Source: a virus. From it: 64,000 nucleotides of DNA. Position numbers and translations under genes: made by a program. Positions 1-64,000 of the stretch are shown piece by piece. The notes under the pieces are model-generated. The model did no database searches, was not told the DNA's origin, and saw only the letters and a program-made list of their open reading frames with translations. The stretch is from positions 1 through 64,000 of IMG/VR virus record IMGVR_UViG_3300020457_000007; one strand, given 5' to 3'. Every line of letters starts with the position of its first letter. Positions within the stretch are counted from its first letter, which is position 1.

Positions 1-1314
1 AGTGAATAGATATGCATTGAATGGAATCTGTGCTTTCTTACAGAACCACGCAATATTTAGAAGTTGCTTTACCATATTAAAGCATACTTCACCAATAGAT
101 CCTGACCAGTCAACAAGTGCAATTAGACCGTGGTTCTTACCATCAGGTATAATTGTTACTCTCTTGAATAGATCTTCATTGTACTTGTAAGTATGTAGCA
201 TAGAAGTGTTCAAAACACCAGTCTTTGCAGTAGATGCACGTGCATAAGCAGCAGCAGATTTCTTACACTCAAACTCTTTAACAAGGTAGCTAACTTCTCT
301 TGCTGCTTCCTTACGATACTTGTCGAACTCTTGGTCGGCAACCCCTACAGGATCAAATCCATACTCCTCGTTTTTCTCAGTCAGAGAAGCATAATGCTCT
401 GCACATCTGTCCATAAAGACTTTGTTAGAAACAACAATCTTCTCATACTTACTTGGTTTGATTTCAATAACATCAAGTTCCTCATAAGTGTTAGTTGAAG
501 TTAGATCTCTCAACTTAGACTCTAGTGATTCAACAGTGCTGAGATCCTTAGGTGCGTCTCCATCACCCTCATCAAATCCTGTACCACCATCAGTATCATC
601 ACCACTACCTTCACCATCCTCAGACTTAGTTTTAAAACCATCATCTCCTTCTTCATCACTCTCTTCACCATCATCTCCTTCACCCCAGTCACTACCAGGT
701 TGAGAACCATCACTAACACCGTCTGTGTTCGCTTGTGGCATCTGTTGCTTCTCTGCTTGTTGCTCTACATCCTTTCTGTAGTTCCAGAGCACTCTTGCTG
801 CCTCTATAGCATCCTCAAAAGTTTCTACTTGTGCTATCTGATCTACGATTGCTTGCTCAACTTCATTGAAAGGAATGTCAACATAGTTTCCAATCTTGAA
901 ATGTAGATTTACTCTATCTGCCATAGTAAACTCTTCAAGATCTTTCTCCCAAACACTAAAGAAGTCTTGATCATTTAATTGCTTATAACCTTCAAAGAAA
1001 GACTTACGTAAACCAGGAAACTTACGCTTCATTAACTTCTCAATACGTACGTCCTCTGTGATGTTTAAGTATCCTTGTGGTACACCAGTTGAACTAAGGT
1101 CTACATCAGGTGTGTATAATGCGTGTCCTACTTCGTGTCCTACAAGAAGATCATAGATTGTATTTGTTAGTCCTTTCCAGATAGGAAGTGTCAAGATCCT
1201 TTTATGCACATCGAACGATGCTGTGTCCACAGTCTTGTGTTGGACAATAAGGTTTTCAGTAGCTAGTAGTCTAGCAAGGTTACCTTTAACTTCGTAATGT
1301 GATGAATCTGGCAT
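1..1314 (-). CDS. VWA/metallopeptidase-like protein, truncated at left edge
   Basis: The frame is open from the ATG at 1314 to base 1 (438 codons, no stop), so the C-terminus lies outside the window. An HExxH zinc-peptidase motif (HEVGH) lies at residues 60-64. A Gly/Asp/Glu-rich linker covers roughly residues 215-270. A DWSGS motif near residue 402, of the DxSxS metal-site type found in von Willebrand A domains, is close to the edge. This architecture resembles the peptidase/VWA proteins annotated beside gp46 in cyanophages; substrate and role are unknown. The same frame stays open upstream to another ATG at 1485 with a much better ribosome site (GGAGG, six bases away), so a start 57 codons earlier is possible. 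I chose 1314 because the typical domain appears to begin there. Confidence 0.75.
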   Translation of the reverse strand, partial: MPDSSHYEVKGNLARLLATENLIVQHKTVDTASFDVHKRILTLPIWKGLTNTIYDLLVGHEVGHALYTPDVDLSSTGVPQGYLNITEDVRIEKLMKRKFPGLRKSFFEGYKQLNDQDFFSVWEKDLEEFTMADRVNLHFKIGNYVDIPFNEVEQAIVDQIAQVETFEDAIEAARVLWNYRKDVEQQAEKQQMPQANTDGVSDGSQPGSDWGEGDDGEESDEEGDDGFKTKSEDGEGSGDDTDGGTGFDEGDGDAPKDLSTVESLESKLRDLTSTNTYEELDVIEIKPSKYEKIVVSNKVFMDRCAEHYASLTEKNEEYGFDPVGVADQEFDKYRKEAAREVSYLVKEFECKKSAAAYARASTAKTGVLNTSMLHTYKYNEDLFKRVTIIPDGKNHGLIALVDWSGSIGEVCFNMVKQLLNIAWFCKKAQIPFNAYLFT

Positions 1315-1350
1315 TGGGTGTTTGTTTCTTATGTCCTTATTATACGAAGA

Positions 1351-1371
1351 AACCCTCCGCTTGGGAGGGTT
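1351..1371 (-). terminator. Hairpin before the metallopeptidase gene, possible terminator
   Basis: An 8-bp perfect stem (AACCCTCC / GGAGGGTT) with a 5-base loop. On the minus strand it is followed by TTTCTTCG, a weak U-tract, so it may terminate transcripts coming from gp46. TATAAT follows directly downstream on the minus strand and could restart transcription for the next gene. The hairpin also lies inside an open frame that reads into that gene, so it may instead be coding or regulatory. Confidence 0.45.
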
Positions 1372-1429
1372 AAGTAGACACTTTATCAACTGTCTACGTC
1401 TTGCTCTCGCTTGACGCAGTGCCTGTGGT

Positions 1430-1585
1430 TTAAGGTGGCGTTTCTTTTCTTTCTTTGAATGATGCTGCCAGTTTGGAACTTTCATTGAGTGCCTCCAGTG
1501 CGGCTAGTACTTCGGGAGTCTCTTCCCAACTCCACGTTTCTTCTCGACCTTTCTTATCTATCTTAGTGAATGATTTAACGGTCAT
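1430..1585 (-). CDS. Hypothetical small protein (51 aa)
   Basis: ATG at 1585 and TAA at 1430-1432. It overlaps the end of the preceding 68-aa gene by 11 bases, the tight packing seen throughout this operon. The product is charged and Lys/Glu-rich, with a Trp-rich WSWEE segment near residue 18, and has no membrane segment. I do not recognise a family. It lies downstream of gp46 and is probably co-transcribed with the recombination genes. Overlap, size and position support it as a gene; function is unknown. Confidence 0.5.
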   Translation of the reverse strand: MTVKSFTKIDKKGREETWSWEETPEVLAALEALNESSKLAASFKERKETPP

Positions 1586-1781
1586 TAATTAGATCCTCCG
1601 ACTTAATTGAAAATAGAATGTCATCCAGTTCCTGTATATGCTCAATGTTGAACACCATCTCGCTAACGTGCTTGATGAGGAATGGACTTTCGGTTCTAGC
1701 AGCAAAGGCAAGTGCTTCTCGCAAATGCTTCTGTGCTTCTGCTAGTTCTGATTTAACCTGTTCTGAAATTTGTTTCTGCAT
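1575..1781 (-). CDS. Hypothetical small helical protein downstream of gp46 (68 aa)
   Basis: It starts at the last base of gp46 (1781), a TAATG-type overlap that implies translational coupling. The sequence is rich in Glu, Ala, Lys and Gln and looks almost wholly alpha-helical, possibly a short coiled coil. There is no signal peptide, membrane span or metal motif. Its place just after the gp47/gp46 nuclease pair suggests co-expression with recombination functions, but nothing in the sequence points to a specific activity. Confidence 0.65.
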   Translation of the reverse strand: MQKQISEQVKSELAEAQKHLREALAFAARTESPFLIKHVSEMVFNIEHIQELDDILFSIKSEDLINDR

Positions 1782-3490
1782 TAGGACTCTGTTATAAGTG
1801 AGTCGGGACCACCAGATTCCTTGATCTCAAGATGTGAGAAGTTTTGTGGTTTGGAGAACTGTAGTACCCGCATAAATTTGTCTGTCAAGTTATCACGGTG
1901 CGAGATAACAAACACGTTTGACTTATCGTTAAACGTTCTAAGGATGAATGATAACTCATCTGACCCTACTGTGTCAAGTGATCCATCAAAGATCTCGTCA
2001 AGGATAAGGAGATTGGTGTCAACGCTGTTCTTTAGTTTAGCAATGGATCGCCAAGTTAGCAACAAACTGATATCAATACGTGCTTTCTCACCCTCTGAAA
2101 AATTTTCATATGAGAACTCATCAATGTATCTAGACTTCAATACTTCCTTAAACTCTTCATCTAATGTGAAGTTACAGTAGAATTGTAACTTATTTAAGTA
2201 CTGGTTGATGAGTTTATTCATCACAGGTAAGTACTTCTTAATGATTCTTGTTTTAATACCTGAGTCTCTCAACAGCAGACTAGCTGTCATATGTACATCC
2301 AAACTCTTTTTGGATTCTACAAGTGACAAGGTGACAGACCTTAAATCCTCTTGCATTTCAAGCAGTTTGGTAGCTTCTACGTCTATAGAAGAGCCACTAG
2401 CTTCCAGATCTTTCTGTTGTGTAGTTAATGCCTTTATGGTACCGTTCTGTGTATGTGTGATTTGTATCTGCTTAGATATCTCACCACTCAGTTCACGTAA
2501 TTTTTCTAACGGTGAAACAACTTCAGTAAGACGCTTATCGATATCTTGAAAAGCCGTTTCGATCTCTCCGATCTTTTCATCGAGTTCCTTGATTCTGTCA
2601 CGTTTCAACTCCTCTGTTATAGATTGCTTACAGGTAGGACAGGAATCATTTCTGATATAGAATCCCTTGTCCTTGTTTAGTTTATTCTTTTTACTAGTTA
2701 GTTTCTGTGATACAGTACATAATTGATTCTTAACTTTCTCTGGGTCATTCAGTTCTGCGATCTCATCATTGAGATCTGCTATCATAGCATTCGCTTCTGC
2801 TATCTTAGCTACGCATTTATTCTGTTCATCTAAGATATTCTTTAACTGAGATTTTTGTTTTGATTCTAGTTGTGTAATGAACCCTTCTTGTAGAGTGATC
2901 TTCTCCTTAACGCTTTGAGCGTTTAGTTCGTGCACCTGCACAGCATCCCTTATCTCTTTCAACCTGACTTTCAGGATCTCATTCATAGAAGAGAAGACAT
3001 TTATATCTAGGAGATCTTCTATGATTTCTCTACGTTGAGCACCAGGTAATCTCATAAATGGAACAAATGTTGATGATCCAAGTACAACGATCTGAGTAAA
3101 TGATTTGTAATTAAGTTTTAATATTTGTTTCTCAAGTGTCTTCTGTTGATCTACTACCTTCGAGTCCTGATCAAGCATCTTACCATTCTCCCAAATCTCA
3201 AAGAAGTTTGGTTTGATACCACGTTTAATATGATAGCGTCTCTGACCTATCTGAAATTCTACTTCTACTACAGTACCTTTATCGTTTACACTATTGACAA
3301 GTTGTGATTTGCTGATCTTCCTAAATGGTTTTCCGAACAAGCCAAAAGTAAAGGCATCAAGGACAGTACTCTTACCTGCTCCATTGCTACCTATAATTAA
3401 ATTAGTTTTGTGTGTTGTGATATCAATCTCAGTAAAGGTGTCACCTGTACTAAGAAGGTTTTTCCATCGTATTTTCTGGAATTGGATCAT
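1781..3490 (-). CDS. 46: gp46 recombination endonuclease subunit (Rad50/SbcC-like ATPase)
   Basis: 569 aa, close to T4 gp46 (560 aa). Walker A (GSNGAGKST) is at residues 34-42. A long coiled coil follows, broken by a CPTC zinc hook at about residues 284-287. An ABC signature (FSEGEKARI) and Walker B (LLILDE) lie near the C-terminus. In the family, gp46 pairs with the nuclease gp47 to resect DNA ends for recombination-dependent replication and to degrade host DNA; the partner is encoded two genes upstream. The start at 3490 overlaps the DUF3110 gene by 41 bases. All expected ATPase and hook motifs are present, so the protein looks intact. Confidence 0.96.
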   Translation of the reverse strand: MIQFQKIRWKNLLSTGDTFTEIDITTHKTNLIIGSNGAGKSTVLDAFTFGLFGKPFRKISKSQLVNSVNDKGTVVEVEFQIGQRRYHIKRGIKPNFFEIWENGKMLDQDSKVVDQQKTLEKQILKLNYKSFTQIVVLGSSTFVPFMRLPGAQRREIIEDLLDINVFSSMNEILKVRLKEIRDAVQVHELNAQSVKEKITLQEGFITQLESKQKSQLKNILDEQNKCVAKIAEANAMIADLNDEIAELNDPEKVKNQLCTVSQKLTSKKNKLNKDKGFYIRNDSCPTCKQSITEELKRDRIKELDEKIGEIETAFQDIDKRLTEVVSPLEKLRELSGEISKQIQITHTQNGTIKALTTQQKDLEASGSSIDVEATKLLEMQEDLRSVTLSLVESKKSLDVHMTASLLLRDSGIKTRIIKKYLPVMNKLINQYLNKLQFYCNFTLDEEFKEVLKSRYIDEFSYENFSEGEKARIDISLLLTWRSIAKLKNSVDTNLLILDEIFDGSLDTVGSDELSFILRTFNDKSNVFVISHRDNLTDKFMRVLQFSKPQNFSHLEIKESGGPDSLITES

Positions 3491-3752
3491 CAGGTATCAC
3501 AGGGGGAATAACAAGTTCATCAGGTGTGATGATACTATACTTGGAATTAGTTTGCTCACACGTGGCAATGACCTGACGGTCTTCAACTTCAGTGATAGCC
3601 ATAGGAGGAAAATCCTCTTCTGCCTCTAGAAGTGTAGCATACCGCATTGCGTCGTCTTTGTCAACAAAGAGATACAAAACGTTTTCATCCACTTCGTCAC
3701 GGACAGCATAAGCCCCCTCCTTGCCCATTCCTTGTAGTGTGATGATGAACAT
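3450..3752 (-). CDS. DUF3110 domain protein between gp47 and gp46
   Basis: 100 aa. The pattern fits DUF3110, a small domain widespread in cyanobacteria: an N-terminal beta strand, then a 'VDKDDAMRYATLLEAEEDFP' segment near residues 30-50, where the family has a conserved DDA-RYA-LLEAQ-FP motif. The C-terminal third is Pro/Glu-rich. Its first base is the last base of gp47 and its end overlaps gp46 by 41 bases, so the three are probably made together. The family has no established biochemical role. The cyanobacterial affinity supports a cyanophage origin. Assignment is from memory of the motif. Confidence 0.7.
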   Translation of the reverse strand: MFIITLQGMGKEGAYAVRDEVDENVLYLFVDKDDAMRYATLLEAEEDFPPMAITEVEDRQVIATCEQTNSKYSIITPDELVIPPVIPDDPIPENTMEKPS

Positions 3753-4783
3753 TATACAGCTTCACAACTTTCAATATATAGTGATTTCATTAATTTCTTA
3801 AGGTCGGTTTTATCTACATTAACGTCCACGTCATCTAGGTATTCATCTAGTAATGACAAGGTATCTTTAACGTCGATATCATTTGCCTGTGGATCCTCAA
3901 AGACTCCAACCTTCTCTATAACACTAACGTCTAATGCACCCTCATCATATAATGAGTTTAGCATATGTTCAAATCGAACGTAGTTAGTTTTCTGTTCTAC
4001 TATAACCTTAACGTATTGTCCTCTATAATTCTTTGGTTCTATCTCTGTATCATCATTCCAGTATATCTTAGAGAAGATCTCATATGGATTCTTGATGAAC
4101 TCCATTTCAAAGGTATCTGTTTCAAAGCTATGGAATCCTCTAGGGTCTCCATAGTCATTCCAATATAACTGATAAGGATTACCTAAGTAAGTTACGTTGC
4201 CTTTCGTGGATTTGTGATGGAAGTGGCCAGATAATACGAGATCAAAGTCTGAAAAAACACTAGCGTCCATACCGTGTTCGTATACGAAGCCAGGGCGAGC
4301 AAGATAGCCGCTGAGCTCGAGATGACCCATTGCGACTTTGGAAGTACTTTGCTTAATTGTCTTGAGAGATTTTTCATAGTTATCCGCACATATCCACGGT
4401 ACAAATAGTATAGAGGTACCTCCTATATCTAGATCAAGAGCATCCTGATAACAATACACATTGTCATATTCCGACAATAGCATATACAATGTATTGAGAT
4501 CGTTTGTATTTTTATAGTATGCTGTATGGTTACCTACGATAGTATGAACAGTAATGTCCATAGCCCTAAGAGTATCATAGTATCTCCTAGCCCATTGTAA
4601 GGTAACAAAGTCTATGCTCTTTCGATTGTCAAATGTATCTCCTAGATCTAAGAGCGTGGTTATCTTATTCTCCTTCAACCAAGGAAAGAATATATTCTCA
4701 TAGAACTCTGAGTAGTAATCTAAGTATACCTGACTACCCTTATGAGAACCAAAGTGTTGGTCGGTTATGATCCCTACTTTCAT
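3752..4783 (-). CDS. 47: gp47 recombination endonuclease subunit (Mre11/SbcD-like)
   Basis: 343 aa (T4 gp47 is 339 aa). Calcineurin-type metallophosphoesterase motifs appear in order: DQH near residue 8, LGD-FDNR near residue 47, GNH near residue 84, MGHLE near residue 152 and SGHFHHK near residue 185. These ligate the two catalytic metals. In the family this subunit supplies the nuclease of the gp46/47 complex. The start overlaps the preceding 59-aa gene by ATGA. The protein is intact and there is no reasonable alternative identity. Confidence 0.96.
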   Translation of the reverse strand: MKVGIITDQHFGSHKGSQVYLDYYSEFYENIFFPWLKENKITTLLDLGDTFDNRKSIDFVTLQWARRYYDTLRAMDITVHTIVGNHTAYYKNTNDLNTLYMLLSEYDNVYCYQDALDLDIGGTSILFVPWICADNYEKSLKTIKQSTSKVAMGHLELSGYLARPGFVYEHGMDASVFSDFDLVLSGHFHHKSTKGNVTYLGNPYQLYWNDYGDPRGFHSFETDTFEMEFIKNPYEIFSKIYWNDDTEIEPKNYRGQYVKVIVEQKTNYVRFEHMLNSLYDEGALDVSVIEKVGVFEDPQANDIDVKDTLSLLDEYLDDVDVNVDKTDLKKLMKSLYIESCEAV

Positions 4784-4959
4784 TTCTTGGTAGTATTACT
4801 ACGTGTCCTGTTTATGATAGAGATGAACTTGTCACCAGCAAAATGCCCACCAAGGCAGACATCTATCTCATCACCATCTTTCCAATTCACATCACCATTC
4901 ATTTTGGTGTGTTGCATTAGAACAGCAATCTTGTCGATCACATCTTGTGTCAGTCTCAT
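4780..4959 (-). CDS. Hypothetical small protein between gp55 and gp47 (59 aa)
   Basis: ATG at 4959 and TGA at 4780-4782. It is joined at both ends by ATGA overlaps, with the gp55 stop upstream and the gp47 start downstream. That is strong evidence of a real, translationally coupled gene. The product has a mixed helix/strand look, one Cys and a basic C-terminus (NRTRSNTTKK). I recognise no domain. Its position suggests co-regulation with late transcription and recombination genes. Confidence 0.7.
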   Translation of the reverse strand: MRLTQDVIDKIAVLMQHTKMNGDVNWKDGDEIDVCLGGHFAGDKFISIINRTRSNTTKK

Positions 4960-5456
4960 CTAGACATTCTGATTTCAATGTTTTCCTTGATGGAGTTCAT
5001 ATCCGAATCGGAGCTACCCATCCCTGTCATTGTACCATCATATTTGTCAGAGTGCAACACTTCGCTATATCCTGATCTCTCGATTAGTTTGGTACGGATC
5101 TCTAGTTGCTTCTTCTCCTTCTGGATCTTACGTAGAAATGCGTAGTAAATTATTTGTGTGAAATATGCAAAAGGGTTCTTGGATTTCTCTGGATCGAAGT
5201 TGTCCACATACTGTAAGCAGTTCTCTATACCATCACATACCATATCCTCTCTGAACATATAGTTCACGAAGTTTGGTTTGTATGATAGGTGCGTAGCGAT
5301 CTTTAAGAAGCACTCTGCAATGTAGGGGGTGAGGCGAGGACGAGGGAGATCGTTCTGTTTAGCAAAATGAACCTTCTCTCTGTACGCTACGATAGCAGCC
5401 AAGAAGTCTTTATTATTGACGTAATACTCCGTCTTGACTTTAGATCGCATTGCCAT
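4956..5456 (-). CDS. 55: gp55 late-transcription sigma factor
   Basis: 166 aa (T4 gp55 is 185 aa). The central segment with FDPEKSKNPFAYFTQIIYYAF (about residues 87-107) is the highly conserved sigma region-2-like core of T4-type gp55, which binds the host RNA polymerase core and recognises the TATAAATA late promoter. A second in-frame ATG is two codons in. A sigma70-type promoter lies just upstream (5480-5509), consistent with expression before the late genes it controls. Many late-type promoter sites elsewhere in the window are its expected targets. The end overlaps the next gene by ATGA. Confidence 0.95.
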   Translation of the reverse strand: MAMRSKVKTEYYVNNKDFLAAIVAYREKVHFAKQNDLPRPRLTPYIAECFLKIATHLSYKPNFVNYMFREDMVCDGIENCLQYVDNFDPEKSKNPFAYFTQIIYYAFLRKIQKEKKQLEIRTKLIERSGYSEVLHSDKYDGTMTGMGSSDSDMNSIKENIEIRMSR

Positions 5457-5479
5457 TTTTTGTTTCCTTTTGTATCGTT

Positions 5480-5509
5480 ATTATAGCACACTGCCTAAGG
5501 GCTTGACAA
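5480..5509 (-). promoter_or_regulatory. Sigma70-type promoter of gp55
   Basis: On the minus strand TTGTCA (5504-5509) and TATAAT (5480-5485) are separated by 18 bases. TGC precedes the -10 box, resembling an extended -10. The -10 box ends 23 bases before the gp55 ATG, and an AAGGAAAC ribosome site lies between. This is a host-polymerase promoter, unlike the late promoters of the structural genes. Confidence 0.75.
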
Positions 5510-5531
5510 GTACTCTTAATCTCTATAGAAT

Positions 5532-5546
5532 AACAGTGTCGCTGTT
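5532..5546 (-). terminator. Weak hairpin after the Sm-like gene
   Basis: A 5-bp stem AACAG/CTGTT with a TGTCG loop lies 10 bases after the stop at 5556. No clear U-tract follows on the minus strand. It may help separate the uvsY-uvsW transcript from the gp55 promoter, but the support is thin. Confidence 0.25.
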
Positions 5547-5555
5547 CAGGGGACA

Positions 5556-5987
5556 TTAGGCCCTATACATTTTTTCAAATATGGTTCTAGCTTTGTTGAT
5601 AGAACCTAGGTTACCCATTTCGAGTGTGGGTCTTATCCTATTAGGAATAGAATTTCGGAAGACCATATCAATATTCTCCTGATAGAAGTCAGCGATCGGT
5701 TTAACCGCCGTCGTCATTGCTACTATCTTAGCACGTTCTACAACAAATGTCTCGTCTTGTGACATACAAGACTTCATCCATAGATCCAACTTGAATCCTT
5801 TAATCACTGTGGAACGATCCGACGCATTTGCTTCTAACACTTGCATAGGATTATGAAGATATATAACTGAGTCATCCTCAGGAGGAAACGTCACTCCAGA
5901 AATGAGCTCTTCACCAGTCAACAATTTAAGTGAGCCAATAAAATCGTAGTCTGGTTTGTCAGGTGTGAATTTGATTTCTTTTTCCAT
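5556..5987 (-). CDS. Sm-like fold candidate downstream of uvsW (143 aa)
   Basis: The N-terminal half has a 'GSLKLLTGEELISGV...IYLHNPMQV' pattern near residues 17-50. It resembles the strand-turn-strand start of Sm/LSm-type barrels (tGEel-g ... i-i-nP). The C-terminal half looks helical. It lies 3 bases after the uvsW stop and is the last gene before the gp55 promoter, so it is probably co-transcribed with uvsY and uvsW. The fold is inferred from the pattern only and no RNA-binding residue can be assigned. It could equally be an unrelated beta-barrel protein. Confidence 0.7.
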   Translation of the reverse strand: MEKEIKFTPDKPDYDFIGSLKLLTGEELISGVTFPPEDDSVIYLHNPMQVLEANASDRSTVIKGFKLDLWMKSCMSQDETFVVERAKIVAMTTAVKPIADFYQENIDMVFRNSIPNRIRPTLEMGNLGSINKARTIFEKMYRA

Positions 5988-5990
5988 AGG

Positions 5991-7466
5991 CTAGAATTTG
6001 CTTTGAACTTTTATGATTTCATAATCAAAATTTTCATCAGCATAAATTTTAAGTCGTTCTTCAAAGTGTTTAAAAGTAAAATTCTTCCATTCTCCACGTG
6101 AGATATTATCGCTAATATCATAGAGTGTGGCTACGGTTTTACCTTTTCCCCTGCGAAGGACTCTACCAATTGATTGGAGGTTTCTAATACGGGATTTACT
6201 GGGGCTTGCGAACACGATATTGTGCAAACGCTTAATGTTGATACCAGTACTAAAAGTCCCATAGGACGCAACGATGATAGCATTTTCCTCTAGTTCAGTG
6301 ATTCTTCTTACTTCTTCTCTATCTTCTACATCAACTCCTCCGTGTACGAAGAAGACTTTACGAGATTCAGTACTATTATTTATCAAATTGTAAAGCGGTT
6401 CTCCGTGTCTCTCCACGTAATTGAAGAGGACTAGAGTGTTTCCACGGAGATCTATACATAGATTCTTTATAAGGTTGTTCCTTTTCTCGTGTGAAATAAG
6501 GTAATCTATTTCATCTTGGTAACTATCGAACGTACCCCACTCGTGCTTTAACACTAGACACTTTACTTTCAATGGTGTAAGATGACCCTTGTCCATTAAT
6601 TGTTTTGTTTTGATGAGCTGTTCACACGGACCAAACAACCCTTCAAGTATCCACTTGTGCGTAAGCGTACCGTCCAGTGTACCAGTAAATCCAATCCTAT
6701 ACTTACAGGAATGAAGTTTGGTCATAATCTTAGTCAGTGACTTGGATTTGAATAGGTGAGCTTCATCACCTAATACCACATCATACTTCTCAAAGAACTT
6801 TCTTGGTTCCTTGTATATGGATTGCCAAGTAGTTATAGTTACGTTAGACTTCTTATACTTATCCGCACCCGCATAAATCTTGTGACAATGTTTCTCGACA
6901 TTCCATCCATACTCTATAAAATCCTGATACATCTGTTCTACAAGAGAGGTAGTAGGAACAACTAGTAAAACCTTCCTTCTTTGGGCTACGTGAAATCTAG
7001 TGATAGCATACACCATCAAGGATTTTCCCGAACCAGTAGGAGAGAGTAATAGTTTACGATTGTACTTTAGTGCCAGAGTGACACCTTCTATCTGATATGG
7101 TCGTGGTTCTATCTTTTCAAACTTACTATTCTTGAGTATGTTCTTCATAAACATACGTACTGCCATCTGTGATATATCGTTTACTTCATACGGAGGACCA
7201 AAATGATCATTGTCTTCAAACTCTAGTGTGTACTTCATTGCTGCACACCACTGATGGATATGCTCTGTTAGTCCACCATATATCTCACCATTGCCAGGTG
7301 AGTATAGACGTATCTTACCGTCCCATACTTTGTTCCTATACAATGGCATAAACTTTGCCTCAGGAACATCAAAGGTAAAGTACTCAGAGAGTTCTCTATG
7401 AACGTGTTCCTCTGCCTTAACTACGTTATAGACTTCGTTCTTTTTTTGTAGAATAATGTTAGCCAC
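5991..7466 (-). CDS. uvsW: UvsW RNA-DNA and DNA helicase
   Basis: 491 aa from a GTG at 7466 (T4 UvsW is 503 aa). Walker A (PTGSGKS) is at about residues 143-149 and a DEAH box (GDEAHLF) at about 234-237. The helicase motif V/VI region has ASYGTFSTGI and QSIGRVLRRGKGK. The N-terminal region aligns with the T4 UvsW DNA-binding domain, including a VWDGKIRL element. UvsW unwinds R-loops and branched DNA and shifts replication from origin- to recombination-dependent modes. I chose the GTG because its overlap with the uvsY stop (GTGGCTAA) and a GGGAG site fit coupling, and because homology starts there. The frame is open upstream to an ATG at 7541 inside uvsY. Confidence 0.93.
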   Translation of the reverse strand: MANIILQKKNEVYNVVKAEEHVHRELSEYFTFDVPEAKFMPLYRNKVWDGKIRLYSPGNGEIYGGLTEHIHQWCAAMKYTLEFEDNDHFGPPYEVNDISQMAVRMFMKNILKNSKFEKIEPRPYQIEGVTLALKYNRKLLLSPTGSGKSLMVYAITRFHVAQRRKVLLVVPTTSLVEQMYQDFIEYGWNVEKHCHKIYAGADKYKKSNVTITTWQSIYKEPRKFFEKYDVVLGDEAHLFKSKSLTKIMTKLHSCKYRIGFTGTLDGTLTHKWILEGLFGPCEQLIKTKQLMDKGHLTPLKVKCLVLKHEWGTFDSYQDEIDYLISHEKRNNLIKNLCIDLRGNTLVLFNYVERHGEPLYNLINNSTESRKVFFVHGGVDVEDREEVRRITELEENAIIVASYGTFSTGINIKRLHNIVFASPSKSRIRNLQSIGRVLRRGKGKTVATLYDISDNISRGEWKNFTFKHFEERLKIYADENFDYEIIKVQSKF

Positions 7467-7902
7467 TTCTGAACTTCTCCCACTCAATAGCGTTTTTAAT
7501 TTGGTATTGACGTGCGGAGATTTGCTTGAGTACAGACTCAAGGAAGTATAGTATAATCTTGAAGAACTCGATCCTTGCTTTAATCTTAGCTAGATCTTCA
7601 TCTGCATCAAGAAACATCTCCACCTCATCTCTGGTGGTTAGTTTTAAATCAAAGGGAATATCTTTATATGCTGAAGCTGGTGCTTTCTTTTTGTAATACA
7701 TCCACTTTTCTTTTAGCTTGAACTTTAGTTCAAACTCTTTGTCAAGTAGTTTGTGCTTCCAGTCTACGTACTGATCTAAGTACTTGGAATGTAGATAGGG
7801 AGTTTCATTACAGGCTTTTAGAAAGTCTGGGTAGCCATCATTACCATCAAGAATAGTGGAGTCTTTTCTCCACTGGTCTTTCAATTCATCAAGAAGGGAC
7901 AT
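7459..7902 (-). CDS. uvsY: UvsY recombination mediator
   Basis: 147 aa (T4 UvsY is 137 aa). It is predominantly helical and charged. An N-terminal 'D-GYPDFLKACNETPYLHSKYLD' region and a C-terminal helix with 'FLESVLKQISARQYQIKNAIEWEKF' match the cyanophage UvsY pattern. UvsY helps load the UvsX recombinase onto gp32-coated single-stranded DNA. Its place directly before uvsW is as in T4-like phages. UvsX and gp32 are not in the window. The start overlaps the gp3-like gene by 14 bases. Confidence 0.85.
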   Translation of the reverse strand: MSLLDELKDQWRKDSTILDGNDGYPDFLKACNETPYLHSKYLDQYVDWKHKLLDKEFELKFKLKEKWMYYKKKAPASAYKDIPFDLKLTTRDEVEMFLDADEDLAKIKARIEFFKIILYFLESVLKQISARQYQIKNAIEWEKFRSG

Positions 7903-8413
7903 ACTTACGGGATTCCATATTCAAGAACTCATAGAACGAATACTTAAAAGTAACCGTTGCTTGTAAAAATTCAATATCAGTAGCTTGCACATTAAGTGGT
8001 AGCGTAGTTAATGACACAGGAAAGAGGTCACTAAAATTGATATAGAAGTTAGGATTTAACTGATTGGTTAATATGAATAGATTTCCTGTAGCGAATTGTA
8101 CTTCCTTTTCCGTATCTGGTTCATACGCTAAAGTAGTATCGTTGATCCAATTCCAGATAGACAAGTAATTTTTTAGATCTTCGTCTACTAGAAATTGTAC
8201 TTGGAAGTCGCCAAAGGATGTACCACCAGAAGCGGGTATAGGCAAACGTCGCCTAGGTGTAGATACCTCATTCACTACGGCAGAGATATCAGGGATAGAG
8301 GCTTGTTGACAGAAAAAATCTACGCTAGGAAATATATCCAGATCCAATTGGAAACCAGTTGGTGAAAGGAAGTTCCTGTTAGATGGTTGCTGACTAACCC
8401 AGTTAGCTGGCAT
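7889..8413 (-). CDS. 3: gp3-like tail completion protein (tube terminator)
   Basis: 174 aa, near T4 gp3 (176 aa). The sequence is mixed beta with a 'VDEDLKNYLSIWNWIN' segment near residues 77-92. That segment is typical of the gp19/gp3 tube-protein superfamily of cyanophages. Its location between gp23 and uvsY is where gp3 is usually annotated in these phages. Gp3 caps the tail tube and fixes its length. A CTAAATAG late promoter lies 24 bases upstream. It could be another tube-fold protein such as gp54; position favours gp3. Confidence 0.65.
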   Translation of the reverse strand: MPANWVSQQPSNRNFLSPTGFQLDLDIFPSVDFFCQQASIPDISAVVNEVSTPRRRLPIPASGGTSFGDFQVQFLVDEDLKNYLSIWNWINDTTLAYEPDTEKEVQFATGNLFILTNQLNPNFYINFSDLFPVSLTTLPLNVQATDIEFLQATVTFKYSFYEFLNMESRKYVPS

Positions 8414-8436
8414 AACATAATCAGTTCTTTACACCA

Positions 8437-8444
8437 CTATTTAG
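8437..8444 (-). promoter_or_regulatory. Late promoter for gp3-like gene (CTAAATAG)
   Basis: Minus-strand CTAAATAG ends 24 bases before the ATG at 8413. The TAA inside it is also the stop codon of the preceding 73-aa gene (8441-8443). Confidence 0.6.
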
Positions 8445-8662
8445 TCCTTATATTGAACCCAGTTTTCAGCAAAGTCTTCGCAGTATATTAAATTGTCGTA
8501 GTAGCGATGATAAGAAGAAGTAGCCCCCTTAATAAAATCGGTCGCACGTATACAACGTCGATCGTACTCAACGCATATAGCACAGAATCTTCCGTCATCT
8601 TCTTCGACAACGAGTGCTGATCTTCGATCATTGTCGGAATAGTAAGTGGAGTGTCTAATCAT
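8441..8662 (-). CDS. Hypothetical small protein after gp23 (73 aa)
   Basis: It starts at the ATG at 8662; an upstream GTG at 8695 lies inside a terminator and is rejected. The product is acidic and Tyr/Asp/Arg-rich with cysteines in a CAIC pattern near residue 29 and two more further on, and no membrane segment. I do not recognise the family. It has its own promoter-like TATAAT only 7 bases upstream of the ATG, and the terminator of gp23 lies beyond that, so it is expressed separately from gp23. There is no room for a ribosome site if that promoter is used. Confidence 0.6.
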   Translation of the reverse strand: MIRHSTYYSDNDRRSALVVEEDDGRFCAICVEYDRRCIRATDFIKGATSSYHRYYDNLIYCEDFAENWVQYKD

Positions 8663-8669
8663 AGTTATA

Positions 8670-8675
8670 ATTATA
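8670..8675 (-). promoter_or_regulatory. -10 box (TGC-TATAAT) abutting the 73-aa gene
   Basis: Minus-strand TGCTATAAT with the box at 8670-8675. Initiation about 7 bases downstream would place the transcript start at or next to the ATG at 8662, giving a leaderless or near-leaderless message. No clear -35 box is seen, since the upstream DNA is the gp23 terminator. Confidence 0.45.
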
Positions 8676-8682
8676 GCATAAA

Positions 8683-8709
8683 AAAAGAGACCCACAAGGA
8701 GTCTCTTTT
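8683..8709 (-). terminator. Rho-independent terminator after gp23
   Basis: A 9-bp perfect stem AAAAGAGAC/GTCTCTTTT with a 9-base loop, 20 bases past the gp23 stop. On the minus strand it runs into a further T-stretch. The A/T flanks are near-symmetrical, so it could also act on plus-strand transcripts. It fits insulation of the very highly expressed capsid gene. Confidence 0.85.
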
Positions 8710-8728
8710 GATATATTGTGATAATAGA

Positions 8729-10174
8729 TCACATAAGGTTGCGAACAAGAACACGTCTGTAGTACTGGTTTCTGCCAACACCGTTGGTTCCAAGAACATC
8801 CTCTCCAACAGCAGATCCGTCTGCCTTGAATACGAATGGGTTTGCTACGATTCCGTAACGAGTCTTGAATCCAATTTTTGGTTGGAAGGATCCTTGATCC
8901 ACTGCTCTTACCATCTGTAGGGGTACATATGGGCAGTAGAACATTCCAGCATCATAAGGAGATGAACCCTTATAGCCAGCAACATAGAAGTGGTCGTTAG
9001 CCAAGTTCGCTGAATATGGATCAACGTAAACTTTAACACCACCGTTAAGTGTTCCAACGAATGTATTACCTGTATCATCAGGTAGACCATTTGTTGATAG
9101 TGCAGGAGTATAATCTAGGACTCCAGCCATATTGAGTGCAGAAGCAACGTCAGCAGAACAAAGGATGAAGTTGCCCTTTCCTCTACGAGTTTGCTGTGCA
9201 ATAGCGTTTGCGTCTCTTTCGATCTGATAAATCAAACCTTTGAATTTCTCAACAGACCAACGACCATTACTGTCGGTGTCTAGGTTGAAGATTCCAGCAT
9301 TCGCTACGTTGTTTTGTGCTCCAACTTTTGCTTGGAGATAAACAGTTCTGATGACTTCTCTGTTAATTTCAGCAAGGATCTCAGAAGAGAGAATGTTTGC
9401 TAATTCAGTTTCAGCATCTAGACCGTGAATCGCCTTCAAGTCTTGAGCAAGTTCTAAGGTGTACTCTGCTTTCAAAGCACGTGATTTGGCAGTAACCGAT
9501 ACCTTATCGATTGTGAAAGCCATTTCACGGAAGTCTGGTGAACCTGAGGTTCCCAAAGCTTCTAGATAATCCCTTGCTGAACCACCTGTGTTCTCATAAC
9601 GGAAACCAGAACCAGATCCAGGATAGGTTGTAGAGTCGTTAAGAATTGCAGGGTTGTTACCTTCAGCAGTGTTAACAGCAGAAGCAGCTGCACCAGCACC
9701 TGTTCCACCACCACCTGGGTCAACGTTACCAGCTGTAGGATCATAAGCCGCTGCACCAGAAGCGTCTCCAACTGCGGAGAAACCTGGGTTAGGCTCATTG
9801 AATAATGCCTCAGCACCACTTCTGTCGTTGTAGTGTGAACGCATTGCGAAGATAAGTCCAGTAGGACCACTCATTGGCTGAACGCCACAAACATCGTAAG
9901 CAACGAGGTTTGGCATCGCACGACGGATCAAGCTGATTAGGATTGGATCGAATCCAGCTAGACCTGAAGAACCGTGAGAGGACTTAAGACCATCAGCACC
10001 AACAGAGTTGATAGGTGCTGCTTCGTTAAGCATATTGTGCTCTTCTTTAAGAGCTTTCTCTTGATTTTCTAGGATAGTTGCAGTAACCTGTTTACGATGA
10101 GAATCTTTAATTTCTGGAAGATCCTTATGTCCTAGGACAGGTGACCACTTCTCCTGTAATTGACGGGTGTCCAT
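8729..10174 (-). CDS. 23: gp23 major capsid protein
   Basis: 481 aa (T4 gp23 is 521 aa). The N-terminal region (residues 1-51) is charged and helical as in the T4 propeptide. 'SGLAGFDPILISLIRRAMPNLVAYDVCGVQPM' (about residues 70-101) and 'PTGLIFAMRSHY' are hallmark gp23 segments. The C-terminal region has 'KIGFKTRYGIVANPF'. A likely gp21 cleavage site (LNE/A) is at residues 49-52. Hundreds of copies form the head shell. A Gly/Ala-rich insertion near residues 135-185 is more variable than the rest. The gene follows gp22 and ends in a strong terminator. Confidence 0.98.
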   Translation of the reverse strand: MDTRQLQEKWSPVLGHKDLPEIKDSHRKQVTATILENQEKALKEEHNMLNEAAPINSVGADGLKSSHGSSGLAGFDPILISLIRRAMPNLVAYDVCGVQPMSGPTGLIFAMRSHYNDRSGAEALFNEPNPGFSAVGDASGAAAYDPTAGNVDPGGGGTGAGAAASAVNTAEGNNPAILNDSTTYPGSGSGFRYENTGGSARDYLEALGTSGSPDFREMAFTIDKVSVTAKSRALKAEYTLELAQDLKAIHGLDAETELANILSSEILAEINREVIRTVYLQAKVGAQNNVANAGIFNLDTDSNGRWSVEKFKGLIYQIERDANAIAQQTRRGKGNFILCSADVASALNMAGVLDYTPALSTNGLPDDTGNTFVGTLNGGVKVYVDPYSANLANDHFYVAGYKGSSPYDAGMFYCPYVPLQMVRAVDQGSFQPKIGFKTRYGIVANPFVFKADGSAVGEDVLGTNGVGRNQYYRRVLVRNLM

Positions 10175-10215
10175 CTTTAATTACTAGAATAGATTAATGG
10201 GTTATAATTTAAAAA

Positions 10216-11304
10216 TCACTTAACAGCGTTTCCGATTGCATTCAGATATGCTTGCATAACTGGTGCGTACTCGGTGCTGACACCTTCAAGTGGCTCTTCT
10301 TTTACTTCTTCAGCAACTTGTGCTTTCTCAGTAAAGTATGATCCCTTGATTGTGGTTAGTTTTTCTCTGTAGGATGACTCATCCTTAAAGGTTACAGCTT
10401 CAGCAAGATCAGCGAACTTCTCTTTCTGTGTATCTGTAAGTCCTTCACTCATTTCGGAGACAATGCCTCCTCTAACTTGAGTAGAGATTTGTTTTGACAA
10501 TTTCACGTTCGCATCAATCTGTTCATTGAGGCGGTCTTCCATTTCACGAAGCGAAGTGTTCATAGATTCTAGAACATCTTCTTTGCCCTCAGGCACGTCA
10601 ATATAGTGCTCTTCAAAGAGTCCCTTCAGACCTTTGATGAACGACTCAGTGATCTCAACTTTGAGACCAGTGTCAATAGCAACTTGATTCTCTTCTAGCC
10701 AACGCTGAGAAGTATACTTCAAGATACCATCAACTTCTTCGGCCAAGGATGCCCGAACTTTCTCGGTATTCTCGGCAAGCTTTTCGCTATACTGCACTTC
10801 GAGTTCTTCAACAATAGAAACAACTTTACTCTTTACTGCTGCTTCAAAAATTGTTGATGCTTTCTTCAAGAACTCTTCTGTCAGTTCTTCTCCTTCGGAG
10901 AGTGCCTTAACGTCAGCACTTAGATCTACATCGATATCTTCTTTCTTAGTACCGTATGTGATCTTGTCAGCAAGCTTAGGATCTGATCCAGATGGCTCGT
11001 CTTTACCACCACCAGTTTGAGCATCGCTCACACCGTCCTTGGTAGCATTCTTATCCAACTTGTTGGAGTCATCTTGCGGATGATTATGTGTGGGAGTAGG
11101 TCCACCTAAATCTTGGATTGCCTGACCAGGCACCAATGAAGGATCTACTTTACCTGAAGCCTGATCACCTGCTGCTGCCTTGGCGTTAACCGCAGTCTTG
11201 CTTTGGGTGGATGGGGCTACTGGTTCGCTCCCAGGAACTGTTGCACTAGGAAGTCCAGCTTCACTAATAAGTTCCTCAAACTTTTCGTTCAAAATTTCGG
11301 ACAT
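10216..11304 (-). CDS. 22: gp22 prohead scaffold core protein
   Basis: 362 aa, longer than T4 gp22 (269 aa). It is highly acidic and helical. Residues about 30-120 are Pro/Gly/Asp-rich and probably disordered; residues about 135-330 are predicted coiled coil. It is placed between gp21 (protease) and gp23 (shell), as expected for the scaffold that the protease destroys during maturation. A TATAAATA late promoter lies 46 bases upstream of the ATG. Sequence conservation in this family is low, so identity rests on composition plus position. Confidence 0.9.
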   Translation of the reverse strand: MSEILNEKFEELISEAGLPSATVPGSEPVAPSTQSKTAVNAKAAAGDQASGKVDPSLVPGQAIQDLGGPTPTHNHPQDDSNKLDKNATKDGVSDAQTGGGKDEPSGSDPKLADKITYGTKKEDIDVDLSADVKALSEGEELTEEFLKKASTIFEAAVKSKVVSIVEELEVQYSEKLAENTEKVRASLAEEVDGILKYTSQRWLEENQVAIDTGLKVEITESFIKGLKGLFEEHYIDVPEGKEDVLESMNTSLREMEDRLNEQIDANVKLSKQISTQVRGGIVSEMSEGLTDTQKEKFADLAEAVTFKDESSYREKLTTIKGSYFTEKAQVAEEVKEEPLEGVSTEYAPVMQAYLNAIGNAVK

Positions 11305-11350
11305 CGGGGTTGACCTCTGTTAAGCTTTTATACTGTTTATGTCTAAGAGT

Positions 11351-11358
11351 TATTTATA
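11351..11358 (-). promoter_or_regulatory. Late promoter for gp22 (TATAAATA)
   Basis: Exact T4 late consensus on the minus strand, 46 bases upstream of the gp22 ATG, just past the gp21 stop at 11361. It probably drives gp22 and gp23 together. Confidence 0.8.
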
Positions 11359-11360
11359 AA

Positions 11361-12008
11361 TCAGAGAGTTCCAAGGAAGTTCTGGAACACCTTGAGTTTC
11401 CGTGCCTCTAGATCACGGAGCTCACTTTCGGAGATGAACTTATGATATTTAGCAACTTTCTCCTCCTTAACAACGCCGTTAACCCAGGCCCACTCTTTAC
11501 CTTCCATAATGCCATCAACGAAAGCATCAGGTGCGGAGGGGTCGGCAACGATGTCAGCAGCAGTAGCTAGCATAAAGTCGTCTCTTACGAAGGAAGTACC
11601 TTCTCTTTTATCTACAGTACCTAAACCTCTAGAAGAAACTCCAAGACGTACACCTTCATCTAATAGATTCTGTGCAATCTTACCCATAGGTGTGCCAAGG
11701 ATTCTTGCCTTACCTACGAAGTTATTACCTTCTTTGCGGAGGGAAACGATTCTGTGAGATACCCTATCTAAGTTAATAGTAGGACCATCGGGGTGACCAA
11801 GCTCACCGACAGCACGATCTCTATTGACGTGCTCTTCGATGTACTTATTTACTTCACGCTCAAGAATGTTAATAGGGTATACCCTGTTATTACGATTCTT
11901 AAGTTCGCCTTGTAAAAAGACACCTTCAATATACTGGGACTTCTTACCGTTCTTGGTTTCAGTCAGGTAGTTAAGACCTTCAGTTAGTGTTTCCGATATC
12001 AGTTTCAT
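11361..12008 (-). CDS. 21: gp21 prohead core protease
   Basis: 215 aa (T4 gp21 is 212 aa). The herpes/T4-type serine protease pattern is clear: 'GELGHPDGP' with the catalytic His at residue 72 and 'LGVSSRGLG' with the catalytic Ser at residue 125 or 126. It cleaves gp22, gp23 and other prohead proteins after Glu in LxE or IxE sites. The start lies 29 bases inside the end of the preceding core-protein gene. The protein is intact. Confidence 0.95.
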   Translation of the reverse strand: MKLISETLTEGLNYLTETKNGKKSQYIEGVFLQGELKNRNNRVYPINILEREVNKYIEEHVNRDRAVGELGHPDGPTINLDRVSHRIVSLRKEGNNFVGKARILGTPMGKIAQNLLDEGVRLGVSSRGLGTVDKREGTSFVRDDFMLATAADIVADPSAPDAFVDGIMEGKEWAWVNGVVKEEKVAKYHKFISESELRDLEARKLKVFQNFLGTL

Positions 12009-12273
12009 CAGTTTTTGGTTCTGAGTTGTTTTCTGGTTCTACAGAAGATGGTGTGCCAGGAGCTTCATCATCTACTGGTGTTTCATTAGGAGCATCTGGA
12101 AGTTCCATATCTCCAAAATATGACTTAGCTAGTACATCAGAGTATTGATCTAATGTCTCAGCCGACTTCCCATACATTAAGTTGTTGATAGCATCAACAG
12201 CAGCTGCACGGTTGCCATCAGCGATAGCATCTACAGCCGCACGTGCGGAAGTTTCTGGTGTAACTTTGTCCAT
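11980..12273 (-). CDS. Putative prohead core protein (gp67/gp68 position)
   Basis: 97 aa, between portal gp20 and protease gp21, exactly where T4 has gp67 and gp68. The N-terminal half is helical and Ala-rich; the C-terminal half is acidic, Pro/Glu/Asp/Asn-rich and probably disordered. The composition suits a core component destroyed on maturation. No direct sequence match to gp67 or gp68 is obvious, so the function is inferred from position. It overlaps gp21 by 29 bases. A CTAAATAA late promoter lies 18 bases upstream, at the end of gp20. Confidence 0.7.
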   Translation of the reverse strand: MDKVTPETSARAAVDAIADGNRAAAVDAINNLMYGKSAETLDQYSDVLAKSYFGDMELPDAPNETPVDDEAPGTPSSVEPENNSEPKTDETDIGNTN

Positions 12274-12291
12274 AATAATCAGAATATATTT

Positions 12292-12299
12292 TTATTTAG
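12292..12299 (-). promoter_or_regulatory. Late promoter for prohead core protein and gp21 (CTAAATAA)
   Basis: Minus-strand CTAAATAA ends 18 bases before the ATG at 12273. The gp20 stop codon TAA (12296-12298) is contained within it. Confidence 0.6.
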
Positions 12300-13870
12300 C
12301 GTTCTAAGGAACTTGTGTCCTCAGTTGGCTGGTTTTCTGGGAGTATTGCATCAATTGGAACGATGCTTGGTATCAATCCAGAAGCACGTTCTTTCTTAAT
12401 TTCTGCTTCTATCTCTAACCTTTCCGTATCAGTTTGCTGTAGAATCTTCTTCTTAATATTCTCAGCACTGAAGTAGCGTCCAATGTAAGGTTCCATCTTG
12501 ACAACTAAGTCAAGGCGGTTGTTCATTAGCTCCGCATCTTTCAGTTCATTGAAATGATTGTCGAAGAGATAGTCATACTGAATATGCTCTCTCATCTCTT
12601 CCCACTCTTCGAGAGAGATAACTCTCTTAAGAACGAGTTGAGTCTTTAAAAGATCATCAAACAGAACAGAAAACTTTTTACGCAAGCGACCGACGAACTT
12701 GGAAAATTTAAGTTCGTCACGAAGAATTTCATTACTTCTTCCGAGACTAAATCCTTTTTCTCCATCGAGTCTACTGGGGGGTAAGTTGAGCGACTTGAAA
12801 AGTTTGGTACGGAAGTACTCCACATCCTTTAACTCACCAAGGTTTTGCCCACCAGGAAGAGTAGAGATCTCTGTGCCTCTACCACCCTCTCTGCGTGGTA
12901 ACCAGAAATCCTCAAGCATCGACATATGCTTTTTGTCATCTCTGATTTCACCAGTGTTAGCATCGTATACAAGTTTGTTACGATACCTATTCATTACATC
13001 ACGGAGGTATTGTTCCGCTTTTTGTTTTGGCAGGTTACCTACGTCAATGTAGAATATCCTACGCTCTGGAGCACGGGACAGTCTATAAATGACAAGTGCA
13101 TCCTCAATCATCCTAAGTTGATTGAGTGACTTGATAGCCTTATGTAAAAACGATAGTGTAATCTTTTGGTTTAGATCCTGTAGACCAGAATCTACGTGAG
13201 CAATAGAATCCTCTGCCATACGAATGCCCTTTTGCTCAGGACCATTCATATTGAGGAATCCTTTTGGATTGTAGATGTAGTATTCTTCGTGCTTACCGAA
13301 ATCTAAATCCAATACGGTAGGTTCTTTACCTGACCTCTTTGCTTCATTAGGATCTTTCTTATCCCTTAGTTCTCTTACCTTCTTTATTTTAAGCGGATCG
13401 ATATACCTAAGTTCCGTTATACCCAACTTGGGGTTAGCAAGATCGATCACCTTATGGTAGTGAAGTCTACCATCAATATACCAACGACGAAATATTTCGT
13501 GAGCTCTTTGCTCAAAACCTAATAGACGCTTGCAATTTTCAAACTCTTCTCGTATCTTAGTCTTAATACCCTCACCTACATTCAGATTAGATAGTTCTAT
13601 CTGTACGGGTGTATCATCAAGATCAGATATAATAGCTTCGTTAACTACTTCATCAATAGCTGTATCCACTTCTGGATGCAAAGCCATATCACGATAGCGG
13701 CGTATCAACTGGTACTCGTTACGAGATGATGCACCGCCATCTAGGTCTACATATTGTCCAAAGTAACCACCAGCAATTGTGGTGATTGAATCATCTTGAC
13801 TTGGAGGGATTGGGGATTGACCCTTAGGTCCCTCCTTTCTCTTAATAGAGAATCCAAATAATTGTGCCAT
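12296..13870 (-). CDS. 20: gp20 portal vertex protein
   Basis: 524 aa, the same length as T4 gp20. It contains conserved portal segments: 'QYVDLDG...RNEYQLIRRYRDMALHPEVD' near residues 35-70, 'EDALVIYRLSRAPERRIFYIDVGNLPK' near 255-282 and 'MLEDFWLPRREGGRGTEISTLPGGQNLGEL' near 318-347. The dodecamer forms the packaging and tail-attachment vertex and nucleates prohead assembly. This gene is the usual cyanomyovirus diversity marker. A CTAAATAC late promoter lies 29 bases upstream. Confidence 0.98.
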   Translation of the reverse strand: MAQLFGFSIKRKEGPKGQSPIPPSQDDSITTIAGGYFGQYVDLDGGASSRNEYQLIRRYRDMALHPEVDTAIDEVVNEAIISDLDDTPVQIELSNLNVGEGIKTKIREEFENCKRLLGFEQRAHEIFRRWYIDGRLHYHKVIDLANPKLGITELRYIDPLKIKKVRELRDKKDPNEAKRSGKEPTVLDLDFGKHEEYYIYNPKGFLNMNGPEQKGIRMAEDSIAHVDSGLQDLNQKITLSFLHKAIKSLNQLRMIEDALVIYRLSRAPERRIFYIDVGNLPKQKAEQYLRDVMNRYRNKLVYDANTGEIRDDKKHMSMLEDFWLPRREGGRGTEISTLPGGQNLGELKDVEYFRTKLFKSLNLPPSRLDGEKGFSLGRSNEILRDELKFSKFVGRLRKKFSVLFDDLLKTQLVLKRVISLEEWEEMREHIQYDYLFDNHFNELKDAELMNNRLDLVVKMEPYIGRYFSAENIKKKILQQTDTERLEIEAEIKKERASGLIPSIVPIDAILPENQPTEDTSSLER

Positions 13871-13899
13871 AATAAGGTGTAATACCTTTTCCTATAAAG

Positions 13900-13907
13900 G
13901 TATTTAG
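13900..13907 (-). promoter_or_regulatory. Late promoter for gp20 (CTAAATAC)
   Basis: Minus-strand CTAAATAC in the 42-base gap between gp19 and gp20, ending 29 bases before the gp20 ATG. Confidence 0.6.
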
Positions 13908-13912
13908 TCAAT

Positions 13913-14503
13913 CTAATTTATGCCGTTATCGTACTCTTCAGGGTTGTCACCTGCTGTCCAGTACTGAACTTGGAACTCAACAGTGAATTCTTCGATCTGA
14001 TCATTGCTATCATATGCAAGATCAATCTGTGAAATCTGTGTTGGGAAACATCCCCAGAGCTTATAAGACTTAACGTAGTTGTCCTGACGATCTTCGCCAT
14101 TACGTCCTAGTTGATGTACTACAAGATCCTTTGTGTATCCAGTTCCACCACCATCAGGATTAACCAATGCAGCAACGTTATCTTCGTGTGCGTTGATTGC
14201 CTGTAGCCATCCTTCAAAGAGATTACGTAGTCTGAAGTTAGTATCGTTGATGATAGTAACTGACCAAGTGTCAAAGGTTCTGTCTCCAGCAACCTTAACT
14301 ACTCTTCCACGGAAAGGAACATCGATAACTCCTAGGTTAGAGGCAGGAAGTGCTGCACTCTTACATAGGAATGATCCAAGTTCTCTGTCTGACTGTGATA
14401 CACCTAATCCAGCAGGCCAATCTAATTTGACCCTAAACAGATTAGGTTTAACTCCACTCCTTACTTTTGAGAGGAAGTCCTTTACATTACTTGTGACTGC
14501 CAT
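13913..14503 (-). CDS. 19: gp19 tail tube protein
   Basis: 196 aa (T4 gp19 is 163 aa). It is mostly beta. 'KPNLFRVKLDWP' is near residues 19-30, 'ALPASNLGVIDVPFRGRVVKVAGDRTFDTWSVTIIND' near 52-88 and 'WGCFPTQISQIDLAYDSNDQIEEFTVEFQVQYW' near 150-182. These are hallmark tube segments. It polymerises into the inner tail tube inside the gp18 sheath. It lies directly after gp18 and has its own late promoter 21 bases upstream. Confidence 0.96.
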   Translation of the reverse strand: MAVTSNVKDFLSKVRSGVKPNLFRVKLDWPAGLGVSQSDRELGSFLCKSAALPASNLGVIDVPFRGRVVKVAGDRTFDTWSVTIINDTNFRLRNLFEGWLQAINAHEDNVAALVNPDGGGTGYTKDLVVHQLGRNGEDRQDNYVKSYKLWGCFPTQISQIDLAYDSNDQIEEFTVEFQVQYWTAGDNPEEYDNGIN

Positions 14504-14524
14504 TTGCTATTGACCTCTGTAAAT

Positions 14525-14532
14525 TTATTTAG
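14525..14532 (-). promoter_or_regulatory. Late promoter for gp19 (CTAAATAA)
   Basis: Minus-strand CTAAATAA in the 42-base gp18-gp19 gap, ending 21 bases before the gp19 ATG. Confidence 0.6.
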
Positions 14533-14545
14533 CGGGAGTGAATCT

Positions 14546-16729
14546 CTATCTACCTACAATCTCATCGAAACTTACGCCAGTACGGGTAGCAACGAATGTA
14601 ATTGTAATAAAGTTGATAGAACGAGAAGGCTTGAGGTATATCTCAGCAACAAACTCGTTGCGATCTATGACATCGCCTGTGTTGTTTGTCTCGTCGCAGA
14701 TTACGAGGTAGTCAGTTAGACCACGACGTGCTTGAATCTCACGGAGATAACCACCAACAGCGTTAGCGAAGGATGAACGTGTAACGTCATCGTTTAGATC
14801 AAAGAGAACATTCTTAGCGAGGTTCTCAACTTGCTTCTCGACAACCAAGAACAGACGACGAACGTTAATTCTATCGAATGCACTAGGTGTGCTGAGTGCA
14901 GTCTTGTCTCCAAAGAGAACAGTACCACGACCCTCGAAGCTAGAAATTGGGTTTACACGTGCTTGATATAACTTGTCTCTATCAGACTTAGCAGGTGTGT
15001 ATGCTAGTTTGATTACGTTACGGATGTTACCTCTGTTAAATCCAGCTGGTGAGAACCAAGGATCTAGGTCATTAGCGGTTTGAACAGCCAAGCCAGCAAC
15101 ATCACCATTGCAAGGTACGTAGCGATAGGTATCATTGAATCTGTCGTAGATGTACTTCCAACCAGAATCAAATACTGCATAAGATGTAGAAGAACCAACT
15201 CCATCAAAGAAGTCAATTACATTGTCTCTCTGTGCATCTGTGCTAGTAGCAAGTGTACCGATGACTGCACCCTTATAAGGTGAGACAAACGCCATACAAT
15301 CCTTACGTGCAGAAGCAATGTTAACAACCTTCTGTGCTACAGAGATTGAATCTACTCTGGTAGATAGAAGAGGACCAGCAATGATAAAGTCTAGGTTGAT
15401 TGATTCAGTGTCTGCAAATAGATCATAACCACCGTTAAGATCACCAGCAGTAACAGAGTAACCATCAACACCACCAGCAAATGTATATGCTTGGTATCCT
15501 AGGATTGTGTAGTTGGTTCCACTTTGAATTCCACTTCCCCACGCAGCAGTGGTATATCCACCGTATGAAGCAGTTGTGTTAGTTACGTCGTGCTTACCCC
15601 ACCATAGGTAAGTAGAAGCGAAGCGAATGATATTAGCGTAGTAGTTGTCTGCACCTTCTGTAGTCTGTGAATCAGCAGACTTAGATACGTTTTGGAACTT
15701 CTCAAGAACTGTATTCTTAGTACCAGAGATTGCACCAGTAGCATCTAGAACAACAATACTTAGTTCGTCATACTTAGAACCGAAGTTAGAAGCGTATGTA
15801 GATGTACCAGGTCTTGAAACAAGAGTGTTCCAGTTGATGTCTGTACCAGAAACTTTAACTGCATCCCACCACTTAGAAGAAGCAGTAACGTTTACAGCAG
15901 CAAGTTCGTATACAGTACCATTGTCAAGATGATCAGCAGCTGTGGTACCAAACTGTGCACGATCAACTGAGAGTTGAGGAGCAGAAGCAGTATCGGTTAC
16001 CTTAACAATTTCTCCACCACTAAGTTGTAGATACTCACCAGTAGCAATACCAGTAGCAGATGTAACTGTGATAGTTGCAGCAGCTGCAGCTACAGCACCG
16101 TCAAGTGTTGTGTTTGTAGCACCTGTGTTCTGGATAAGAAGGTTACCAGTACCTACTACGAGGTTACCGTTAGTTTCAAATACTTTAAGAGCAGTACCAC
16201 CAGCAGGATCTACGAATAATTTACCAGTAACACCGTTGTCTTGGTATACAGTAGTACCAGCAGCAGCAGTTGTAGCTGCACTTACAGTTAGATCGAAGTC
16301 ATAACCGTGGTCTACTACGTGAACGCTGATGTTGTTTCCGTAAGAACCAGCATACTTAGCACCGTAGTGAAAACTTTGTGCACCATCGAAATGATTGGTA
16401 GCATAGTCTGTGTCACTTTCTATCAGTACAGCAGAAGCACTATCAGTAACAGCGTTCTTTAGATTGCTGTCTCCAATACGTACAACCTGTAGCTGTCCAC
16501 CGTATGAAAGGAAGTTTGTTGCGGTGAACCAAAACTCTGCGTTGTCTGAGTTTGGCTTACCAAAATATTCTAGAAGCGATTTCTCATTGGTGATATTCAC
16601 CATCTGATTCACTGGACCTCTCTCGAACGGTCCAACTAATGCTCCAACGTTATCAATTGTTGAGTCTATACGAGCGTTAGTAAGGTCACGTTCCTTAATA
16701 ACGACTCCAGGTGATACTTGCCCTGCCAT
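14546..16729 (-). CDS. 18: gp18 tail sheath protein
   Basis: 727 aa (T4 gp18 is 659 aa). The N-terminus 'SPGVVIKERDLTNARI' and a C-terminal region with 'YTPAKSDRDKLYQARVNPISSFEGRGTVLFGDKTAL' (about residues 575-611) and 'DRINVRRLFLVVEKQVENLAKN' are diagnostic of contractile sheaths. Residues about 220-275 carry an extra beta module that recurs in another protein here and probably decorates the sheath surface. The sheath contracts to drive the tube into the host envelope. A GATAAATA late promoter lies 41 bases upstream. Confidence 0.97.
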   Translation of the reverse strand: MAGQVSPGVVIKERDLTNARIDSTIDNVGALVGPFERGPVNQMVNITNEKSLLEYFGKPNSDNAEFWFTATNFLSYGGQLQVVRIGDSNLKNAVTDSASAVLIESDTDYATNHFDGAQSFHYGAKYAGSYGNNISVHVVDHGYDFDLTVSAATTAAAGTTVYQDNGVTGKLFVDPAGGTALKVFETNGNLVVGTGNLLIQNTGATNTTLDGAVAAAAATITVTSATGIATGEYLQLSGGEIVKVTDTASAPQLSVDRAQFGTTAADHLDNGTVYELAAVNVTASSKWWDAVKVSGTDINWNTLVSRPGTSTYASNFGSKYDELSIVVLDATGAISGTKNTVLEKFQNVSKSADSQTTEGADNYYANIIRFASTYLWWGKHDVTNTTASYGGYTTAAWGSGIQSGTNYTILGYQAYTFAGGVDGYSVTAGDLNGGYDLFADTESINLDFIIAGPLLSTRVDSISVAQKVVNIASARKDCMAFVSPYKGAVIGTLATSTDAQRDNVIDFFDGVGSSTSYAVFDSGWKYIYDRFNDTYRYVPCNGDVAGLAVQTANDLDPWFSPAGFNRGNIRNVIKLAYTPAKSDRDKLYQARVNPISSFEGRGTVLFGDKTALSTPSAFDRINVRRLFLVVEKQVENLAKNVLFDLNDDVTRSSFANAVGGYLREIQARRGLTDYLVICDETNNTGDVIDRNEFVAEIYLKPSRSINFITITFVATRTGVSFDEIVGR

Positions 16730-16770
16730 TTAATTACCTCTCCGAATGAAGATCCAGATTTGTCTAAATT

Positions 16771-16778
16771 TATTTATC
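16771..16778 (-). promoter_or_regulatory. Late promoter for gp18 (GATAAATA)
   Basis: Minus-strand GATAAATA, one mismatch from the T4 late consensus, 41 bases before the gp18 ATG in the 85-base gap after the zinc-ribbon gene. Confidence 0.65.
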
Positions 16779-16814
16779 TAAACCTGATGTTTCAGTGGGG
16801 AAACGATGCGTGAA

Positions 16815-17039
16815 CTACCAGTCAGGGTATGATTCGTTTGGCGACTTATCCTTTCTTCTCTCTCGTATTCTTTTAATAGTACAGACCTTACATTCATATG
16901 AGTAAGACGAAGCAAGTTTACCTCTAGCTTTTCTAGTAAGGTAGAAGTCCTCTATCAAACTTTTCTCTTCTCCACATACTCTACAGCACCTTGTCTTAAA
17001 GACTAGGTGATCTACCGAGAACTCCTTATCAAATTCCAT
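16815..17039 (-). CDS. Small zinc-binding protein downstream of gp17 (74 aa)
   Basis: Two Cys pairs, CRVC near residue 19 and CKVC near residue 51, are about 30 residues apart and can form one zinc site. Around them the sequence is strongly basic (ARGK, IKRIRERRKDK), so nucleic acid binding is plausible. It starts at the last base of the preceding gene and ends before the gp18 promoter. Similar small CxxC proteins occur in cyanophages; no function is established. HNH-nuclease character is not supported because no His/Asn catalytic pattern is seen. Confidence 0.75.
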   Translation of the reverse strand: MEFDKEFSVDHLVFKTRCCRVCGEEKSLIEDFYLTRKARGKLASSYSYECKVCTIKRIRERRKDKSPNESYPDW

Positions 17040-17335
17040 TATGATACTTTACCACCTGGAAGATATCCATCGTGATTAGGATCACATTTCTCCACCCAAT
17101 TAAATCCACTACCTTCAGGGTAGATATATTTTCCATTCTCATCAAAGTTTGGACCTACCTTCTTTGCAGGGTATTTGGGATAAGGTATTTTCCCTGCTCT
17201 CATCTCATTACCTTTTCTTCTTCTTAACTGATTACCAGTCTCGTGATCCTCAGGCATTTGTGGCCAAGAAGTTCCTAAGAGTCTTTTAATATCTTCTTTG
17301 GTGTACCCGTTAGGGTGTTTATCATTGGAAGTCAT
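17039..17335 (-). CDS. Hypothetical protein downstream of gp17 (98 aa)
   Basis: ATG at 17335, chosen over a GTG at 17347 because AAGTGAGA lies at ribosome-site distance. The product is hydrophilic and Pro/Lys/Gly/Tyr-rich, with repeated short aromatic-proline motifs (PYPKYPAKK, YIYPEGSG) and no membrane segment. It overlaps the 52-aa gene upstream by 14 bases and the zinc protein downstream by 1 base, so it is part of the gp17 operon. I do not recognise its family. Confidence 0.65.
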   Translation of the reverse strand: MTSNDKHPNGYTKEDIKRLLGTSWPQMPEDHETGNQLRRRKGNEMRAGKIPYPKYPAKKVGPNFDENGKYIYPEGSGFNWVEKCDPNHDGYLPGGKVS

Positions 17336-17480
17336 ATTGATTCTCACTTATAAAATCAAGGTAAGCATACCAGTCCTTTCGTTCACACCCATTGTTTATA
17401 GCATCATACATTAGATCAACAGTATTGTGATGAGGAAATATAGGATGCTTACAGGTGTATTCGGGTACAACAAATGTCAT
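17322..17480 (-). CDS. Hypothetical small protein immediately after gp17 (52 aa)
   Basis: ATG at 17480 shares its last base with the gp17 stop (TAATG), and TGA is at 17322-17324. The peptide has two cysteines (residues 10 and 32) and a helical middle with 'LMYDAINNGCERKDWYAYLDFI'. The coupled start and lack of any other gene in this 145-base stretch support it. Function is unknown. Confidence 0.6.
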   Translation of the reverse strand: MTFVVPEYTCKHPIFPHHNTVDLMYDAINNGCERKDWYAYLDFISENQYDFQ

Positions 17481-19144
17481 TAGATGTAAGGCATCATATA
17501 ATCTACTTCGTACTGTTTAGTACCATATTCATCTAGCTGCCATACATTACCATCCTCATCTACTATAGTCTCTTCATCTAATCCTGTCTCTATGAATCCG
17601 AACGGAGCCATATCTTGTTCCATTTCATTCTTACGTTCATCATAGATCTTCTTACGAACGTCAAGGTCTGTTAGTTCCCTGAAGAAATCCTGAAGTACCA
17701 TCCAAGAGAATATGACGTGACACATTACTAGGTCATCGTGATACCCTTCATCTGCTTCAAATGAATCTTTCTTCTGAACAAACGTAGTTAGTTCTGCGAT
17801 AGTGTCATAGTCATTGATAAGTAACTTATCCTCTTCTATGAGTGCCTTAAGGTTAGAGCATCCTTGCTTCTTAACCGTCTTAGACATCTTGACACCTAAC
17901 TGTGCTTTACCACCAGAGAAACCAGATCCCATAACCTGACCAGCTCTACCACGCATAGCACACATCAATAGATTAGGATACTCCAGATCAAACTGAAGAA
18001 TAGAAGCAACCTGATCTCCTATATCATTCACCTCTATCATTATATTTGCATTATTATAATTCCTTGCAGTGTCATATATGACATTAGGAAATAGTATAGG
18101 TTTGATTTCATTGTTCCTATACTTACCTACTAATCTATACGGGAACTCTGTGATATCAAATATACAGAAGGCAGAGTAATCCTGTGCGGTTCCTCTAGCT
18201 ACGTCAACAGTAATAACATACTCGTGTTTATCTTTTCTCTGTTCATATAGATCTAATCCTTTATTCCTTACTATAGGAGTGTCGAATGATAGTGCTTTTA
18301 ACTTAGCAGGGTTGATAAGAGTATCCTGTGATCCTAAGAATTCGCACTCAAACTCCTGAGTGAACTGTCTTTGAGAAGTATTACGTATAGTCTGTTCCTT
18401 CCACTTAGCATCTCTACCAGGAACCTGAGACCAATGTACTTCGTGATTTACATATTCGTTTCTACCTTTGAGGGAGTCCTCCCACATCTTGTAGAACATA
18501 TTCATCCCGTTAGGGGTGGATATGATAATTACTTTTGATTTCTTACCTGAACTAATCGTCGGATAAACGGAACTAAAAAACTGATCGCATATATGGTTGG
18601 GGATAAATGCAAACTCATCAAGGAAGACAATATTGAAAGACATACCACGGACAGCACTGGCACTGGTAGAAGCAGCAATAAGTTTCGATCCATTTTCTAA
18701 CTCCAGTGATCCTCTGTTCCAAGCAACGATACCTTGTTGCATCCAACGTGGTAAATTCTCATAAGATAATTGGAGACGACTGAGCATTTCCCTAGCCGTC
18801 GCAGCTTTGTTTGCAAGAATTGCTACGTTTACATTAGCATTAAACAGTGCGTAATGCAACAGGTAGGTCGTAACGATAGTAGACTTACCAGACTGACGAG
18901 GCAATTTTGCTATATTAAATCTGTTCGTATGGAACTTATGCATCATCTCCTTCTGGAAATCATACATCTTAAAGTCCATCAAACCTTCGTCTATATTAAC
19001 AATCTTCAAATACCTTTCAGTGAAGTAGACAGGATTGTCCCTACACTTAATATACTCGGCAATTTGCTTCTTAGTAAAGTTCTGCTGAGTATTTGCTTTT
19101 TTTAAATTGGGGTTACCAAGATATATGTCAGTAGCTGCTCCCAT
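17480..19144 (-). CDS. 17: gp17 large terminase (packaging ATPase/nuclease)
   Basis: 554 aa (T4 gp17 is 610 aa). Walker A (PRQSGKST) is near residue 81, Walker B (IVFLDEFAF) near 171 and the coupling motif (IISTPNG) near 205. The C-terminal RNase H-fold nuclease has its acidic residues in 'ITVDVARG' near 290, 'MIEVNDIGD' near 365 and 'DEGYHDDLV' near 480. It cuts concatemers and drives DNA into the prohead through gp20. Unlike T4, gp16 is not its neighbour and lies about 7 kb away. Overlaps of 1 base at both ends indicate coupling. Confidence 0.97.
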   Translation of the reverse strand: MGAATDIYLGNPNLKKANTQQNFTKKQIAEYIKCRDNPVYFTERYLKIVNIDEGLMDFKMYDFQKEMMHKFHTNRFNIAKLPRQSGKSTIVTTYLLHYALFNANVNVAILANKAATAREMLSRLQLSYENLPRWMQQGIVAWNRGSLELENGSKLIAASTSASAVRGMSFNIVFLDEFAFIPNHICDQFFSSVYPTISSGKKSKVIIISTPNGMNMFYKMWEDSLKGRNEYVNHEVHWSQVPGRDAKWKEQTIRNTSQRQFTQEFECEFLGSQDTLINPAKLKALSFDTPIVRNKGLDLYEQRKDKHEYVITVDVARGTAQDYSAFCIFDITEFPYRLVGKYRNNEIKPILFPNVIYDTARNYNNANIMIEVNDIGDQVASILQFDLEYPNLLMCAMRGRAGQVMGSGFSGGKAQLGVKMSKTVKKQGCSNLKALIEEDKLLINDYDTIAELTTFVQKKDSFEADEGYHDDLVMCHVIFSWMVLQDFFRELTDLDVRKKIYDERKNEMEQDMAPFGFIETGLDEETIVDEDGNVWQLDEYGTKQYEVDYMMPYI

Positions 19145-19470
19145 TATCTCCTCACCACAATGTCACCATCACCATCATCTTCCTCATTCAACTCTTTGAT
19201 CCTATCCTTAAGTGATTTGTTAAGTGGATCTCCAAGGTTATGAAGTTCTGGTGAGTCAAGTTTAAATCTATGATGATCATCTCTGACTTCTTTGAAGTTG
19301 ACAACCAATAACTCATCACCCTCTTTGACATCTGCCATCTCTGGGTGTCTAAGAGGTTTACGATTTAGATCTTTTTCATTTTGTTCCATAGCTCTATAAC
19401 CAACAGACATTAATCGAAATGCTTGTATCAATAAGTAGAATGAAAATCCATAGAATAAAATAGGAATCAT
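19144..19470 (-). CDS. Membrane-anchored hypothetical protein before gp17 (108 aa)
   Basis: An N-terminal hydrophobic helix spans about residues 3-20 (IPILFYGFSFYLLIQAF). A hydrophilic tail of about 85 residues follows, ending in an acidic run and a basic VVRR. This looks like a single-pass protein with its tail in the cytoplasm or periplasm. The gene ends on the first base of gp17 and overlaps its predecessor by ATGA, so it is translated with the terminase. A lysis or membrane role is possible, but nothing specific is recognisable. Confidence 0.7.
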   Translation of the reverse strand: MIPILFYGFSFYLLIQAFRLMSVGYRAMEQNEKDLNRKPLRHPEMADVKEGDELLVVNFKEVRDDHHRFKLDSPELHNLGDPLNKSLKDRIKELNEEDDGDGDIVVRR

Positions 19471-19625
19471 TCGCTCAATACTTGAGGTGCCTCTACGTGC
19501 TCTTTCTTGAGAAGACGTTCCTTAGCACGCATCTCTTCTTCCTCTAACATCTCTTCCATCATTCCCCAAGAGTTAGTTGCACAACGTACTTGTGATACAC
19601 GCTCATTACTTCTTAGAATTTCCAT
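19467..19625 (-). CDS. Hypothetical small helical protein (52 aa)
   Basis: ATG at 19625 and TGA at 19467-19469. The start sits at the stop of the nuclease gene (TAATG) and the end overlaps the next gene by ATGA, so coupling is visible on both sides. It is very Glu/Met/Arg-rich with a helical stretch 'WGMMEEMLEEEEMRAKERLLKKE'-like in residues 20-42. It may form a coiled coil. Function is unknown. Confidence 0.65.
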   Translation of the reverse strand: MEILRSNERVSQVRCATNSWGMMEEMLEEEEMRAKERLLKKEHVEAPQVLSE

Positions 19626-20089
19626 TACTCCTCCAGAGTTCCGTGTTGTCTACGAATTTCACGTAGTGCTTCGAGGTTCATATCCTTTGTACCCCCATCA
19701 TAAGCGTGGGCGTAACCCTCGTCAATCATCTGTTCATTTAAAGAAACTTCGGAGTCATCAATATATAACCAACCAAGAAGACGACCGTACTTACCAACGC
19801 CACCAACAAGCTCAGTACGAACACTAAGTTCGCCGTCCCCGTTAATAGTGCTTTCAAGTTTTTCTTTAAGCCAGTTTGTCGCATCGATACCGAGTGCTTT
19901 TTCCTCTAAATTACGAGTCCTTTTCTCAGGCGTATCAACGCCAGCTACCCGAACCCGTTCTTTTTTATATAGGTCAAACCCTAGGTCTATAGTAACATCT
20001 ATTGTATCTCCGTCCAATACTCTATTAATCTCTGTCACTCGAAAGTTGTAACAACTCTTTCGACTTGGAGGTATCATCGCTCCCATCAT
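19625..20089 (-). CDS. Thermonuclease-like (SNase) nuclease
   Basis: Up to 154 aa from ATG 20089; nearby Met codons at 20086 and 20077 are also possible starts. SNase signatures are in order: 'VLDGDTIDV' near residues 24-32, 'RVRVAGVDTPEKR' near 46-58 with the catalytic Arg and Glu, and 'GKYGRLLGWLY' near 101-111 supplying the second Arg. The expected reaction is Ca-dependent phosphodiester hydrolysis. Small SNase proteins are common in cyanomyoviruses, where a role in host DNA breakdown is suggested but not proven. No signal peptide is seen, so it probably acts inside the cell. The start region overlaps a membrane-protein gene by 65 bases. Confidence 0.88.
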   Translation of the reverse strand: MMGAMIPPSRKSCYNFRVTEINRVLDGDTIDVTIDLGFDLYKKERVRVAGVDTPEKRTRNLEEKALGIDATNWLKEKLESTINGDGELSVRTELVGGVGKYGRLLGWLYIDDSEVSLNEQMIDEGYAHAYDGGTKDMNLEALREIRRQHGTLEE

Positions 20090-20186
20090 TCATCTCCGCA
20101 TAAGACATACGTAGTATATAGTAGATATACCAAGATACTATTACGAGCAGTATAGCTACTAATATAATGACTGACCAGACTACCAT
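20025..20186 (-). CDS. Small single-pass membrane protein overlapping the nuclease gene (53 aa)
   Basis: ATG at 20186 touches the end of the 99-aa gene upstream (1-base overlap), and TAA is at 20025-20027. Residues 2-25 form one strongly hydrophobic helix (VVWSVIILVAILLVIV), followed by a hydrophilic Ser/Asp/Lys tail. The last 65 bases are read in a second frame by the nuclease gene. The coupled start and clean transmembrane profile support a real gene. Size and topology would suit a holin, antiholin or spanin-like role, which is only a guess. Confidence 0.6.
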   Translation of the reverse strand: MVVWSVIILVAILLVIVSWYIYYILRMSYAEMNDGSDDTSKSKELLQLSSDRD

Positions 20187-20485
20187 TAGTCTCTCTGTCT
20201 CCAGTCATCAGAACGTTCTTGATGGAACCAATCCACCACCTCTTCTGGTGATCCGAAACCCCTTATGTGTTGAGTTGAGTCGGGGTCTCCTAAATTCAAC
20301 TCATTCAGAAAAGAATCCGTTGGATCCTGTGCCATCTTTCGTGCAGTATTTAACATACCTCTAGCAGAAGTATTCGATTTAGCAAGTTTCTGAGCCCATA
20401 TCATATCACCCATACTTACTTCTACTCCAGCAGCAATATCTTTGCATATTGCTGCCATCCTTAATCGATACTGTGTTGATAACAT
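20186..20485 (-). CDS. Conserved-type hypothetical protein (99 aa)
   Basis: The product is helical, with 'MLSTQYRLRMAAICKDIA' at the N-terminus and a 'DMIWAQKLAKSNTSARGMLNTARKMA' helix near residues 27-52. This pattern recalls a small protein seen near gp17 in other cyanophages. It has no membrane span. A TATAAATT sequence 23 bases upstream is one base from the late consensus and may start the gp17 operon. Molecular role is unknown. Confidence 0.75.
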   Translation of the reverse strand: MLSTQYRLRMAAICKDIAAGVEVSMGDMIWAQKLAKSNTSARGMLNTARKMAQDPTDSFLNELNLGDPDSTQHIRGFGSPEEVVDWFHQERSDDWRQRD

Positions 20486-20508
20486 ATAGTAATCGGTGTA
20501 ATTAATTT

Positions 20509-20516
20509 AATTTATA
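20509..20516 (-). promoter_or_regulatory. Possible late promoter (TATAAATT)
   Basis: Minus-strand TATAAATT, 7 of 8 bases of the T4 late consensus, 23 bases before the ATG at 20485. It overlaps the stop of the 43-aa gene (20512-20514). It would drive the chain running to gp17. Confidence 0.45.
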
Positions 20517-20643
20517 ACACCATAGGTGGTGTCATATATGCTGTTGAAGCTAACTTGATAGCTATGCATAGAGAGCAGCTCATAAAAGTAAGTCTGCTCA
20601 TCCACCACATTATCTCGTGCTTGTTTTTTGTGATAGTAGTCAT
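20512..20643 (-). CDS. Small membrane peptide (43 aa)
   Basis: ATG at 20643 overlaps the stop of the 70-aa gene by ATGA, and TAA is at 20512-20514. Residues about 14-36 are hydrophobic (LTFMSCSLCIAIKLASTAY) after a basic N-terminus (ITKNKHE), so a single membrane helix is likely. A longer reading in another frame (20507-20749) covers the same DNA. I prefer this one because of the coupled start, and because the longer one runs inside the 70-aa gene. Confidence 0.5.
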   Translation of the reverse strand: MTTITKNKHEIMWWMSRLTFMSCSLCIAIKLASTAYMTPPMVL

Positions 20644-20852
20644 CTTCCCATAGGTACTCCAGAGGACATTGCATTAAAAAGATAATCCAGTGCAGTTTCA
20701 TTTGTGCACCTATCCAAATAAGAAGGATGCTCCTTAAGAAAAGGAACATCCTCTTTTGCGTGCTCTATAGCCTCGTATGCAGATTCTGCGTATTCGCAGA
20801 TCTCGAAAGTCTTTTTATCGGTATCGTGATAACCGATGGTGTAGTGTGACAT
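20640..20852 (-). CDS. Hypothetical acidic protein (70 aa)
   Basis: The sequence opens with 'YTIGYHDTDKKTFEICEYAESAYEAIEHAKEDV', suggesting a beta strand pair followed by a helix, and ends in a short helix. It has several Asp, Glu and His residues but no recognised motif. Similar short proteins occur in cyanophages. A TATAAT-like box at 20878-20883 lies upstream with no clear -35. It is coupled to the following membrane peptide by ATGA. Confidence 0.7.
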   Translation of the reverse strand: MSHYTIGYHDTDKKTFEICEYAESAYEAIEHAKEDVPFLKEHPSYLDRCTNETALDYLFNAMSSGVPMGR

Positions 20853-20887
20853 TACGATTTTTCGGGTGTCACTACTAATTATAACAA

Positions 20888-21148
20888 CTACTTATCTCTT
20901 GGCGAGTGACCGTGAGCAATTCCTAACTCGTGCATCTTTGCGTGTTCATCAATCTGATCTCTCAGGTCTTTCTTGCCTGGTCCGAAAGTGTTGTATAACC
21001 CCACCCCTACTAGAGTTAGAAGGAATAATCCTATGAATAGAATAAACCCTTGATCAGGTGACAGGTTTAAATGGTTGATTAAAGGTGTCTTACACTCAGT
21101 CCAAGTACCAGGTAAGTGGTACACAGGAGGACAGGATAAAAAAATCAT
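20888..21148 (-). CDS. Single-pass membrane protein (86 aa)
   Basis: I chose ATG 21148, which has AAGGAA seven bases upstream and begins just after the preceding stop; an ATG at 21166 lies inside the previous gene. A hydrophobic segment 'GFILFIGLFLLTLVGVGLY' covers about residues 34-52. Two Cys residues lie before it and a charged, His-rich tail after it. Topology is probably N-out, C-in. Function is unknown. Confidence 0.65.
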   Translation of the reverse strand: MIFLSCPPVYHLPGTWTECKTPLINHLNLSPDQGFILFIGLFLLTLVGVGLYNTFGPGKKDLRDQIDEHAKMHELGIAHGHSPRDK

Positions 21149-21149
21149 A

Positions 21150-21560
21150 CTAAGTTCCTTGGCCAATTTTGTCTATGAATATTATAGCAGTATATGGGTG
21201 TCCATTGCTAGATGTTGTTATCTCTATAGGACCAACAGCTGTATCTTCCAGTACACCAGAACCAGCAAGGTTCATTTCTCCACATCCACCAAGGATGATT
21301 ACAGTGGTACCACCACGTCCTACCTTAACGTGCTTACCTCCATCTTGAGGCATTGAGTAAATAATTTTTGCGATGTCCAATTTAGTTGGAACCTGTGTAC
21401 GGGTTGCTCTACCCTTACTACCAGCAGAACCAAACTCAGGAACACCTGATTCGACCACTACGTCATATGATAAATCCGCAAGATCTATCGTAGTAGCATC
21501 TTCGGACGTAATCTTCACGACCGCTTGACGTTGGTTATTTTTGAGAACGACTTTTGACAT
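21150..21560 (-). CDS. Beta-rich hypothetical (possible virion) protein (136 aa)
   Basis: Alternating hydrophobic strands, a Gly-rich stretch 'GKHVKVGRGGTTVIILGGCGEMNLAGSG' near residues 75-103, and no helices or membrane segments suggest a compact beta protein, perhaps a virion component. A CTAAATAA late promoter 15 bases upstream supports late expression. I do not know a named family for it. Confidence 0.75.
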   Translation of the reverse strand: MSKVVLKNNQRQAVVKITSEDATTIDLADLSYDVVVESGVPEFGSAGSKGRATRTQVPTKLDIAKIIYSMPQDGGKHVKVGRGGTTVIILGGCGEMNLAGSGVLEDTAVGPIEITTSSNGHPYTAIIFIDKIGQGT

Positions 21561-21575
21561 AGCTAGTCTTTTTGT

Positions 21576-21583
21576 TTATTTAG
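21576..21583 (-). promoter_or_regulatory. Late promoter (CTAAATAA)
   Basis: Minus-strand CTAAATAA ends 15 bases before the ATG at 21560. Its last three bases, TAA, are the stop codon of the preceding 49-aa gene. Confidence 0.6.
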
Positions 21584-21725
21584 ATTTAGACGACCATTTT
21601 TTCTTGGAGAATGCTCCGTCTTTAACTCCGTAAGATCTCTTTGTATCTTTGGATACCTTTTCCGCAATCGGTGTCATCCGACCTGATTCTTCGAGATCCT
21701 TTAGTATCGCTTTAAAGGGACGCAT
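21576..21725 (-). CDS. Small basic protein (49 aa)
   Basis: ATG at 21725 and TAA at 21576-21578. The peptide is lysine-rich (FSKKKWSSKSK at the C-terminus) and otherwise helical, so it could bind nucleic acid or an acidic partner. A CATAAATA late-type box lies 25 bases upstream. It is the first minus-strand gene to the left of the plus-strand secreted operon. No family is recognised. Confidence 0.6.
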   Translation of the reverse strand: MRPFKAILKDLEESGRMTPIAEKVSKDTKRSYGVKDGAFSKKKWSSKSK

Positions 21726-21750
21726 TTCTGAAAATAATCCGCACTTAATC

Positions 21751-21758
21751 TATTTATG
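21751..21758 (-). promoter_or_regulatory. Late promoter for 49-aa gene (CATAAATA)
   Basis: Minus-strand CATAAATA, one mismatch to the T4 late consensus, placed back to back with a plus-strand TATAAATA at 21760-21767. Confidence 0.55.
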
Positions 21759-21759
21759 C

Positions 21760-21767
21760 TATAAATA
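21760..21767 (+). promoter_or_regulatory. Late promoter of the plus-strand secreted operon (TATAAATA)
   Basis: Exact T4 late consensus on the plus strand, 24 bases before the GTG start at 21792. It is the only consensus late promoter on this strand that fits a gene start. Confidence 0.7.
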
Positions 21768-21791
21768 AATGTAGGGTATGGAACAAAAACT

Positions 21792-22283
21792 GTGAAAAAG
21801 ATTTTACTCATATTAGGAATATTTGCACTAGGTGGACAAGCTGCTCGTGCAGATATTACTTCACGTATGACTTCTAGCGTACAGCTAACAGTCAACGCAG
21901 CTGCAACACAGATGCAAAGAGTTGGAAATTCTTATAGCATCTCTGGTAATAACGTGGACACAACTGATGGTACGACGGCTAACACGATTAGTGCGGGTGC
22001 TATAAGTAGTGGTGTCTATGGTCCTGGAACTATTTCAGTAGTACAGGATGACCCAGGTGAGGCGTTTAGCTTCTCAACTTCATTCATTCAAGGTGATGCA
22101 ATAGATACAAGTGGACCTAACGTCGGTGATGTTTCGGCATACTCGAACCAATTATCTACTGCTGCTGGAAGTGCGGGATCCCTTGCAGGAACTGTAACTT
22201 CGCAAGGTGCCTTGACGGTAACAGCTGGTGGAGCTGGAACTACAGCTACTGGACAGTTTGTTACAGAGCTCCAGATCGACTAG
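21792..22283 (+). CDS. Secreted protein 1 of plus-strand operon (163 aa)
   Basis: GTG start. Residues 1-21 are a clear signal peptide (KK, hydrophobic LLILGIFALGG, AxA-type site ARA/D). The mature part is Thr/Ser/Gly/Ala-rich and beta-like, with a 'DDPGEAFSFSTSF' motif near residue 90 that recurs in the next protein. There is no membrane anchor. The product is probably exported to the periplasm by the host Sec system during late infection. It could be a virion-associated or envelope-acting protein; I cannot name a family. A 5-codon reading frame ends across its start. Confidence 0.8.
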   Translation: MKKILLILGIFALGGQAARADITSRMTSSVQLTVNAAATQMQRVGNSYSISGNNVDTTDGTTANTISAGAISSGVYGPGTISVVQDDPGEAFSFSTSFIQGDAIDTSGPNVGDVSAYSNQLSTAAGSAGSLAGTVTSQGALTVTAGGAGTTATGQFVTELQID

Positions 22284-22304
22284 TGAAGTGGAGGTTTTGG
22301 CAAA

Positions 22305-22787
22305 ATGAAGAAGAGGATTGCCCAATATGTGACTGCTGTGGTAAGTGCAAGTGTCGTTGCTGCACCTGTCCTGGCGGTCCCAGTGGTCCCCAACTTCCAA
22401 CAGGGCTCGATGACGAGTCATACCGAGACTGAAAGCACAGTCACGGAGACAATAAATTCAATTGATTATCGTACAGGATGGGAATACTCAGTGACAGGGG
22501 TAGGCGTGGACAACAATGGCGAAGCCCTCAACCCCCCAGTGAACAACTCAACAGTGACACTCTCACCAACCGTGGGAACAGGAGAAGGAGCTATAACGGG
22601 AAGTGTAACTTCTTCGTTCGATGCTATAGACTTCTCAGCACAAAACAACTTCACAATCCACGAGCCTGGGGGAGCGTTTCAATTTACCCAGACATATCAA
22701 GGACCAGGGATGACCAACCAGACAATAATACAAAGATTAACCACCGTAAAGTCAGTCACCGACACAACAAGTACATTTACGCAATAG
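22305..22787 (+). CDS. Secreted protein 2 of plus-strand operon (160 aa)
   Basis: ATG preceded by GGAGG at 12 bases. A signal peptide (MKKRIAQYVTAVVSASVVAAPVLA) is followed by a Thr/Ser/Val-rich beta-like domain. 'HEPGGAFQFTQTYQGPG' near residues 121-137 parallels the PG-AF-F motif of protein 1, so the two look like distant paralogues. It has no cysteine. The last 52 bases overlap the third reading frame. It is co-transcribed with its neighbours from the late promoter at 21760. Function is unknown. Confidence 0.8.
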   Translation: MKKRIAQYVTAVVSASVVAAPVLAVPVVPNFQQGSMTSHTETESTVTETINSIDYRTGWEYSVTGVGVDNNGEALNPPVNNSTVTLSPTVGTGEGAITGSVTSSFDAIDFSAQNNFTIHEPGGAFQFTQTYQGPGMTNQTIIQRLTTVKSVTDTTSTFTQ

Positions 22788-23806
22788 CGACTATAGGTAG
22801 TCTTTTATCTCCTAACGTCGCATTAGCAGAAGGTGTTGGTGGTGTATCTGCTACTGCTAATCCTATAGCCAACTCTTCTGGCTCAGTGACCAACCAGGCA
22901 ATACAGGTTTTACAAGGTCCGTACGTAACTAACACCTACGGTGGAGGGGTATCTTGTCAAGGTACGACTCTCAATATGACACCTTATGTGCAGTTTGCAG
23001 ATTCAAGGAAAGATCCTTGGGAAGATTTTTATAACGAACCGCAATATAACCTAACAGATATAGATGGAAGAACAGTAAAACAAACCGTTACTGTTAAGAA
23101 CTATCCTTGGGAAACTTGGTATGATAATCGTACTAAGACAGATGGTACTAGATGGTTTGAAGATGGAGATGATATACAAATAGAAATAGATGTACCAGCT
23201 GGTGATGGAGTACCTGACATTGTAGCTGATGGTGGGGAAATGACCCCTACTTGGTTTAAACCAGTTAGAACAGATATGAGAGCGAATCAGAGTTTCAACG
23301 TAGGTATCTCTGCTACGCTTTCTATACCATTGAACAGAGGTATGCAACGTAAGTGTTCTGAAGCTGCAACAGCACAGATAGCATCTGTTCAACAGTTGAC
23401 TGCTAACAAGCGTTTAGACTTTGAATTAGCTAGACTTAAGAATTGTGGTGAACTCAAAAAAGCTGGTATAATGTTCCACCCTGCGTCTCCATACCACGCA
23501 GTATGTGCAGACGTTATGGTATCATCTCCTGGCAATAGAGTACTTCCACACGAACACGAAATACCACAACCTACTTGGACACAACCTTCTTCTGACCAAA
23601 CTTCAGAGGAGTCAAGTTCTTCTTCTCTCGATACTGATTTGTCCGAATCTCAGATTGAGTCGGATGGTACGGGGTCTTCCCAAGAAGTTTCTGAATCTTC
23701 GCAATCGTCTTCTTTATCACAGGCTTCACAACTTTCAATAACAGATCCGCAATGGGTTTTGCAAGTAGGGCAGACGTTGTTGCCACCGCAGCAATCGAAG
23801 CAGTAG
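22736..23806 (+). CDS. Secreted protein 3 of plus-strand operon, non-canonical start
   Basis: The frame carries a signal-peptide-like stretch (YIYAIATIGSLLSPNVALA/EG) and a conserved-looking exported domain (GVGGVSATANPIANSSGSVTN, then GPYVTNTYGGGVSCQG). A helical region near codons 190-250 follows, then a Ser/Glu/Gln-rich tail. No ATG, GTG or TTG lies between gene 2's interior and the signal peptide. The best local start is ATT at 22736, or a frameshift from gene 2. An ATG at 22478 would add a stretch that is just gene 2 read out of frame. The last 236 bases are antisense to the next gene. Cyanophages have similar proteins; function is unknown. Confidence 0.65.
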   Translation: MNHRKVSHRHNKYIYAIATIGSLLSPNVALAEGVGGVSATANPIANSSGSVTNQAIQVLQGPYVTNTYGGGVSCQGTTLNMTPYVQFADSRKDPWEDFYNEPQYNLTDIDGRTVKQTVTVKNYPWETWYDNRTKTDGTRWFEDGDDIQIEIDVPAGDGVPDIVADGGEMTPTWFKPVRTDMRANQSFNVGISATLSIPLNRGMQRKCSEAATAQIASVQQLTANKRLDFELARLKNCGELKKAGIMFHPASPYHAVCADVMVSSPGNRVLPHEHEIPQPTWTQPSSDQTSEESSSSSLDTDLSESQIESDGTGSSQEVSESSQSSSLSQASQLSITDPQWVLQVGQTLLPPQQSKQ

Positions 23807-24473
23807 TTGTTACTGTAGGTATAGATGGTAGAAATTGCTCTATTGTTGGAACAGGTTCCCATATGGTTTCACATATCTTACCATCAGGTGTCAGTTTATA
23901 TTCTTTAACTTTCTCTGTACCCTCCTGATTCAGGTCTCCAATGCGTCTTGCATTAATAGGAGGGCATTCTACCTCATCTTCTCCACCTCCTGTTGGAGGC
24001 GGTTCTGGAGTGTCTAGATCAGGAGCTGGTGGTGGATCACCTGTATCTACTCCACCTGCATCTGGTTCATCTTGCGTAATAGTTTGCCAAGTTAGTTCTC
24101 TATAATCATAGTCAGGTGGTTCATAATAAGGAGCACCTGCATCACACAATACTGTATTGCCTTTAGGGTCGTCATCGACCAGCATCTTATTTCTTGATCT
24201 CTGCTTTACATTCTCCTTGTGTACCTTTACACAACCAGGCATATTAACTATAGGAGTACCAGCTAGGACAGTTACAGGAACTGTTACTGGTATAGCTTGT
24301 GGTGGTTCTATTATCCACGCACGTGCATCAGCAATACCTCTAACACCTATACGATTAATTCCTGTCTCTTCTGCTTTGAGTGTCCCAATAAAACGAATTC
24401 CAGTACCGTTAACTTGAATGTTAGGGATACTGGAATTGCTTGTATTAGGAATAAATGGAATATTATTTTCCAC
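23571..24473 (-). CDS. Hypothetical Pro-rich protein with C-terminal hydrophobic/basic region (300 aa)
   Basis: The N-terminal third looks beta-rich (IQVNGTGIRFIGTLKAEETG; PPQAIPVTVPVTVLAGTP). A disordered Pro/Asp/Gly-rich linker runs from about residue 130 to 170. A hydrophobic Ala/Thr-rich segment covers about 218-240 (TTTASIAAVATTSALLAKPIADLLL), with a strongly basic tail (KKTIAKIQKLL...KKVVSK). It may be membrane-associated. It overlaps the following 88-aa gene by 11 bases at its start. The 3' 236 bases are convergent and antisense to secreted protein 3. No family is recognised. Confidence 0.7.
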   Translation of the reverse strand: MENNIPFIPNTSNSSIPNIQVNGTGIRFIGTLKAEETGINRIGVRGIADARAWIIEPPQAIPVTVPVTVLAGTPIVNMPGCVKVHKENVKQRSRNKMLVDDDPKGNTVLCDAGAPYYEPPDYDYRELTWQTITQDEPDAGGVDTGDPPPAPDLDTPEPPPTGGGEDEVECPPINARRIGDLNQEGTEKVKEYKLTPDGKICETIWEPVPTIEQFLPSIPTVTTTASIAAVATTSALLAKPIADLLLKVVKPVIKKTIAKIQKLLGKTPYHPTQSEIRTNQYREKKNLTPLKFGQKKVVSK

Positions 24474-24729
24474 TTTGAGGTATCACCTGTTTGTAATTTT
24501 GAGTTGGTGGTTTTATTCCTTTCACAGGACCACTGGTTGATGGCCAAGCATTCACTAATTGTAGATATACTTCTTCTCTAACTACCTGTCTGATTGCTTC
24601 TATCTTTTCAGATTCTCTCTTCTGAGGACCACCAGTTTGTTGGTCGATGAGATGATTCCCACCGACCGTAGCACCAGTACCTATAACTGCTGCTGCTGTT
24701 ACTCCTGTAGTTACTTTTTGGAAGTCCAT
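24463..24729 (-). CDS. Small membrane-associated protein (88 aa)
   Basis: Residues about 6-24 (VTTGVTAAAVIGTGATVGG) form a Gly/Ala-rich hydrophobic helix, followed by a charged helix and a Pro/Gln-rich tail. It shares its first base with the stop of the gene before it. Repeated small Gly/Ala helices in this and the two neighbouring proteins suggest a set acting in the same membrane. Function is unknown. Confidence 0.65.
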   Translation of the reverse strand: MDFQKVTTGVTAAAVIGTGATVGGNHLIDQQTGGPQKRESEKIEAIRQVVREEVYLQLVNAWPSTSGPVKGIKPPTQNYKQVIPQSGK

Positions 24730-24995
24730 TACCTTGGACCAAATGCTTGATCTGGTGAGGGGGAAGGAGCGAGATCAGGAGCACCTAGATTTCCGAAGTC
24801 AGGATCCATTGGCATCTTTGGTACTGCACCACCTAGTGCACCACCACCTGCACCACCAAGTACTGAACCAAGTGCCTTCTCTTTAATGTCTTCTATGATG
24901 GCATCCTTTTGAGAATAAAGATAAAAACCACCACCAACAACGGCACCAGATACAACGAAAGACGTAATAGCAAGTACATTAATAATTTTTTGCAT
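24729..24995 (-). CDS. Small membrane or exported protein (88 aa)
   Basis: An N-terminal hydrophobic helix (ALAITSFVVSGAVVGGGFYLY-like, residues about 7-27) could be an anchor or uncleaved signal. A GxxxG-rich stretch (GSVLGGAGGGALGGAVP) follows near residues 43-59, then a Pro-rich tail. It is driven by a CTAAATAG late promoter 21 bases upstream. GxxxG patterns favour helix packing in membranes, so oligomerisation is plausible but unproven. Confidence 0.65.
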   Translation of the reverse strand: MQKIINVLAITSFVVSGAVVGGGFYLYSQKDAIIEDIKEKALGSVLGGAGGGALGGAVPKMPMDPDFGNLGAPDLAPSPSPDQAFGPR

Positions 24996-25016
24996 AATAA
25001 ATTTTAATACTCTGAT

Positions 25017-25024
25017 CTATTTAG
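25017..25024 (-). promoter_or_regulatory. Late promoter for small membrane genes (CTAAATAG)
   Basis: Minus-strand CTAAATAG immediately follows the stop of the 206-aa gene and ends 21 bases before the ATG at 24995. Confidence 0.6.
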
Positions 25025-25645
25025 CTACTCTTCACAAGCGTCTGCAAAATCAGCAGCCATATTGCCACCGAGTTCAGCACCTTGGTTTCCACCAAACATT
25101 GCTACCCAACCAGCAGCCAACCATCCTACGAATGGTATACCTGATACAGCAGGTGCAGCAGCTGCTCCAACGCTAGTGCCTACAAGTCTTCCTGTTTGTT
25201 CTCCACCACCTACTGCCTTTATACAGGCTTCAGTTTTAGCAGTTACATTTCCATCTGCATCTGACTTACCTCCTGTAACAGCTAATGCAGCAGGGTCGAT
25301 CCAAGCACTCCGTGTGGATACAGGTCCACCGTGATGGAACGCACCGTCCATTGTGTACTGTGAAACTACTTTCTTATTCTCATTAGCGAGTCCAAGGAAC
25401 CCACCTTTCTCTTTAATTAATTCCTCTCTCCACATCACCTTAGGATCGTTAGCACGATATGCTACCTTATATCCTTCTTCGTTTGCTTCTATGTGGTAAG
25501 AAGAATAAGGTCCACTAGGTAAATTGAAATCAGGTAACTTACTATTATTTTTAGTAGAGAGCATTCCAATCATACCTATATGACTAATGCCTAGGAGACC
25601 GCCAGCTCCCAAAGCAAACCATTTTGTCCAGTTAATTTTTTCCAT
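25025..25645 (-). CDS. Membrane-anchored hypothetical protein (206 aa)
   Basis: An N-terminal hydrophobic segment (WFALGAGGLLGISHIGMIGML, about residues 8-28) is followed by a soluble region with strands. A Gly/Ala-rich hydrophobic C-terminal stretch covers about residues 150-200 (GTSVGAAAAPAVSGIPFVGWLAAGWVAMFGG), resembling glycine-zipper membrane domains. Two Cys are present (near residues 140 and 203). Its place next to another membrane protein and gp16 suggests a late membrane function. Glycine zippers occur in some toxins and lysis proteins, but no such identity is proven here. Confidence 0.7.
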   Translation of the reverse strand: MEKINWTKWFALGAGGLLGISHIGMIGMLSTKNNSKLPDFNLPSGPYSSYHIEANEEGYKVAYRANDPKVMWREELIKEKGGFLGLANENKKVVSQYTMDGAFHHGGPVSTRSAWIDPAALAVTGGKSDADGNVTAKTEACIKAVGGGEQTGRLVGTSVGAAAAPAVSGIPFVGWLAAGWVAMFGGNQGAELGGNMAADFADACEE

Positions 25646-25660
25646 AATAACCTCAAAGTG

Positions 25661-26068
25661 TTATAACGTATATTTTTTGTCTGCGTCTTTAGGTGACTCA
25701 GCAATAATTTTTAATGGTGCTTGTTCTATAACAATAGTTTGTGTAGGACCGCCATTCTTTCCTACTCCATTACCATTGCCATTACCATTCATTTTCATTG
25801 TACCATCACCTTTCTTACTAGCTGTCTGAATTCCGAAGCTAGCTAGCACCCCAGTAAATACTGAAGCTATGAAAGTTGGGTCAATTTTTTGTTGCGGAAC
25901 TCCAGGAATTGCAACGTAATTTAAAGTCAATATACCCCCAGACCACACTAGTACACCCAATCTCACGAAAGTGGAGATTATGGCAGCCTGTTCATCTTCA
26001 TCTGGTAGTATCTTGTCTTTTAGTTTCTGAAGTGGCCCTTTTGTGTCCACTTTTTTATCATCAGCCAT
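25661..26068 (-). CDS. Two-helix membrane protein next to gp16, holin-like candidate (135 aa)
   Basis: A charged N-terminus (DDKKVDTKGPLQKLKDKILPDEDEQ) is followed by two hydrophobic segments, about residues 29-52 and 64-82 (IISTFVRLGVLVWSGGILTLNYVA; FIASVFTGVLASFGI). A Gly/Asn/Lys tail comes next, with an (NG) repeat near residue 92, and then a further strand. Two-helix size and topology fit a class II holin, though many cyanophages carry such proteins without proof. It starts within the last 8 bases of gp16, so it is coupled to the terminase small subunit. Confidence 0.7.
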   Translation of the reverse strand: MADDKKVDTKGPLQKLKDKILPDEDEQAAIISTFVRLGVLVWSGGILTLNYVAIPGVPQQKIDPTFIASVFTGVLASFGIQTASKKGDGTMKMNGNGNGNGVGKNGGPTQTIVIEQAPLKIIAESPKDADKKYTL

Positions 26069-26468
26069 CGGTAGTTTCCTCTACTTTTTTTAACATTTTT
26101 GCTAGTTCAGCAGTGCTACCAACAAACATAGTGTTGTTGACAGTAGACGGACCTTTTGATGGCCCTTCTTCTTTGACTTCTTTAGTCTCTTTTTGTAACT
26201 TCATCAACTTGTCAGTTGTATCCGCTACGTTCTTAATCATCAAGGCTGCTACTTCATATGCTCTCGGATGATCCGATGATGCTGCAACATCAAGAATACC
26301 GTTAAGTGCTTCTTGACCTTTATCGATTAGATTATATAGCTGACCACGTGTGTATTCGTAGTCTTGAGTGACATCTTCTTTCACTTCACGTTGAGGTTTT
26401 GCAATAACGTCTACCGTCTCCTCAGGGAGATTTAAGATGTCTTGCATATTATCATCTAGTTTGCTCAT
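26061..26468 (-). CDS. 16: gp16 small terminase subunit
   Basis: 135 aa (T4 gp16 is 164 aa). An acidic N-terminus 'LDDNMQDILNLP' comes first, then a helix-turn-helix-like middle (YEYTRGQLYNLIDKGQEALNGILDVAASSDHPRAYEVAALMIKNVADTTDKLMKLQ), with a C-terminal 'NNTMFVGSTAELAKMLKK'. This is the cyanophage gp16 pattern. The ring-forming subunit selects DNA and stimulates gp17. It follows gp15 with an ATGA overlap, the T4 order, but is separated from gp17 by the accessory island. Confidence 0.88.
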   Translation of the reverse strand: MSKLDDNMQDILNLPEETVDVIAKPQREVKEDVTQDYEYTRGQLYNLIDKGQEALNGILDVAASSDHPRAYEVAALMIKNVADTTDKLMKLQKETKEVKEEGPSKGPSTVNNTMFVGSTAELAKMLKKVEETTDG

Positions 26469-27259
26469 AACATTTCAAATCCTTCGTTGAAACCGAAGTT
26501 GTCATCTGGTTGTACAAGAGCATCATCTAATGCATCGATGTTACCATCAGCATTCTTATCCTCCAGTGCCTTAGGAGTATAAGTGAGTCTTGTATCCTTA
26601 CGTCTAGATGTATCACCCAACGTACCAATTTCTGCAATAGACTTCTTGATAACACCAATATTGGTAACAGGACCATAGAGGTATGTCTTGACAGTAAACT
26701 GCATACGATACTCTAAGTAACGACGGTTAAGAAAACTACCGTCATAGGTATCAGTATAATCAACACTGTTGAGAACAACTGGACAATCCTTTATCTCATC
26801 CATATCAGGAATCATCTTGATGGGAAGGTTAAAGGATGGTTGGAAGTAAGGTAAGATCTGTTCTAAGATACCAAGACCATCGTCTTGTGACTTAGCTAGT
26901 ATACCTAATTCAAAACCTATATTGTAAGGTACTGGCATATACTGTGAACGTACGCCACCAGTAGCGTCGTCTGTCTTCTTATAGACAGAAACAGGACTAG
27001 TCTTCCTTTGAGGATCATAGCTATAACTATTCATCTCAAAGTATATTCTTGGCAGAGTGATCTGCACTTGCTTATTGATATCACTTAGATCTTCTAGTCT
27101 TGCGAGAAACTTATCTCTAGGACCATAAGCTAAGGGTACCTTTTCACGCACTTGCTCAACACCATTCTCATCGAAGTCACGTAGTTCGATATTATTAAAA
27201 ATAGTACCGAATGCTATGACAGTTCTACGAATAGTACCGTTATAAAAATACTGCAACAT
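26465..27259 (-). CDS. 15: gp15 tail sheath stabiliser
   Basis: 264 aa (T4 gp15 is 272 aa). 'YFYNGTIRRTVIAFGTIFNNIEL' at the N-terminus and 'LPRIYFEMNSYSYDPQRKT' near residues 71-89 match the gp15 family closely. Gp15 caps the finished sheath and tube and joins the tail to the neck (gp13/gp14). It lies between gp14 and gp16 with overlaps of 1 and 4 bases, so the neck and packaging genes are coupled. Confidence 0.95.
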   Translation of the reverse strand: MLQYFYNGTIRRTVIAFGTIFNNIELRDFDENGVEQVREKVPLAYGPRDKFLARLEDLSDINKQVQITLPRIYFEMNSYSYDPQRKTSPVSVYKKTDDATGGVRSQYMPVPYNIGFELGILAKSQDDGLGILEQILPYFQPSFNLPIKMIPDMDEIKDCPVVLNSVDYTDTYDGSFLNRRYLEYRMQFTVKTYLYGPVTNIGVIKKSIAEIGTLGDTSRRKDTRLTYTPKALEDKNADGNIDALDDALVQPDDNFGFNEGFEML

Positions 27260-28122
27260 TAGAAGCTACCTGTCTTATTTCCAATTTCGCCAAATGGATT
27301 TCTTTCAGAGAAGTCAAGGACATCATCTGCTTTGAATTCTATTACGGCGTTATCATCGTATTGAACACTCTCGACCGTGATCGTAGTGAATGACTGGATC
27401 TCTCCAGTTCCATTTGGACCTGTGACTGTTTCTCCTTCTTGGAAACCACCTGTAGGATAAACTACAACGAGTTTACCTGTAGCAGCATCAAAGGAAACTA
27501 CAGTACCTGCACCACCGCCACTAGAAGTAAAGTCCTCACCCTCTGCAAATGTACCTGTGACATTAGTCAAGGTAATTGGGAAGGTATATGCTTCACGTTC
27601 TAACTGATCGACTGCTGCATCACCAGTATCAAAGATCGTGTTACCACGCTCCATAATCTCTGTGGTGATCGTATAGAAATATACTTTGCCTAGCTGGAAG
27701 AAAGGCATTTCTTTTTCTACAAACTTGATCTCATAGTTATCACCTGTTAAGGGATAATGTATGATATCTCCTTCATTAGGTCTGTCTGGGAGGGATGGAT
27801 TTGCTGCGTCTACTTCTTCCCACCGATTAACTGAAACAATAAATGTTGCTTCATCAGTGACTCGTAGACCAAACTTGGTTGCAAGTTCAGCACCAACACC
27901 ACCGAATCCTTCTACGTTTTGTAGAAGCATTTCCACTGTGTATATAGTTGTAAACTTTGATAAAGTGACATCATTCATCACTTGATCTTGAACCATTATA
28001 CGAGGGATGTACTTGACATCACTACCAAATAGTTTAATCTGTTCGTCAACTAGGTCTTGAATAAGACCTTGTTCACCAGTAGTACCACCGTGTAAGGCAG
28101 GGAAGTAGGTGCTAGTAGGCAT
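27259..28122 (-). CDS. 14: gp14 neck protein
   Basis: 287 aa (T4 gp14 is 256 aa). The N-terminal two thirds match the neck family (EQGLIQDLVDEQIKLFG, VKYIPRIMV, FEK-like 'VEKEMPFFQLGKVYFYTITTEI'). Residues about 185-245 are an inserted Gly-rich beta module (F-EGEDFTSSGGGAGTVVSF ... FQEGETVTGPNGTGE) that also appears in other virion proteins here. With gp13, gp14 forms the head-tail connector. Confidence 0.92.
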   Translation of the reverse strand: MPTSTYFPALHGGTTGEQGLIQDLVDEQIKLFGSDVKYIPRIMVQDQVMNDVTLSKFTTIYTVEMLLQNVEGFGGVGAELATKFGLRVTDEATFIVSVNRWEEVDAANPSLPDRPNEGDIIHYPLTGDNYEIKFVEKEMPFFQLGKVYFYTITTEIMERGNTIFDTGDAAVDQLEREAYTFPITLTNVTGTFAEGEDFTSSGGGAGTVVSFDAATGKLVVVYPTGGFQEGETVTGPNGTGEIQSFTTITVESVQYDDNAVIEFKADDVLDFSERNPFGEIGNKTGSF

Positions 28123-28931
28123 TATCCAATAAGGTCAAGGGGTGGAATAGCATAGGTTGAAAGTATTTGACTCTCAATCTTTTCTAGTTCCAGAACTGCC
28201 TCTGAATATATTTTCTCACCGTTGAGGGTGACTCCACCAGGCAATTGAATGTTCTGATACTTAGTTAAGTTGATACCCCATTGCTTCTTAATAAGAGCAG
28301 TGAGATACTTCTTCATAAAGGGATCATTGTTCATATCAGTATATGTTGTAGGATCTAATGCCCTATAACATTCGATGATAACGAACTCGCCTTCTTTCAT
28401 ATCCTCAGCAGCAGTGTCGAGATAAAGTCTGTCTTGTCTCTGGTTGAATCTGAACTGAATAAATGTTCCATTATTCAATACAAAATCAAGAGTCTCAAGA
28501 TAGCTCTTGGTCATATAGTAGTTAAGAATATCAACTGCACCAAAATGATATAAGTCATTAAGGAAGATCTGATACTCAATACCAAATAGGTTTCCTCTTA
28601 TACCACTAGACTTGATACCAAATATACGACTAATACCATATACGTGTTCAGGAACTAGGATATAATTATCTCTTTCTGTCCACTCGGTTGAACTACCAGC
28701 TACCGTAGTAGTCTGGTTCTGAGTTTTAAAGCGTGTAACATCAGCAGCAGTAACCTCGTGCTTAAGAAGCATCTTCTCAGCACCGTTGTAAGTCCACTCA
28801 GAGAACTTCTGGAAAGCGTCATCCGTCAGATCATCTATCTGCTCTTGAGCTACGTTAATTTGCAGTACAGGTTCCCCTAACTGCCTCTTACAGTATGCTT
28901 GTAATTCTGCTCTCGTACTAGGTTTTGCCAT
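28122..28931 (-). CDS. 13: gp13 neck protein
   Basis: 269 aa (T4 gp13 is 309 aa). 'YCKRQLGEPVLQINVAQEQIDDLTDDAFQKFSEW' near residues 13-46 and 'MTKSYLETLDFVLN' near 142-155 are the family core. Dodecameric rings of gp13 sit under the portal and bind gp14. A CTAAATAG late promoter 22 bases upstream starts the gp13-14-15-16 transcript. Confidence 0.94.
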   Translation of the reverse strand: MAKPSTRAELQAYCKRQLGEPVLQINVAQEQIDDLTDDAFQKFSEWTYNGAEKMLLKHEVTAADVTRFKTQNQTTTVAGSSTEWTERDNYILVPEHVYGISRIFGIKSSGIRGNLFGIEYQIFLNDLYHFGAVDILNYYMTKSYLETLDFVLNNGTFIQFRFNQRQDRLYLDTAAEDMKEGEFVIIECYRALDPTTYTDMNNDPFMKKYLTALIKKQWGINLTKYQNIQLPGGVTLNGEKIYSEAVLELEKIESQILSTYAIPPLDLIG

Positions 28932-28953
28932 TACACAATATTACCCTTCCTTT

Positions 28954-28961
28954 CTATTTAG
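28954..28961 (-). promoter_or_regulatory. Late promoter for gp13-gp16 (CTAAATAG)
   Basis: Minus-strand CTAAATAG, 22 bases before the gp13 ATG. The TAA within it is the stop codon of the ParB-like gene (28958-28960). Confidence 0.6.
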
Positions 28962-29392
28962 ACAGATATGAAATGTCGCTTTAATACACTAAAAGGTATG
29001 AAGTAAAATTGACCTTCTGTTAGACCCATAGAAATCATCTTGGCCATACGATGCTTACCATCTAAGAGTCTGTACTTGTCGTTATATGGATTTGATATAT
29101 CTGATATAATTCCTGGGTACAATTCAGGATCCTTACGTGCCCCAAAGCAACAAGGGCAATTATCAAAGGACTGGTGAGGATATAGATGCTTTCCTTTCCA
29201 AGCAATGTCCTCAAATTGAACTGTGATTAAATTCTCATCTATTAGATATGGTAAACAAGATTCTATAGGTATGTCAACAGCAGAAAAAGGGAACTCCTTA
29301 CGGAATCCCCAATCTCCAAATGATCTTACCTCGTATGCAGTCTTCTTATACCAAGGGTGGTGATACCACTTAGCTTTCGTTGAGGAGTTCAC
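28958..29392 (-). CDS. ParB/sulfiredoxin-fold-like protein (144 aa)
   Basis: The C-terminal half contains 'ISNPYNDKYRLLDGKHRMAKMISMG' near residues 105-130. This corresponds to the ParB/Srx signature (nP ... y.llDGhHR..a....G). A CPCC motif lies near residue 78. The N-terminal third has many aromatic and His residues (KWYHHPWYKK). ParB-fold proteins include nucleases, CTPases and kinases, and I cannot say which applies. It is an unusual gene in a fibre-neck cluster. It overlaps the preceding coiled-coil gene by 23 bases. Confidence 0.75.
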   Translation of the reverse strand: MNSSTKAKWYHHPWYKKTAYEVRSFGDWGFRKEFPFSAVDIPIESCLPYLIDENLITVQFEDIAWKGKHLYPHQSFDNCPCCFGARKDPELYPGIISDISNPYNDKYRLLDGKHRMAKMISMGLTEGQFYFIPFSVLKRHFISV

Positions 29393-29594
29393 GCTCTGGT
29401 GCCTCTTCCTCAGTTGTAGATACAGGTGCAGATTGATCTTGTAGAATGTTTAGACCCTCTACAGCACCTTGAAGTTTGAGGTATCGTTCTTTTGCAACGG
29501 ATAGTTTTTGTTCATACTCAGAGATCTCCTTCATAAGATCTTTCATTTGAGTCGAGAAGTTTAGAATTAATTCTGAAGTTTTGTCAGTAGTCAT
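29370..29594 (-). CDS. Small coiled-coil protein (74 aa)
   Basis: The start is ATG 29594. A Met codon 15 codons upstream (29639) lies in a terminator hairpin and is rejected. Residues about 5-50 form a heptad-like helix (ELILNFSTQMKDLMKEISEYEQKLSVAKERYLKLQ-like region). The C-terminus is acidic. It may be a fibre chaperone or scaffold by size and position, but this is not demonstrated. Confidence 0.65.
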   Translation of the reverse strand: MTTDKTSELILNFSTQMKDLMKEISEYEQKLSVAKERYLKLQGAVEGLNILQDQSAPVSTTEEEAPERELLNES

Positions 29595-29611
29595 TTTTAT
29601 TGGTTGAAAAT

Positions 29612-29637
29612 AAAAAGGAGGGTTGTTATAACCCTCC
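29612..29637 (-). terminator. Rho-independent terminator between the 1792-aa gene and the coiled-coil gene
   Basis: Perfect 8-bp stem GGAGGGTT/AACCCTCC (29617-29624 and 29630-29637) with a GTTAT loop, followed on the minus strand by TTTTT (29612-29616). It lies 33 bases past the stop of the 1792-aa gene. The same stem is used at 1351-1371. Confidence 0.85.
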
Positions 29638-29649
29638 AATTATATGCGA

Positions 29650-29657
29650 TATTTATC
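29650..29657 (-). promoter_or_regulatory. Possible late promoter (GATAAATA) upstream of a terminator hairpin
   Basis: Minus-strand GATAAATA within CGATAAATATCG. It is upstream of the terminator at 29612-29637, so a transcript from it would begin with the hairpin. It may serve the coiled-coil and ParB-like genes if read-through occurs. Confidence 0.4.
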
Positions 29658-29669
29658 GAAGTGTCAAGG

Positions 29670-32600
29670 TTATGCCTGTGACTCACTCCAAGAAATACGT
29701 CCTGTAACTGTGAATGGGTTGGAGTTATCAACACCCGTCAAGTCAACAGGTTCTGCGGTAACCGTTAGTAGGTCAGGTCCGTTCGGGAAGATACCGTCAC
29801 CACCAAGGATGGAGTTACCCATCTCAATGATAGAACTAATATCGTAGGAAGTAGCACCTGTACCACGCTTACCTGTGTTGTCAATCTGACCACCTGCTGC
29901 ACGGAAGGAGAAGATCTCAAGTCCACCAGCGTAGGTGTCGTCATTCGTGTGTTTAATCAACTGTGATAGAGATGGAGGTGCCACGTCTAAGTAAGAGTCA
30001 GTTGATAGAGATGGGTTCAGGATTAGTTTTACTTCGCACTCGTGTGTGTTAACAACGTCGAGAGAGTTGAGCTGCAACTGCATTCGGTTGATAATCTCAC
30101 GTTCACCCAAGTTACCAGATAGAGACGAGTCAACAGAAGGTGACAGTCTAATTGATACAAGAGGTATCTGCGAAGGAACGGTGTTGTCAGTACCAGCTGG
30201 TGCACCAACAGCGAACTGTGTGCCGTTTGGAACTGCTGGATTACCAAGAGCATTATTGATAATGCTAACACCTTGGTTGTACTGGAACGTTGTGTTACCG
30301 TTAGTATCGATGTACTGGAAGTCAACCTCTAGGTTACCACCTGAGATTCTTGATCTGTAGATTGCACGACCGTCAACGAACCATCCGTTAGCTGTACTTG
30401 CCTGATACACTGTAGTACCCTGCGTTAGCTTAGATGACTCACCAGTTGGGAAGTAAGTTCTGAGATAGAATCTCATATTACGTGACCAACCTTCTCCGAT
30501 CTGCCACTGCGAGCGAACGATTGATTGAGACTGAGTAGTTGCGTTCTGTGACACTTCGTTGGTGAACTTAAGCAAGTTACCAGACGCTGTGAAGAGGTAC
30601 GCTTTGTCAGAGTCAAATCGACCATCAGTGATGATAGAAGTACCCCAGTGGAACAGACTTGGAATGTATGATGGAATTCCAGTGTTGTGAATCTCGTAAC
30701 GAGCAGGGAGGTTACCTGATCTGAAGTATGCTTCAGTCAAGCGGTTGTTGTGCTTGAATTCGTGTACGTACTTGACGTGACCATTTTGATCTTTGAATCC
30801 AAAGCGAATTTTACCTGCTCCATACCAAGAGTAATCCATATATGCCATCTGGATCTTAGTGATGTCCAGAATGAATCCAGACTTACCAGAACCATCGCAC
30901 TTATCGACGTTCCACTCACCTTGAGGGATCTTGGTATCGATTGTCTTGGTTAGAATAATGTTTGCAGCAGTAATACCCTTGTACTGTGGCTGAATGATCA
31001 AGCTATCGTTGTTAACAACTCGGATAACCTTATGTGACTGTCCACGAATAACGATGTACTCACCAGCTACTATCTGTGATAGGAATGATGTATCAGAACC
31101 TGTTACAACGTTAGAACCCTTACTTACAGATACACGACCTGTTAACTGAGTAGTTGAACTACGACGTACAGCACTCAATACAGCACCATTATACTCGAAG
31201 AACATACCGTTCTGGAAGTCAAACATACCACAACGTACATTAGAGTTAGTCCAGTTGATTACGTGGTATCCAGTAAATCCACCAGCAGCAGACGAGGTTG
31301 GTGCCTGATCTAGGTTATAACTGAATGTGAATGCGTCATAGATGTATGCGATCGGATAGGATCCATTGTAACTGTTATCAGTAGCATCAACGAACTCACA
31401 GTTTGTACCAACCTCAAGGTTGTGTGGGAGTTTCGTTTGTACTGCAACACGGTGTACAACAGTACCATCAACATATGGTACATACCAAGCACGGATAGAA
31501 GGATTCTTCGGTGCGAAGTTGATAGCGAGTGATACCTGTATACCTTTACCTGACTGGTAACGGAAGTATCTACGTGTCTGTCTGACGATCTGTCCATCAG
31601 GTGACTTACTGGTTCCGATATCCATACCACCGTCAAACGGTCTGTGTAGGAAGTATCCATCTGGACGTACATAGATCGAAGTATCGATGAAGTACTCAGT
31701 GTCACCAGCAGAGTTAACAGCACCCGTTGTGAAGGCAGCTGCATCAGCCATTAGGAGTTCAGTGTCATCCTTAATAGCAGAAATGGTTGTTGATACAATT
31801 GTGAATGTACCAGGAGAGTTGTTATTGACATATCTGAATACATCACCAACTTTGAAGTAACGTGTGAATGTAGTATCAGTACCAATTGCGATACGTGAAC
31901 CAGTATTCAATGCGATAGTACCATTACCGATAACCTGTCCATCCATATTGGTGTGGATCAGTTTCTGTGCAGGTGTCTGTGAACCGCCAGTTGTTAATGT
32001 AACGTTAGTACCAGCAACTGCAAGTGCAGCAGATTCTGCCAACTTGATATGGTCTTGGTCAACAACGATAACGAAGTAGTCTCTGTTATCTGTCAATCCA
32101 CCAATGGTTGTACCACCAGCATCTTGATAGATTACACGTTGACCAGTTCTCATAAAGTGATCCTGAATTTGCAGGGTCATATTAGTCGTGTCAACAATAC
32201 CACCTGACGCAATTTCTCTTGCATCAAATGTCTTAGTTGTTGGGACGATTTGGAATGGAACGTCAACAACGAGTTGAGTTTCACTCTTGACGAGAGATAC
32301 GTTGTAAGCACCGTCAGTCGCACCAAAAGCAGCAGTCTGGTTCTCGAAGACCTGAGTACCAGATCCAGCTGATGTGAGGTCTTGCTCACTACCTGGGTAT
32401 GAGAACGAAACGCTGTTGCCAAGTACGAATCTATCATTTGATGCTACACGGATGTAATAAGTTTGGTTAGGTGTTAAGTTACCAATTGAAGTACCAGCAG
32501 TTGTGTAGAATACACGCTCACCGTTAGACAAGTTATGGTTCTGATAGTAAATAGTGTTCTTTGTTGGGTTAACAAAGAGACCAGTCATACCATAGGTACC

Positions 32601-35048
32601 TCTAGCATCTAGTAGTCTGTAAGGTGATGAACCTGTACTTGGTTTAATTCTAAATCTGTTATCATCTACTCTCTCAGCATATACTGTAGCTGGTAGAGAT
32701 AGGTTTGTGATTCCATCGTTGTTGTAATAGTAACGTGGATCGTCACCAGCAGTCTTAGTAATAACGATTTGGTCGTTAGTTACTGCACCGTGGTTCTCAA
32801 CGTAGAAAGTATCGTCATCATTTGAACGATCCTGTACTAACATCAAGTAAGCGTTACCATAGTAATCTTGGTTATGTCCATATACCCAAGAACCGTGTCC
32901 ACGATAGTATCCATTCCACCAGTCATATCCATAACGGAAGTGGAATCCATTACCTGAATCTAGTGAGTAGTTATAACGATATCTGTTTGAACGATAGGTG
33001 TCTCTATCGTACATAGGACCCCAGTTACCATTTGTTAGAGTAGTTGGCTCTTCTGGTAGGTAGTCATTGTAGTTCCAACCTGGGTTGTATCCCCAAACTG
33101 AGTTACCACCATTGTACCAAGGGTTGTTGAATCTTCCGTCGTAGTTAGAGTTGTTTAAGTTACCTGAACCATTGTACTGACGACGGTTCATTGTTAAGAA
33201 GAATGCTCTGTTCCACTGGGAGTTAGAGATACCTCTGTTGCTTGAAATCTGGTTAAAGTCATAGCCTGAATGTGTTGAACCGAAGTTCCAAGCAGACCAT
33301 CTATATCTCCAGTACCAGTCCCACCAAGGTTTCTCATCAGAAACGTATCTATGTACTAGAGCAAAGTTGTGCTTACCATAGTTGTAAGTAGCTGCATTAC
33401 CCTGAAGTGAACTACTATCGTTCGCAAGGTTGATGATACCATTGGAACCTGGGTTACCACCAGAAGAAGCAGAGAAATATGCATTAGAAAGTTTAACTAC
33501 AGCTGTACCACCATCAGCAGATGATGTGGATTCTACACGAGTGTTGTAGATACCGTGACGTTGTAAGTTTTCAATACAATAGTCACCTGGGTTTGGATAG
33601 TAAAGTAAGCAATACCTAGAACGCATATAGTTAGCGTTAGTACCCTTCAAGGTAACTGTATGGTTAGTATAGTCTACATCACCATCATTAACTGTCCAAA
33701 GAGCAGTTGGTTTATGGTCATATGGTTGGAACTGTGACATATCAGGTGTGATAGTCGCAGTGATTGTATCTTCATAGTCAACTACAGGTCTAGAGTCAGC
33801 AGCAGTTGCTGTTGTGTTAGCTACCTGTAGGATCTTAGGAGAAATGGTGTTAACGAAGTACAATGCAGTACCGTTAGCAAAACCATTCTCGAATGAAGTT
33901 GAAAGAACAACTTTAGAAGTTGTTGCAGGTGTGAAGGACATTTCAAATCCAACACCTGTGTTACCAGCCTGTGCATCATATGCATACAGAGTGGCAGGAG
34001 TATTATCTGTTACGTATATACGAACATAGGCACCAGTAGTACCTTCTGTTCCATTTGTGTAAACACCATCAGTATATGCAACACCACCACCGTGGATACC
34101 ATCAGCAGTAGTAGATACTCTGAATGGGTGTCCAATGTTGGAAGCATCGTGTACATTGAAGATGTACATACCGTTCTTATTAACGGTAAAGACTGACGTA
34201 CCAACAACAACGTCATCAAGAGCAAAGTAGTTCTGTCCACCAACAGCTATGACAGTAACATCATATTCAAATGTGTCGGAAAGAATACCCTTATCTGTTT
34301 GAAGACTAATGGCAGAACCTTCGTAGAACAGACCTGGAATAATACTTGTATATGAACCTGCAATGTCAGCACTAATTGCCTGAGTAGCACGTGCCTTATA
34401 TGTAAAGGTAGTTGCACTAGGTACAGACTGAATTAGGTATGAACCTTCAGCAGTTGTAGATGCAAGACCAGATACAACAATAGGAACACCAGATGTAAGA
34501 CTGTGCTCATATAGAGTAGTAACAGTTACAACGTCAGAGTTAGCTGTAACTTCTACAGTCTGAATATAAGGTATTGTTGTGTCAGATGTAGCAGAGTAAG
34601 TAGAAGGAATGTTGTTAACCAACTGTAGAGTTTCCCACTTAGTTGCCTGTGGCCCGTACTCAAAGTCGGTGTCAATCATCGTTTCTGGGTTTGAAACTCT
34701 CATTTTTGACACAGGGTCAATTAGAGTTTCAGACGGTTCAAACGCCATATAGTCTGATTCTACAAAGATCTGTAGCTTATCAGTTCCTGACATTGTACTG
34801 GTATCTGCAGCCAGTGTAATAACAGTTTCTTCAAAGTCCTCATTGTAATCACAACCTGTCTGGTTAGCAGCAGTTTGGAATCCTTTTGTAGGATCTGAGA
34901 AGTTGTATAAAATCTCGTTGTCGGTAACATTAGTAATCAGAAGGATTCTTTCTCCTGATATGTTATCCTTAATTGAAACAGTACCACCCGTTAACGTAAC
35001 GTTATCATACGGTACGAAGGTATAGTCACTGATTAGTTTCTTTGCCAT
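29670..35048 (-). CDS. Large modular virion/tail-fibre protein (1792 aa)
   Basis: The N-terminus (MAKKLISDYTFVPYDNVTL) starts a beta-rich region. Residues about 270-375 resemble a cupredoxin-like virion domain. Residues about 572-740 are exceptionally rich in Trp, Tyr, Asn, Gly and Arg. Repeated beta modules follow (residues ~760-1050), then a region with 'HRPFDGGMDIGTS' and 'RRYFRYQSGKGIQVSLAINFAP' near 1130-1170. Such large proteins are annotated as structural or fibre components in cyanophages. Receptor contact is plausible for the aromatic-rich part. It is followed by a strong terminator. Confidence 0.85.
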   Translation of the reverse strand: MAKKLISDYTFVPYDNVTLTGGTVSIKDNISGERILLITNVTDNEILYNFSDPTKGFQTAANQTGCDYNEDFEETVITLAADTSTMSGTDKLQIFVESDYMAFEPSETLIDPVSKMRVSNPETMIDTDFEYGPQATKWETLQLVNNIPSTYSATSDTTIPYIQTVEVTANSDVVTVTTLYEHSLTSGVPIVVSGLASTTAEGSYLIQSVPSATTFTYKARATQAISADIAGSYTSIIPGLFYEGSAISLQTDKGILSDTFEYDVTVIAVGGQNYFALDDVVVGTSVFTVNKNGMYIFNVHDASNIGHPFRVSTTADGIHGGGVAYTDGVYTNGTEGTTGAYVRIYVTDNTPATLYAYDAQAGNTGVGFEMSFTPATTSKVVLSTSFENGFANGTALYFVNTISPKILQVANTTATAADSRPVVDYEDTITATITPDMSQFQPYDHKPTALWTVNDGDVDYTNHTVTLKGTNANYMRSRYCLLYYPNPGDYCIENLQRHGIYNTRVESTSSADGGTAVVKLSNAYFSASSGGNPGSNGIINLANDSSSLQGNAATYNYGKHNFALVHRYVSDEKPWWDWYWRYRWSAWNFGSTHSGYDFNQISSNRGISNSQWNRAFFLTMNRRQYNGSGNLNNSNYDGRFNNPWYNGGNSVWGYNPGWNYNDYLPEEPTTLTNGNWGPMYDRDTYRSNRYRYNYSLDSGNGFHFRYGYDWWNGYYRGHGSWVYGHNQDYYGNAYLMLVQDRSNDDDTFYVENHGAVTNDQIVITKTAGDDPRYYYNNDGITNLSLPATVYAERVDDNRFRIKPSTGSSPYRLLDARGTYGMTGLFVNPTKNTIYYQNHNLSNGERVFYTTAGTSIGNLTPNQTYYIRVASNDRFVLGNSVSFSYPGSEQDLTSAGSGTQVFENQTAAFGATDGAYNVSLVKSETQLVVDVPFQIVPTTKTFDAREIASGGIVDTTNMTLQIQDHFMRTGQRVIYQDAGGTTIGGLTDNRDYFVIVVDQDHIKLAESAALAVAGTNVTLTTGGSQTPAQKLIHTNMDGQVIGNGTIALNTGSRIAIGTDTTFTRYFKVGDVFRYVNNNSPGTFTIVSTTISAIKDDTELLMADAAAFTTGAVNSAGDTEYFIDTSIYVRPDGYFLHRPFDGGMDIGTSKSPDGQIVRQTRRYFRYQSGKGIQVSLAINFAPKNPSIRAWYVPYVDGTVVHRVAVQTKLPHNLEVGTNCEFVDATDNSYNGSYPIAYIYDAFTFSYNLDQAPTSSAAGGFTGYHVINWTNSNVRCGMFDFQNGMFFEYNGAVLSAVRRSSTTQLTGRVSVSKGSNVVTGSDTSFLSQIVAGEYIVIRGQSHKVIRVVNNDSLIIQPQYKGITAANIILTKTIDTKIPQGEWNVDKCDGSGKSGFILDITKIQMAYMDYSWYGAGKIRFGFKDQNGHVKYVHEFKHNNRLTEAYFRSGNLPARYEIHNTGIPSYIPSLFHWGTSIITDGRFDSDKAYLFTASGNLLKFTNEVSQNATTQSQSIVRSQWQIGEGWSRNMRFYLRTYFPTGESSKLTQGTTVYQASTANGWFVDGRAIYRSRISGGNLEVDFQYIDTNGNTTFQYNQGVSIINNALGNPAVPNGTQFAVGAPAGTDNTVPSQIPLVSIRLSPSVDSSLSGNLGEREIINRMQLQLNSLDVVNTHECEVKLILNPSLSTDSYLDVAPPSLSQLIKHTNDDTYAGGLEIFSFRAAGGQIDNTGKRGTGATSYDISSIIEMGNSILGGDGIFPNGPDLLTVTAEPVDLTGVDNSNPFTVTGRISWSESQA

Positions 35049-35095
35049 TGGTAGTCCCTTGTTTTATCTTGTGACAATTAAATAATAAAAATCCC

Positions 35096-35323
35096 TCAAC
35101 CGCCTAGGGCAATTGAGAGTGCAGCAATACTAGATGTGATGCCCACACCACCGATCTTTAGGGTCTTAGCAGTACCTGTCAAATTGACATCTCCACCGAT
35201 GTCTAAGTCGCCAACTACGTTTCCTGTAGCGACATTTCTTAAGTTTCTTGATCCATCAAGAACTTCTGTGCCAGCAACGGACAATCCGTTCTTAGCATTA
35301 AAATTTACGTTTGACGTTGCCAT
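35096..35323 (-). CDS. Small fibre-like protein (75 aa)
   Basis: The product is a short beta protein with fibre-like composition (Asn, Gly, Val, Thr) and a 'GDLDIGGDVNLTGTAKTLKIGGVG' segment near residues 37-60. This is typical of trimeric fibre repeats ('t-g-l-vtgtatt-'). It has no signal peptide. A TATAAATA late promoter lies 48 bases upstream, with a short inverted repeat (CCGAT/ATCGG) in the leader. It may be an accessory fibre segment or adaptor. Confidence 0.7.
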   Translation of the reverse strand: MATSNVNFNAKNGLSVAGTEVLDGSRNLRNVATGNVVGDLDIGGDVNLTGTAKTLKIGGVGITSSIAALSIALGG

Positions 35324-35371
35324 CGTGGTTCCCTGTCCCCCCGATTGATCGGAATATAGGTTTTCTTCAGT

Positions 35372-35379
35372 TATTTATA
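35372..35379 (-). promoter_or_regulatory. Late promoter for small fibre-like gene (TATAAATA)
   Basis: Exact T4 late consensus on the minus strand, 48 bases before the ATG at 35323 and 3 bases past the stop of the 388-aa gene. Confidence 0.75.
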
Positions 35380-35382
35380 CAA

Positions 35383-36549
35383 TTACACATTCATTGTGAT
35401 TCTTGTGAACTGAATAAAGGTTCCTATTGTGGCAGTTGCAGAGAGTTCTAGATTAGCACCATTCATTGCAGCAGTAAATGTAGCTACTGCATTTCCTGGA
35501 TTTGAATGTACATCACCGTACATTGTGACGAATGCATCGGTTCCGTCGTGAGTAAGAATTACTTCACTGGTTGAGACGTGTCCACCGTGTGAAGCATATA
35601 CTGTATATTTTGCACCACGTACATTTGCAGCAACTAAAGTATCAAATGCTTCGGTTGCAGATGTTGTAGTTAATGTACCAGCACTAATACCTGTCTTATC
35701 TGTAATATTAATGTGGTCTGAATTATTTGTAGTACCAATCTTAACCACTGAAGAACAGGATATATCTCCTGTGACAGTAAGAGTTAGAGGAATATGAGTA
35801 TCGTAATTATTGTATATTGAAGATCCTCTTATTTCTAATGCTGGACTTGCTTGGTTACTAATATGGAAACTAATATTTTGATTAGTTGTACTGATCTCAC
35901 TAAAGTTACCATTCTCTTTTAAAGAAATAGTATTATTGAATAGTGGATGTGTATTGTTTAACTGTATAGATCCCAGAAGAGTTGTGTCATCTGGTTTTAG
36001 TAGCAATGATCCATCACCACCAACTAACCTAGCTTGATTAGCAGTAGTACCAAATTTAAGTTCTTTGTTATTGTCTAACTGTATATCACCAGCAGACAAG
36101 TGTAGACGTGCAGTCGGGTTTGCAGTTCCGATACCTACACGGTGATTGATATGATCAATTACAAGTGTTGTACTATCTAAGTTAGTAGCACCAGTAACAT
36201 CCAGTCCACCCATAGTAAAGGTAGCACCTTGGTTTAATTTGATAGCACTAATAGTACCATCAGAAGGTTCACCAACATCTATAGTATCTCCAATAACCAA
36301 TCCAAAGAAATCAATACCTGGATTAGGAGGATCGGAAAATGTTAATTGATCGTTATTAATCTGGAAAGCAACGTTTGCTTCTTGCATTACACCACCAAGT
36401 GATATAAGCAACTGTAAAGGAGAGCCAGGATATATTACTTGTCCACCAACACGCAAATTGAAAGTAGTCAACACACCATTAAACTGTGAAGCTACGTCAT
36501 CCAATTTACGGATGTTACCTATCTTTGGTGTTATGCCTAAGTATGCCAT
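35383..36549 (-). CDS. Tail-fibre-like protein (388 aa)
   Basis: The N-terminal about 90 residues (MAYLGITP...SQFNGV...QLLISLGGV...FFGLVIGD) match the start of the 455-aa protein further up, suggesting a shared attachment domain. The middle has 'VGIGTANPTARLHLSAGDIQLDNNKELKFG', typical of phage fibre and pyocin-type repeats. The C-terminal about 95 residues (AANVRGAKYTVYASHGG ... ILTHDGTDAFV) match the end of the 514-aa protein. It is probably a trimeric fibre, part of the adhesin gene set. Confidence 0.8.
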   Translation of the reverse strand: MAYLGITPKIGNIRKLDDVASQFNGVLTTFNLRVGGQVIYPGSPLQLLISLGGVMQEANVAFQINNDQLTFSDPPNPGIDFFGLVIGDTIDVGEPSDGTISAIKLNQGATFTMGGLDVTGATNLDSTTLVIDHINHRVGIGTANPTARLHLSAGDIQLDNNKELKFGTTANQARLVGGDGSLLLKPDDTTLLGSIQLNNTHPLFNNTISLKENGNFSEISTTNQNISFHISNQASPALEIRGSSIYNNYDTHIPLTLTVTGDISCSSVVKIGTTNNSDHINITDKTGISAGTLTTTSATEAFDTLVAANVRGAKYTVYASHGGHVSTSEVILTHDGTDAFVTMYGDVHSNPGNAVATFTAAMNGANLELSATATIGTFIQFTRITMNV

Positions 36550-36552
36550 TTC

Positions 36553-37530
36553 TTAAATGATAAGTAATTTGCCGTTTGTTCCAGATGTACCTTGAGCACC
36601 ACCTTGTCCTGCGGTACCTCTATCTGGATCAGCATTATTGCCAGGAGTTTCGTTTGTCCCTCCTAAAGTCGAACCAGCTTGTATTCTAGTCTGATCTATA
36701 TATGAAGATCCTCCACCACCCCCGTGGCCATTGGTATCTCCTGAACCGCCACCACCACCTCCGTAGTAGCCAGCACCGCCCCCACCACCAGGATAGATGA
36801 GCAACATACCTGCTCTACCACCAATGAGAGAACCACCATCTAAGGAATCTGTGAAACCAGCAAATCCACCTTCGGATTGACTACCTCCACCTCCTCCTCT
36901 TTGATCGAATAGTTGACCTATTTGACCATTAAGAGCACCACCAGCACCGCCTCTCTGATCAGCACCAGCACCACCGCCTCCAGCAGCAATCAATAATGCA
37001 TTAGATTGAACAGCAGAATTACGGAAGACTCCTGAGAATCCACCACCACTTCCACCATATCTTGCACCATAGATACCACCGAGACCACCACCACATTCTC
37101 CAGCAGTAGCAGCATTTGAGGAACGTGGATCACCTGCTCCACCAACACAGATATGATATGTTTCGCCAGGTTCTAATTCCAAACCACCAGCTACATATCC
37201 ACCTGCACCACCAATACTTCCACTGTCAACACCACCACCTCCACCAGCACCCCAAGCAGTAAACTGCACAGTAATGATAGCGTCACCAGTGACATTAGAT
37301 TGCAATGTATACTCACCCAAGTTTAAGGTTAGTTTTCCTTGAGTGTCTAAATCGTGATTAATTACAGGATCACCGTTCTGAGGAGTAATAATGATATTAC
37401 GTACTGGCTCGTACTGAGATTTCCTAATTCTTGAAGTATCATAAAAAGGACGCAAATGTCCCTCATCGGTCATATTGTCCAACCGACTCTCGTAATTTAA
37501 GGTCTTTAGATTACCGATACGAAAAGACAT
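36553..37530 (-). CDS. Glycine-rich adhesin-like protein (325 aa)
   Basis: Residues about 105-290 are made of Gly runs separated by short polar or aromatic loops (GGGGGVDSGSIGGAGGYVAGG; PGGGGGAGYYGGGGGGSG). An N-terminal beta segment near residues 45-95 precedes them. Gly-rich sandwich domains of this kind form the receptor-binding tip of T4-type gp38 adhesins, so host recognition is the best guess. It ends 4 bases before the 388-aa fibre gene begins. Confidence 0.78.
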   Translation of the reverse strand: MSFRIGNLKTLNYESRLDNMTDEGHLRPFYDTSRIRKSQYEPVRNIIITPQNGDPVINHDLDTQGKLTLNLGEYTLQSNVTGDAIITVQFTAWGAGGGGGVDSGSIGGAGGYVAGGLELEPGETYHICVGGAGDPRSSNAATAGECGGGLGGIYGARYGGSGGGFSGVFRNSAVQSNALLIAAGGGGAGADQRGGAGGALNGQIGQLFDQRGGGGGSQSEGGFAGFTDSLDGGSLIGGRAGMLLIYPGGGGGAGYYGGGGGGSGDTNGHGGGGGSSYIDQTRIQAGSTLGGTNETPGNNADPDRGTAGQGGAQGTSGTNGKLLII

Positions 37531-37904
37531 TATGATTCCTTATCACCGATTAAAATAACGGTTACTTTGTTTGACGAATCTGTCAAACCAAATACAGCAT
37601 CGTTCTCATCTGTTAGGACAATAGGATAATTTAGTTCAACATAAAATGTTTCACCAGATGCTAGCTCCTGTCTAAGAAACTGTTGTGGTTTAGATGCTAC
37701 GTCTAGAGTGTCTAGTGCACCTACATTATCCTCAAGATAATACAAGTTGACAGTTTCAGTTGTGGTTGCACCATTAAAAATGACGAAACCTTTTAGATAT
37801 GTTTTTGTAGTAGCTGGATTAACGTAAATAGGAGCCGCAGTTGTATTGGGTACAAACTGTATATTCTTGTTGTTGTACGTTAAATTTCCCCTTGAAAGTG
37901 CCAT
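37530..37904 (-). CDS. Small beta-sandwich structural protein (124 aa)
   Basis: Alternating strands throughout with 'YLKGFVIFNGATTTETVNLYYLED' near residues 35-58 and 'GETFYVELNYPIVLTDENDAVFG' near 83-105. This resembles small phage structural beta-sandwiches. It shares its last base with the start of the Gly-rich gene. A CTAAATAC late promoter is 21 bases upstream. It is probably a fibre-complex component; no specific partner can be named. Confidence 0.75.
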   Translation of the reverse strand: MALSRGNLTYNNKNIQFVPNTTAAPIYVNPATTKTYLKGFVIFNGATTTETVNLYYLEDNVGALDTLDVASKPQQFLRQELASGETFYVELNYPIVLTDENDAVFGLTDSSNKVTVILIGDKES

Positions 37905-37925
37905 TGTATACTAGTAGCCTCCGTA

Positions 37926-37933
37926 GTATTTAG
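37926..37933 (-). promoter_or_regulatory. Late promoter for 124-aa and Gly-rich genes (CTAAATAC)
   Basis: Minus-strand CTAAATAC, 21 bases before the ATG at 37904. The TAA within it is the stop codon of the 455-aa gene (37930-37932). Confidence 0.6.
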
Positions 37934-39297
37934 CTGAACAGCCAGATGTCTCGCATTTCATTGCGATCGCTGAAATCCATATTGACAGTGCCGTCCCCAT
38001 TACTACTAGTTACAACTAAGTTGTATCCAATTTCAGCAGTGGATGAAGCAGGGAATATAACGTTCCCCAAACGAATTCTGTTAGGTGTCGGACCACCAGG
38101 ATCTGCCTGAATGGTTACACCTTGTATGGTAGCATTATTAAGTGTTGCTGTATTAATAATACCACCAGTAGCATCGGCTTTTAAAGCAATCGCATTGTTA
38201 ATGGTGGTACTAAAGTTAGCATCATCTCCTAAAGCAGTACTTAATTCATTCAATGTATTAAGTGCACCAGGAGCAGCACCAATCAAGTCATTAAGTTCTT
38301 GACGAACAAAACTTGTGGTAGCTAATTTTGTAGAGTTGTCATTAAGAGTTTGGAGTACAGCAGTTGAGTCGGCAGCGACGTTAACTGTAGTCCTGTCTGC
38401 TAATGAACCTAAAGAGTTCTCGGTGGTAATGTAAGTCCCGTCAGAGACTAAAATATCGGTGGCGACACCGCTTACTACTGCAAATAAATGGAAGTTATCA
38501 CCATTTTGAACTAATTCTGTTCTGCCACCTGTGTCATCAGACTCAAGGACAATTTTTGGTAGGGTAGTTGCTTTGACTCGTAGTGCATTAGAACTTCCAG
38601 CACTATCAATATCAACTTTAAATGATGGACTATAGTTTCCTACACCTATAGATCCATAACAATCTACATTCCTGACATTAATATCATCAGTTGTTAGTAG
38701 TTCAGTAGCACCAGATCTTCCATAGAAAGAAGATACCGCACTGGTAGGTCCAACAAGTGAGGATGAGAAACCAATATGGTTGACTTCAATTTCACTGTTG
38801 ATATCTGGAGCATTGTCAAAACGTAGAGTTAAATTTTGTCCAACCAAGGTATAAGCATTCTTATGCTGTACCAAACCATCTATGGTAACTAGAATGGCAT
38901 TAAGGTTAGGAGCTGCCTTTGACATTACGTAATCAACGTCAACACCATTAGCAGTAAACGTTTCAGAGAAGATCTCTGAACGATCCATATTATTAACTAC
39001 AGAACTTTGAACCTGTCCAAAGAAAGTATCACCTACTGAAGGTGCTTCGGAGAAATAGATTCTCTCTCCTTGTACCCAGAATGAACCTGGAGCACTAGAA
39101 GAACTACCTGTATTAGGTTGTTGATGTACCCCGTTCAAGGATACTGTCAATTGCATTGTCTGACCAACTGTTACAGGGTCATTGTTTGTCGTACGTAAAA
39201 GAAAGTTATCTGTAGTACCGTCAAATTGAGAGGAAATATTTTGGATCTCCTTGATCTTTGAGACGTACGCTTCTGGATTAAGACCAAGATATGCCAT
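37930..39297 (-). CDS. Tail-fibre-like protein (455 aa)
   Basis: The N-terminus (MAYLGLNPEAY ... SQFDGTTDNF ... QLTVSLNGV ... FFGQV) is homologous to the 388-aa fibre protein. The middle includes 'FRVDID'-type fibre repeat text and 'TTEILT...DINVRNVDCYGSIGVGNYSPSFKVDI'. A helical stretch 'LNDLIGAAPGALNTLNELSTALGDDANFSTTINNAIALKAD' near residues 330-372 is a common phage fibre motif before a beta tip. It is probably a trimeric fibre. It overlaps the 214-aa gene by one base. Confidence 0.8.
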   Translation of the reverse strand: MAYLGLNPEAYVSKIKEIQNISSQFDGTTDNFLLRTTNNDPVTVGQTMQLTVSLNGVHQQPNTGSSSSAPGSFWVQGERIYFSEAPSVGDTFFGQVQSSVVNNMDRSEIFSETFTANGVDVDYVMSKAAPNLNAILVTIDGLVQHKNAYTLVGQNLTLRFDNAPDINSEIEVNHIGFSSSLVGPTSAVSSFYGRSGATELLTTDDINVRNVDCYGSIGVGNYSPSFKVDIDSAGSSNALRVKATTLPKIVLESDDTGGRTELVQNGDNFHLFAVVSGVATDILVSDGTYITTENSLGSLADRTTVNVAADSTAVLQTLNDNSTKLATTSFVRQELNDLIGAAPGALNTLNELSTALGDDANFSTTINNAIALKADATGGIINTATLNNATIQGVTIQADPGGPTPNRIRLGNVIFPASSTAEIGYNLVVTSSNGDGTVNMDFSDRNEMRDIWLFS

Positions 39298-39941
39298 TAG
39301 ACTGATACCTCCATAACACTGGCAATACAGTCTAGAGAACTTACCGTGTCACATTTAACTAGAATTTCGTCACCCAGTCCTACATCTACTTTAACTAGAG
39401 CATCACCAGATGTGTGAGTAGTAGGAGTTGAGTTTGCTTGTGCTCTATCAACGTTGAGAGTAGTATCACCAGCACCAGCTAGTGAAGTAATCTTCATAAT
39501 CTCATTGTTGATTTTGATATAATCTAGAGCATTAAGTTTTGGACCTGTGTTGTCACTGATAGTAATCGATACAATACTAGCAGATGTTATGTTAGCAGCA
39601 AGAGTATCACTAACTGCTGGAGTTGAATCTCTATAACCGTCAGGGTTATATTCTAAAATAATCTTTTGTCCCTGCATAACTTCAAACGCTGACCCAGCAG
39701 GGATGGGAACGTTCTTTACGATCATCACATCATCCTTTGGATACTGAGGATCGATACTAAATGCTGGGTATCTATTAATTGATACTTCAGCAATCACCGC
39801 CGTTTGGGTGGTGTTTGATAGGTTACATCCAATAATAACTGTTTGCTTCTCAGTTTGTGTTCCTTGAAGTTCAACAGCATATATGGAAGTCGTAGATGTT
39901 CCTACGTTTTGTTTTGAAGTTGAGATGAATTTATTTGCCAT
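39297..39941 (-). CDS. Virion beta protein with sheath-like module (214 aa)
   Basis: The N-terminal about 110 residues form a beta-sandwich ('QKVIIGCNLSNTTQTAVIAEVSINR'-like). Residues about 130-185 carry a module ('YIKINNEIMKITSLAGAG ... LNVDRAQ ... THTSGDALV') also found inserted in gp18. It is likely a virion decoration or fibre-base component. The gene is coupled to its downstream neighbour by a 1-base overlap. Confidence 0.75.
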   Translation of the reverse strand: MANKFISTSKQNVGTSTTSIYAVELQGTQTEKQTVIIGCNLSNTTQTAVIAEVSINRYPAFSIDPQYPKDDVMIVKNVPIPAGSAFEVMQGQKIILEYNPDGYRDSTPAVSDTLAANITSASIVSITISDNTGPKLNALDYIKINNEIMKITSLAGAGDTTLNVDRAQANSTPTTHTSGDALVKVDVGLGDEILVKCDTVSSLDCIASVMEVSV

Positions 39942-39947
39942 TGTTAA

Positions 39948-40601
39948 TTAACCGAGAGCGATAGCAAGTGCAGTAGCGTCAAGACCCGCTTCAACAGATA
40001 CACCGACCTGTGCAGCAAGGGTATTCACCTCAGCCTGCAATTCATTGATCGCATTAACGAGGTTTGCTTTGTTTTGAGTAGTTAAGTTAGTAAGATTACC
40101 GATAGTGATATCTTTAATCTCATTGATAGCAGCAACTATACTAGATTTAGATACTGTACTTAAGTTAGAAAGAACACCGATAATGATATCCTTTGTTTCG
40201 TTAAGAGCAGCTACCAGACTGGTGTGGTCAGCAATGTTTGCTGATAAACCTGCAAGGTTACCTACATCTTGATCTAGTTCATTGAGTGCATTAACAATAC
40301 TAGTTTTATCAGTAGTAGTCAGGTTAGACAAACTTTTGATAATAGTAGTAGTGATATAGTTGATCGCTTCGACAACATTGTCTTTATCGTTAGCTGGAAT
40401 TTCTCCAGTGATAGAAGCAATCGGACCTAATTCTGTGTCTAATTCAAGAAGACAATCAGTTATAGTCTGAGCAACTAAATTGTTAGCTACAGACTGGGCA
40501 ATAATTTTGCCAGAAAAATCACCATTGTCAACACCGATCTCGTTGATCTCGACACGTTGTTGTTCAAAGGTAAAATTTTTGTCTACAGTTCTTACTGGCA
40601 T
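39948..40601 (-). CDS. Fibre-like protein with helical repeats (217 aa)
   Basis: From residue about 70 to 205 the product repeats an approximately 35-residue unit (L-NLTT-KTSIVNALNEL; L-NLSTVSKSSIVAAINEI; LTNLTTQNKANLVNAINELQAEV), a pattern common in phage tail proteins. The N-terminus is beta-rich. It may form a trimeric helical rod. A TATAAATA late promoter is 22 bases upstream. The gene is part of the fibre cluster; its exact place in the virion is unknown. Confidence 0.75.
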   Translation of the reverse strand: MPVRTVDKNFTFEQQRVEINEIGVDNGDFSGKIIAQSVANNLVAQTITDCLLELDTELGPIASITGEIPANDKDNVVEAINYITTTIIKSLSNLTTTDKTSIVNALNELDQDVGNLAGLSANIADHTSLVAALNETKDIIIGVLSNLSTVSKSSIVAAINEIKDITIGNLTNLTTQNKANLVNAINELQAEVNTLAAQVGVSVEAGLDATALAIALG

Positions 40602-40623
40602 TAGACTTATAGGTTCTCGGTTT

Positions 40624-40631
40624 TATTTATA
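40624..40631 (-). promoter_or_regulatory. Late promoter for repeat-containing fibre gene (TATAAATA)
   Basis: Exact T4 late consensus on the minus strand, 22 bases before the ATG at 40601 and directly after the stop of the 514-aa gene. Confidence 0.75.
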
Positions 40632-42176
40632 CTAGGCAGTAATGAGGTCTCTGAAATACTTGATAGTATTCGTAGCGTATACAGGAGTGAAGATAATTTC
40701 AATATTCGCTCCATTGTACTGAGCAGTGATGGTACCTAGACCACCTTGTGCAATACCACCTGAAGTTACAGTTGCATATTCCTCAACGTATATGTCAGTT
40801 CCATCGTGAAGGATGAGAACTTCTTTTACCTGAGTATATGCACCAGATGTGCACTGGACAACATACTTACCACTACTGTAAGTAGCAGAAGTAAATGAAT
40901 CAATAACTGCTGCTGTGATAGAAGCAGTAGTAGCTGTACCAGCATCAGATCCGTGTATGTCCTTAACTGTAATTAAGGATCCACCAGCAGTATCATCATA
41001 ACGAACTTTTTCGTTTCCACCTAAGCACATTCCCATTTGGTCAGGGCCTGGACGGTAGAAACCATTGTCCTGATCCTGATAGAAACTAATACCTGGAATA
41101 GCCTCTGTACCGTCGCCAGCACCAGTGAAACCAGACAGGTTAGTTAATCCATTACCATCTCCAATGAATGCTGTAGCACCTACAGTACCATTGACTTGCA
41201 TTATCTGAGCAAGAGCGTTGTTTGGATCTTGTCCAATACCGATCTTGTTGTTGGTAGGATCTAACTTGAACAATGCAACGTTAGAACCTGTTGGTTCCAT
41301 TGTTACGACTGCACCGTCAAACTTGACATATGAGTTAGCACCCGATACATCAACTTCAACTGCATCAATATTAGACTGTAGTGTACCTAATGTATAGGTA
41401 ACATCACCAACAGTACTACCAGTAAAACTACCAGTACCTATTGCAAACTTATCTTCTGACTCGTCAAATCCAATAAAAGCATTATCTTCAGAACCACGTT
41501 CAATAACTAAACCAGAGTCACCAGTTGGTGCTCCTACAATACCATTTCCAAGTTCAATTAATTTATCACCAATTACAGTGTTAGTTGTGGTGATTGTTGA
41601 AGTACCACCTAGTACAGTCAACTCACCATTGATTATTACATTATTCGCAACTTCTAAATCTTGTGTTGGTGTTCCAACTCCGATACCGACTTTACCTTCT
41701 CCTGTAACAACTAGTGCATCAGATAGTGTATTAAGTCCACTACCAGTGACTCCTCCAGCAGGTGATGTCTTAATACGTAAATATCCACCTGAAGCAGAAC
41801 CAGTAGATGCTCCACCAGCAATGATTAAGTCAGATCCAGAAACGTCTGTACCACTAGCATCATCTCTACCAACCTTACCAGTAACAGATAGTGTGGTAGC
41901 TACAGATGCTGCATTGAAATTAAAAGTACTTGTTCCATCTATCTTAGATGGTGTGATTGCACCGTCTTGAATAACAGCAGTTCCAACAGCTTCCAGTCCA
42001 CCAGTAGAACTTAGTTTCTGAGTAGTAATGCTGTTGTCAGCTAGTTTTAACGTAGTTATTGCACCATTTCTGATAGTAGAAGTAGTGACCGCCTGGGTAC
42101 CAACTCCGCTATCTAGCTTTGAGTCACTAACCAGCCCATCGTTCAAACCAGTTCTTCTGATTCTTGTTAGAGCCAT
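40632..42176 (-). CDS. Tail-fibre-like protein (514 aa)
   Basis: The first about 85 residues contain repeats of 'IRNGAITTLKLADNSIT'-type (I-dGaITt-KLad-sIt), typical of phage fibre shafts. 'GKVGIGVGTPTQDLEVANNVIINGELTVLGGT' near residues 160-195 and 'FIGDGNGLTNLSG' near 340 are further fibre motifs. The C-terminal about 100 residues resemble those of the 388-aa protein. It is probably a trimeric fibre. It occupies the T4 gp11/gp12 region of the gene order but shows no clear homology to those. Confidence 0.8.
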   Translation of the reverse strand: MALTRIRRTGLNDGLVSDSKLDSGVGTQAVTTSTIRNGAITTLKLADNSITTQKLSSTGGLEAVGTAVIQDGAITPSKIDGTSTFNFNAASVATTLSVTGKVGRDDASGTDVSGSDLIIAGGASTGSASGGYLRIKTSPAGGVTGSGLNTLSDALVVTGEGKVGIGVGTPTQDLEVANNVIINGELTVLGGTSTITTTNTVIGDKLIELGNGIVGAPTGDSGLVIERGSEDNAFIGFDESEDKFAIGTGSFTGSTVGDVTYTLGTLQSNIDAVEVDVSGANSYVKFDGAVVTMEPTGSNVALFKLDPTNNKIGIGQDPNNALAQIMQVNGTVGATAFIGDGNGLTNLSGFTGAGDGTEAIPGISFYQDQDNGFYRPGPDQMGMCLGGNEKVRYDDTAGGSLITVKDIHGSDAGTATTASITAAVIDSFTSATYSSGKYVVQCTSGAYTQVKEVLILHDGTDIYVEEYATVTSGGIAQGGLGTITAQYNGANIEIIFTPVYATNTIKYFRDLITA

Positions 42177-42200
42177 TGCTTTAGTCGATTCCTATGTGAG

Positions 42201-42208
42201 TATTTATA
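42201..42208 (-). promoter_or_regulatory. Late promoter for 514-aa fibre gene (TATAAATA)
   Basis: Exact T4 late consensus, 24 bases before the ATG at 42176. The TAA inside is the stop codon of the 67-aa gene (42204-42206). Confidence 0.75.
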
Positions 42209-42407
42209 GTTTTGAAAGCACCTCTTTTAAAAGTGCTTTCATCTCATCTATTTCTTGCTTCAGATGAGTTAAATCCTCAGCATTCGTTGTAGATTGAAGA
42301 GCTAGTGCTCTTTGCCTCTTATACGCTTCAAAAGCATTCTTATCGGTATTGACTACAGCACCAGTCAGAGAATCTTTGTTTAGATTTGGGTGACCTGTAA
42401 CTTTCAT
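42204..42407 (-). CDS. Small coiled-coil protein (67 aa)
   Basis: Residues about 40-67 form a heptad helix (AEDLTHLKQEIDEMKALLKEVLSKL-like). The N-terminal part is polar ('MKVTGHPNLNKDSLTGAVVNTDKNAFEAYKRQR'-like). It overlaps the 70-aa gene by ATGA. Similar small proteins sit beside baseplate genes in other cyanophages. It may be a chaperone or linker. Confidence 0.7.
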   Translation of the reverse strand: MKVTGHPNLNKDSLTGAVVNTDKNAFEAYKRQRALALQSTTNAEDLTHLKQEIDEMKALLKEVLSKL

Positions 42408-42616
42408 CTATCCGCAAAATACCTTTCAATCACTTGAAGTCTCTCATCCCATTGTGCAATCATATTGATCTCAGTTTCCATAGCACCCAAGATATCGGAA
42501 TGCTCTCCAATACCAGCAGGGTTCTGTAAATATATTTCAACGTTAGCTTTGTGCTTCTCAATTTGACCTTGATAGTAAGCACGTAAAGCGTTAATAGTGT
42601 TTGATCTTGTAGACAT
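42404..42616 (-). CDS. Small helical protein (70 aa)
   Basis: The product is largely helical ('SNTINALRAYYQGQIEKHKANVEIYLQNPAG' then 'ILGAMETEINMIAQWDERLQVIERYF'-like). It lies 2 bases after the stop of the 2752-aa gene and is coupled to the next gene by ATGA. The pair may be co-folding or assembly factors for the giant structural protein. There is no direct functional evidence. Confidence 0.7.
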   Translation of the reverse strand: MSTRSNTINALRAYYQGQIEKHKANVEIYLQNPAGIGEHSDILGAMETEINMIAQWDERLQVIERYFADR

Positions 42617-42618
42617 AA

Positions 42619-45600
42619 TTAGAAAGTTGCAATTGCACGGAGATCTCGAATTCGAGGAGGTAGAGCAGGGTTTCTACTCTTCATTATTATTTTAATAGCA
42701 AATGAACTAAATTCCTTCAATCCTGTTACAGAATAGTTATATTCTCTAAAGTCTGATTGAGACTCAGTAGTTGGAGAGAAATTAGTACCACTAGAAGGTG
42801 TGACCTCAACGTCTGGAACTCCAGTAGCATTGAAGTATTCCCAGTTGATATCCTTGAAGTATATCTGTTGAGATGACCTCTTAGTCTTGAACATCACAGT
42901 AACATCATCAATCTCTTGTAGTGCAGCATTCAATACAAGGTTAATACTATTACCAGGATTGTCGATTGAAATTTCCTTTGTAACATATGTAGCTACGTTA
43001 GAGGAGTTTTTCAATCTGTCTGGTGTGTAAAGGTAACCATATGATGTGTAGATGTTCTTAATGCTGACGGGAACTTTAAAACTCTCGTTGATAATAGAAA
43101 CACCACCTTCATATAGTCCATCAGATACAGCACCTGAACCAATTAGATCACTCTTATCAAAGGATGAATCATTTGATGTGAAGATTAATCTATAGTTTTC
43201 TTGGTTCCAACGTGTTACAGCACCTGTCTTAAGATCGGCACTATTAGCAAGTTTGGTTCCTGGTACAACATTCAATTGTGCTAAAGGTAGCGTACCAGTA
43301 ATCTTAATTGGTTTAACTAAGTTAAGATTACCTGAGGCAGCACCTGTAGTACCAGTGTCACCATTCAGGTCACCATTATAAGTAGAGGATCCACCAAACT
43401 CGATTTCTTCACCAAGAACAAATCCATCACCTTCGGTAACTCTTACATACAATTCACCAGGATTGCTAGAGTTATCCCAATAAGATAAGATTGCTCTAGT
43501 ACCTGAGGTTTTTCCTTTAATAGTCTGACCAATACCATTAGTAACTTCCAATGCAGCAGATGTTCCTAAAGTGCTAGGACTACCAGCACTATCCATCAAA
43601 CGAAGAATTACTGTCTTATGTAATTCTACTTCTTGTATCTTTCTACCGTATCTGTCTTCATTACCAGAAGAAGCTTCAACACGGTTATTTGTTAATATAG
43701 CCTTAGGATTCTTTAGACTAATGATGGGTGAAAGATTAGCATTGTGAGTGCTAAGAGTTGCGGTAAGGACAAACGATTTTTGACTGTTAAGTCTACTACT
43801 GAATAATTTTTCATTAAGTTTAGATGCTACAACTCTTTGAGTTGGGAAATAGTACTCCTTGTTAAGAATAACAGGTAGAGGAGAATCTGGAGTATAGTCA
43901 ACAGTAGTTACAGCAGAATCGAGTGGTTTAACTAGAGTAGATGTAACTGTAGTATCCAACATAGTAGTTGGGAAATCTAGAGAATCTACTTTAAGTAGTG
44001 CTTTTTCAAACTTGGTCTGACCTAATCCTTTAACGTTAAGGCCACCACCAATTACACTACCACCTGCTGTTGTGGACATCCCAACAGTATAGAAATCAAT
44101 ACCAGCTGATAAGACTGAGAAGATTTGACGATTTAAAGCAGTAGCAGAGAATCCACCTACAGCTGCTGAATCTTTAAGAGCAACGAAGGAACCCGCATTT
44201 AGACCGTGATTTCTATGTAAGACTTTGATAACTTTATTGTTAGCAGCAAACAAATTACTGGTAGTGATATTAGCACCAAGAGAATTTGTTTCAATAGGAT
44301 TAGCTTGAAGTGGTTCATATCCCTGATCCTTATTGACTAAGTTGATGACACCACTCTGAGTAGTATCAAACTGTGCCATATAAAGATCGAACTTCAAGTC
44401 CTCATACTGGTTCTCTGTCCAGAGGTTAGAGTTCTGGGACTTAAATAGAGATCCAAGTAAAGGTTGTGTGGTAACAGTAGAGTTAGAATTAATTTCAGTT
44501 TCACCCAATCTAGAGATAAATGTTTGATAGATTGTGCTGTTACTTTCTACAATTACAGCATACTCTCTATCATTCTCTAGGTAGATAGGATATTGGAAAT
44601 GGAACTTAGTAGGAATAAGTGCTTTATCAGATGTAGCAACACCCATTCTTACAGCAGGCTTAGTAATCTTAAGCACTGCCCTACCTTCTGCAAGTTGAGT
44701 TGCAGCAGCAGATACAATCAATACACTAGGTGCAGTAGTATACTCACTACCACCTAAAGTAGGTTGTATTTCATATACCTTCTGATCAGTGATCTGTGGA
44801 ACAGCAGTTGCAGTAATACCGCCAGGTAATTGAGGAGACTCAATTGTGACAGTTGTAGAACCTGCATATCCATCACCCATATCATCAACAACAATCTCTG
44901 AAATGTATCCAGAGTCAAGAACGATTTGCATCTTAACGATGTCATCACCAGATCTTGAGTTGTTAGCAACAGTTAGAGAAGTGATAACTAGTGGTTCACC
45001 AGCTATGAAATCTTCTTTGTTGTGATCTCCTAGGATCAAAGTATAAACTTGTGATGTACCTAAGGTATAAGTGTCATTGACTACAGGTACTGGTTGATTC
45101 TGAGAATCAAGTACACCAATCAACGGACCTTGAGCATTAGAAGTATCACCTTCAATAATCTCATCCTTAAGTAATGTATGACTACCACTAGTAATGACTC
45201 TAATATAAGTATTAGATTCCATTACAGAAATAGAACCAGGAAGAATATTCTTAGTTGGTCTACCTGAGATAGTATCAGATAATTTAATAGTAACGGGTAG
45301 TGAAGGATCTTTTGCTGAGAAGTAAAGATCAACAGATGATACCATCACACCACCATCAAAACTCTCAACACGGAATGTCTGTGCTAGAGGGTCAGATACA
45401 CTAACATCTGGATTTAAGATGTTCTCAGTATACTGAGTACCATCTACCTTATCAGCAGTATCAATATCTTCTAAAGCAATAATATCATTTGGAAGTGGTT
45501 CATATGTACCACTAGCTTTAAAGGTTACAACAGCGTGTGATTCAGGACTTGCAGCATTAGTATTGCTACTAGTGAATTTAATCTTCTTATCACCTAATGG

Positions 45601-48600
45601 GAAACGCAATCCTTGAGCATTAGAATCCCATTGTATTGAATCTAGATCATCTTCATATTGTGTTCCTTTAGTTGGCTTTCTACCTGAAGGTATTAGAATA
45701 ACACCAGTAGCTGCACCAGTATCATCAGTAACTAGAGTATCACCCCAGTTTCTAAGAGATGAACCAGGCATTCCTGAATAGTTACGATCTGGTACTAGGT
45801 AATCGGAAACATCTAATCCATCGATGAAAGGATAAATCCTAGTATTAGGTTTCATCCTACGTAGATGGAATTGAATATATTGTTCGGCAACGTATAATGT
45901 AATAGCGGTACTGATTGTTTGCTCACCAACAGTAGTTGAAGACTGTTGAAGTGGAACCTCAGTATTCTGTGCAGCAATGTTAGAACTACTAGATGTTGTA
46001 GCCAGTACAACTTCAGATTCTGGTAGATCAGGTGCATCTGAACTTAGAGAATTAACATTACTAAATTCTGTGCTACTACCTGTAACTGCTAATTGAGTTA
46101 CATTGTGTATTTGAGATAATGCACTATTTCCATCCTCATAGATTTCTAATGGATCTAGAGTTTGGTTGTCATTGTTATTGATAGATGGTAAAGCATACTC
46201 ATCAAACCAAGGATCAACGTTTGGAGTGATCTCTACGGTTCCCTTATAGTTGAATATAAGGAATGGGTTAACAACAGTTGTATTTGTAGCAAAGATGTTC
46301 TGACAGAGAATAGATTCTGTAAATGGAAGAGTTACTACACCGTGATTAACAACATAGTTGGAAAGAGTACGTGCTGTAGATGAAGCATCTTTTTCTACTA
46401 GAGATACAGTAGTTTCATTTGATTCTGGACGTAAAGTACCACGTGTTAGATCTAGTGCTGCTTTATAGTCAACAGAATTAATATGAGATAATGTATAACT
46501 TTCAAAATTATCTACGACAAATCCAGACTTGAATCTATCCATTCCAGTCTGACCGTCTTTAATTTGTGTGTTTAGAGCACCTTGCTCTAGAACAGATAGC
46601 ATTGTATAACGCTCAAGACGTTCAACTTTCTTTTCGAGTTTATGGATATCACGCATTGTGAATCTCTTATTCTCTACTGGGAAGATCTTGATCTTCTTAA
46701 GGTTGTTTGTAAATGCAGGTATGTAAATCTTAAAGACTTTAATAGCCTCATCTAGACTTACTGAAGATTGTGGGTTTGTAGAACCAGCACCTTTCTTAAC
46801 TGAGAAAGTACCATCTTTCTTTAGATAGACAGTATCGATGCGATCAACATAATAAGAATAAGCACAACTAAAGGTAAAAGGTGTTCCAATGCTAGTTTTA
46901 GTGTCAGCAGGAAGAGCAGCACTAACACCACCTTGCGTATAAATTTCAGAAACATTTGATCCAGGATCCATTACAGAAGCGTTCACATAGCCAGGAATAC
47001 TAGCTGAGGTTCCGACCAAAGGACGGAAATCAATAACATCAGCAAGACTCTTCTTACCGTGTACTAGAGATGTGACTTGTGGAATGTCATCATATATTAC
47101 ACCATTTTCGTGTAGATATGAATCAACTGTAAAGAAGTCTCCTTCGGAGTGTTTGAAGTAATCGAAACCAATTACTAATGTACCAGTTGGGATTCTGACT
47201 CCAGGCTTTCTAATAAGTGTTGATGTGTCATATAGGTTATCCCTTTGACCATCATCAAATAAGAAGAAGTCTGTAATATCTGTACCAGTGTTACCTAGAA
47301 TGTTTCCATTTTCATCAACTGTAGGTGCAATTCCAGGAGTACCCTCATACACATATAGTAGCCTAAAAACGTCAGAGTAAGATTTAACTTGACCAGTTGG
47401 GTTATCATAATCATCACCTCTTATTGGAATAATATCATTATCTAAGTCAGCAGTAATAGAAATTCTCTTACCCTTAGCTGCTGTCTTTAATTTTGGTTTT
47501 GCTTTGGTAGTTTCAATAGTAGTATTGATCTTCAATCTCATACCAGTGAGTTGTAGTCCACCAGATTGCCAGAAATAGTTCTCAGGAAGTGTAACTGACA
47601 ATGCACCAGCATTGTTAGAAGATGATCCAGAGGTAACTTCAACCATACTTGAATCTAAGTATAGCAAGTCACCATCTCTTACTAGATCACCACTACTATT
47701 ATTATATCTTACAGTATCAGTACCAGCATTGTATACCTCAATGACATAATCACCTTGGCTAAATGGTACGAACTGCTGCTGACCATAATCTAGCTGTGCA
47801 GCAATACTAACAGTATTATTTGAACCGTCAATAGTTACGTTCTCAATAAATTGTCTTCTAGAGTAGTATGTAATACCACTATCATCATCAGAAGCAACAA
47901 CTGAGGAAATCTTAGAGTTAGCTAGTGGTAATATAAGTGTTGACTTACCAGAGTTTTCGATCTTTGCTCTAACACGAGTGATAGTATTAGATGGGAAACC
48001 TGCTATAAGACGTTGTTTGAAATATACTCTGCCTGGTCTATCAGTTGATGGGTTACAAGCTCTAGCAACTTCATACTTATAAGTAACACCATCTACAGTG
48101 ATTTGTACAAGATCATCTTCTGATAACTCATCACCAGGACGTGCTGCATAGTTTGTTGCCTCAGCATAATCAGTATCTGCCTTACCAGAATAACCTAAAC
48201 TATTGGTAATAGTTTTTAGTTCTGTAGAATCTGGTTCACTATACTGAATATCACCAGTAAACTTCTTACTGGTCACACCGTGAAGCATACCAACAGAACG
48301 AATATCTTCTATACCAAAGTTCTGAATAGTATCTGTATAGAGAACAGCTCTAACATATGCATTCTCATCACCAGCACTATGTGTTCCACCAGTGTCTACA
48401 ACTTCTAGTTGAGGAGGAACATCAAATGTATCAAGTATCTCTCTTCTTCCTAATTCTGTCAATCTAACATTACGGATGTAATCAGATTGTCCATTAATAC
48501 CATTAGAACCAATATTTCTAACACAAACAATGTAGTTACTTAGATATTGTCTGTCACCAACTTTTAATTCTAGGTTAGCATCAGCACCATAGTTCTCTCC

Positions 48601-50877
48601 ACCATAAGGAACTACAAAATGACTAATACGTCCATTGACTGCAATAACAGCAGACTTCTCACTATTATCAGCATCATATATTTCTTCTCCTTCTACAAAT
48701 GCACCAACAACATTTGATAGCATAAGACTACTACCAGCAGATAAAGTTGCATTCTCAGGGTCATTCTGTCCAACAGATAAACCACCTTCAACTACAGCAG
48801 TTGTACCACTGATAGAACCAATGATGTTACCACCAGTTTCAAAAGCGTGATTTCCTGTTAATTTAAGTTTCGTGAATAGGATTGGGTTTGTATATGACAA
48901 ATCAAAAGTACAATCCTGTGCACTTGAAGATGCTATAACATTAGCAGTCTTATCAAATCCATTAGGTGCTTTTCTAAACTTAAAGTCTCTAGCTATAGCA
49001 CGACCAATAATAGGTGTCATTGGTACTGTATAGTCTAGGATCATTCCATAGTATGTACTACCACTGTTATTACCATATAGTGTAATACCATTCTGTGAAC
49101 CACCACCAGAAGCACCTAGTTTAACTGGTCCTTGTGATTGGTAAGAAGTGTGGATACTATTTAATGTTGAAATAGACGCTCTAAGAATAAACTCTTGAAT
49201 AACGTGAGTAGGATTACCACCACTATTCTCATTCATTCCACCAACAGCTACATCACCATTCCAAGCAAGTGATCCATCAGTATCCATATTGTACTTGACG
49301 TTAGCACGTGCAGCTATAACATCAACTGGAGAATATGTTGAACCATTATAATGATATAGAGTCTTCTTAACACCAGTAGATAATGCTCCATAAACAATAT
49401 CAGTTATACTAGCAAGATCAACTGGATCACCATTAGAAGGAGGTGCACCTGGATATACCCAGACAGTCATCAATCCTTCATCGTTATTATAGATATTTCC
49501 CCTTAGGTCTGATACAGAATATACACCATTAGAACCATTACCGATACCATTAACACCTAAGAAAGAGTCAATAAATTTACGATATAGATCTATTTTCTTA
49601 AAGGGAGTTGCCTCACCATCAGAAGTAGTGCTTAGAGGAGCAGAACCTGCAACTCCACGAAGAGGAATACGAGATAAACTTGACGCATACAAACGAGTTG
49701 TATCACGATTCTGTGTTGCCTTTGCCTTATCTAATTCTACGTACTTAGGTTCTGTGTTCTCTACTTCATAACCACGAATATATGCCTTACCTGGTCCTAA
49801 GTTTAATACTAGTTTGTTAGCAGCATCAGCAGTAGTATGCCCATTAACTAGACCATCAGCATCTGGTTGATAGAATCCACTACCATCTGCTTTGTAATAT
49901 TCTTTAACATCTGATGTGAATGCCTTAACTACGTAGTCTCCAGACTCATCATATGTTCTTCTAGCTAGTATCTCTTCTATTTGACTAGGTGCAGTTTGTT
50001 TAATCTGCCTCTGAATCTTACCTTGCTGTAGATATACTAACTGTACAAAATTCTTATTTGAAGGTTCTTCAATTTGAAACTTCTCTAGAGTTAAAGTGAT
50101 CTTTAATCTATGTGCACCTGGTGCAGAGAAATTAGAATAACCCTGTGCATTATCCTTGAGGGATATATCATCCTCAGGAGTAATGATACTTTCTGTAATA
50201 GACCAACCAACTTTAAATGAGGTGTTAGTTGAATACTTCGATAGAACTAGCGTCTGAGCGTCGTTCTGAACGAAATGACCATTGATAAAGTAAATACCTC
50301 TTTGGACGTTTACAGCAGATCCATAACCCATTGCAGCACTGTCTGAGGGTTTGATGCCATCAGAACCTACTACCAACGTAGGATCATCATCTGTAGTTGG
50401 ATTCTCTAGCTTAAGAGATTCACCTTGACGGAATTTAACATCAATATTATCAGAACCTGAACTGATATACTTAACAAATATAGTATCTGCATCTAGTGTA
50501 GTTTCAAAAGCATAGTTATCAACAAATGCCTTAACACCAGAAGTCTGACCGACAAGTACCTTGCCGACCAGTTGGGATATATTATACTTAACAAAATTAA
50601 TTTGCCCATCTACACTTTGAGCAACTTGAGAGACGCTACTTAACTTGACATATTCATAAGTGTCTGTGTATGACACTTCACCAGGGATCACCATCTGACC
50701 CTGTTTGAACATACTGTTACCAACCGACTCCAATTGGTTCTGCAACATAGATTGCAGTTGAGTCAGTTCTCTTGCTTGGATAGAATATCCTGGACGGAAA
50801 AGTATCCTGTAGAAATTCTTCCCCGCATCAAAGTCGTCGAAATACGGGGTTCTATTCAGGTTAGTATTTTGTGGCAT
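42619..50877 (-). CDS. Giant DUF4815-type virion/baseplate protein (2752 aa)
   Basis: The N-terminus 'NLNRTPYFDDFDAGKNFYRI' and 'PGYSIQARELTQLQSMLQNQ' (residues about 5-48) are diagnostic of DUF4815 structural proteins of cyanophages. The rest is long beta-rich repeats with several Gly-rich 'VGxTSGxxA' modules and a short helical part near residues 1390-1430 (MRDIHKLEKKVERLERYTMLSVLEQG) that may trimerise. Position between gp8 and the fibre genes corresponds to T4 gp9/gp10. It probably forms baseplate-to-fibre connections. It starts 17 bases after gp8, without its own late promoter. Confidence 0.85.
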   Translation of the reverse strand: MPQNTNLNRTPYFDDFDAGKNFYRILFRPGYSIQARELTQLQSMLQNQLESVGNSMFKQGQMVIPGEVSYTDTYEYVKLSSVSQVAQSVDGQINFVKYNISQLVGKVLVGQTSGVKAFVDNYAFETTLDADTIFVKYISSGSDNIDVKFRQGESLKLENPTTDDDPTLVVGSDGIKPSDSAAMGYGSAVNVQRGIYFINGHFVQNDAQTLVLSKYSTNTSFKVGWSITESIITPEDDISLKDNAQGYSNFSAPGAHRLKITLTLEKFQIEEPSNKNFVQLVYLQQGKIQRQIKQTAPSQIEEILARRTYDESGDYVVKAFTSDVKEYYKADGSGFYQPDADGLVNGHTTADAANKLVLNLGPGKAYIRGYEVENTEPKYVELDKAKATQNRDTTRLYASSLSRIPLRGVAGSAPLSTTSDGEATPFKKIDLYRKFIDSFLGVNGIGNGSNGVYSVSDLRGNIYNNDEGLMTVWVYPGAPPSNGDPVDLASITDIVYGALSTGVKKTLYHYNGSTYSPVDVIAARANVKYNMDTDGSLAWNGDVAVGGMNENSGGNPTHVIQEFILRASISTLNSIHTSYQSQGPVKLGASGGGSQNGITLYGNNSGSTYYGMILDYTVPMTPIIGRAIARDFKFRKAPNGFDKTANVIASSSAQDCTFDLSYTNPILFTKLKLTGNHAFETGGNIIGSISGTTAVVEGGLSVGQNDPENATLSAGSSLMLSNVVGAFVEGEEIYDADNSEKSAVIAVNGRISHFVVPYGGENYGADANLELKVGDRQYLSNYIVCVRNIGSNGINGQSDYIRNVRLTELGRREILDTFDVPPQLEVVDTGGTHSAGDENAYVRAVLYTDTIQNFGIEDIRSVGMLHGVTSKKFTGDIQYSEPDSTELKTITNSLGYSGKADTDYAEATNYAARPGDELSEDDLVQITVDGVTYKYEVARACNPSTDRPGRVYFKQRLIAGFPSNTITRVRAKIENSGKSTLILPLANSKISSVVASDDDSGITYYSRRQFIENVTIDGSNNTVSIAAQLDYGQQQFVPFSQGDYVIEVYNAGTDTVRYNNSSGDLVRDGDLLYLDSSMVEVTSGSSSNNAGALSVTLPENYFWQSGGLQLTGMRLKINTTIETTKAKPKLKTAAKGKRISITADLDNDIIPIRGDDYDNPTGQVKSYSDVFRLLYVYEGTPGIAPTVDENGNILGNTGTDITDFFLFDDGQRDNLYDTSTLIRKPGVRIPTGTLVIGFDYFKHSEGDFFTVDSYLHENGVIYDDIPQVTSLVHGKKSLADVIDFRPLVGTSASIPGYVNASVMDPGSNVSEIYTQGGVSAALPADTKTSIGTPFTFSCAYSYYVDRIDTVYLKKDGTFSVKKGAGSTNPQSSVSLDEAIKVFKIYIPAFTNNLKKIKIFPVENKRFTMRDIHKLEKKVERLERYTMLSVLEQGALNTQIKDGQTGMDRFKSGFVVDNFESYTLSHINSVDYKAALDLTRGTLRPESNETTVSLVEKDASSTARTLSNYVVNHGVVTLPFTESILCQNIFATNTTVVNPFLIFNYKGTVEITPNVDPWFDEYALPSINNNDNQTLDPLEIYEDGNSALSQIHNVTQLAVTGSSTEFSNVNSLSSDAPDLPESEVVLATTSSSSNIAAQNTEVPLQQSSTTVGEQTISTAITLYVAEQYIQFHLRRMKPNTRIYPFIDGLDVSDYLVPDRNYSGMPGSSLRNWGDTLVTDDTGAATGVILIPSGRKPTKGTQYEDDLDSIQWDSNAQGLRFPLGDKKIKFTSSNTNAASPESHAVVTFKASGTYEPLPNDIIALEDIDTADKVDGTQYTENILNPDVSVSDPLAQTFRVESFDGGVMVSSVDLYFSAKDPSLPVTIKLSDTISGRPTKNILPGSISVMESNTYIRVITSGSHTLLKDEIIEGDTSNAQGPLIGVLDSQNQPVPVVNDTYTLGTSQVYTLILGDHNKEDFIAGEPLVITSLTVANNSRSGDDIVKMQIVLDSGYISEIVVDDMGDGYAGSTTVTIESPQLPGGITATAVPQITDQKVYEIQPTLGGSEYTTAPSVLIVSAAATQLAEGRAVLKITKPAVRMGVATSDKALIPTKFHFQYPIYLENDREYAVIVESNSTIYQTFISRLGETEINSNSTVTTQPLLGSLFKSQNSNLWTENQYEDLKFDLYMAQFDTTQSGVINLVNKDQGYEPLQANPIETNSLGANITTSNLFAANNKVIKVLHRNHGLNAGSFVALKDSAAVGGFSATALNRQIFSVLSAGIDFYTVGMSTTAGGSVIGGGLNVKGLGQTKFEKALLKVDSLDFPTTMLDTTVTSTLVKPLDSAVTTVDYTPDSPLPVILNKEYYFPTQRVVASKLNEKLFSSRLNSQKSFVLTATLSTHNANLSPIISLKNPKAILTNNRVEASSGNEDRYGRKIQEVELHKTVILRLMDSAGSPSTLGTSAALEVTNGIGQTIKGKTSGTRAILSYWDNSSNPGELYVRVTEGDGFVLGEEIEFGGSSTYNGDLNGDTGTTGAASGNLNLVKPIKITGTLPLAQLNVVPGTKLANSADLKTGAVTRWNQENYRLIFTSNDSSFDKSDLIGSGAVSDGLYEGGVSIINESFKVPVSIKNIYTSYGYLYTPDRLKNSSNVATYVTKEISIDNPGNSINLVLNAALQEIDDVTVMFKTKRSSQQIYFKDINWEYFNATGVPDVEVTPSSGTNFSPTTESQSDFREYNYSVTGLKEFSSFAIKIIMKSRNPALPPRIRDLRAIATF

Positions 50878-50894
50878 CTCTTAAGACTCTTTAA

Positions 50895-52712
50895 TTAGAA
50901 CTCGACTACGAGCTTGATATCTTCAATCTGGTCAGAAGCACGAGAGATAGCACGACGGTTCTCAATGTAAATGATATCGCCTGAGTTTTTCGCAATTTCA
51001 GCGTTAGCTACGCCACTTGAGAAAACTACACCGCCATCTGTCTGTCCACCAGGAGTGTTATATGTACTATTTACCGTAGCAGTAGAAAGTGATCCTGCAC
51101 CACTAATAGCGTCAGATCCGTTATCAAATGGGTAAACAACACCGTTATGAGTGTGACGATCAGGAGACTGGAAGTACTTAACGATGTTGTATGTTACACC
51201 ATCTACAGTTCCTTTCCAAGAAACAACTGTTCCTTTAGCAGTTACGGATGAACCACCAGAGGTATATGTCTGTGAAATTTCCTCGTCAACAAAGAAATCT
51301 CCAGAAGGACTTTGTACTTTTAATGCACCAGTTGCACTTAGGTTATCAGCAGTAGCGAAGTCTGTAGTACCGTAGTTGTATGGGTCACGGAGTAATCCAA
51401 TACGACGGAAGTCATTATCTGTTGGGAAGTCACCTTCTCCTTCATCATATGTCAAACGAGTGTTAATCATAACTCGCTTACCACCCAACTCTTCAACTGG
51501 GTCAGCACCGTGTCCACCCTGAGGAGGAATGATAACTTCGAGAGCACCACCAGTTGCGTCACTGTTAGCGTCAATGTTTGAAGGAGTTGTTAAACCAGTG
51601 TCACTGTATACATCACCTAGGTTAAGAGATGCATATGTGTATCCAGTACCAGCTGCCTGTACACTTGCTTCCGCAATAGCACCAGAATCAACTACAAGTT
51701 TAGCGATTCCAGCAGAACCATCACCCTTAATTGGAGTGTAGTAAGTACCAGCATCATAGTTAGTACCAGAGTCTGTAATAAGAATAGTGTCAATCGCACC
51801 GTTAACAGCAGCAGAAGTAACAGCAGCTTCTTCAATAATTGGAAGGAAGTCAGTTGATAAGAACTTCAATACACTGTCAGTTGGGATGGTGTACATATAC
51901 TTCCAAATATATGGACGCTTACCATCAGTTCTGAATCCTGGATTACCAGCATCTTCTGGTTCAATGAAGATACCAGAGATAGACTGAACCTTAGTAGGTT
52001 CTGTAACTGATACTACACCGTTAGGATCTGTAGGAGTTTGACCGTTATATACACACTTAAAAACCTCATAGCTGCTATTCATCACATAGAATGTGGAAGC
52101 AAATAATGAGGTAGCACCAGTCGCAGTAGTCTTAGCACTAGAATAGTCGGGCTTGTACATATCGTACACTGTGTTAGCACCGAAATTAAAACGCTTAACC
52201 ACGAATGTTAAATCGTCTTTCTTAACCCTTTTAAGTGAGATCATATCATCGTAGATCTCGAACTTCTCTTCTTGAGAGTCAAATGGTTGTGTAGGAACGT
52301 TTTCGGATCCAGTCCTCCACACACCAGCCTTAGCGGTTGCACCACCAGTGTTACCAGTTACAGTAGTACCAGGAACGAAGTTAGAGTTCTGACCCTGTGT
52401 ACCATTGACACCAGAGAGTAGAACAGAATTAGGGAATACTTTTTCGACTGTACCATATACAGAAGCACCACCAGGATATGACGTACCTTGATATACAACC
52501 TCACCTACTTGGAAAGTATTATTGATTGCGTATAATTCTAGGTATGCACGCCACTCTTGCGGTCTTCCGATAAAGAAGTAGAGTCTTGTACGTTGGGTAC
52601 CTGCCTCAGCCGCTGATTCCTCAGCTGGTGTGGAGGTTGTTGGTTCAGATAATGCCTCGACGAACTGTTGGGCATTATGTATCCTGAACAGATCAGTGAT
52701 AATAGCAGACAT
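50895..52712 (-). CDS. 8: gp8 baseplate wedge subunit
   Basis: 605 aa, longer than T4 gp8 (334 aa), as in other cyanophages. 'SAIITDLFRIHNAQQFVEAL' at the N-terminus and 'YFFIGRPQEWRAY' near residues 46-58 recall gp8. 'PYIWKYMYTIPTDSVLKFLSTDFLP' near residues 271-295 is a strongly conserved gp8 segment. A Gly-rich beta module is inserted near residues 70-130. It is a dimer in the wedge arm. A pair of overlapping TATAAATA late promoters lies 38 bases upstream. Confidence 0.85.
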   Translation of the reverse strand: MSAIITDLFRIHNAQQFVEALSEPTTSTPAEESAAEAGTQRTRLYFFIGRPQEWRAYLELYAINNTFQVGEVVYQGTSYPGGASVYGTVEKVFPNSVLLSGVNGTQGQNSNFVPGTTVTGNTGGATAKAGVWRTGSENVPTQPFDSQEEKFEIYDDMISLKRVKKDDLTFVVKRFNFGANTVYDMYKPDYSSAKTTATGATSLFASTFYVMNSSYEVFKCVYNGQTPTDPNGVVSVTEPTKVQSISGIFIEPEDAGNPGFRTDGKRPYIWKYMYTIPTDSVLKFLSTDFLPIIEEAAVTSAAVNGAIDTILITDSGTNYDAGTYYTPIKGDGSAGIAKLVVDSGAIAEASVQAAGTGYTYASLNLGDVYSDTGLTTPSNIDANSDATGGALEVIIPPQGGHGADPVEELGGKRVMINTRLTYDEGEGDFPTDNDFRRIGLLRDPYNYGTTDFATADNLSATGALKVQSPSGDFFVDEEISQTYTSGGSSVTAKGTVVSWKGTVDGVTYNIVKYFQSPDRHTHNGVVYPFDNGSDAISGAGSLSTATVNSTYNTPGGQTDGGVVFSSGVANAEIAKNSGDIIYIENRRAISRASDQIEDIKLVVEF

Positions 52713-52750
52713 TGTTTTCTAAAAGTGTTTCTGAGACTGGATCCGAAAGT

Positions 52751-52764
52751 TATTTATATTTATA
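52751..52764 (-). promoter_or_regulatory. Tandem overlapping late promoters for gp8 (TATAAATA x2)
   Basis: Two exact T4 late consensus boxes on the minus strand, 52751-52758 and 52757-52764, overlapping by 2 bases. The nearer ends 38 bases before the gp8 ATG. The TAA stop of the giant gene (52760-52762) is inside the farther one. Confidence 0.75.
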
Positions 52765-55700
52765 GATCTAAATCTGCGGTGATTATATAGTCACCTGCGA
52801 CATAGGAGTCAGTGTTGGCATCATTGAACCACATTAATCTGACACCATATTGATCTGATGTCATATTTGTCGAGTCAGCCATATAGATACGGATTATCGT
52901 CGTGGCGGTTTGTGCATTAGCTGGAATATTTTGTGTTATTGTATTCCAACTGGTGTAATTCGCTTGACTGTAGGTCACTACTGACCCAATATCAATGAAT
53001 GTAGTTCCACCATCAATACTGTAACTTAGCATCAAATCGTTAACTGCGGATCCTGGTGCATTACCACCATTACTCCCGTCACCACGAATCGCACTAAATG
53101 TTACCGTATTGTATGTAGTCAAGTCAGTAGGAGCAAATGTTGCGGATCTAGCTCCACTTACACCTGAGAATAAGAGATAATTTATGTTGGAATCAAAAAC
53201 TGTTCCACCAGATACGACAGATGCACCTACGTTAGTAGTGTTAAAGTCATATGCACTGAATCCTTTTTCAACCACACCTAATGGGTTGACACGTGTACAT
53301 CCAACAAAACGATCGGGGAATGCTTGTGTATACGTGATTTTTTCAACCTTAGATTGATCTGCTGCACTTCCGATTATGAAAGCACCCCCTGAAGCAGGGA
53401 ATCCAGCAGTAGAATCAACTAAGATAGTATCAGATCCGTTTGGATTATCCAAAGCGGAATATGTAAGTTTGGTACCGAAATGTACCTCAGATCCTTGCAT
53501 ATACACAAAGTTATTTGTGTCACCAGGATCATTAACTTGAGAATTATAAACTTCGGGATTCTCGAAATCTTCAATCGTCAAGTTAGGATACTTCTCAGAC
53601 CACCATCCTATATTCATATCTCCCATAATGTATTGTATTGTCCTACCCATACCATCAGTGTAGTAGCCATTGTTATTGGTTGTACTCTGTGGTTGAATTT
53701 CAAACTTGAAGCTCTGTAGGTAATTCAAATGAGGACCAAGGTTACCAGGACTGAATGTCTCCTTAACACCCTTCATTTGAGGGTTGGTACCTGCTTGTTT
53801 CTCAATAGCACCTGACTGAGCAGTTAGTTTTGTCTCTGTAAACTTGTACTTAGTGACAGCAACTGAGACACCCTGAACACCACCTGAACATTGTGTATTG
53901 GTGACATTAGTCTTAAGATATTGAACTCTTGTTTGTTCAGGTTTAAGTTCAACCAATATTTGTGGTTGACCCTTAGTAGCTAGATCTTGTAGATCAATAA
54001 TCTTCCTGATATGAATTACAGGATCATATGTTCTGTTAAGAAGATATGCACTGCCACCAGCATTACCAAATACTAGAGTGACACCATAAGGTACAACTGC
54101 TGCCCACTGTGCCCAAGTTGTCTGAGCACCACCCTTCTTGATAACAGAAAGATATGAATGTAATTTTGCAGCTGCATCAATACCAACTGGTTCAATACCA
54201 AATGTAGTAAGATTCTTGATGTCAAGAGGGTTCTTACGGATAACGAAATAACCTCTAGTAAACAGAATCTGAGGAGGAACCTTATAACCAGAACCACCAG
54301 AGATAATTTCTGTATCTGCTATTTCACCTCTAACAGCAATAGCATTAGCACGTGCACCACCGCCAGCAGGTGCTCCCACTGGATCACCGTTTGAATCAAC
54401 CTCAGGTTGACTACGGAAAATCATTACGGGTGGTTCACGATAGTTCTTAGATATCTGATCTTGTAGATCTCCAGAGTATATGGAAGAACTGAAATCATAT
54501 TCTTGTGAGATGTTATTAGCACTAGCATTTTGTGGAACAAATCCACCTCCCATAAGATCCTTACCCTTATTCAATACGTTGTCCTGTCTCCAGTTAGCAA
54601 CATTATCGAAGTAAGTAGAGTTGTCTCTCTTAGAAAGTACGATACTATTAACACCACCTGGTTTGAGGTATTGAAGACCAGTACACTCTGTACCAGCTAC
54701 GTTATTAATATAAACTTTTTCACCAGGACGGAAGTTGGCAGCTACTGGATCAGTATATCCAGAACCATCAAGGTATAGACTGTATAATTCTAAAGTCTTT
54801 CTAGCTGGGATGTAGTTCTTAACTGTACCTTGCCATACTATGCCAGAGTTAATATCATTCTGATCATTGTACTGACATACGACATCGTTAGGTAGGAATT
54901 CTACACCAGCTTGTCTACTAGATGTAAGTGAGTGATATCTCAACTCAGCATCAATACGTGCAACTGCCTGTGCACCGTCTCCTTCAATCTGACCAGAGTA
55001 AGCACCAACGTTGATAACAACTTCATACTCATAAGATCTAAAGAATGATCCAACGGTAGTATCACTGTCATAACCAGAGGTTACAAGTGCTTCTCTAGCA
55101 GCACGAATGATAGAACGTGAATCTGCCTCACCATCAATCTGAATAAAGTCACCAGTCTTAAGTGTAGAAGGTATTCTATCTTGTCTATTAAATAATTTCT
55201 CTCTTAAATCAGAGTTAGTAGATTCTTCAACTGCATTAACTGTAACATCAAGTAGAGATGCACTAGCTCCTCTGTCTCTAGTGAGACTTAGAGTACCATT
55301 TAACCAGTTAACTTTCTGTCCTGTAACACCCTCAACGAATAGAAGGTTTCTAGCACCAGGTGCCCAGTTCTGCTTATAGATTCTACCTCTTGCATATGAG
55401 TACTCATAGGTATGAGTTCCACCATTAGGATCAGTAGAGATCCAGCAATCTGCACCCTCTAGAGGAAGAACGATTTGCTGATCAACAGTTAATCGGAAGA
55501 ACTTCTTAAATGTACCTTCAGGTTCAATATTAAATCCTAAGAGAACACGCTCTGGATCCAAACCATAGAAGTATAAGATAAAGCATTCGGATCCTTCTGA
55601 AGGAGCCTCTTGGAATACAATGATATTGTCTTCAATTCTGTATGCTATTCTGTTCTGCTGAATAACACCGTTAAGTATAACCACAACGTTTTGACTTCTC

Positions 55701-58700
55701 TCTGCATAGAAAGGAACACCACCACGCTCCAATTCAAATATAGTCTGAGCATCATTGAACTGTGCTTCAATGGAGTCCATCTTATAGTACTTACCGTGCT
55801 TGAATCCAAAGAATTTCTGTTGAACACCAGGAGAGATAATAGCAGTAGCACCAACATTAGCAATAGCTAGTGATGCTTCACTCTGTATATCTTCACCATT
55901 CAAGAATTCCTTCTTAGTCATCTCAACCTGTATACGGTTAGGATTAGGGAAGTCCTGAGTTATCGTCATTAGATAATTCTTCTGATTAAACGCAGTCTCT
56001 TTAATTGTATTAAGAACAATACTGAATAGTGAGTTAATAGCAGATTCAACCTGTGCACACTGAGGCATTGAATCAACAGTGATTGTCAAATCTCTATTAG
56101 CAGTTAGAGAACTATAAACAATAGGCCATCTCTCTGGAATAGTTCTAGTTACACCAGATTCAAATGTAGTTGGGTTCTGTACAGCATTCTCAATTAGACC
56201 CACAAATGTATCAACAGCAGATTCAACCTGTGCACATTCGTTAGACTCCTTGGTAATACTAGGATCTTTAATCTGTATTAAACCGTGTGTTCCAACTGCA
56301 TTAACTGTGTTGTTACGTATAATGTTAGCAAGAATAGTCTTAAGATGTCCCATTACATTCAACACCTCAGGTACTGAGTGCTGAATATGCTCTAGGTATC
56401 CATCTCTGTCGATGAATAGATCAGCAGCATCCCAAACCTTGTTGTTACCACCATACTTGAGGTTCCATACAATTGCTTCTAGAATATCCTTAACGTCATC
56501 AACACAATCACCAAGTGCATCGTGTGATGATGCTCTAGGATAGGTATGAGTTGTAGCGTGATCATCCATACCACAAGTTAATGTGATAGTGTCAGGGAAG
56601 AACTTAATTCCTGTATGTCTACCTAATCTATGTGTACCAACGTCCATCATCATATCACCTGTTGCAGGATCATATGTAAGAATAGATGGTTCGTAAGGTA
56701 ATGGTTCAGATTTACCAACGTGTACTGTAATAGTAGTAGCATCTACAGATTTAACTGTAATAGATCTACCATATACAGGATCACCAACTCTAGGATATGA
56801 ATGAGGAGTTTCATTCGCATCCATAGCACATCTCATTATAATGCTATTGGCCAGAATAGTAATAGTGTTGGATGTAGTAATAGAGTGACCACTACCAAGA
56901 GTAAGCACCATATCACCAGTGGATGCATCGTACGCAACATCTGTTGGCTTGAATTTCGCACCCGTGTTAACAGTAATAGCATCATCTAATGCCCTATCGA
57001 AAGTATGAGTGTAACTACCACCTGTAATCAATGATGCCTTCTTAACACTATTAGGAAGAGCACTTTGGAATACGTGGTTAGTAGTATTGCTTGATGGTAC
57101 AGTTGTATTAACTGTTATTTCAAATTGATTTAAAGAAGTATTGCTTATCTGGAACCAACCATCAGATGCCCAGTCTTTCTTATGCTTAATCGCATTTGAG
57201 ACTCCTGAGACAAAGGAATGATCAGTAACATTAGTAGAAGGAAGGATGTCTAATACTGTAACATCAAAAGCATTACCAGTAGCATTAGAAATCTCTAGCC
57301 ATCTGTTACTTGGATAGTCTGTATACCTAGGATAAGGATGCTGTGATGAATTAGTATCTTCAAGACAAGTAAATGTCAACGCACCATCGTCAAACTTGAT
57401 CCAATCACCATTGGATAAGTTGTGTGCAACAGTTGTACGTACTGATAGTACACCTGTACTAGGATCATAGGTAGTACCTGTATCAGCAGTAAACATATCC
57501 GTTATTGCTCTAGGATATGCGTGATCATCAGCCTGTCCATTTTCATCACAACGGAATGTGACAGCACCAATATCTAATTTAACCCAGTCGCCATTACTAT
57601 ATCCGTGATCTGCAATGGTAAGTACCATCTTACCATCATTAGGAGTATAGACAGCATTAGTAGGTGTCTTACCTACCTGTTGTACAAACTGATGAGTGCT
57701 ATCATTAGAAGACTTACCGATATTAGTTACGATAACACCGTCTTGCCTGATAATACCATTAGTGTAAGCAGAAACAAATGTATGATCAGTTTCATTACTG
57801 GATGGTATAGTTGTTAAGCACTGTATCTCAAATGTATTAGGTGTAACATTTGATACCTCTATCCACTTATCACTAATTGGGTCAGTAGATCTTGGATATG
57901 CGTGATTAGTCTGGTTACCATCTTCATCACAAGTAAATGTGAGTGAATGATCCATCAACTTGATGTAATCACCATCTGTTAGACCGTGACCATATGTTGT
58001 AACACCACTAGAACCAGCACCTTGGAATGTATGAGGGAAGTTATGGCTAATAGTACCTTGACCACCATTTACATTAACTGTAATAGTTGTAGCATCCTTC
58101 TTAAGGACAGGTAACCAAGTGTCATAGGCATAATCAGCACCACTTGTAGTATTAGCACCTACTGCTCTAGGATATGTCTTAGTTTGTACAACTCCATTAT
58201 ATTCACAACTGAATGATAGTGAATCAGCAGTAAGTTTGATCTTATCGTAGCAAGTTAAACTGTGTGCACCGATAGTCAACTGCATATCACCAGATGCAGG
58301 ACTATAAGCAGCATCAGTTACAGTAAATTGTTGTGTAGGTACTGTTATTTCTACTACTCCAGTCTCAGGGTTATATCCAGCATTAGTAGCAGTAAGAGGT
58401 GTACCTTCATACTTGATATAAGCAGCATCATCATAATATGGATCAGCAATTATGCCCACTCCAACCTTGATTGGTGTAGCAGAACTAACGAATGTATGTG
58501 TATAATTACCTCCACTAACAACTGCTCCACCAGTAGCACTAATGAAGGTGTGAGGGTAGTTATGACTGATAGCACCTTGACCACCATTAACGTTAATGGT
58601 AATTGTAGTTGCATCTGCTGATATAATGTCTAATGCAGTGTCGTATGCATAGTCTTCACCATTAGATGTGTTAGCACCAGAAGCACGAGGGTATGTTCTC

Positions 58701-61700
58701 TGTGCTACACCACCATTATCACACTCAAACAGCAATGAATCGGTAGTTAACTTGATAGCGGTACCGACTGCTAGACTATGTGAACCAATTGTCAATACCA
58801 TCTCACCTGTAACAGGATCATATGTAGCATTTGATACATTATGATTGACTAGAGGTGTAGTACCAACATTAACAGTAATGGTATTAGAAGTAGTTGCTGT
58901 GATAGAAAGATTCTTACCACTAACAGGATCTGTTGCTCTTGGATATTGCTTAGGTGAACCATTACCATCCATTGCACAGTTGAAAGTCAAGGCCCCATCA
59001 GGGATCTGGACTAACTCACCTGTAGTGAATGAATGAGGTCCAATATTCATTTCTAATAGACCGTCAGCTGGTGTGTAAGTTGCATCAGTTACACTACGCA
59101 AGTTACCAGTAGCCATTCTTGCTACTGATTCCTCAGCAACGAAAGTCTTATTATCTTTTATTAGTTTTGCAGCATCAATGAATGTATTTGCTACAGGGTT
59201 GTCAATATTGTAAGGATCTGCATATACACCTATAGAATTAGCTAATGCACTCTTGAATGTATGAGCATAGTTACCACCAGAGATGATAGAATCAGCAGCA
59301 GCAGTTACAAACTTATGAGTATATGCACCACCACTAATAACTGCACCAGGAAGTGCATCAACAAATGTATGAGGTGTAACGTTAGTAGAAGGTGCTACAT
59401 TAAGGATATTAATAGTAATGGATGTATTAGTTACTGACTTAATATTGATTGCTGTATCATAGAATGGATCCACCTTCTGTTTGATACCATCAGCTGTAGC
59501 AGAAACAAATACGTGTGTATCAGTATTGGTAGAAGGAATTGCATCAAGAACAGTTACTACGAATGTATCAGTTGTAACATTTGATACCTTTAACCATCTA
59601 TCGTTAGGATAATCTCCTGTTCTAGGATATGTTTTTGCTTGACCATTACTTCCAACACCAACATTAACTGTAATTGTTGTAGCATCAACAGAATCAATAG
59701 CTATCGCTGTGTTGTATACAGGGTCAGTTGTACGTGGGTATGTGTGGACAGTTGCGTGACTGTCTGCATCACAAGTGAATGAAAGTGAATTAGCAGCAAT
59801 AGTAATAGTGTCGCTAGTTGTTAGAGAATGATTTCCTATTGTAAGAATCATTACTCCTGTACCGAAGTTATAGTCTGCTCCAATAACATTGAAGTTGCTT
59901 CCACCAGAGGAAACAGCATCGATAGCAGTACCACCAACGTAGGTATGAGTACCAGCACCATATGTGCAAGTTAATGTAAGTGAATTATCTTCAAACTTAA
60001 TCCAATCACCATCTGCCATATTATGTGCAGATGTTGTTGTAACAAGCATCTCACCATTTACAGGATTATATGAAGTTCCAGTAGTAGCAGTATGACTATA
60101 GGTATCTGGTCTAGGATATGACTTATTACCAGAACCGTGAGTACAACTAAAGATTAAAGAGCTGTCTCGTAACTTAATACTTGTATTTGCTGCTAGTGTA
60201 TGATTACCAATAGTCAACTCCATATCACCTGTAACAGGATCATAGGCAGCATCCGACACATCGTGAGTAACTAAAGGTGTTTGTCCAACCTGTAGTGTAA
60301 TCTTACCTTTCTCAAGTTCAATACCATCAGTAAGAGCACTTACAAATGTATGAGTATCAAGGTTAGAAGAAGGAAGAGTGTCTAAGCACTGTATATCAAA
60401 TGTATTTGTAGTTACATTAGAGATAGGAATAAACTTACCACTGATAGGATCAGAAGAACGTGGATATGCAGAACCAGGAGAACTTACGCCAACATTAACT
60501 GTAATAGTACCACTACCTTGATCTACTGCTTTAATAGCAATTGGTAGATTGTATGCTGGATCTGTTGCTCTAGGATAAGAATGGTCAGTTGCAAAGTTGT
60601 CTTCGTCACATCTGAATACTAATGAACCACCAGCTATAGTAACTGTATCTACAATAGTAAGAGTATGAGTACCAATAGTTAATGATAAGTCACCGTTAGA
60701 TGGATTATAAGAAGCATTAGTAACATTAAATGATGCACCACCTGTGACAGTTACAGCATTGGTTGCAGTACCACCAACATAATTGTGAACTCCACCACCA
60801 TAGGTACAACTAAAGGTTAAAGCACCGTCAGCAAGTTTAACATTGTCACCAGCTTCAAATCCGTGGTCTGTAACCTGAATTGTAACAATACCTGTTGTAG
60901 GATTATAGCTAGCGGTCTCTGCTGTATGGAATGTGGATCCAGTACTTACAATATTAAATGCTTTGTCGTAGAAAGGATCAGTTGTTCTTGGATAAGTCTT
61001 AACTGAGTCTCTATGATCCATCTCACACTTGAATGAGAGGGAGTTAGGAGCAATCTTAACAGCAGTATTAGGAGAAAGATTATGAGAACCAATATCAAGT
61101 GTCATAAGACCCGTTGTTGGATCATATGAACCGTCTGTTGGTGTATGTGTGATATTAGATGTTGTACCTACGTTAACAGTGACTGTATCATCTGTTACTT
61201 GAGTAATATCAAGGGTTGATCTGTATGCAGGATCTCCTTGTCTTGGATATGTCTTATCGGATGTCTGTCCATCCATATCACAACTCCAAGTCATCGAGTT
61301 ATCAGCAATCGCTATGAAGTCTGCTGTAGTAAGCTCGTGATTTGGTATTGTTAGTACTAGTGTACCACTAGTAGCAGAGTAAGTAGCATCTGTAGGTTGC
61401 AATCTGAAGTCAGATGCAGCTGCTCTCTGGAAATCATATAGATTGTCTATACCAAACTTATTACGTACTGCAAGGATAACCATATCCTTCAAATACTTCA
61501 TAGACCATAGAGTTGCCTCTACTTCACCTTCAATATGCTTAATACCACTATTAGGATCTGAAGGATCTAAAAGATACTCTTTAGCAGCATCAAATGTATT
61601 ACTGTTACCACCTTGAATAAGGTCATCTGCCATTGCTCTCAAGACAGACTTAAGGTCAACAATACACTGATTTCTTCCTAGACCTGGATATTGGAAATAC

Positions 61701-64000
61701 TCAGGTGCAAATTTACTTGTATTGTCTAATATGAATACTGCTTCCTCTGCTAGTACAGCAGCGTTGTTATCGATGATATTTGCAGCATCTAGGAATCTAT
61801 TATCTGAGAAATACCTCTTAGCTACGATTTCACCTCTAGCACCAGAAGTTTGTCCAACAACATAGTCATTTACTAGCCAGTTGGTTGCATCACCAATTTC
61901 AAGTTCTACAATCTTACCAACCTGTCTAGGTGGTTCTGTAAAGGTTATTTTACCATTTCCAGGATTAGTTGTTAAAGTAAAGGCAACATCGGGTTCCTGG
62001 ATAACACCATCTAAAGAAACGTATAAATGGTCTCCATCTACAATAGGAATGCCTAAATCGAATTCTGTAGTAGTACCATCGAATAGAGAAGTGATATTGT
62101 TCGCTTCTCGCATATATTCGGCATTATTCGCATCATCTTGGAATTTCATCGACTTTCCGTAGAAAGTCACGCCTGGTACAAATATACCAGTACTAGGATC
62201 AGTATATGGTCCTAATGGTGCAGAAGCGAATGTAATGGTAGATCCAGCAACTGTATACGCAGTATCAGGATCCTGAAGAACACCGTCCAATGTAACGACT
62301 AATTGAGTTGCTCTGAACGGAACAAGCACCTCATTGATATCTTTCTTGAATAATGTAAATTGAGTCGTACCAGTGATTGTACCATCTGCTTGAACAGCAC
62401 CATCGAAGGCTGGTGAGATTGCTAGGTCAAATACTTCAATTTCAACGTTATTCTGTTCACTATAGTTAATAGTTCCTGTACCACGTTGTTTCGACATAGA
62501 ATCGACTCTAACGTGAGATTGAGTGATTCTTCTCGACTTATGAGCACAAGTAACACCTAAAACGCCAGGTTCGATGATACTCATCACCGCACCGTATCCA
62601 TTGTCCTTTGTGCCACTTTGAGGAGTGTCTATGGTCTCTGGTTGTGTTCCATCACCTTGAGACTCAATTAAGACTTCTCCAAAGAGGTTAAATCCAGCTG
62701 GATGGGTAAAACGCTTAACAAAGTCTCTCCAGTCGTTAATAGAGACTGTAGACTTAACTACGTAAGAATAATCTTGATAATAGACTCCATCTTGGACTTT
62801 CTGTGAAACAGCACTTAATTTACTTCTATCACTCGAATATGAACCAACTGAAGTACTTGTAGGTCCAATTTGCGGAGTTATGTTAGCTACGTAGATAACT
62901 TGGATACTTGCAGTAGCACGAAGTGTCTCACCGTAGATTTGATACCTAGAATCGAATTTTCCGTAGATACCCTTCAAACGAAGAATATTCATTCCATCAA
63001 CCCAGTAATCAACTCTACCAGAAGCAATCATATCTCCAGCTAAGTTTCTTTGCGTTATTAGCTCTCCATTCAAGAATGCCTTGTCGGGCATATCTCTTAG
63101 AGTCATAACAATGGGTGGATTGACTTGAGGTGCTAAAGTTGGGTCATTATTGAAGTCTTTACCCGAAGATATGATTTCTAGGGTTGCCAACTTACCAATA
63201 TCAGTTCCTTGAGCAAATAACTTAGTATCTGACTCATAAAGTCGTAAAGTAGTCGTATCTGCGTAATTAACTCCTTCATCAATCGGAATAATACGAGAAA
63301 CCGATCCGTCTGCCCTTAATTCGATTGTAAACTTAGCATTTGCTCCATCACCCCTATTTTCAAGCAATACAATGGGTTTAGAGTAATTTAATCCAGTATC
63401 TGTAACTGTAACTGATGTAATACGTCCTTCAGTAAGATTAACAGTAAATGCACCTCTAAAACGCTTGTTTAAGAAGACACCAGGCACTTGAGGTGGCATC
63501 GTATAGTTTTTACCACCACTGATGACTTTAACCCTCTTAATCGCTCCTACAGCGTATAGAGAGTCGGTATAATATTGAACATTCGTAAATCCTTCATTTT
63601 GAGGAGTCTGCTTTAACCTATAAGCAAATTCGTACTCATAGCCATAGAATACAGCGTGCTTACCTGCAAATGGGTCTTCTACAAGAGTAAAGAACTGATC
63701 TTCAGCATCTATCTTCGCAGATACCTCTCCATAGTAAATTTTGGTAGGAATGTCTAGTACAGGTGTACTCTTCCAAGTAGTACCGTCTACTGGTATACCA
63801 TATCCAAGTTGGAACGTACTAAATGACCCAGTATTACCAGGTTTTACAGTTGACTGGTACGCTTGTACTAGTTCAGTAGTTCTATAGACGTTTTCGTAGA
63901 ATTTAAGATTTCTATTGACTAATGATGGATCAGAAGTATCAAAAAGATAACGATAAGTCTTTTGACACTCAATACTGATATTTCTATTCCATTCTGTCTG
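52760..64000 (-). CDS. Giant repeat-containing baseplate/virion protein, truncated at right edge
   Basis: The frame is open from the stop at 52760 to base 64000 with no stop (at least 3746 codons), so the true start is outside. The Met at 63499 is internal: upstream codons read 'KVISGGKNYT', a motif that recurs in the protein. The N-terminal part has 'SGGxxYxxPP' beta modules. A helical module follows, then about 15 YPR-containing beta repeats (DNA 56.5-61.4 kb), a second copy of the helical module, and further beta domains. The extreme C-terminus resembles a carbohydrate-binding-type sandwich. It sits where T4 has gp7, next to gp8, so it may be the wedge's largest component; homology to gp7 is not visible. 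Confidence 0.85.
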   Translation of the reverse strand, partial: QTEWNRNISIECQKTYRYLFDTSDPSLVNRNLKFYENVYRTTELVQAYQSTVKPGNTGSFSTFQLGYGIPVDGTTWKSTPVLDIPTKIYYGEVSAKIDAEDQFFTLVEDPFAGKHAVFYGYEYEFAYRLKQTPQNEGFTNVQYYTDSLYAVGAIKRVKVISGGKNYTMPPQVPGVFLNKRFRGAFTVNLTEGRITSVTVTDTGLNYSKPIVLLENRGDGANAKFTIELRADGSVSRIIPIDEGVNYADTTTLRLYESDTKLFAQGTDIGKLATLEIISSGKDFNNDPTLAPQVNPPIVMTLRDMPDKAFLNGELITQRNLAGDMIASGRVDYWVDGMNILRLKGIYGKFDSRYQIYGETLRATASIQVIYVANITPQIGPTSTSVGSYSSDRSKLSAVSQKVQDGVYYQDYSYVVKSTVSINDWRDFVKRFTHPAGFNLFGEVLIESQGDGTQPETIDTPQSGTKDNGYGAVMSIIEPGVLGVTCAHKSRRITQSHVRVDSMSKQRGTGTINYSEQNNVEIEVFDLAISPAFDGAVQADGTITGTTQFTLFKKDINEVLVPFRATQLVVTLDGVLQDPDTAYTVAGSTITFASAPLGPYTDPSTGIFVPGVTFYGKSMKFQDDANNAEYMREANNITSLFDGTTTEFDLGIPIVDGDHLYVSLDGVIQEPDVAFTLTTNPGNGKITFTEPPRQVGKIVELEIGDATNWLVNDYVVGQTSGARGEIVAKRYFSDNRFLDAANIIDNNAAVLAEEAVFILDNTSKFAPEYFQYPGLGRNQCIVDLKSVLRAMADDLIQGGNSNTFDAAKEYLLDPSDPNSGIKHIEGEVEATLWSMKYLKDMVILAVRNKFGIDNLYDFQRAAASDFRLQPTDATYSATSGTLVLTIPNHELTTADFIAIADNSMTWSCDMDGQTSDKTYPRQGDPAYRSTLDITQVTDDTVTVNVGTTSNITHTPTDGSYDPTTGLMTLDIGSHNLSPNTAVKIAPNSLSFKCEMDHRDSVKTYPRTTDPFYDKAFNIVSTGSTFHTAETASYNPTTGIVTIQVTDHGFEAGDNVKLADGALTFSCTYGGGVHNYVGGTATNAVTVTGGASFNVTNASYNPSNGDLSLTIGTHTLTIVDTVTIAGGSLVFRCDEDNFATDHSYPRATDPAYNLPIAIKAVDQGSGTITVNVGVSSPGSAYPRSSDPISGKFIPISNVTTNTFDIQCLDTLPSSNLDTHTFVSALTDGIELEKGKITLQVGQTPLVTHDVSDAAYDPVTGDMELTIGNHTLAANTSIKLRDSSLIFSCTHGSGNKSYPRPDTYSHTATTGTSYNPVNGEMLVTTTSAHNMADGDWIKFEDNSLTLTCTYGAGTHTYVGGTAIDAVSSGGSNFNVIGADYNFGTGVMILTIGNHSLTTSDTITIAANSLSFTCDADSHATVHTYPRTTDPVYNTAIAIDSVDATTITVNVGVGSNGQAKTYPRTGDYPNDRWLKVSNVTTDTFVVTVLDAIPSTNTDTHVFVSATADGIKQKVDPFYDTAINIKSVTNTSITINILNVAPSTNVTPHTFVDALPGAVISGGAYTHKFVTAAADSIISGGNYAHTFKSALANSIGVYADPYNIDNPVANTFIDAAKLIKDNKTFVAEESVARMATGNLRSVTDATYTPADGLLEMNIGPHSFTTGELVQIPDGALTFNCAMDGNGSPKQYPRATDPVSGKNLSITATTSNTITVNVGTTPLVNHNVSNATYDPVTGEMVLTIGSHSLAVGTAIKLTTDSLLFECDNGGVAQRTYPRASGANTSNGEDYAYDTALDIISADATTITINVNGGQGAISHNYPHTFISATGGAVVSGGNYTHTFVSSATPIKVGVGIIADPYYDDAAYIKYEGTPLTATNAGYNPETGVVEITVPTQQFTVTDAAYSPASGDMQLTIGAHSLTCYDKIKLTADSLSFSCEYNGVVQTKTYPRAVGANTTSGADYAYDTWLPVLKKDATTITVNVNGGQGTISHNFPHTFQGAGSSGVTTYGHGLTDGDYIKLMDHSLTFTCDEDGNQTNHAYPRSTDPISDKWIEVSNVTPNTFEIQCLTTIPSSNETDHTFVSAYTNGIIRQDGVIVTNIGKSSNDSTHQFVQQVGKTPTNAVYTPNDGKMVLTIADHGYSNGDWVKLDIGAVTFRCDENGQADDHAYPRAITDMFTADTGTTYDPSTGVLSVRTTVAHNLSNGDWIKFDDGALTFTCLEDTNSSQHPYPRYTDYPSNRWLEISNATGNAFDVTVLDILPSTNVTDHSFVSGVSNAIKHKKDWASDGWFQISNTSLNQFEITVNTTVPSSNTTNHVFQSALPNSVKKASLITGGSYTHTFDRALDDAITVNTGAKFKPTDVAYDASTGDMVLTLGSGHSITTSNTITILANSIIMRCAMDANETPHSYPRVGDPVYGRSITVKSVDATTITVHVGKSEPLPYEPSILTYDPATGDMMMDVGTHRLGRHTGIKFFPDTITLTCGMDDHATTHTYPRASSHDALGDCVDDVKDILEAIVWNLKYGGNNKVWDAADLFIDRDGYLEHIQHSVPEVLNVMGHLKTILANIIRNNTVNAVGTHGLIQIKDPSITKESNECAQVESAVDTFVGLIENAVQNPTTFESGVTRTIPERWPIVYSSLTANRDLTITVDSMPQCAQVESAINSLFSIVLNTIKETAFNQKNYLMTITQDFPNPNRIQVEMTKKEFLNGEDIQSEASLAIANVGATAIISPGVQQKFFGFKHGKYYKMDSIEAQFNDAQTIFELERGGVPFYAERSQNVVVILNGVIQQNRIAYRIEDNIIVFQEAPSEGSECFILYFYGLDPERVLLGFNIEPEGTFKKFFRLTVDQQIVLPLEGADCWISTDPNGGTHTYEYSYARGRIYKQNWAPGARNLLFVEGVTGQKVNWLNGTLSLTRDRGASASLLDVTVNAVEESTNSDLREKLFNRQDRIPSTLKTGDFIQIDGEADSRSIIRAAREALVTSGYDSDTTVGSFFRSYEYEVVINVGAYSGQIEGDGAQAVARIDAELRYHSLTSSRQAGVEFLPNDVVCQYNDQNDINSGIVWQGTVKNYIPARKTLELYSLYLDGSGYTDPVAANFRPGEKVYINNVAGTECTGLQYLKPGGVNSIVLSKRDNSTYFDNVANWRQDNVLNKGKDLMGGGFVPQNASANNISQEYDFSSSIYSGDLQDQISKNYREPPVMIFRSQPEVDSNGDPVGAPAGGGARANAIAVRGEIADTEIISGGSGYKVPPQILFTRGYFVIRKNPLDIKNLTTFGIEPVGIDAAAKLHSYLSVIKKGGAQTTWAQWAAVVPYGVTLVFGNAGGSAYLLNRTYDPVIHIRKIIDLQDLATKGQPQILVELKPEQTRVQYLKTNVTNTQCSGGVQGVSVAVTKYKFTETKLTAQSGAIEKQAGTNPQMKGVKETFSPGNLGPHLNYLQSFKFEIQPQSTTNNNGYYTDGMGRTIQYIMGDMNIGWWSEKYPNLTIEDFENPEVYNSQVNDPGDTNNFVYMQGSEVHFGTKLTYSALDNPNGSDTILVDSTAGFPASGGAFIIGSAADQSKVEKITYTQAFPDRFVGCTRVNPLGVVEKGFSAYDFNTTNVGASVVSGGTVFDSNINYLLFSGVSGARSATFAPTDLTTYNTVTFSAIRGDGSNGGNAPGSAVNDLMLSYSIDGGTTFIDIGSVVTYSQANYTSWNTITQNIPANAQTATTIIRIYMADSTNMTSDQYGVRLMWFNDANTDSYVAGDYIITADLDL
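56520..61420 (-). repeat. Array of YPR-type beta repeats in the giant virion protein
   Basis: At least 15 protein repeats share 'YxPxTGxMxLxIGxHxL', then 'LxFxC', then '(H/K)xYPRxxDP', then 'TITVNVG'. Unit length is about 60-110 residues. Copies are diverged at both DNA and protein level. Some carry YVGGTA in place of YPR. The DNA repeat is visible as recurring minus-strand tracts matching the YPRATDP codons. Confidence 0.85.

Follow-up and report, generated by a model that had tools for sequence, protein, structure and literature searches.

Overlapping genes for two predicted exported proteins in T4-like and T7-like marine cyanophages, with a possible role in host lysis

The 64-kb window analysed here, the whole stretch of DNA under study, is part of an 87.8-kb IMG/VR record and has its T4-like genes for structure and packaging on the minus strand. 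It belongs to a T4-like cyanophage (Kyanoviridae), with Prochlorococcus phage P-SSM7 among its closest annotated relatives. Between the gene of the terminase small subunit (26061-26468) and the ORF at 17480-19144, presumably terminase large subunit-like (gp17), lies a module of three plus-strand frames: ORF1 (21792-22283, GTG start), ORF2 (22305-22787), and ORF3, which ends at 23806. These ORFs had been singled out by the initial annotation and are present as described; since the other plus-strand ORFs of at least 100 aa all face minus-strand genes, 21792-23806 is the only plus-strand cluster seen in the window. Close to the module, a small minus-strand ORF (20891-21166) holds a C-terminal part that matches the Pfam family PsbN (photosystem II protein N) with 25.3 bits against a cut-off of 25 bits, and is possibly a photosynthesis-related gene.

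Profile searches place ORF1 in phrog_564, ORF2 in phrog_650 and the Pfam family DUF6322, and ORF3 in phrog_848 (E 6e-114) and phrog_1755 (E 8e-71), families that appear in isolates as T4-GC237, T4-GC236, and T4-GC235, or as Syn9 gp167, gp166, and gp165. ORF2 is a member of DUF6322 (PF19847), with 126.2 bits against the Pfam cut-off of 30.6, whereas ORF1 stays below this cut-off with 12.1 bits, and 10 of 55 ORF1 relatives match the family at E <0.05. The paralogy of both proteins, proposed from a shared PG-AF-F motif, is borne out by these matches and by a profile comparison over this part (hhalign probability 92, E 5e-7), by which ORF1 is a paralogue of ORF2 within the Kyanoviridae operon. Every one of these families is annotated as function unknown, and no literature on DUF6322 was found. 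The suggestion that the cluster represents an undescribed system thus stands with regard to function, which neither profile nor fold searches provided, but not with regard to the gene families themselves, all three of which are already catalogued. What is new is the anatomy of ORF2 and ORF3, whose conserved overlap is the most surprising feature of the locus and was missed by the initial annotation.

ORF3 is found in 417 phage records and ORF2 in 401, essentially all of them cyanophages. Among relatives the trio is conserved as a unit, and judging from these searches the three genes are nearly universal in the virus family of the window. Twelve further matches come from bacterial or archaeal genome contigs (loci L256-L267), binned as Gammaproteobacteria, Bacteroidetes, Phycisphaerae, Chloroflexota, Euryarchaeota, and others. 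Cellular homologues were rejected, since the arrangement of the phage genes recurs on these contigs although their bins are unrelated; they are most likely of phage origin, and the most divergent hint at related phages of other hosts. A separate small ORF in locus L003 (5740-6030, minus strand) looks like the part of ORF3 that holds the conserved helix and the Cys residues (LDFAIARLRHC...HPSSPASWICNDV), as if this part of the protein also occurred as a detached copy.

The cluster had also been credited with its own late promoter. An exact late-type box, TATAAATA, precedes ORF1 by 25 nt (21760-21767); of its seven exact copies in the window, no other is on the plus strand. As approximately five copies are expected there by chance, more weight is carried by its conservation in relatives, where a [AC]TAWATA box precedes ORF1 in 112 of 121 cases against 12.8 expected, in agreement with the promoter claim and suggesting late expression of the cluster. 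The export signals of ORF2 and ORF3 were assessed by rule-based counts, and in these terms a hydrophobic core is present in ORF2 in 217/217 loci, with an AxA-type site ahead of PVVPNF in 216/217 (the predicted cut falling before V-PVVPNF). In ORF3, the hydrophobic maximum adjoins the cleavage region in 215/215 loci, with net positive charge before it in 214, and a signal-peptidase-type site, [AVSTGLI]xA, precedes VGGVSA in 215/216. No Cys follows the cleavage site in either protein, and both signal peptides are probably cleaved.

Of the three Sec-type N-terminal signals initially described, the export signals hold, but that of ORF3 does not stand at the beginning of its protein. Mature ORF3 (VGGVSATANP...) is preceded by a Sec-type signal that begins at the end of ORF2 (~22769-22828, with a rule-based AxA site ahead of EGVGG), and no ATG, GTG, or TTG was found in the window near the beginning of this signal. 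Instead, the frame extends upstream through ORF2, in the -1 frame relative to it, up to an ATG at 22478, so that ORF3 would occupy 22478-23806 and share 22478-22787 with ORF2. In the Kyanoviridae set (244 usable loci from three scans plus isolates, 217 of them distinct), the ORF3 frame is -1 and open into ORF2 in 217/217 distinct loci, and its first in-frame ATG is always made by a Trp codon of ORF2 (xxA TGG), although these loci are related by descent and their counts are not independent events. The T7-like cyanopodoviruses, which carry ORF2 and ORF3 as well, exhibit the same arrangement: ORF3 lies in the -1 frame in 130/130 distinct loci, open back to a start inside ORF2, and the first possible start falls on an ORF2 TGG codon in 128 of the 130 (ATG 91, GTG 24, TTG 13). 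Across both phage families, therefore, the ORF3 start nearly always derives from a Trp codon of ORF2 (NTGG).

The Kyanoviridae loci fall into two groups according to the Trp codon involved. Group A (75 loci, including that of the window) has the ORF3 start at TG[W]EYS, always with GGA as the Gly codon (75/75) and with F, Y, or H at the second site. Group B (142 loci) uses VTSx[W]TG instead, where Trp is preceded by S, T, K, Q, or R, encoded without exception by a codon ending in A, while the site used by group A holds Y (110) or W (31) and its Gly codon is free. The use of two different Trp codons indicates that the ORF2 Trp moves with the ORF3 start. Although the zero-stop counts of each group presuppose the open frame from which the start was defined, two other tests do not. 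Over a stretch set by the ORF2 motif alone, blind to openness, 76 distinct sequences of the window group contain a single -1-frame stop, against 249+-12 expected from synonymous-codon shuffling and 622 from ORF3 codon usage, whereas the +1 frame of the same stretch is undepleted (832 stops observed, 785 expected). Likewise, the last 33 ORF2 codons of the podoviruses hold 9 -1-frame stops against 192+-14 expected. Openness by chance or codon bias is rejected by these figures, and just upstream of the ORF3 start -1-frame stops return to chance level. A non-standard start beside the ORF3 signal peptide was also rejected, since it leaves the open -1 frame unexplained. Initiation of ORF3 at a -1-frame codon inside ORF2 is thereby strongly supported at the sequence level.

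Such an internal start would give the Kyanoviridae ORF3 a basic leader of ~55-105 residues ahead of the Sec signal, and leader and signal would then be removed together by signal peptidase I. Synonymous diversity is hardly reduced in the shared stretch of group A (0.418, versus 0.435 outside it) and moderately lower in that of group B (0.444 versus 0.535), for which reason strong selection on the leader residues was rejected. Selection acts clearly on openness and on the start, perhaps also on the basic character of the leader, and hardly on its exact residues. Compared with stop-free random synonymous sequence, the leader has a somewhat more basic character, which is clearest in group B (net charge 7.9 versus 2.4 to 5.1). 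A Shine-Dalgarno core at the inferred start is modestly enriched in group B (83/142, 66+-6 expected) and not in group A or the podoviruses, and a search for RNA structure at the start codon revealed none.

The overlap also accounts for conflicting annotations and corrects the N-terminus of a widespread protein family. The records of Syn9, S-SM1, and P-HM1 already place the ORF3 start inside ORF2, while other isolate records omit ORF2 (P-SSM7, P-RSM6, S-SKS1) or ORF3 (S-RSM4), or cut the start of ORF3 (P-SSM2, P-SSM4, S-TIM5, S-H38, P-SSP7). The Syn9 gp167, gp166, and gp165 families carry no assigned function, and no analysis of the overlap was found in the searchable literature.

At its 3' end, ORF3 converges on a minus-strand gene of unknown function, phrog_570 (T4-GC234, profile match at 23571-24473), with an antisense overlap of 236 nt (23571-23806) in the window, where ORF3 is consequently overlapped at both ends. 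A second overlap of at least 50 nt is shared by 56/59 loci of group A and 72/106 of group B, and the Ser-rich tail of the window protein is absent from relatives with a short ORF3. Further along the minus strand lies the gene of a two-TM protein (25661-26068; DUF6450, phrog_2714, T4-GC218), which belongs to a family of 428 phage records, nearly all from cyanophages and hypothetical in all rows seen. In Kyanoviridae, this gene lies ~3 kb from ORF2 and ORF3 on the opposite strand, but in cyanopodoviruses it adjoins them: the P-SSP7 relative, annotated with 2 TM regions, directly precedes ORF2, and a tblastn search located a relative upstream of ORF2 in 75/114 podovirus loci. The DUF6450 protein matched no holin family, although it is a possible holin of class II, whose members are small two-TM proteins encoded close to lysis genes.

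The podovirus cassette is best illustrated by P-GSP1 (PRQG_00030-00033), where four overlapping genes encode, in this order, a one-TM protein of phrog_9426 (a family weakly matched by the C-terminal part of the phrog_570 protein), the two-TM DUF6450 protein, ORF2, and ORF3. It holds the same ORF2 and ORF3 families as the window, in the same -1 overlap, but no ORF1 was seen in the cassette examined, its genes are all on one strand and the leader is shorter in some loci. In P-SSP7, gp17 (tail fibre) and gp19 (terminase) flank the cassette (genes 042-045), whose successive genes carry record notes of 1 TM, 2 TM, and a possible signal peptide, and the cassette of P-GSP1 is similarly found between gp17 and gp19 or terminase. 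In the T7 record, this interval is occupied by holin 17.5 with its two TM segments, by gp18, and by Rz and Rz1, whose genes overlap. S-TIP37 (L270, ~4400-4690) differs from a close metagenomic relative in the length of two A runs just before ORF2, by a single base each, and for this reason its DUF6450-like gene has gone unannotated; a short 2-TM relative is found in an S-TIP37-like locus.

AlphaFold models of both proteins, built from sequences of the window and its related loci, are of moderate quality. ORF2 (pLDDT 72, pTM 0.38) is predicted to be largely beta-structured, including two strands of great length. The ORF3 model (pLDDT 67, pTM 0.33) has an N-terminus that is flexible though highly conserved, together with a beta domain and a helix of 42 residues. 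Neither matched the PDB at E <0.001, and a viral structure library returned mainly their own family plus one P-SSP3 protein. Profile searches gave no assignment to a known function such as a curli-type or lysis system, and no curli-type or other known exported fold was significantly matched in Pfam, NCBIfam or, by fold, among solved structures. ORF2 also matched designed WRAP-T repeat proteins weakly by sequence (E 2e-5), but no single stretch passed and the matches were judged spurious. Four Cys residues and an HxH motif are invariant in the ORF3 alignment, which, speculatively, would fit periplasmic disulfides or metal binding.

In a survey covering 677 phages, no spanin was detected in 20 that infect marine Prochlorococcus or Synechococcus, and its table of spanin-less phages includes P-SSM2, P-SSM4, P-SSM7, P-HM1, Syn1, Syn9, Syn33, S-SM1, and P-SSP7 (PMC6139136). 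The survey suggests that the host outer membrane may simply be fragile, but also allows spanin function for proteins of other topology, and its 228 overlapped spanin architectures often had missing or wrong gene calls (PMC6139136). In T7-like cyanopodoviruses, ORF2 and ORF3 are located where T7 keeps its outer-membrane-breaking proteins, which makes them good candidates for this missing function, the synteny being an argument from position only. The preferred reading, tentative but plausible, is that both proteins have a spanin-like lysis role and form, with the linked DUF6450 protein, the exported arm of a marine cyanophage lysis module. A late, Sec-exported pair made from overlapping genes would act on the periplasm and the outer membrane when infection ends, doing the work of Rz/Rz1-type spanins as non-lipidated proteins, while the DUF6450 protein might serve as a holin. 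Against this reading stand the absence of a lipobox, the distance and opposite strand of the DUF6450 gene in Kyanoviridae, and a Shine-Dalgarno core that is not enriched at the inferred start in group A or the podoviruses. A broader proposal is possible but more doubtful, namely that marine cyanophages from two unrelated families have in common a third type of system for disrupting the outer membrane, in which two signal-peptidase-processed, non-lipidated proteins from obligately overlapping genes replace spanins.

Export signals and a late-type box would equally suit envelope modifiers that block superinfection or change the cell surface late in infection, the overlap being mere genome compaction. 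This alternative, which is regarded as unlikely, is favoured by the paralogous, beta-rich nature of the secreted proteins and by ORF1 as a third one in Kyanoviridae, whereas the T7-like lysis-locus position and near-universality in two unrelated phage families suggest a core function. Sec-exported proteins leave the compartment in which tailed phages assemble. The virion surface role offered by the initial annotation, as well as any addition of both proteins to the particle as virion or receptor-related components, is for this reason improbable, given the signal-peptidase sites of nearly all loci, although Foldseek ranks phage tail or collar proteins highest for both models, at non-significant values (E 0.007 and 0.11), and S-SM1 virions contain 18 hypothetical proteins (PMC3037559). 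As for the expression of ORF3, the constant -1 frame could be taken as a sign of programmed ribosomal frameshifting that yields an ORF2-ORF3 fusion. However, such a mechanism would require no frame that stays open as far as a start codon, and no NTGG start that shifts along with it, and a canonical slippery heptamer lies within the shared stretch of just 21/347 loci, which makes frameshifting very improbable.

As a two-gene candidate for host opening common to T4-like and T7-like cyanophages, the pair is testable in the laboratory phages Syn9 or S-TIP37, where a method for recombination is available (PMC8776855); in published work, a chloramphenicol marker was inserted between gp45 and gp46 of S-TIP37. 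If the third type of system were real, it would represent a spanin replacement in phages of the most abundant photosynthetic bacteria. Whatever its function, the overlap clearly exemplifies long dual coding on one strand in a large DNA phage, where a start codon in one frame dictates a Trp in the other.

The known systems closest to this arrangement are the two-component spanins, such as lambda Rz/Rz1, T7 gp18.5/18.7, and those of P2, to which no sequence relation of ORF2 or ORF3 was found. Unlike these, ORF2 and ORF3 lack the lipoprotein signal that provides the Cys of an o-spanin, and hold signal peptidase I sites and beta-rich predicted folds instead. ORF3 does possess one hydrophobic segment behind a leader of the cytoplasmic basic type, yet with a signal-peptidase-like site and no clear uncleaved membrane anchor of the kind expected in an i-spanin. 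Given the missing lipobox, the pair is not classified as spanins, and the claim is limited to possibly the same job. Like two-component spanins, however, ORF2 and ORF3 are two envelope-directed proteins whose second gene is started within the first and read in a different frame. This embedded or overlapped arrangement is among three known spanin architectures and is present here, always at -1, in 347/347 distinct loci. They also share with them a late region and, in T7-like cyanophages such as P-SSP7, an adjoining two-TM (holin-like) gene and the gp17-gp19 interval in which T7 encodes its own spanins.

Follow-up and report, generated by a model that had tools for sequence, protein, structure and literature searches.

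Receptors and receptor-binding proteins of the marine T4-like cyanophages are poorly known. In pelagimyophages and cyanomyophages a host recognition cluster sits between VrlC and gp14 (PMC7029224). The virion structural proteins of PHROG 5838 (T4-GC 863), such as S-PM2d173, Syn1_216 and SBM3_00190 of phage S-BM3, share an N-terminal region and a C-terminal core, and their genes lie beside fibre-like or structural genes, directly before gp13 in S-BM3, S-CAM1 and S-CAM3. A coevolution study (PMC9910659) places the S-PM2 ORF two genes upstream of the homologue in a putative block of adhesin genes, of which the homologue itself is a possible member. Here, we describe a 1792-aa member of this family from an uncultured T4-like cyanomyophage, in which a stretch of about 170 residues rich in Trp, Tyr, Asn and Arg has, by sequence comparison, the look of a conserved module specific to one lineage and not of a receptor-binding tip that changes rapidly.

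The window is a 64,000-nucleotide stretch of DNA (positions 1 to 64,000 of IMG/VR record IMGVR_UViG_3300020457_000007). For the major capsid protein the best matches are in Synechococcus phages (64%), and genes of the Photo_RC (psbA/psbD) family are present in two long relatives (187 kb and 149 kb), so that a cyanobacterial host, as in the original prediction, is well supported; no Photo_RC gene was found in the window's own 88-kb record, which is possibly a fragment. In transcription order, a gp8 homologue is followed by a 2752-aa protein with a DUF4815 match and by a run of ORFs, several of which match tail-fibre families; then come the 1792-aa gene (29670-35048, minus strand), a 144-aa ORF, and the gp13, gp14 and gp15 homologues. 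This order fits the described host recognition cluster (PMC7029224), with the 2752-aa protein as a putative VrlC, and places the 1792-aa gene among tail-fibre-like genes. The 144-aa ORF (28958-29392, minus strand) is present in only some contigs of the lineage (L002, L004, L013, L020 and L122) and went undetected in others spanning the same place (e.g. L014, L019, L007 and L015).

The 1792-aa protein is a member of PHROG 5838 (phrog_5838, E 1.1e-192, a profile match over the conserved C-terminal core), and its relatives are annotated as virion structural proteins; it is evidently modular. Those relatives are found in Synechococcus phages S-BM3, S-PM2, S-CAM1, S-CAM3, S-H9-1 and Syn1 and in marine virus AG-345-P14. 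Residues 1-262 (34263-35048, minus strand, as are all segments of the protein given below) form an N-terminal region for which HMM searches (E 1e-35 to 1e-58) show counterparts, over approximately residues 1-250, in S-BM3, S-PM2, S-CAM1, Syn1 and a freshwater podovirus. Residues 262-375 (33924-34265) constitute a module that tblastn also locates in different proteins across 92 marine phage records, Pelagibacter phages among them, and that has no match to a Pfam family. Residues 376-571 have no tblastn match in phage records, with weak profile matches to part of them in S-BM3 and the podovirus (E 2e-4 and 9e-4); within this interval, residues 405-571 (33336-33836) are a lineage-specific region immediately preceding the aromatic segment at residues 572-740 (32829-33335). 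Repeated small modules follow at residues 741-1090 (31779-32828), with remote copies in relatives and repeated HMM matches at profile positions 770-1030 in contigs L022, L036 and L064, and the protein ends in the conserved C-terminal core (residues 1091-1792, matched from about residue 1100; 29670-31778; E down to 1e-196). Comparison of a lineage profile with relatives shows that S-BM3, S-CAM1, S-PM2, L040 and a podovirus from Manatee Spring keep both ends of the protein and differ in the middle, which in other lineages consists of repeated small modules, other sequence, or little at all. The podovirus relative, in a 40-kb freshwater genome (L105:3526-8736), spans both ends of the myovirus protein, which implies transfer between tail types.

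Composition sets residues 572-740 apart, as had been proposed for the span 32820-33345, which is the same interval plus a few bases. The segment holds 14 of the 25 Trp residues in the protein (hypergeometric P 5e-9), amounting to 8.3% of its residues vs 0.7% in the rest, and is also enriched in Tyr (13.0% vs 5.4%, P 3e-4), Asn (15.4% vs 7.0%, P 3e-4) and Arg (7.7% vs 3.7%, P 0.016), with Val, Ile, Ala, Thr and Lys depleted; Gly alone is not significantly enriched (11.8% vs 8.9%, P 0.13). The best 169-residue window of the protein contains 37 W+Y and 97 W+Y+N+G+R, values never reached in 2000 shuffles of the protein, whose maxima were 31 and 73. Composition-optimal borders are residues 575-732 (32853-33326), scored with residue frequencies drawn from the segment itself, and no other window ORF of at least 100 aa has a 60-residue stretch as rich in W/Y as the one found here. 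Its GC content (0.42) equals that of the rest of the ORF and so gives no base-composition sign of foreign origin. W-rich ORFs are also present in some other loci.

Clusters of aromatic residues and Asn are common in glycan-binding sites, and the aromatic-ladder repeats that bind cell surfaces through choline or glucans have a high content of Trp, Tyr, Gly and Asn. The segment shares this richness but lacks a Pfam match, and the two parts of it that were compared (residues 600-672 and 668-745) show no significant similarity to each other. Composition-biased adhesins are also known among phages, as in the glycine-rich gp38-type adhesins of T-even phages; the segment is likewise biased, but contains only 12% Gly and has no hypervariable loops. 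No carbohydrate-binding, lectin or adhesin family matched it in Pfam, NCBIfam or the PDB sequences.

Three independent seed sets recover the segment from the same approximately 21 related IMG/VR viral contigs only, and seeds from residues 405-571 recover these contigs and no others. No relative outside this one lineage was found among viral contigs, phage records, 85,000 bacterial and archaeal genomes (scanned with two seed sets), PDB or Pfam, although remote relatives could be missed because the seeded scans require short near-exact peptide matches and the BLAST low-complexity filter may mask the segment. The PHROG 5838 homologues examined lack it and have no clear match to residues 405-571. 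The middle of the S-BM3 homologue (residues 415-795, L081:7243-8385) is mildly W-rich, with about a dozen Trp, and shows no profile match or detectable similarity to the segment. The segment had also been called an insert; it is at most a putative one, since none of the relatives compared has an empty site and the preceding region is confined to the same contigs.

Within the lineage, the segment is under purifying selection and nearly constant in length. Its dN/dS is 0.119, compared with 0.118 in the region before it, 0.115 after it and 0.09-0.21 elsewhere in the protein, and divergent members match the window protein at 66-81% identity over the segment vs roughly 67-97% elsewhere. Mean column identity is 83%, and one single-residue insertion is the only length change (13-15 sequences). 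Few residue types vary as little as Trp, which is invariant at 10 of 14 positions (15 sequences); Gly is invariant at 11 of 20, and changes at variable aromatic positions are mostly exchanges among Trp, Tyr and Phe. The share of invariant positions is smaller in the segment (0.33-0.41) than in the flanks (0.46-0.54), a hint that it may be slightly relaxed or exposed. The flank tree is not rejected by the segment data (AU p 0.25; 10 sequences, low power), even though in contig L010 the nearest neighbour in the segment differs from that outside it. Segment dS (1.74) is higher than in regions farther away (about 1.1), but this is not a sign of exchange, because at the two-fold NNY sites of residues that do not change the segment (0.317) falls among its neighbours, which span 0.285-0.356.

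Hypervariability within the lineage is instead located in the adjoining tail-fibre-like ORF (388 aa, 35383-36549, minus strand; phrog_18673). In the same genomes the middle of this ORF (approximately 35668-36099, alignment columns 151-300) has a dN/dS of 0.37-0.56 between conserved ends, with nonsynonymous differences reaching 46%, and it provides the dN/dS method with a positive control from within the data. A region diversifying at a host contact would be expected to look like this, although its dN/dS is below 1 and its function is a prediction.

The stability of the segment and its lack of relatives outside the lineage underlie its appearance as a conserved lineage-specific module. We tentatively favor a reading in which it folds as a domain or sub-domain peculiar to the lineage, has an aromatic core and surface, lies in the exchangeable middle of a modular tail- or neck-associated virion protein and contacts a conserved host-surface ligand. 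The ends of the protein are retained across the Kyanoviridae and its middle modules vary between lineages; the segment would fold around aromatic residues, part of its aromatic surface would be exposed, and these residues may contact a ligand conserved among hosts, for which a glycan is the simplest candidate, with strain-level specificity residing in the neighbouring fibre-like ORF. Folding is probable, and host contact is possible, slightly favored by the gene context; the lack of diversification weighs against it, being unusual for a surface that contacts a receptor. It is unlikely, in our estimate, that the segment represents an undescribed domain family with an aromatic/Asn/Arg-based fold that is so far limited to a single lineage of cyanomyophages and binds some conserved constituent of the outer surface of picocyanobacteria.

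Almost equally likely is a role that is purely structural. The aromatic residues together with Arg and Asn would then form an unusual core or a subunit-subunit interface that stabilises a fibre, collar or baseplate appendage, and no ligand would be involved. The segment's flank-like conservation, the retention of its aromatics as a class, the scarcity of aliphatic residues from which another core could be built, and the lack of diversifying selection – unlike in the neighbouring fibre-like ORF – are all consistent with such a role. However, relatives share the rest of the protein and lack the segment, which is thus dispensable for the general architecture, and the gene lies within a host recognition cluster.

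That the segment is instead a low-complexity, prion-like or disordered sticky linker is improbable. Its N/Y/G-rich composition would suit a linker, and AlphaFold models it with no confidence: the pLDDT is 28 for residues 540-790 (13 sequences) and 33 for residues 262-836 (15 sequences), with values near 20 in the segment and only residues 448-521 modelled, in part, near 70. The module at residues 262-375, common to many phages, is also low in the same model, so that low pLDDT reflects a shallow alignment and is not proof of disorder; a Foldseek search of the residue 262-836 model against PDB gave a best E of 0.55, uninformative at that pLDDT. The near-absence of length changes and the dispersed invariant Trp and Gly positions, moreover, are atypical of a linker. 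The original proposal of a fast-evolving receptor-binding tip that determines strain specificity is very improbable: gene position and the glycan-site-like aromatic/Asn clusters speak for it, but the flank-like dN/dS of 0.12, the AU test and the location of hypervariability in the adjoining ORF contradict it within the lineage. Conservation essentially at the level of the flanks is also one half of the outcome, the other being a buried core, that the proposal had itself named as counting against it.

Returning to the folded module that we favor, what survives of the proposed receptor-binding element is its composition, its gene position, the lineage-variable middle and the cyanophage assignment, whereas its hypervariability does not. 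A stable, lineage-specific module can now be told apart from the fast-changing fibre-like ORF beside it. Host-range work is pointed to that ORF rather than to the aromatic segment, and the segment, as a putative domain with no detectable relatives, is a target for structure determination. The fibre-like ORF at 35383-36549 and a second one at 40632-42176 (minus strand) are alike in their C-terminal parts (31-41% over approximately 70-120 residues across relatives), suggesting a shared terminal domain.
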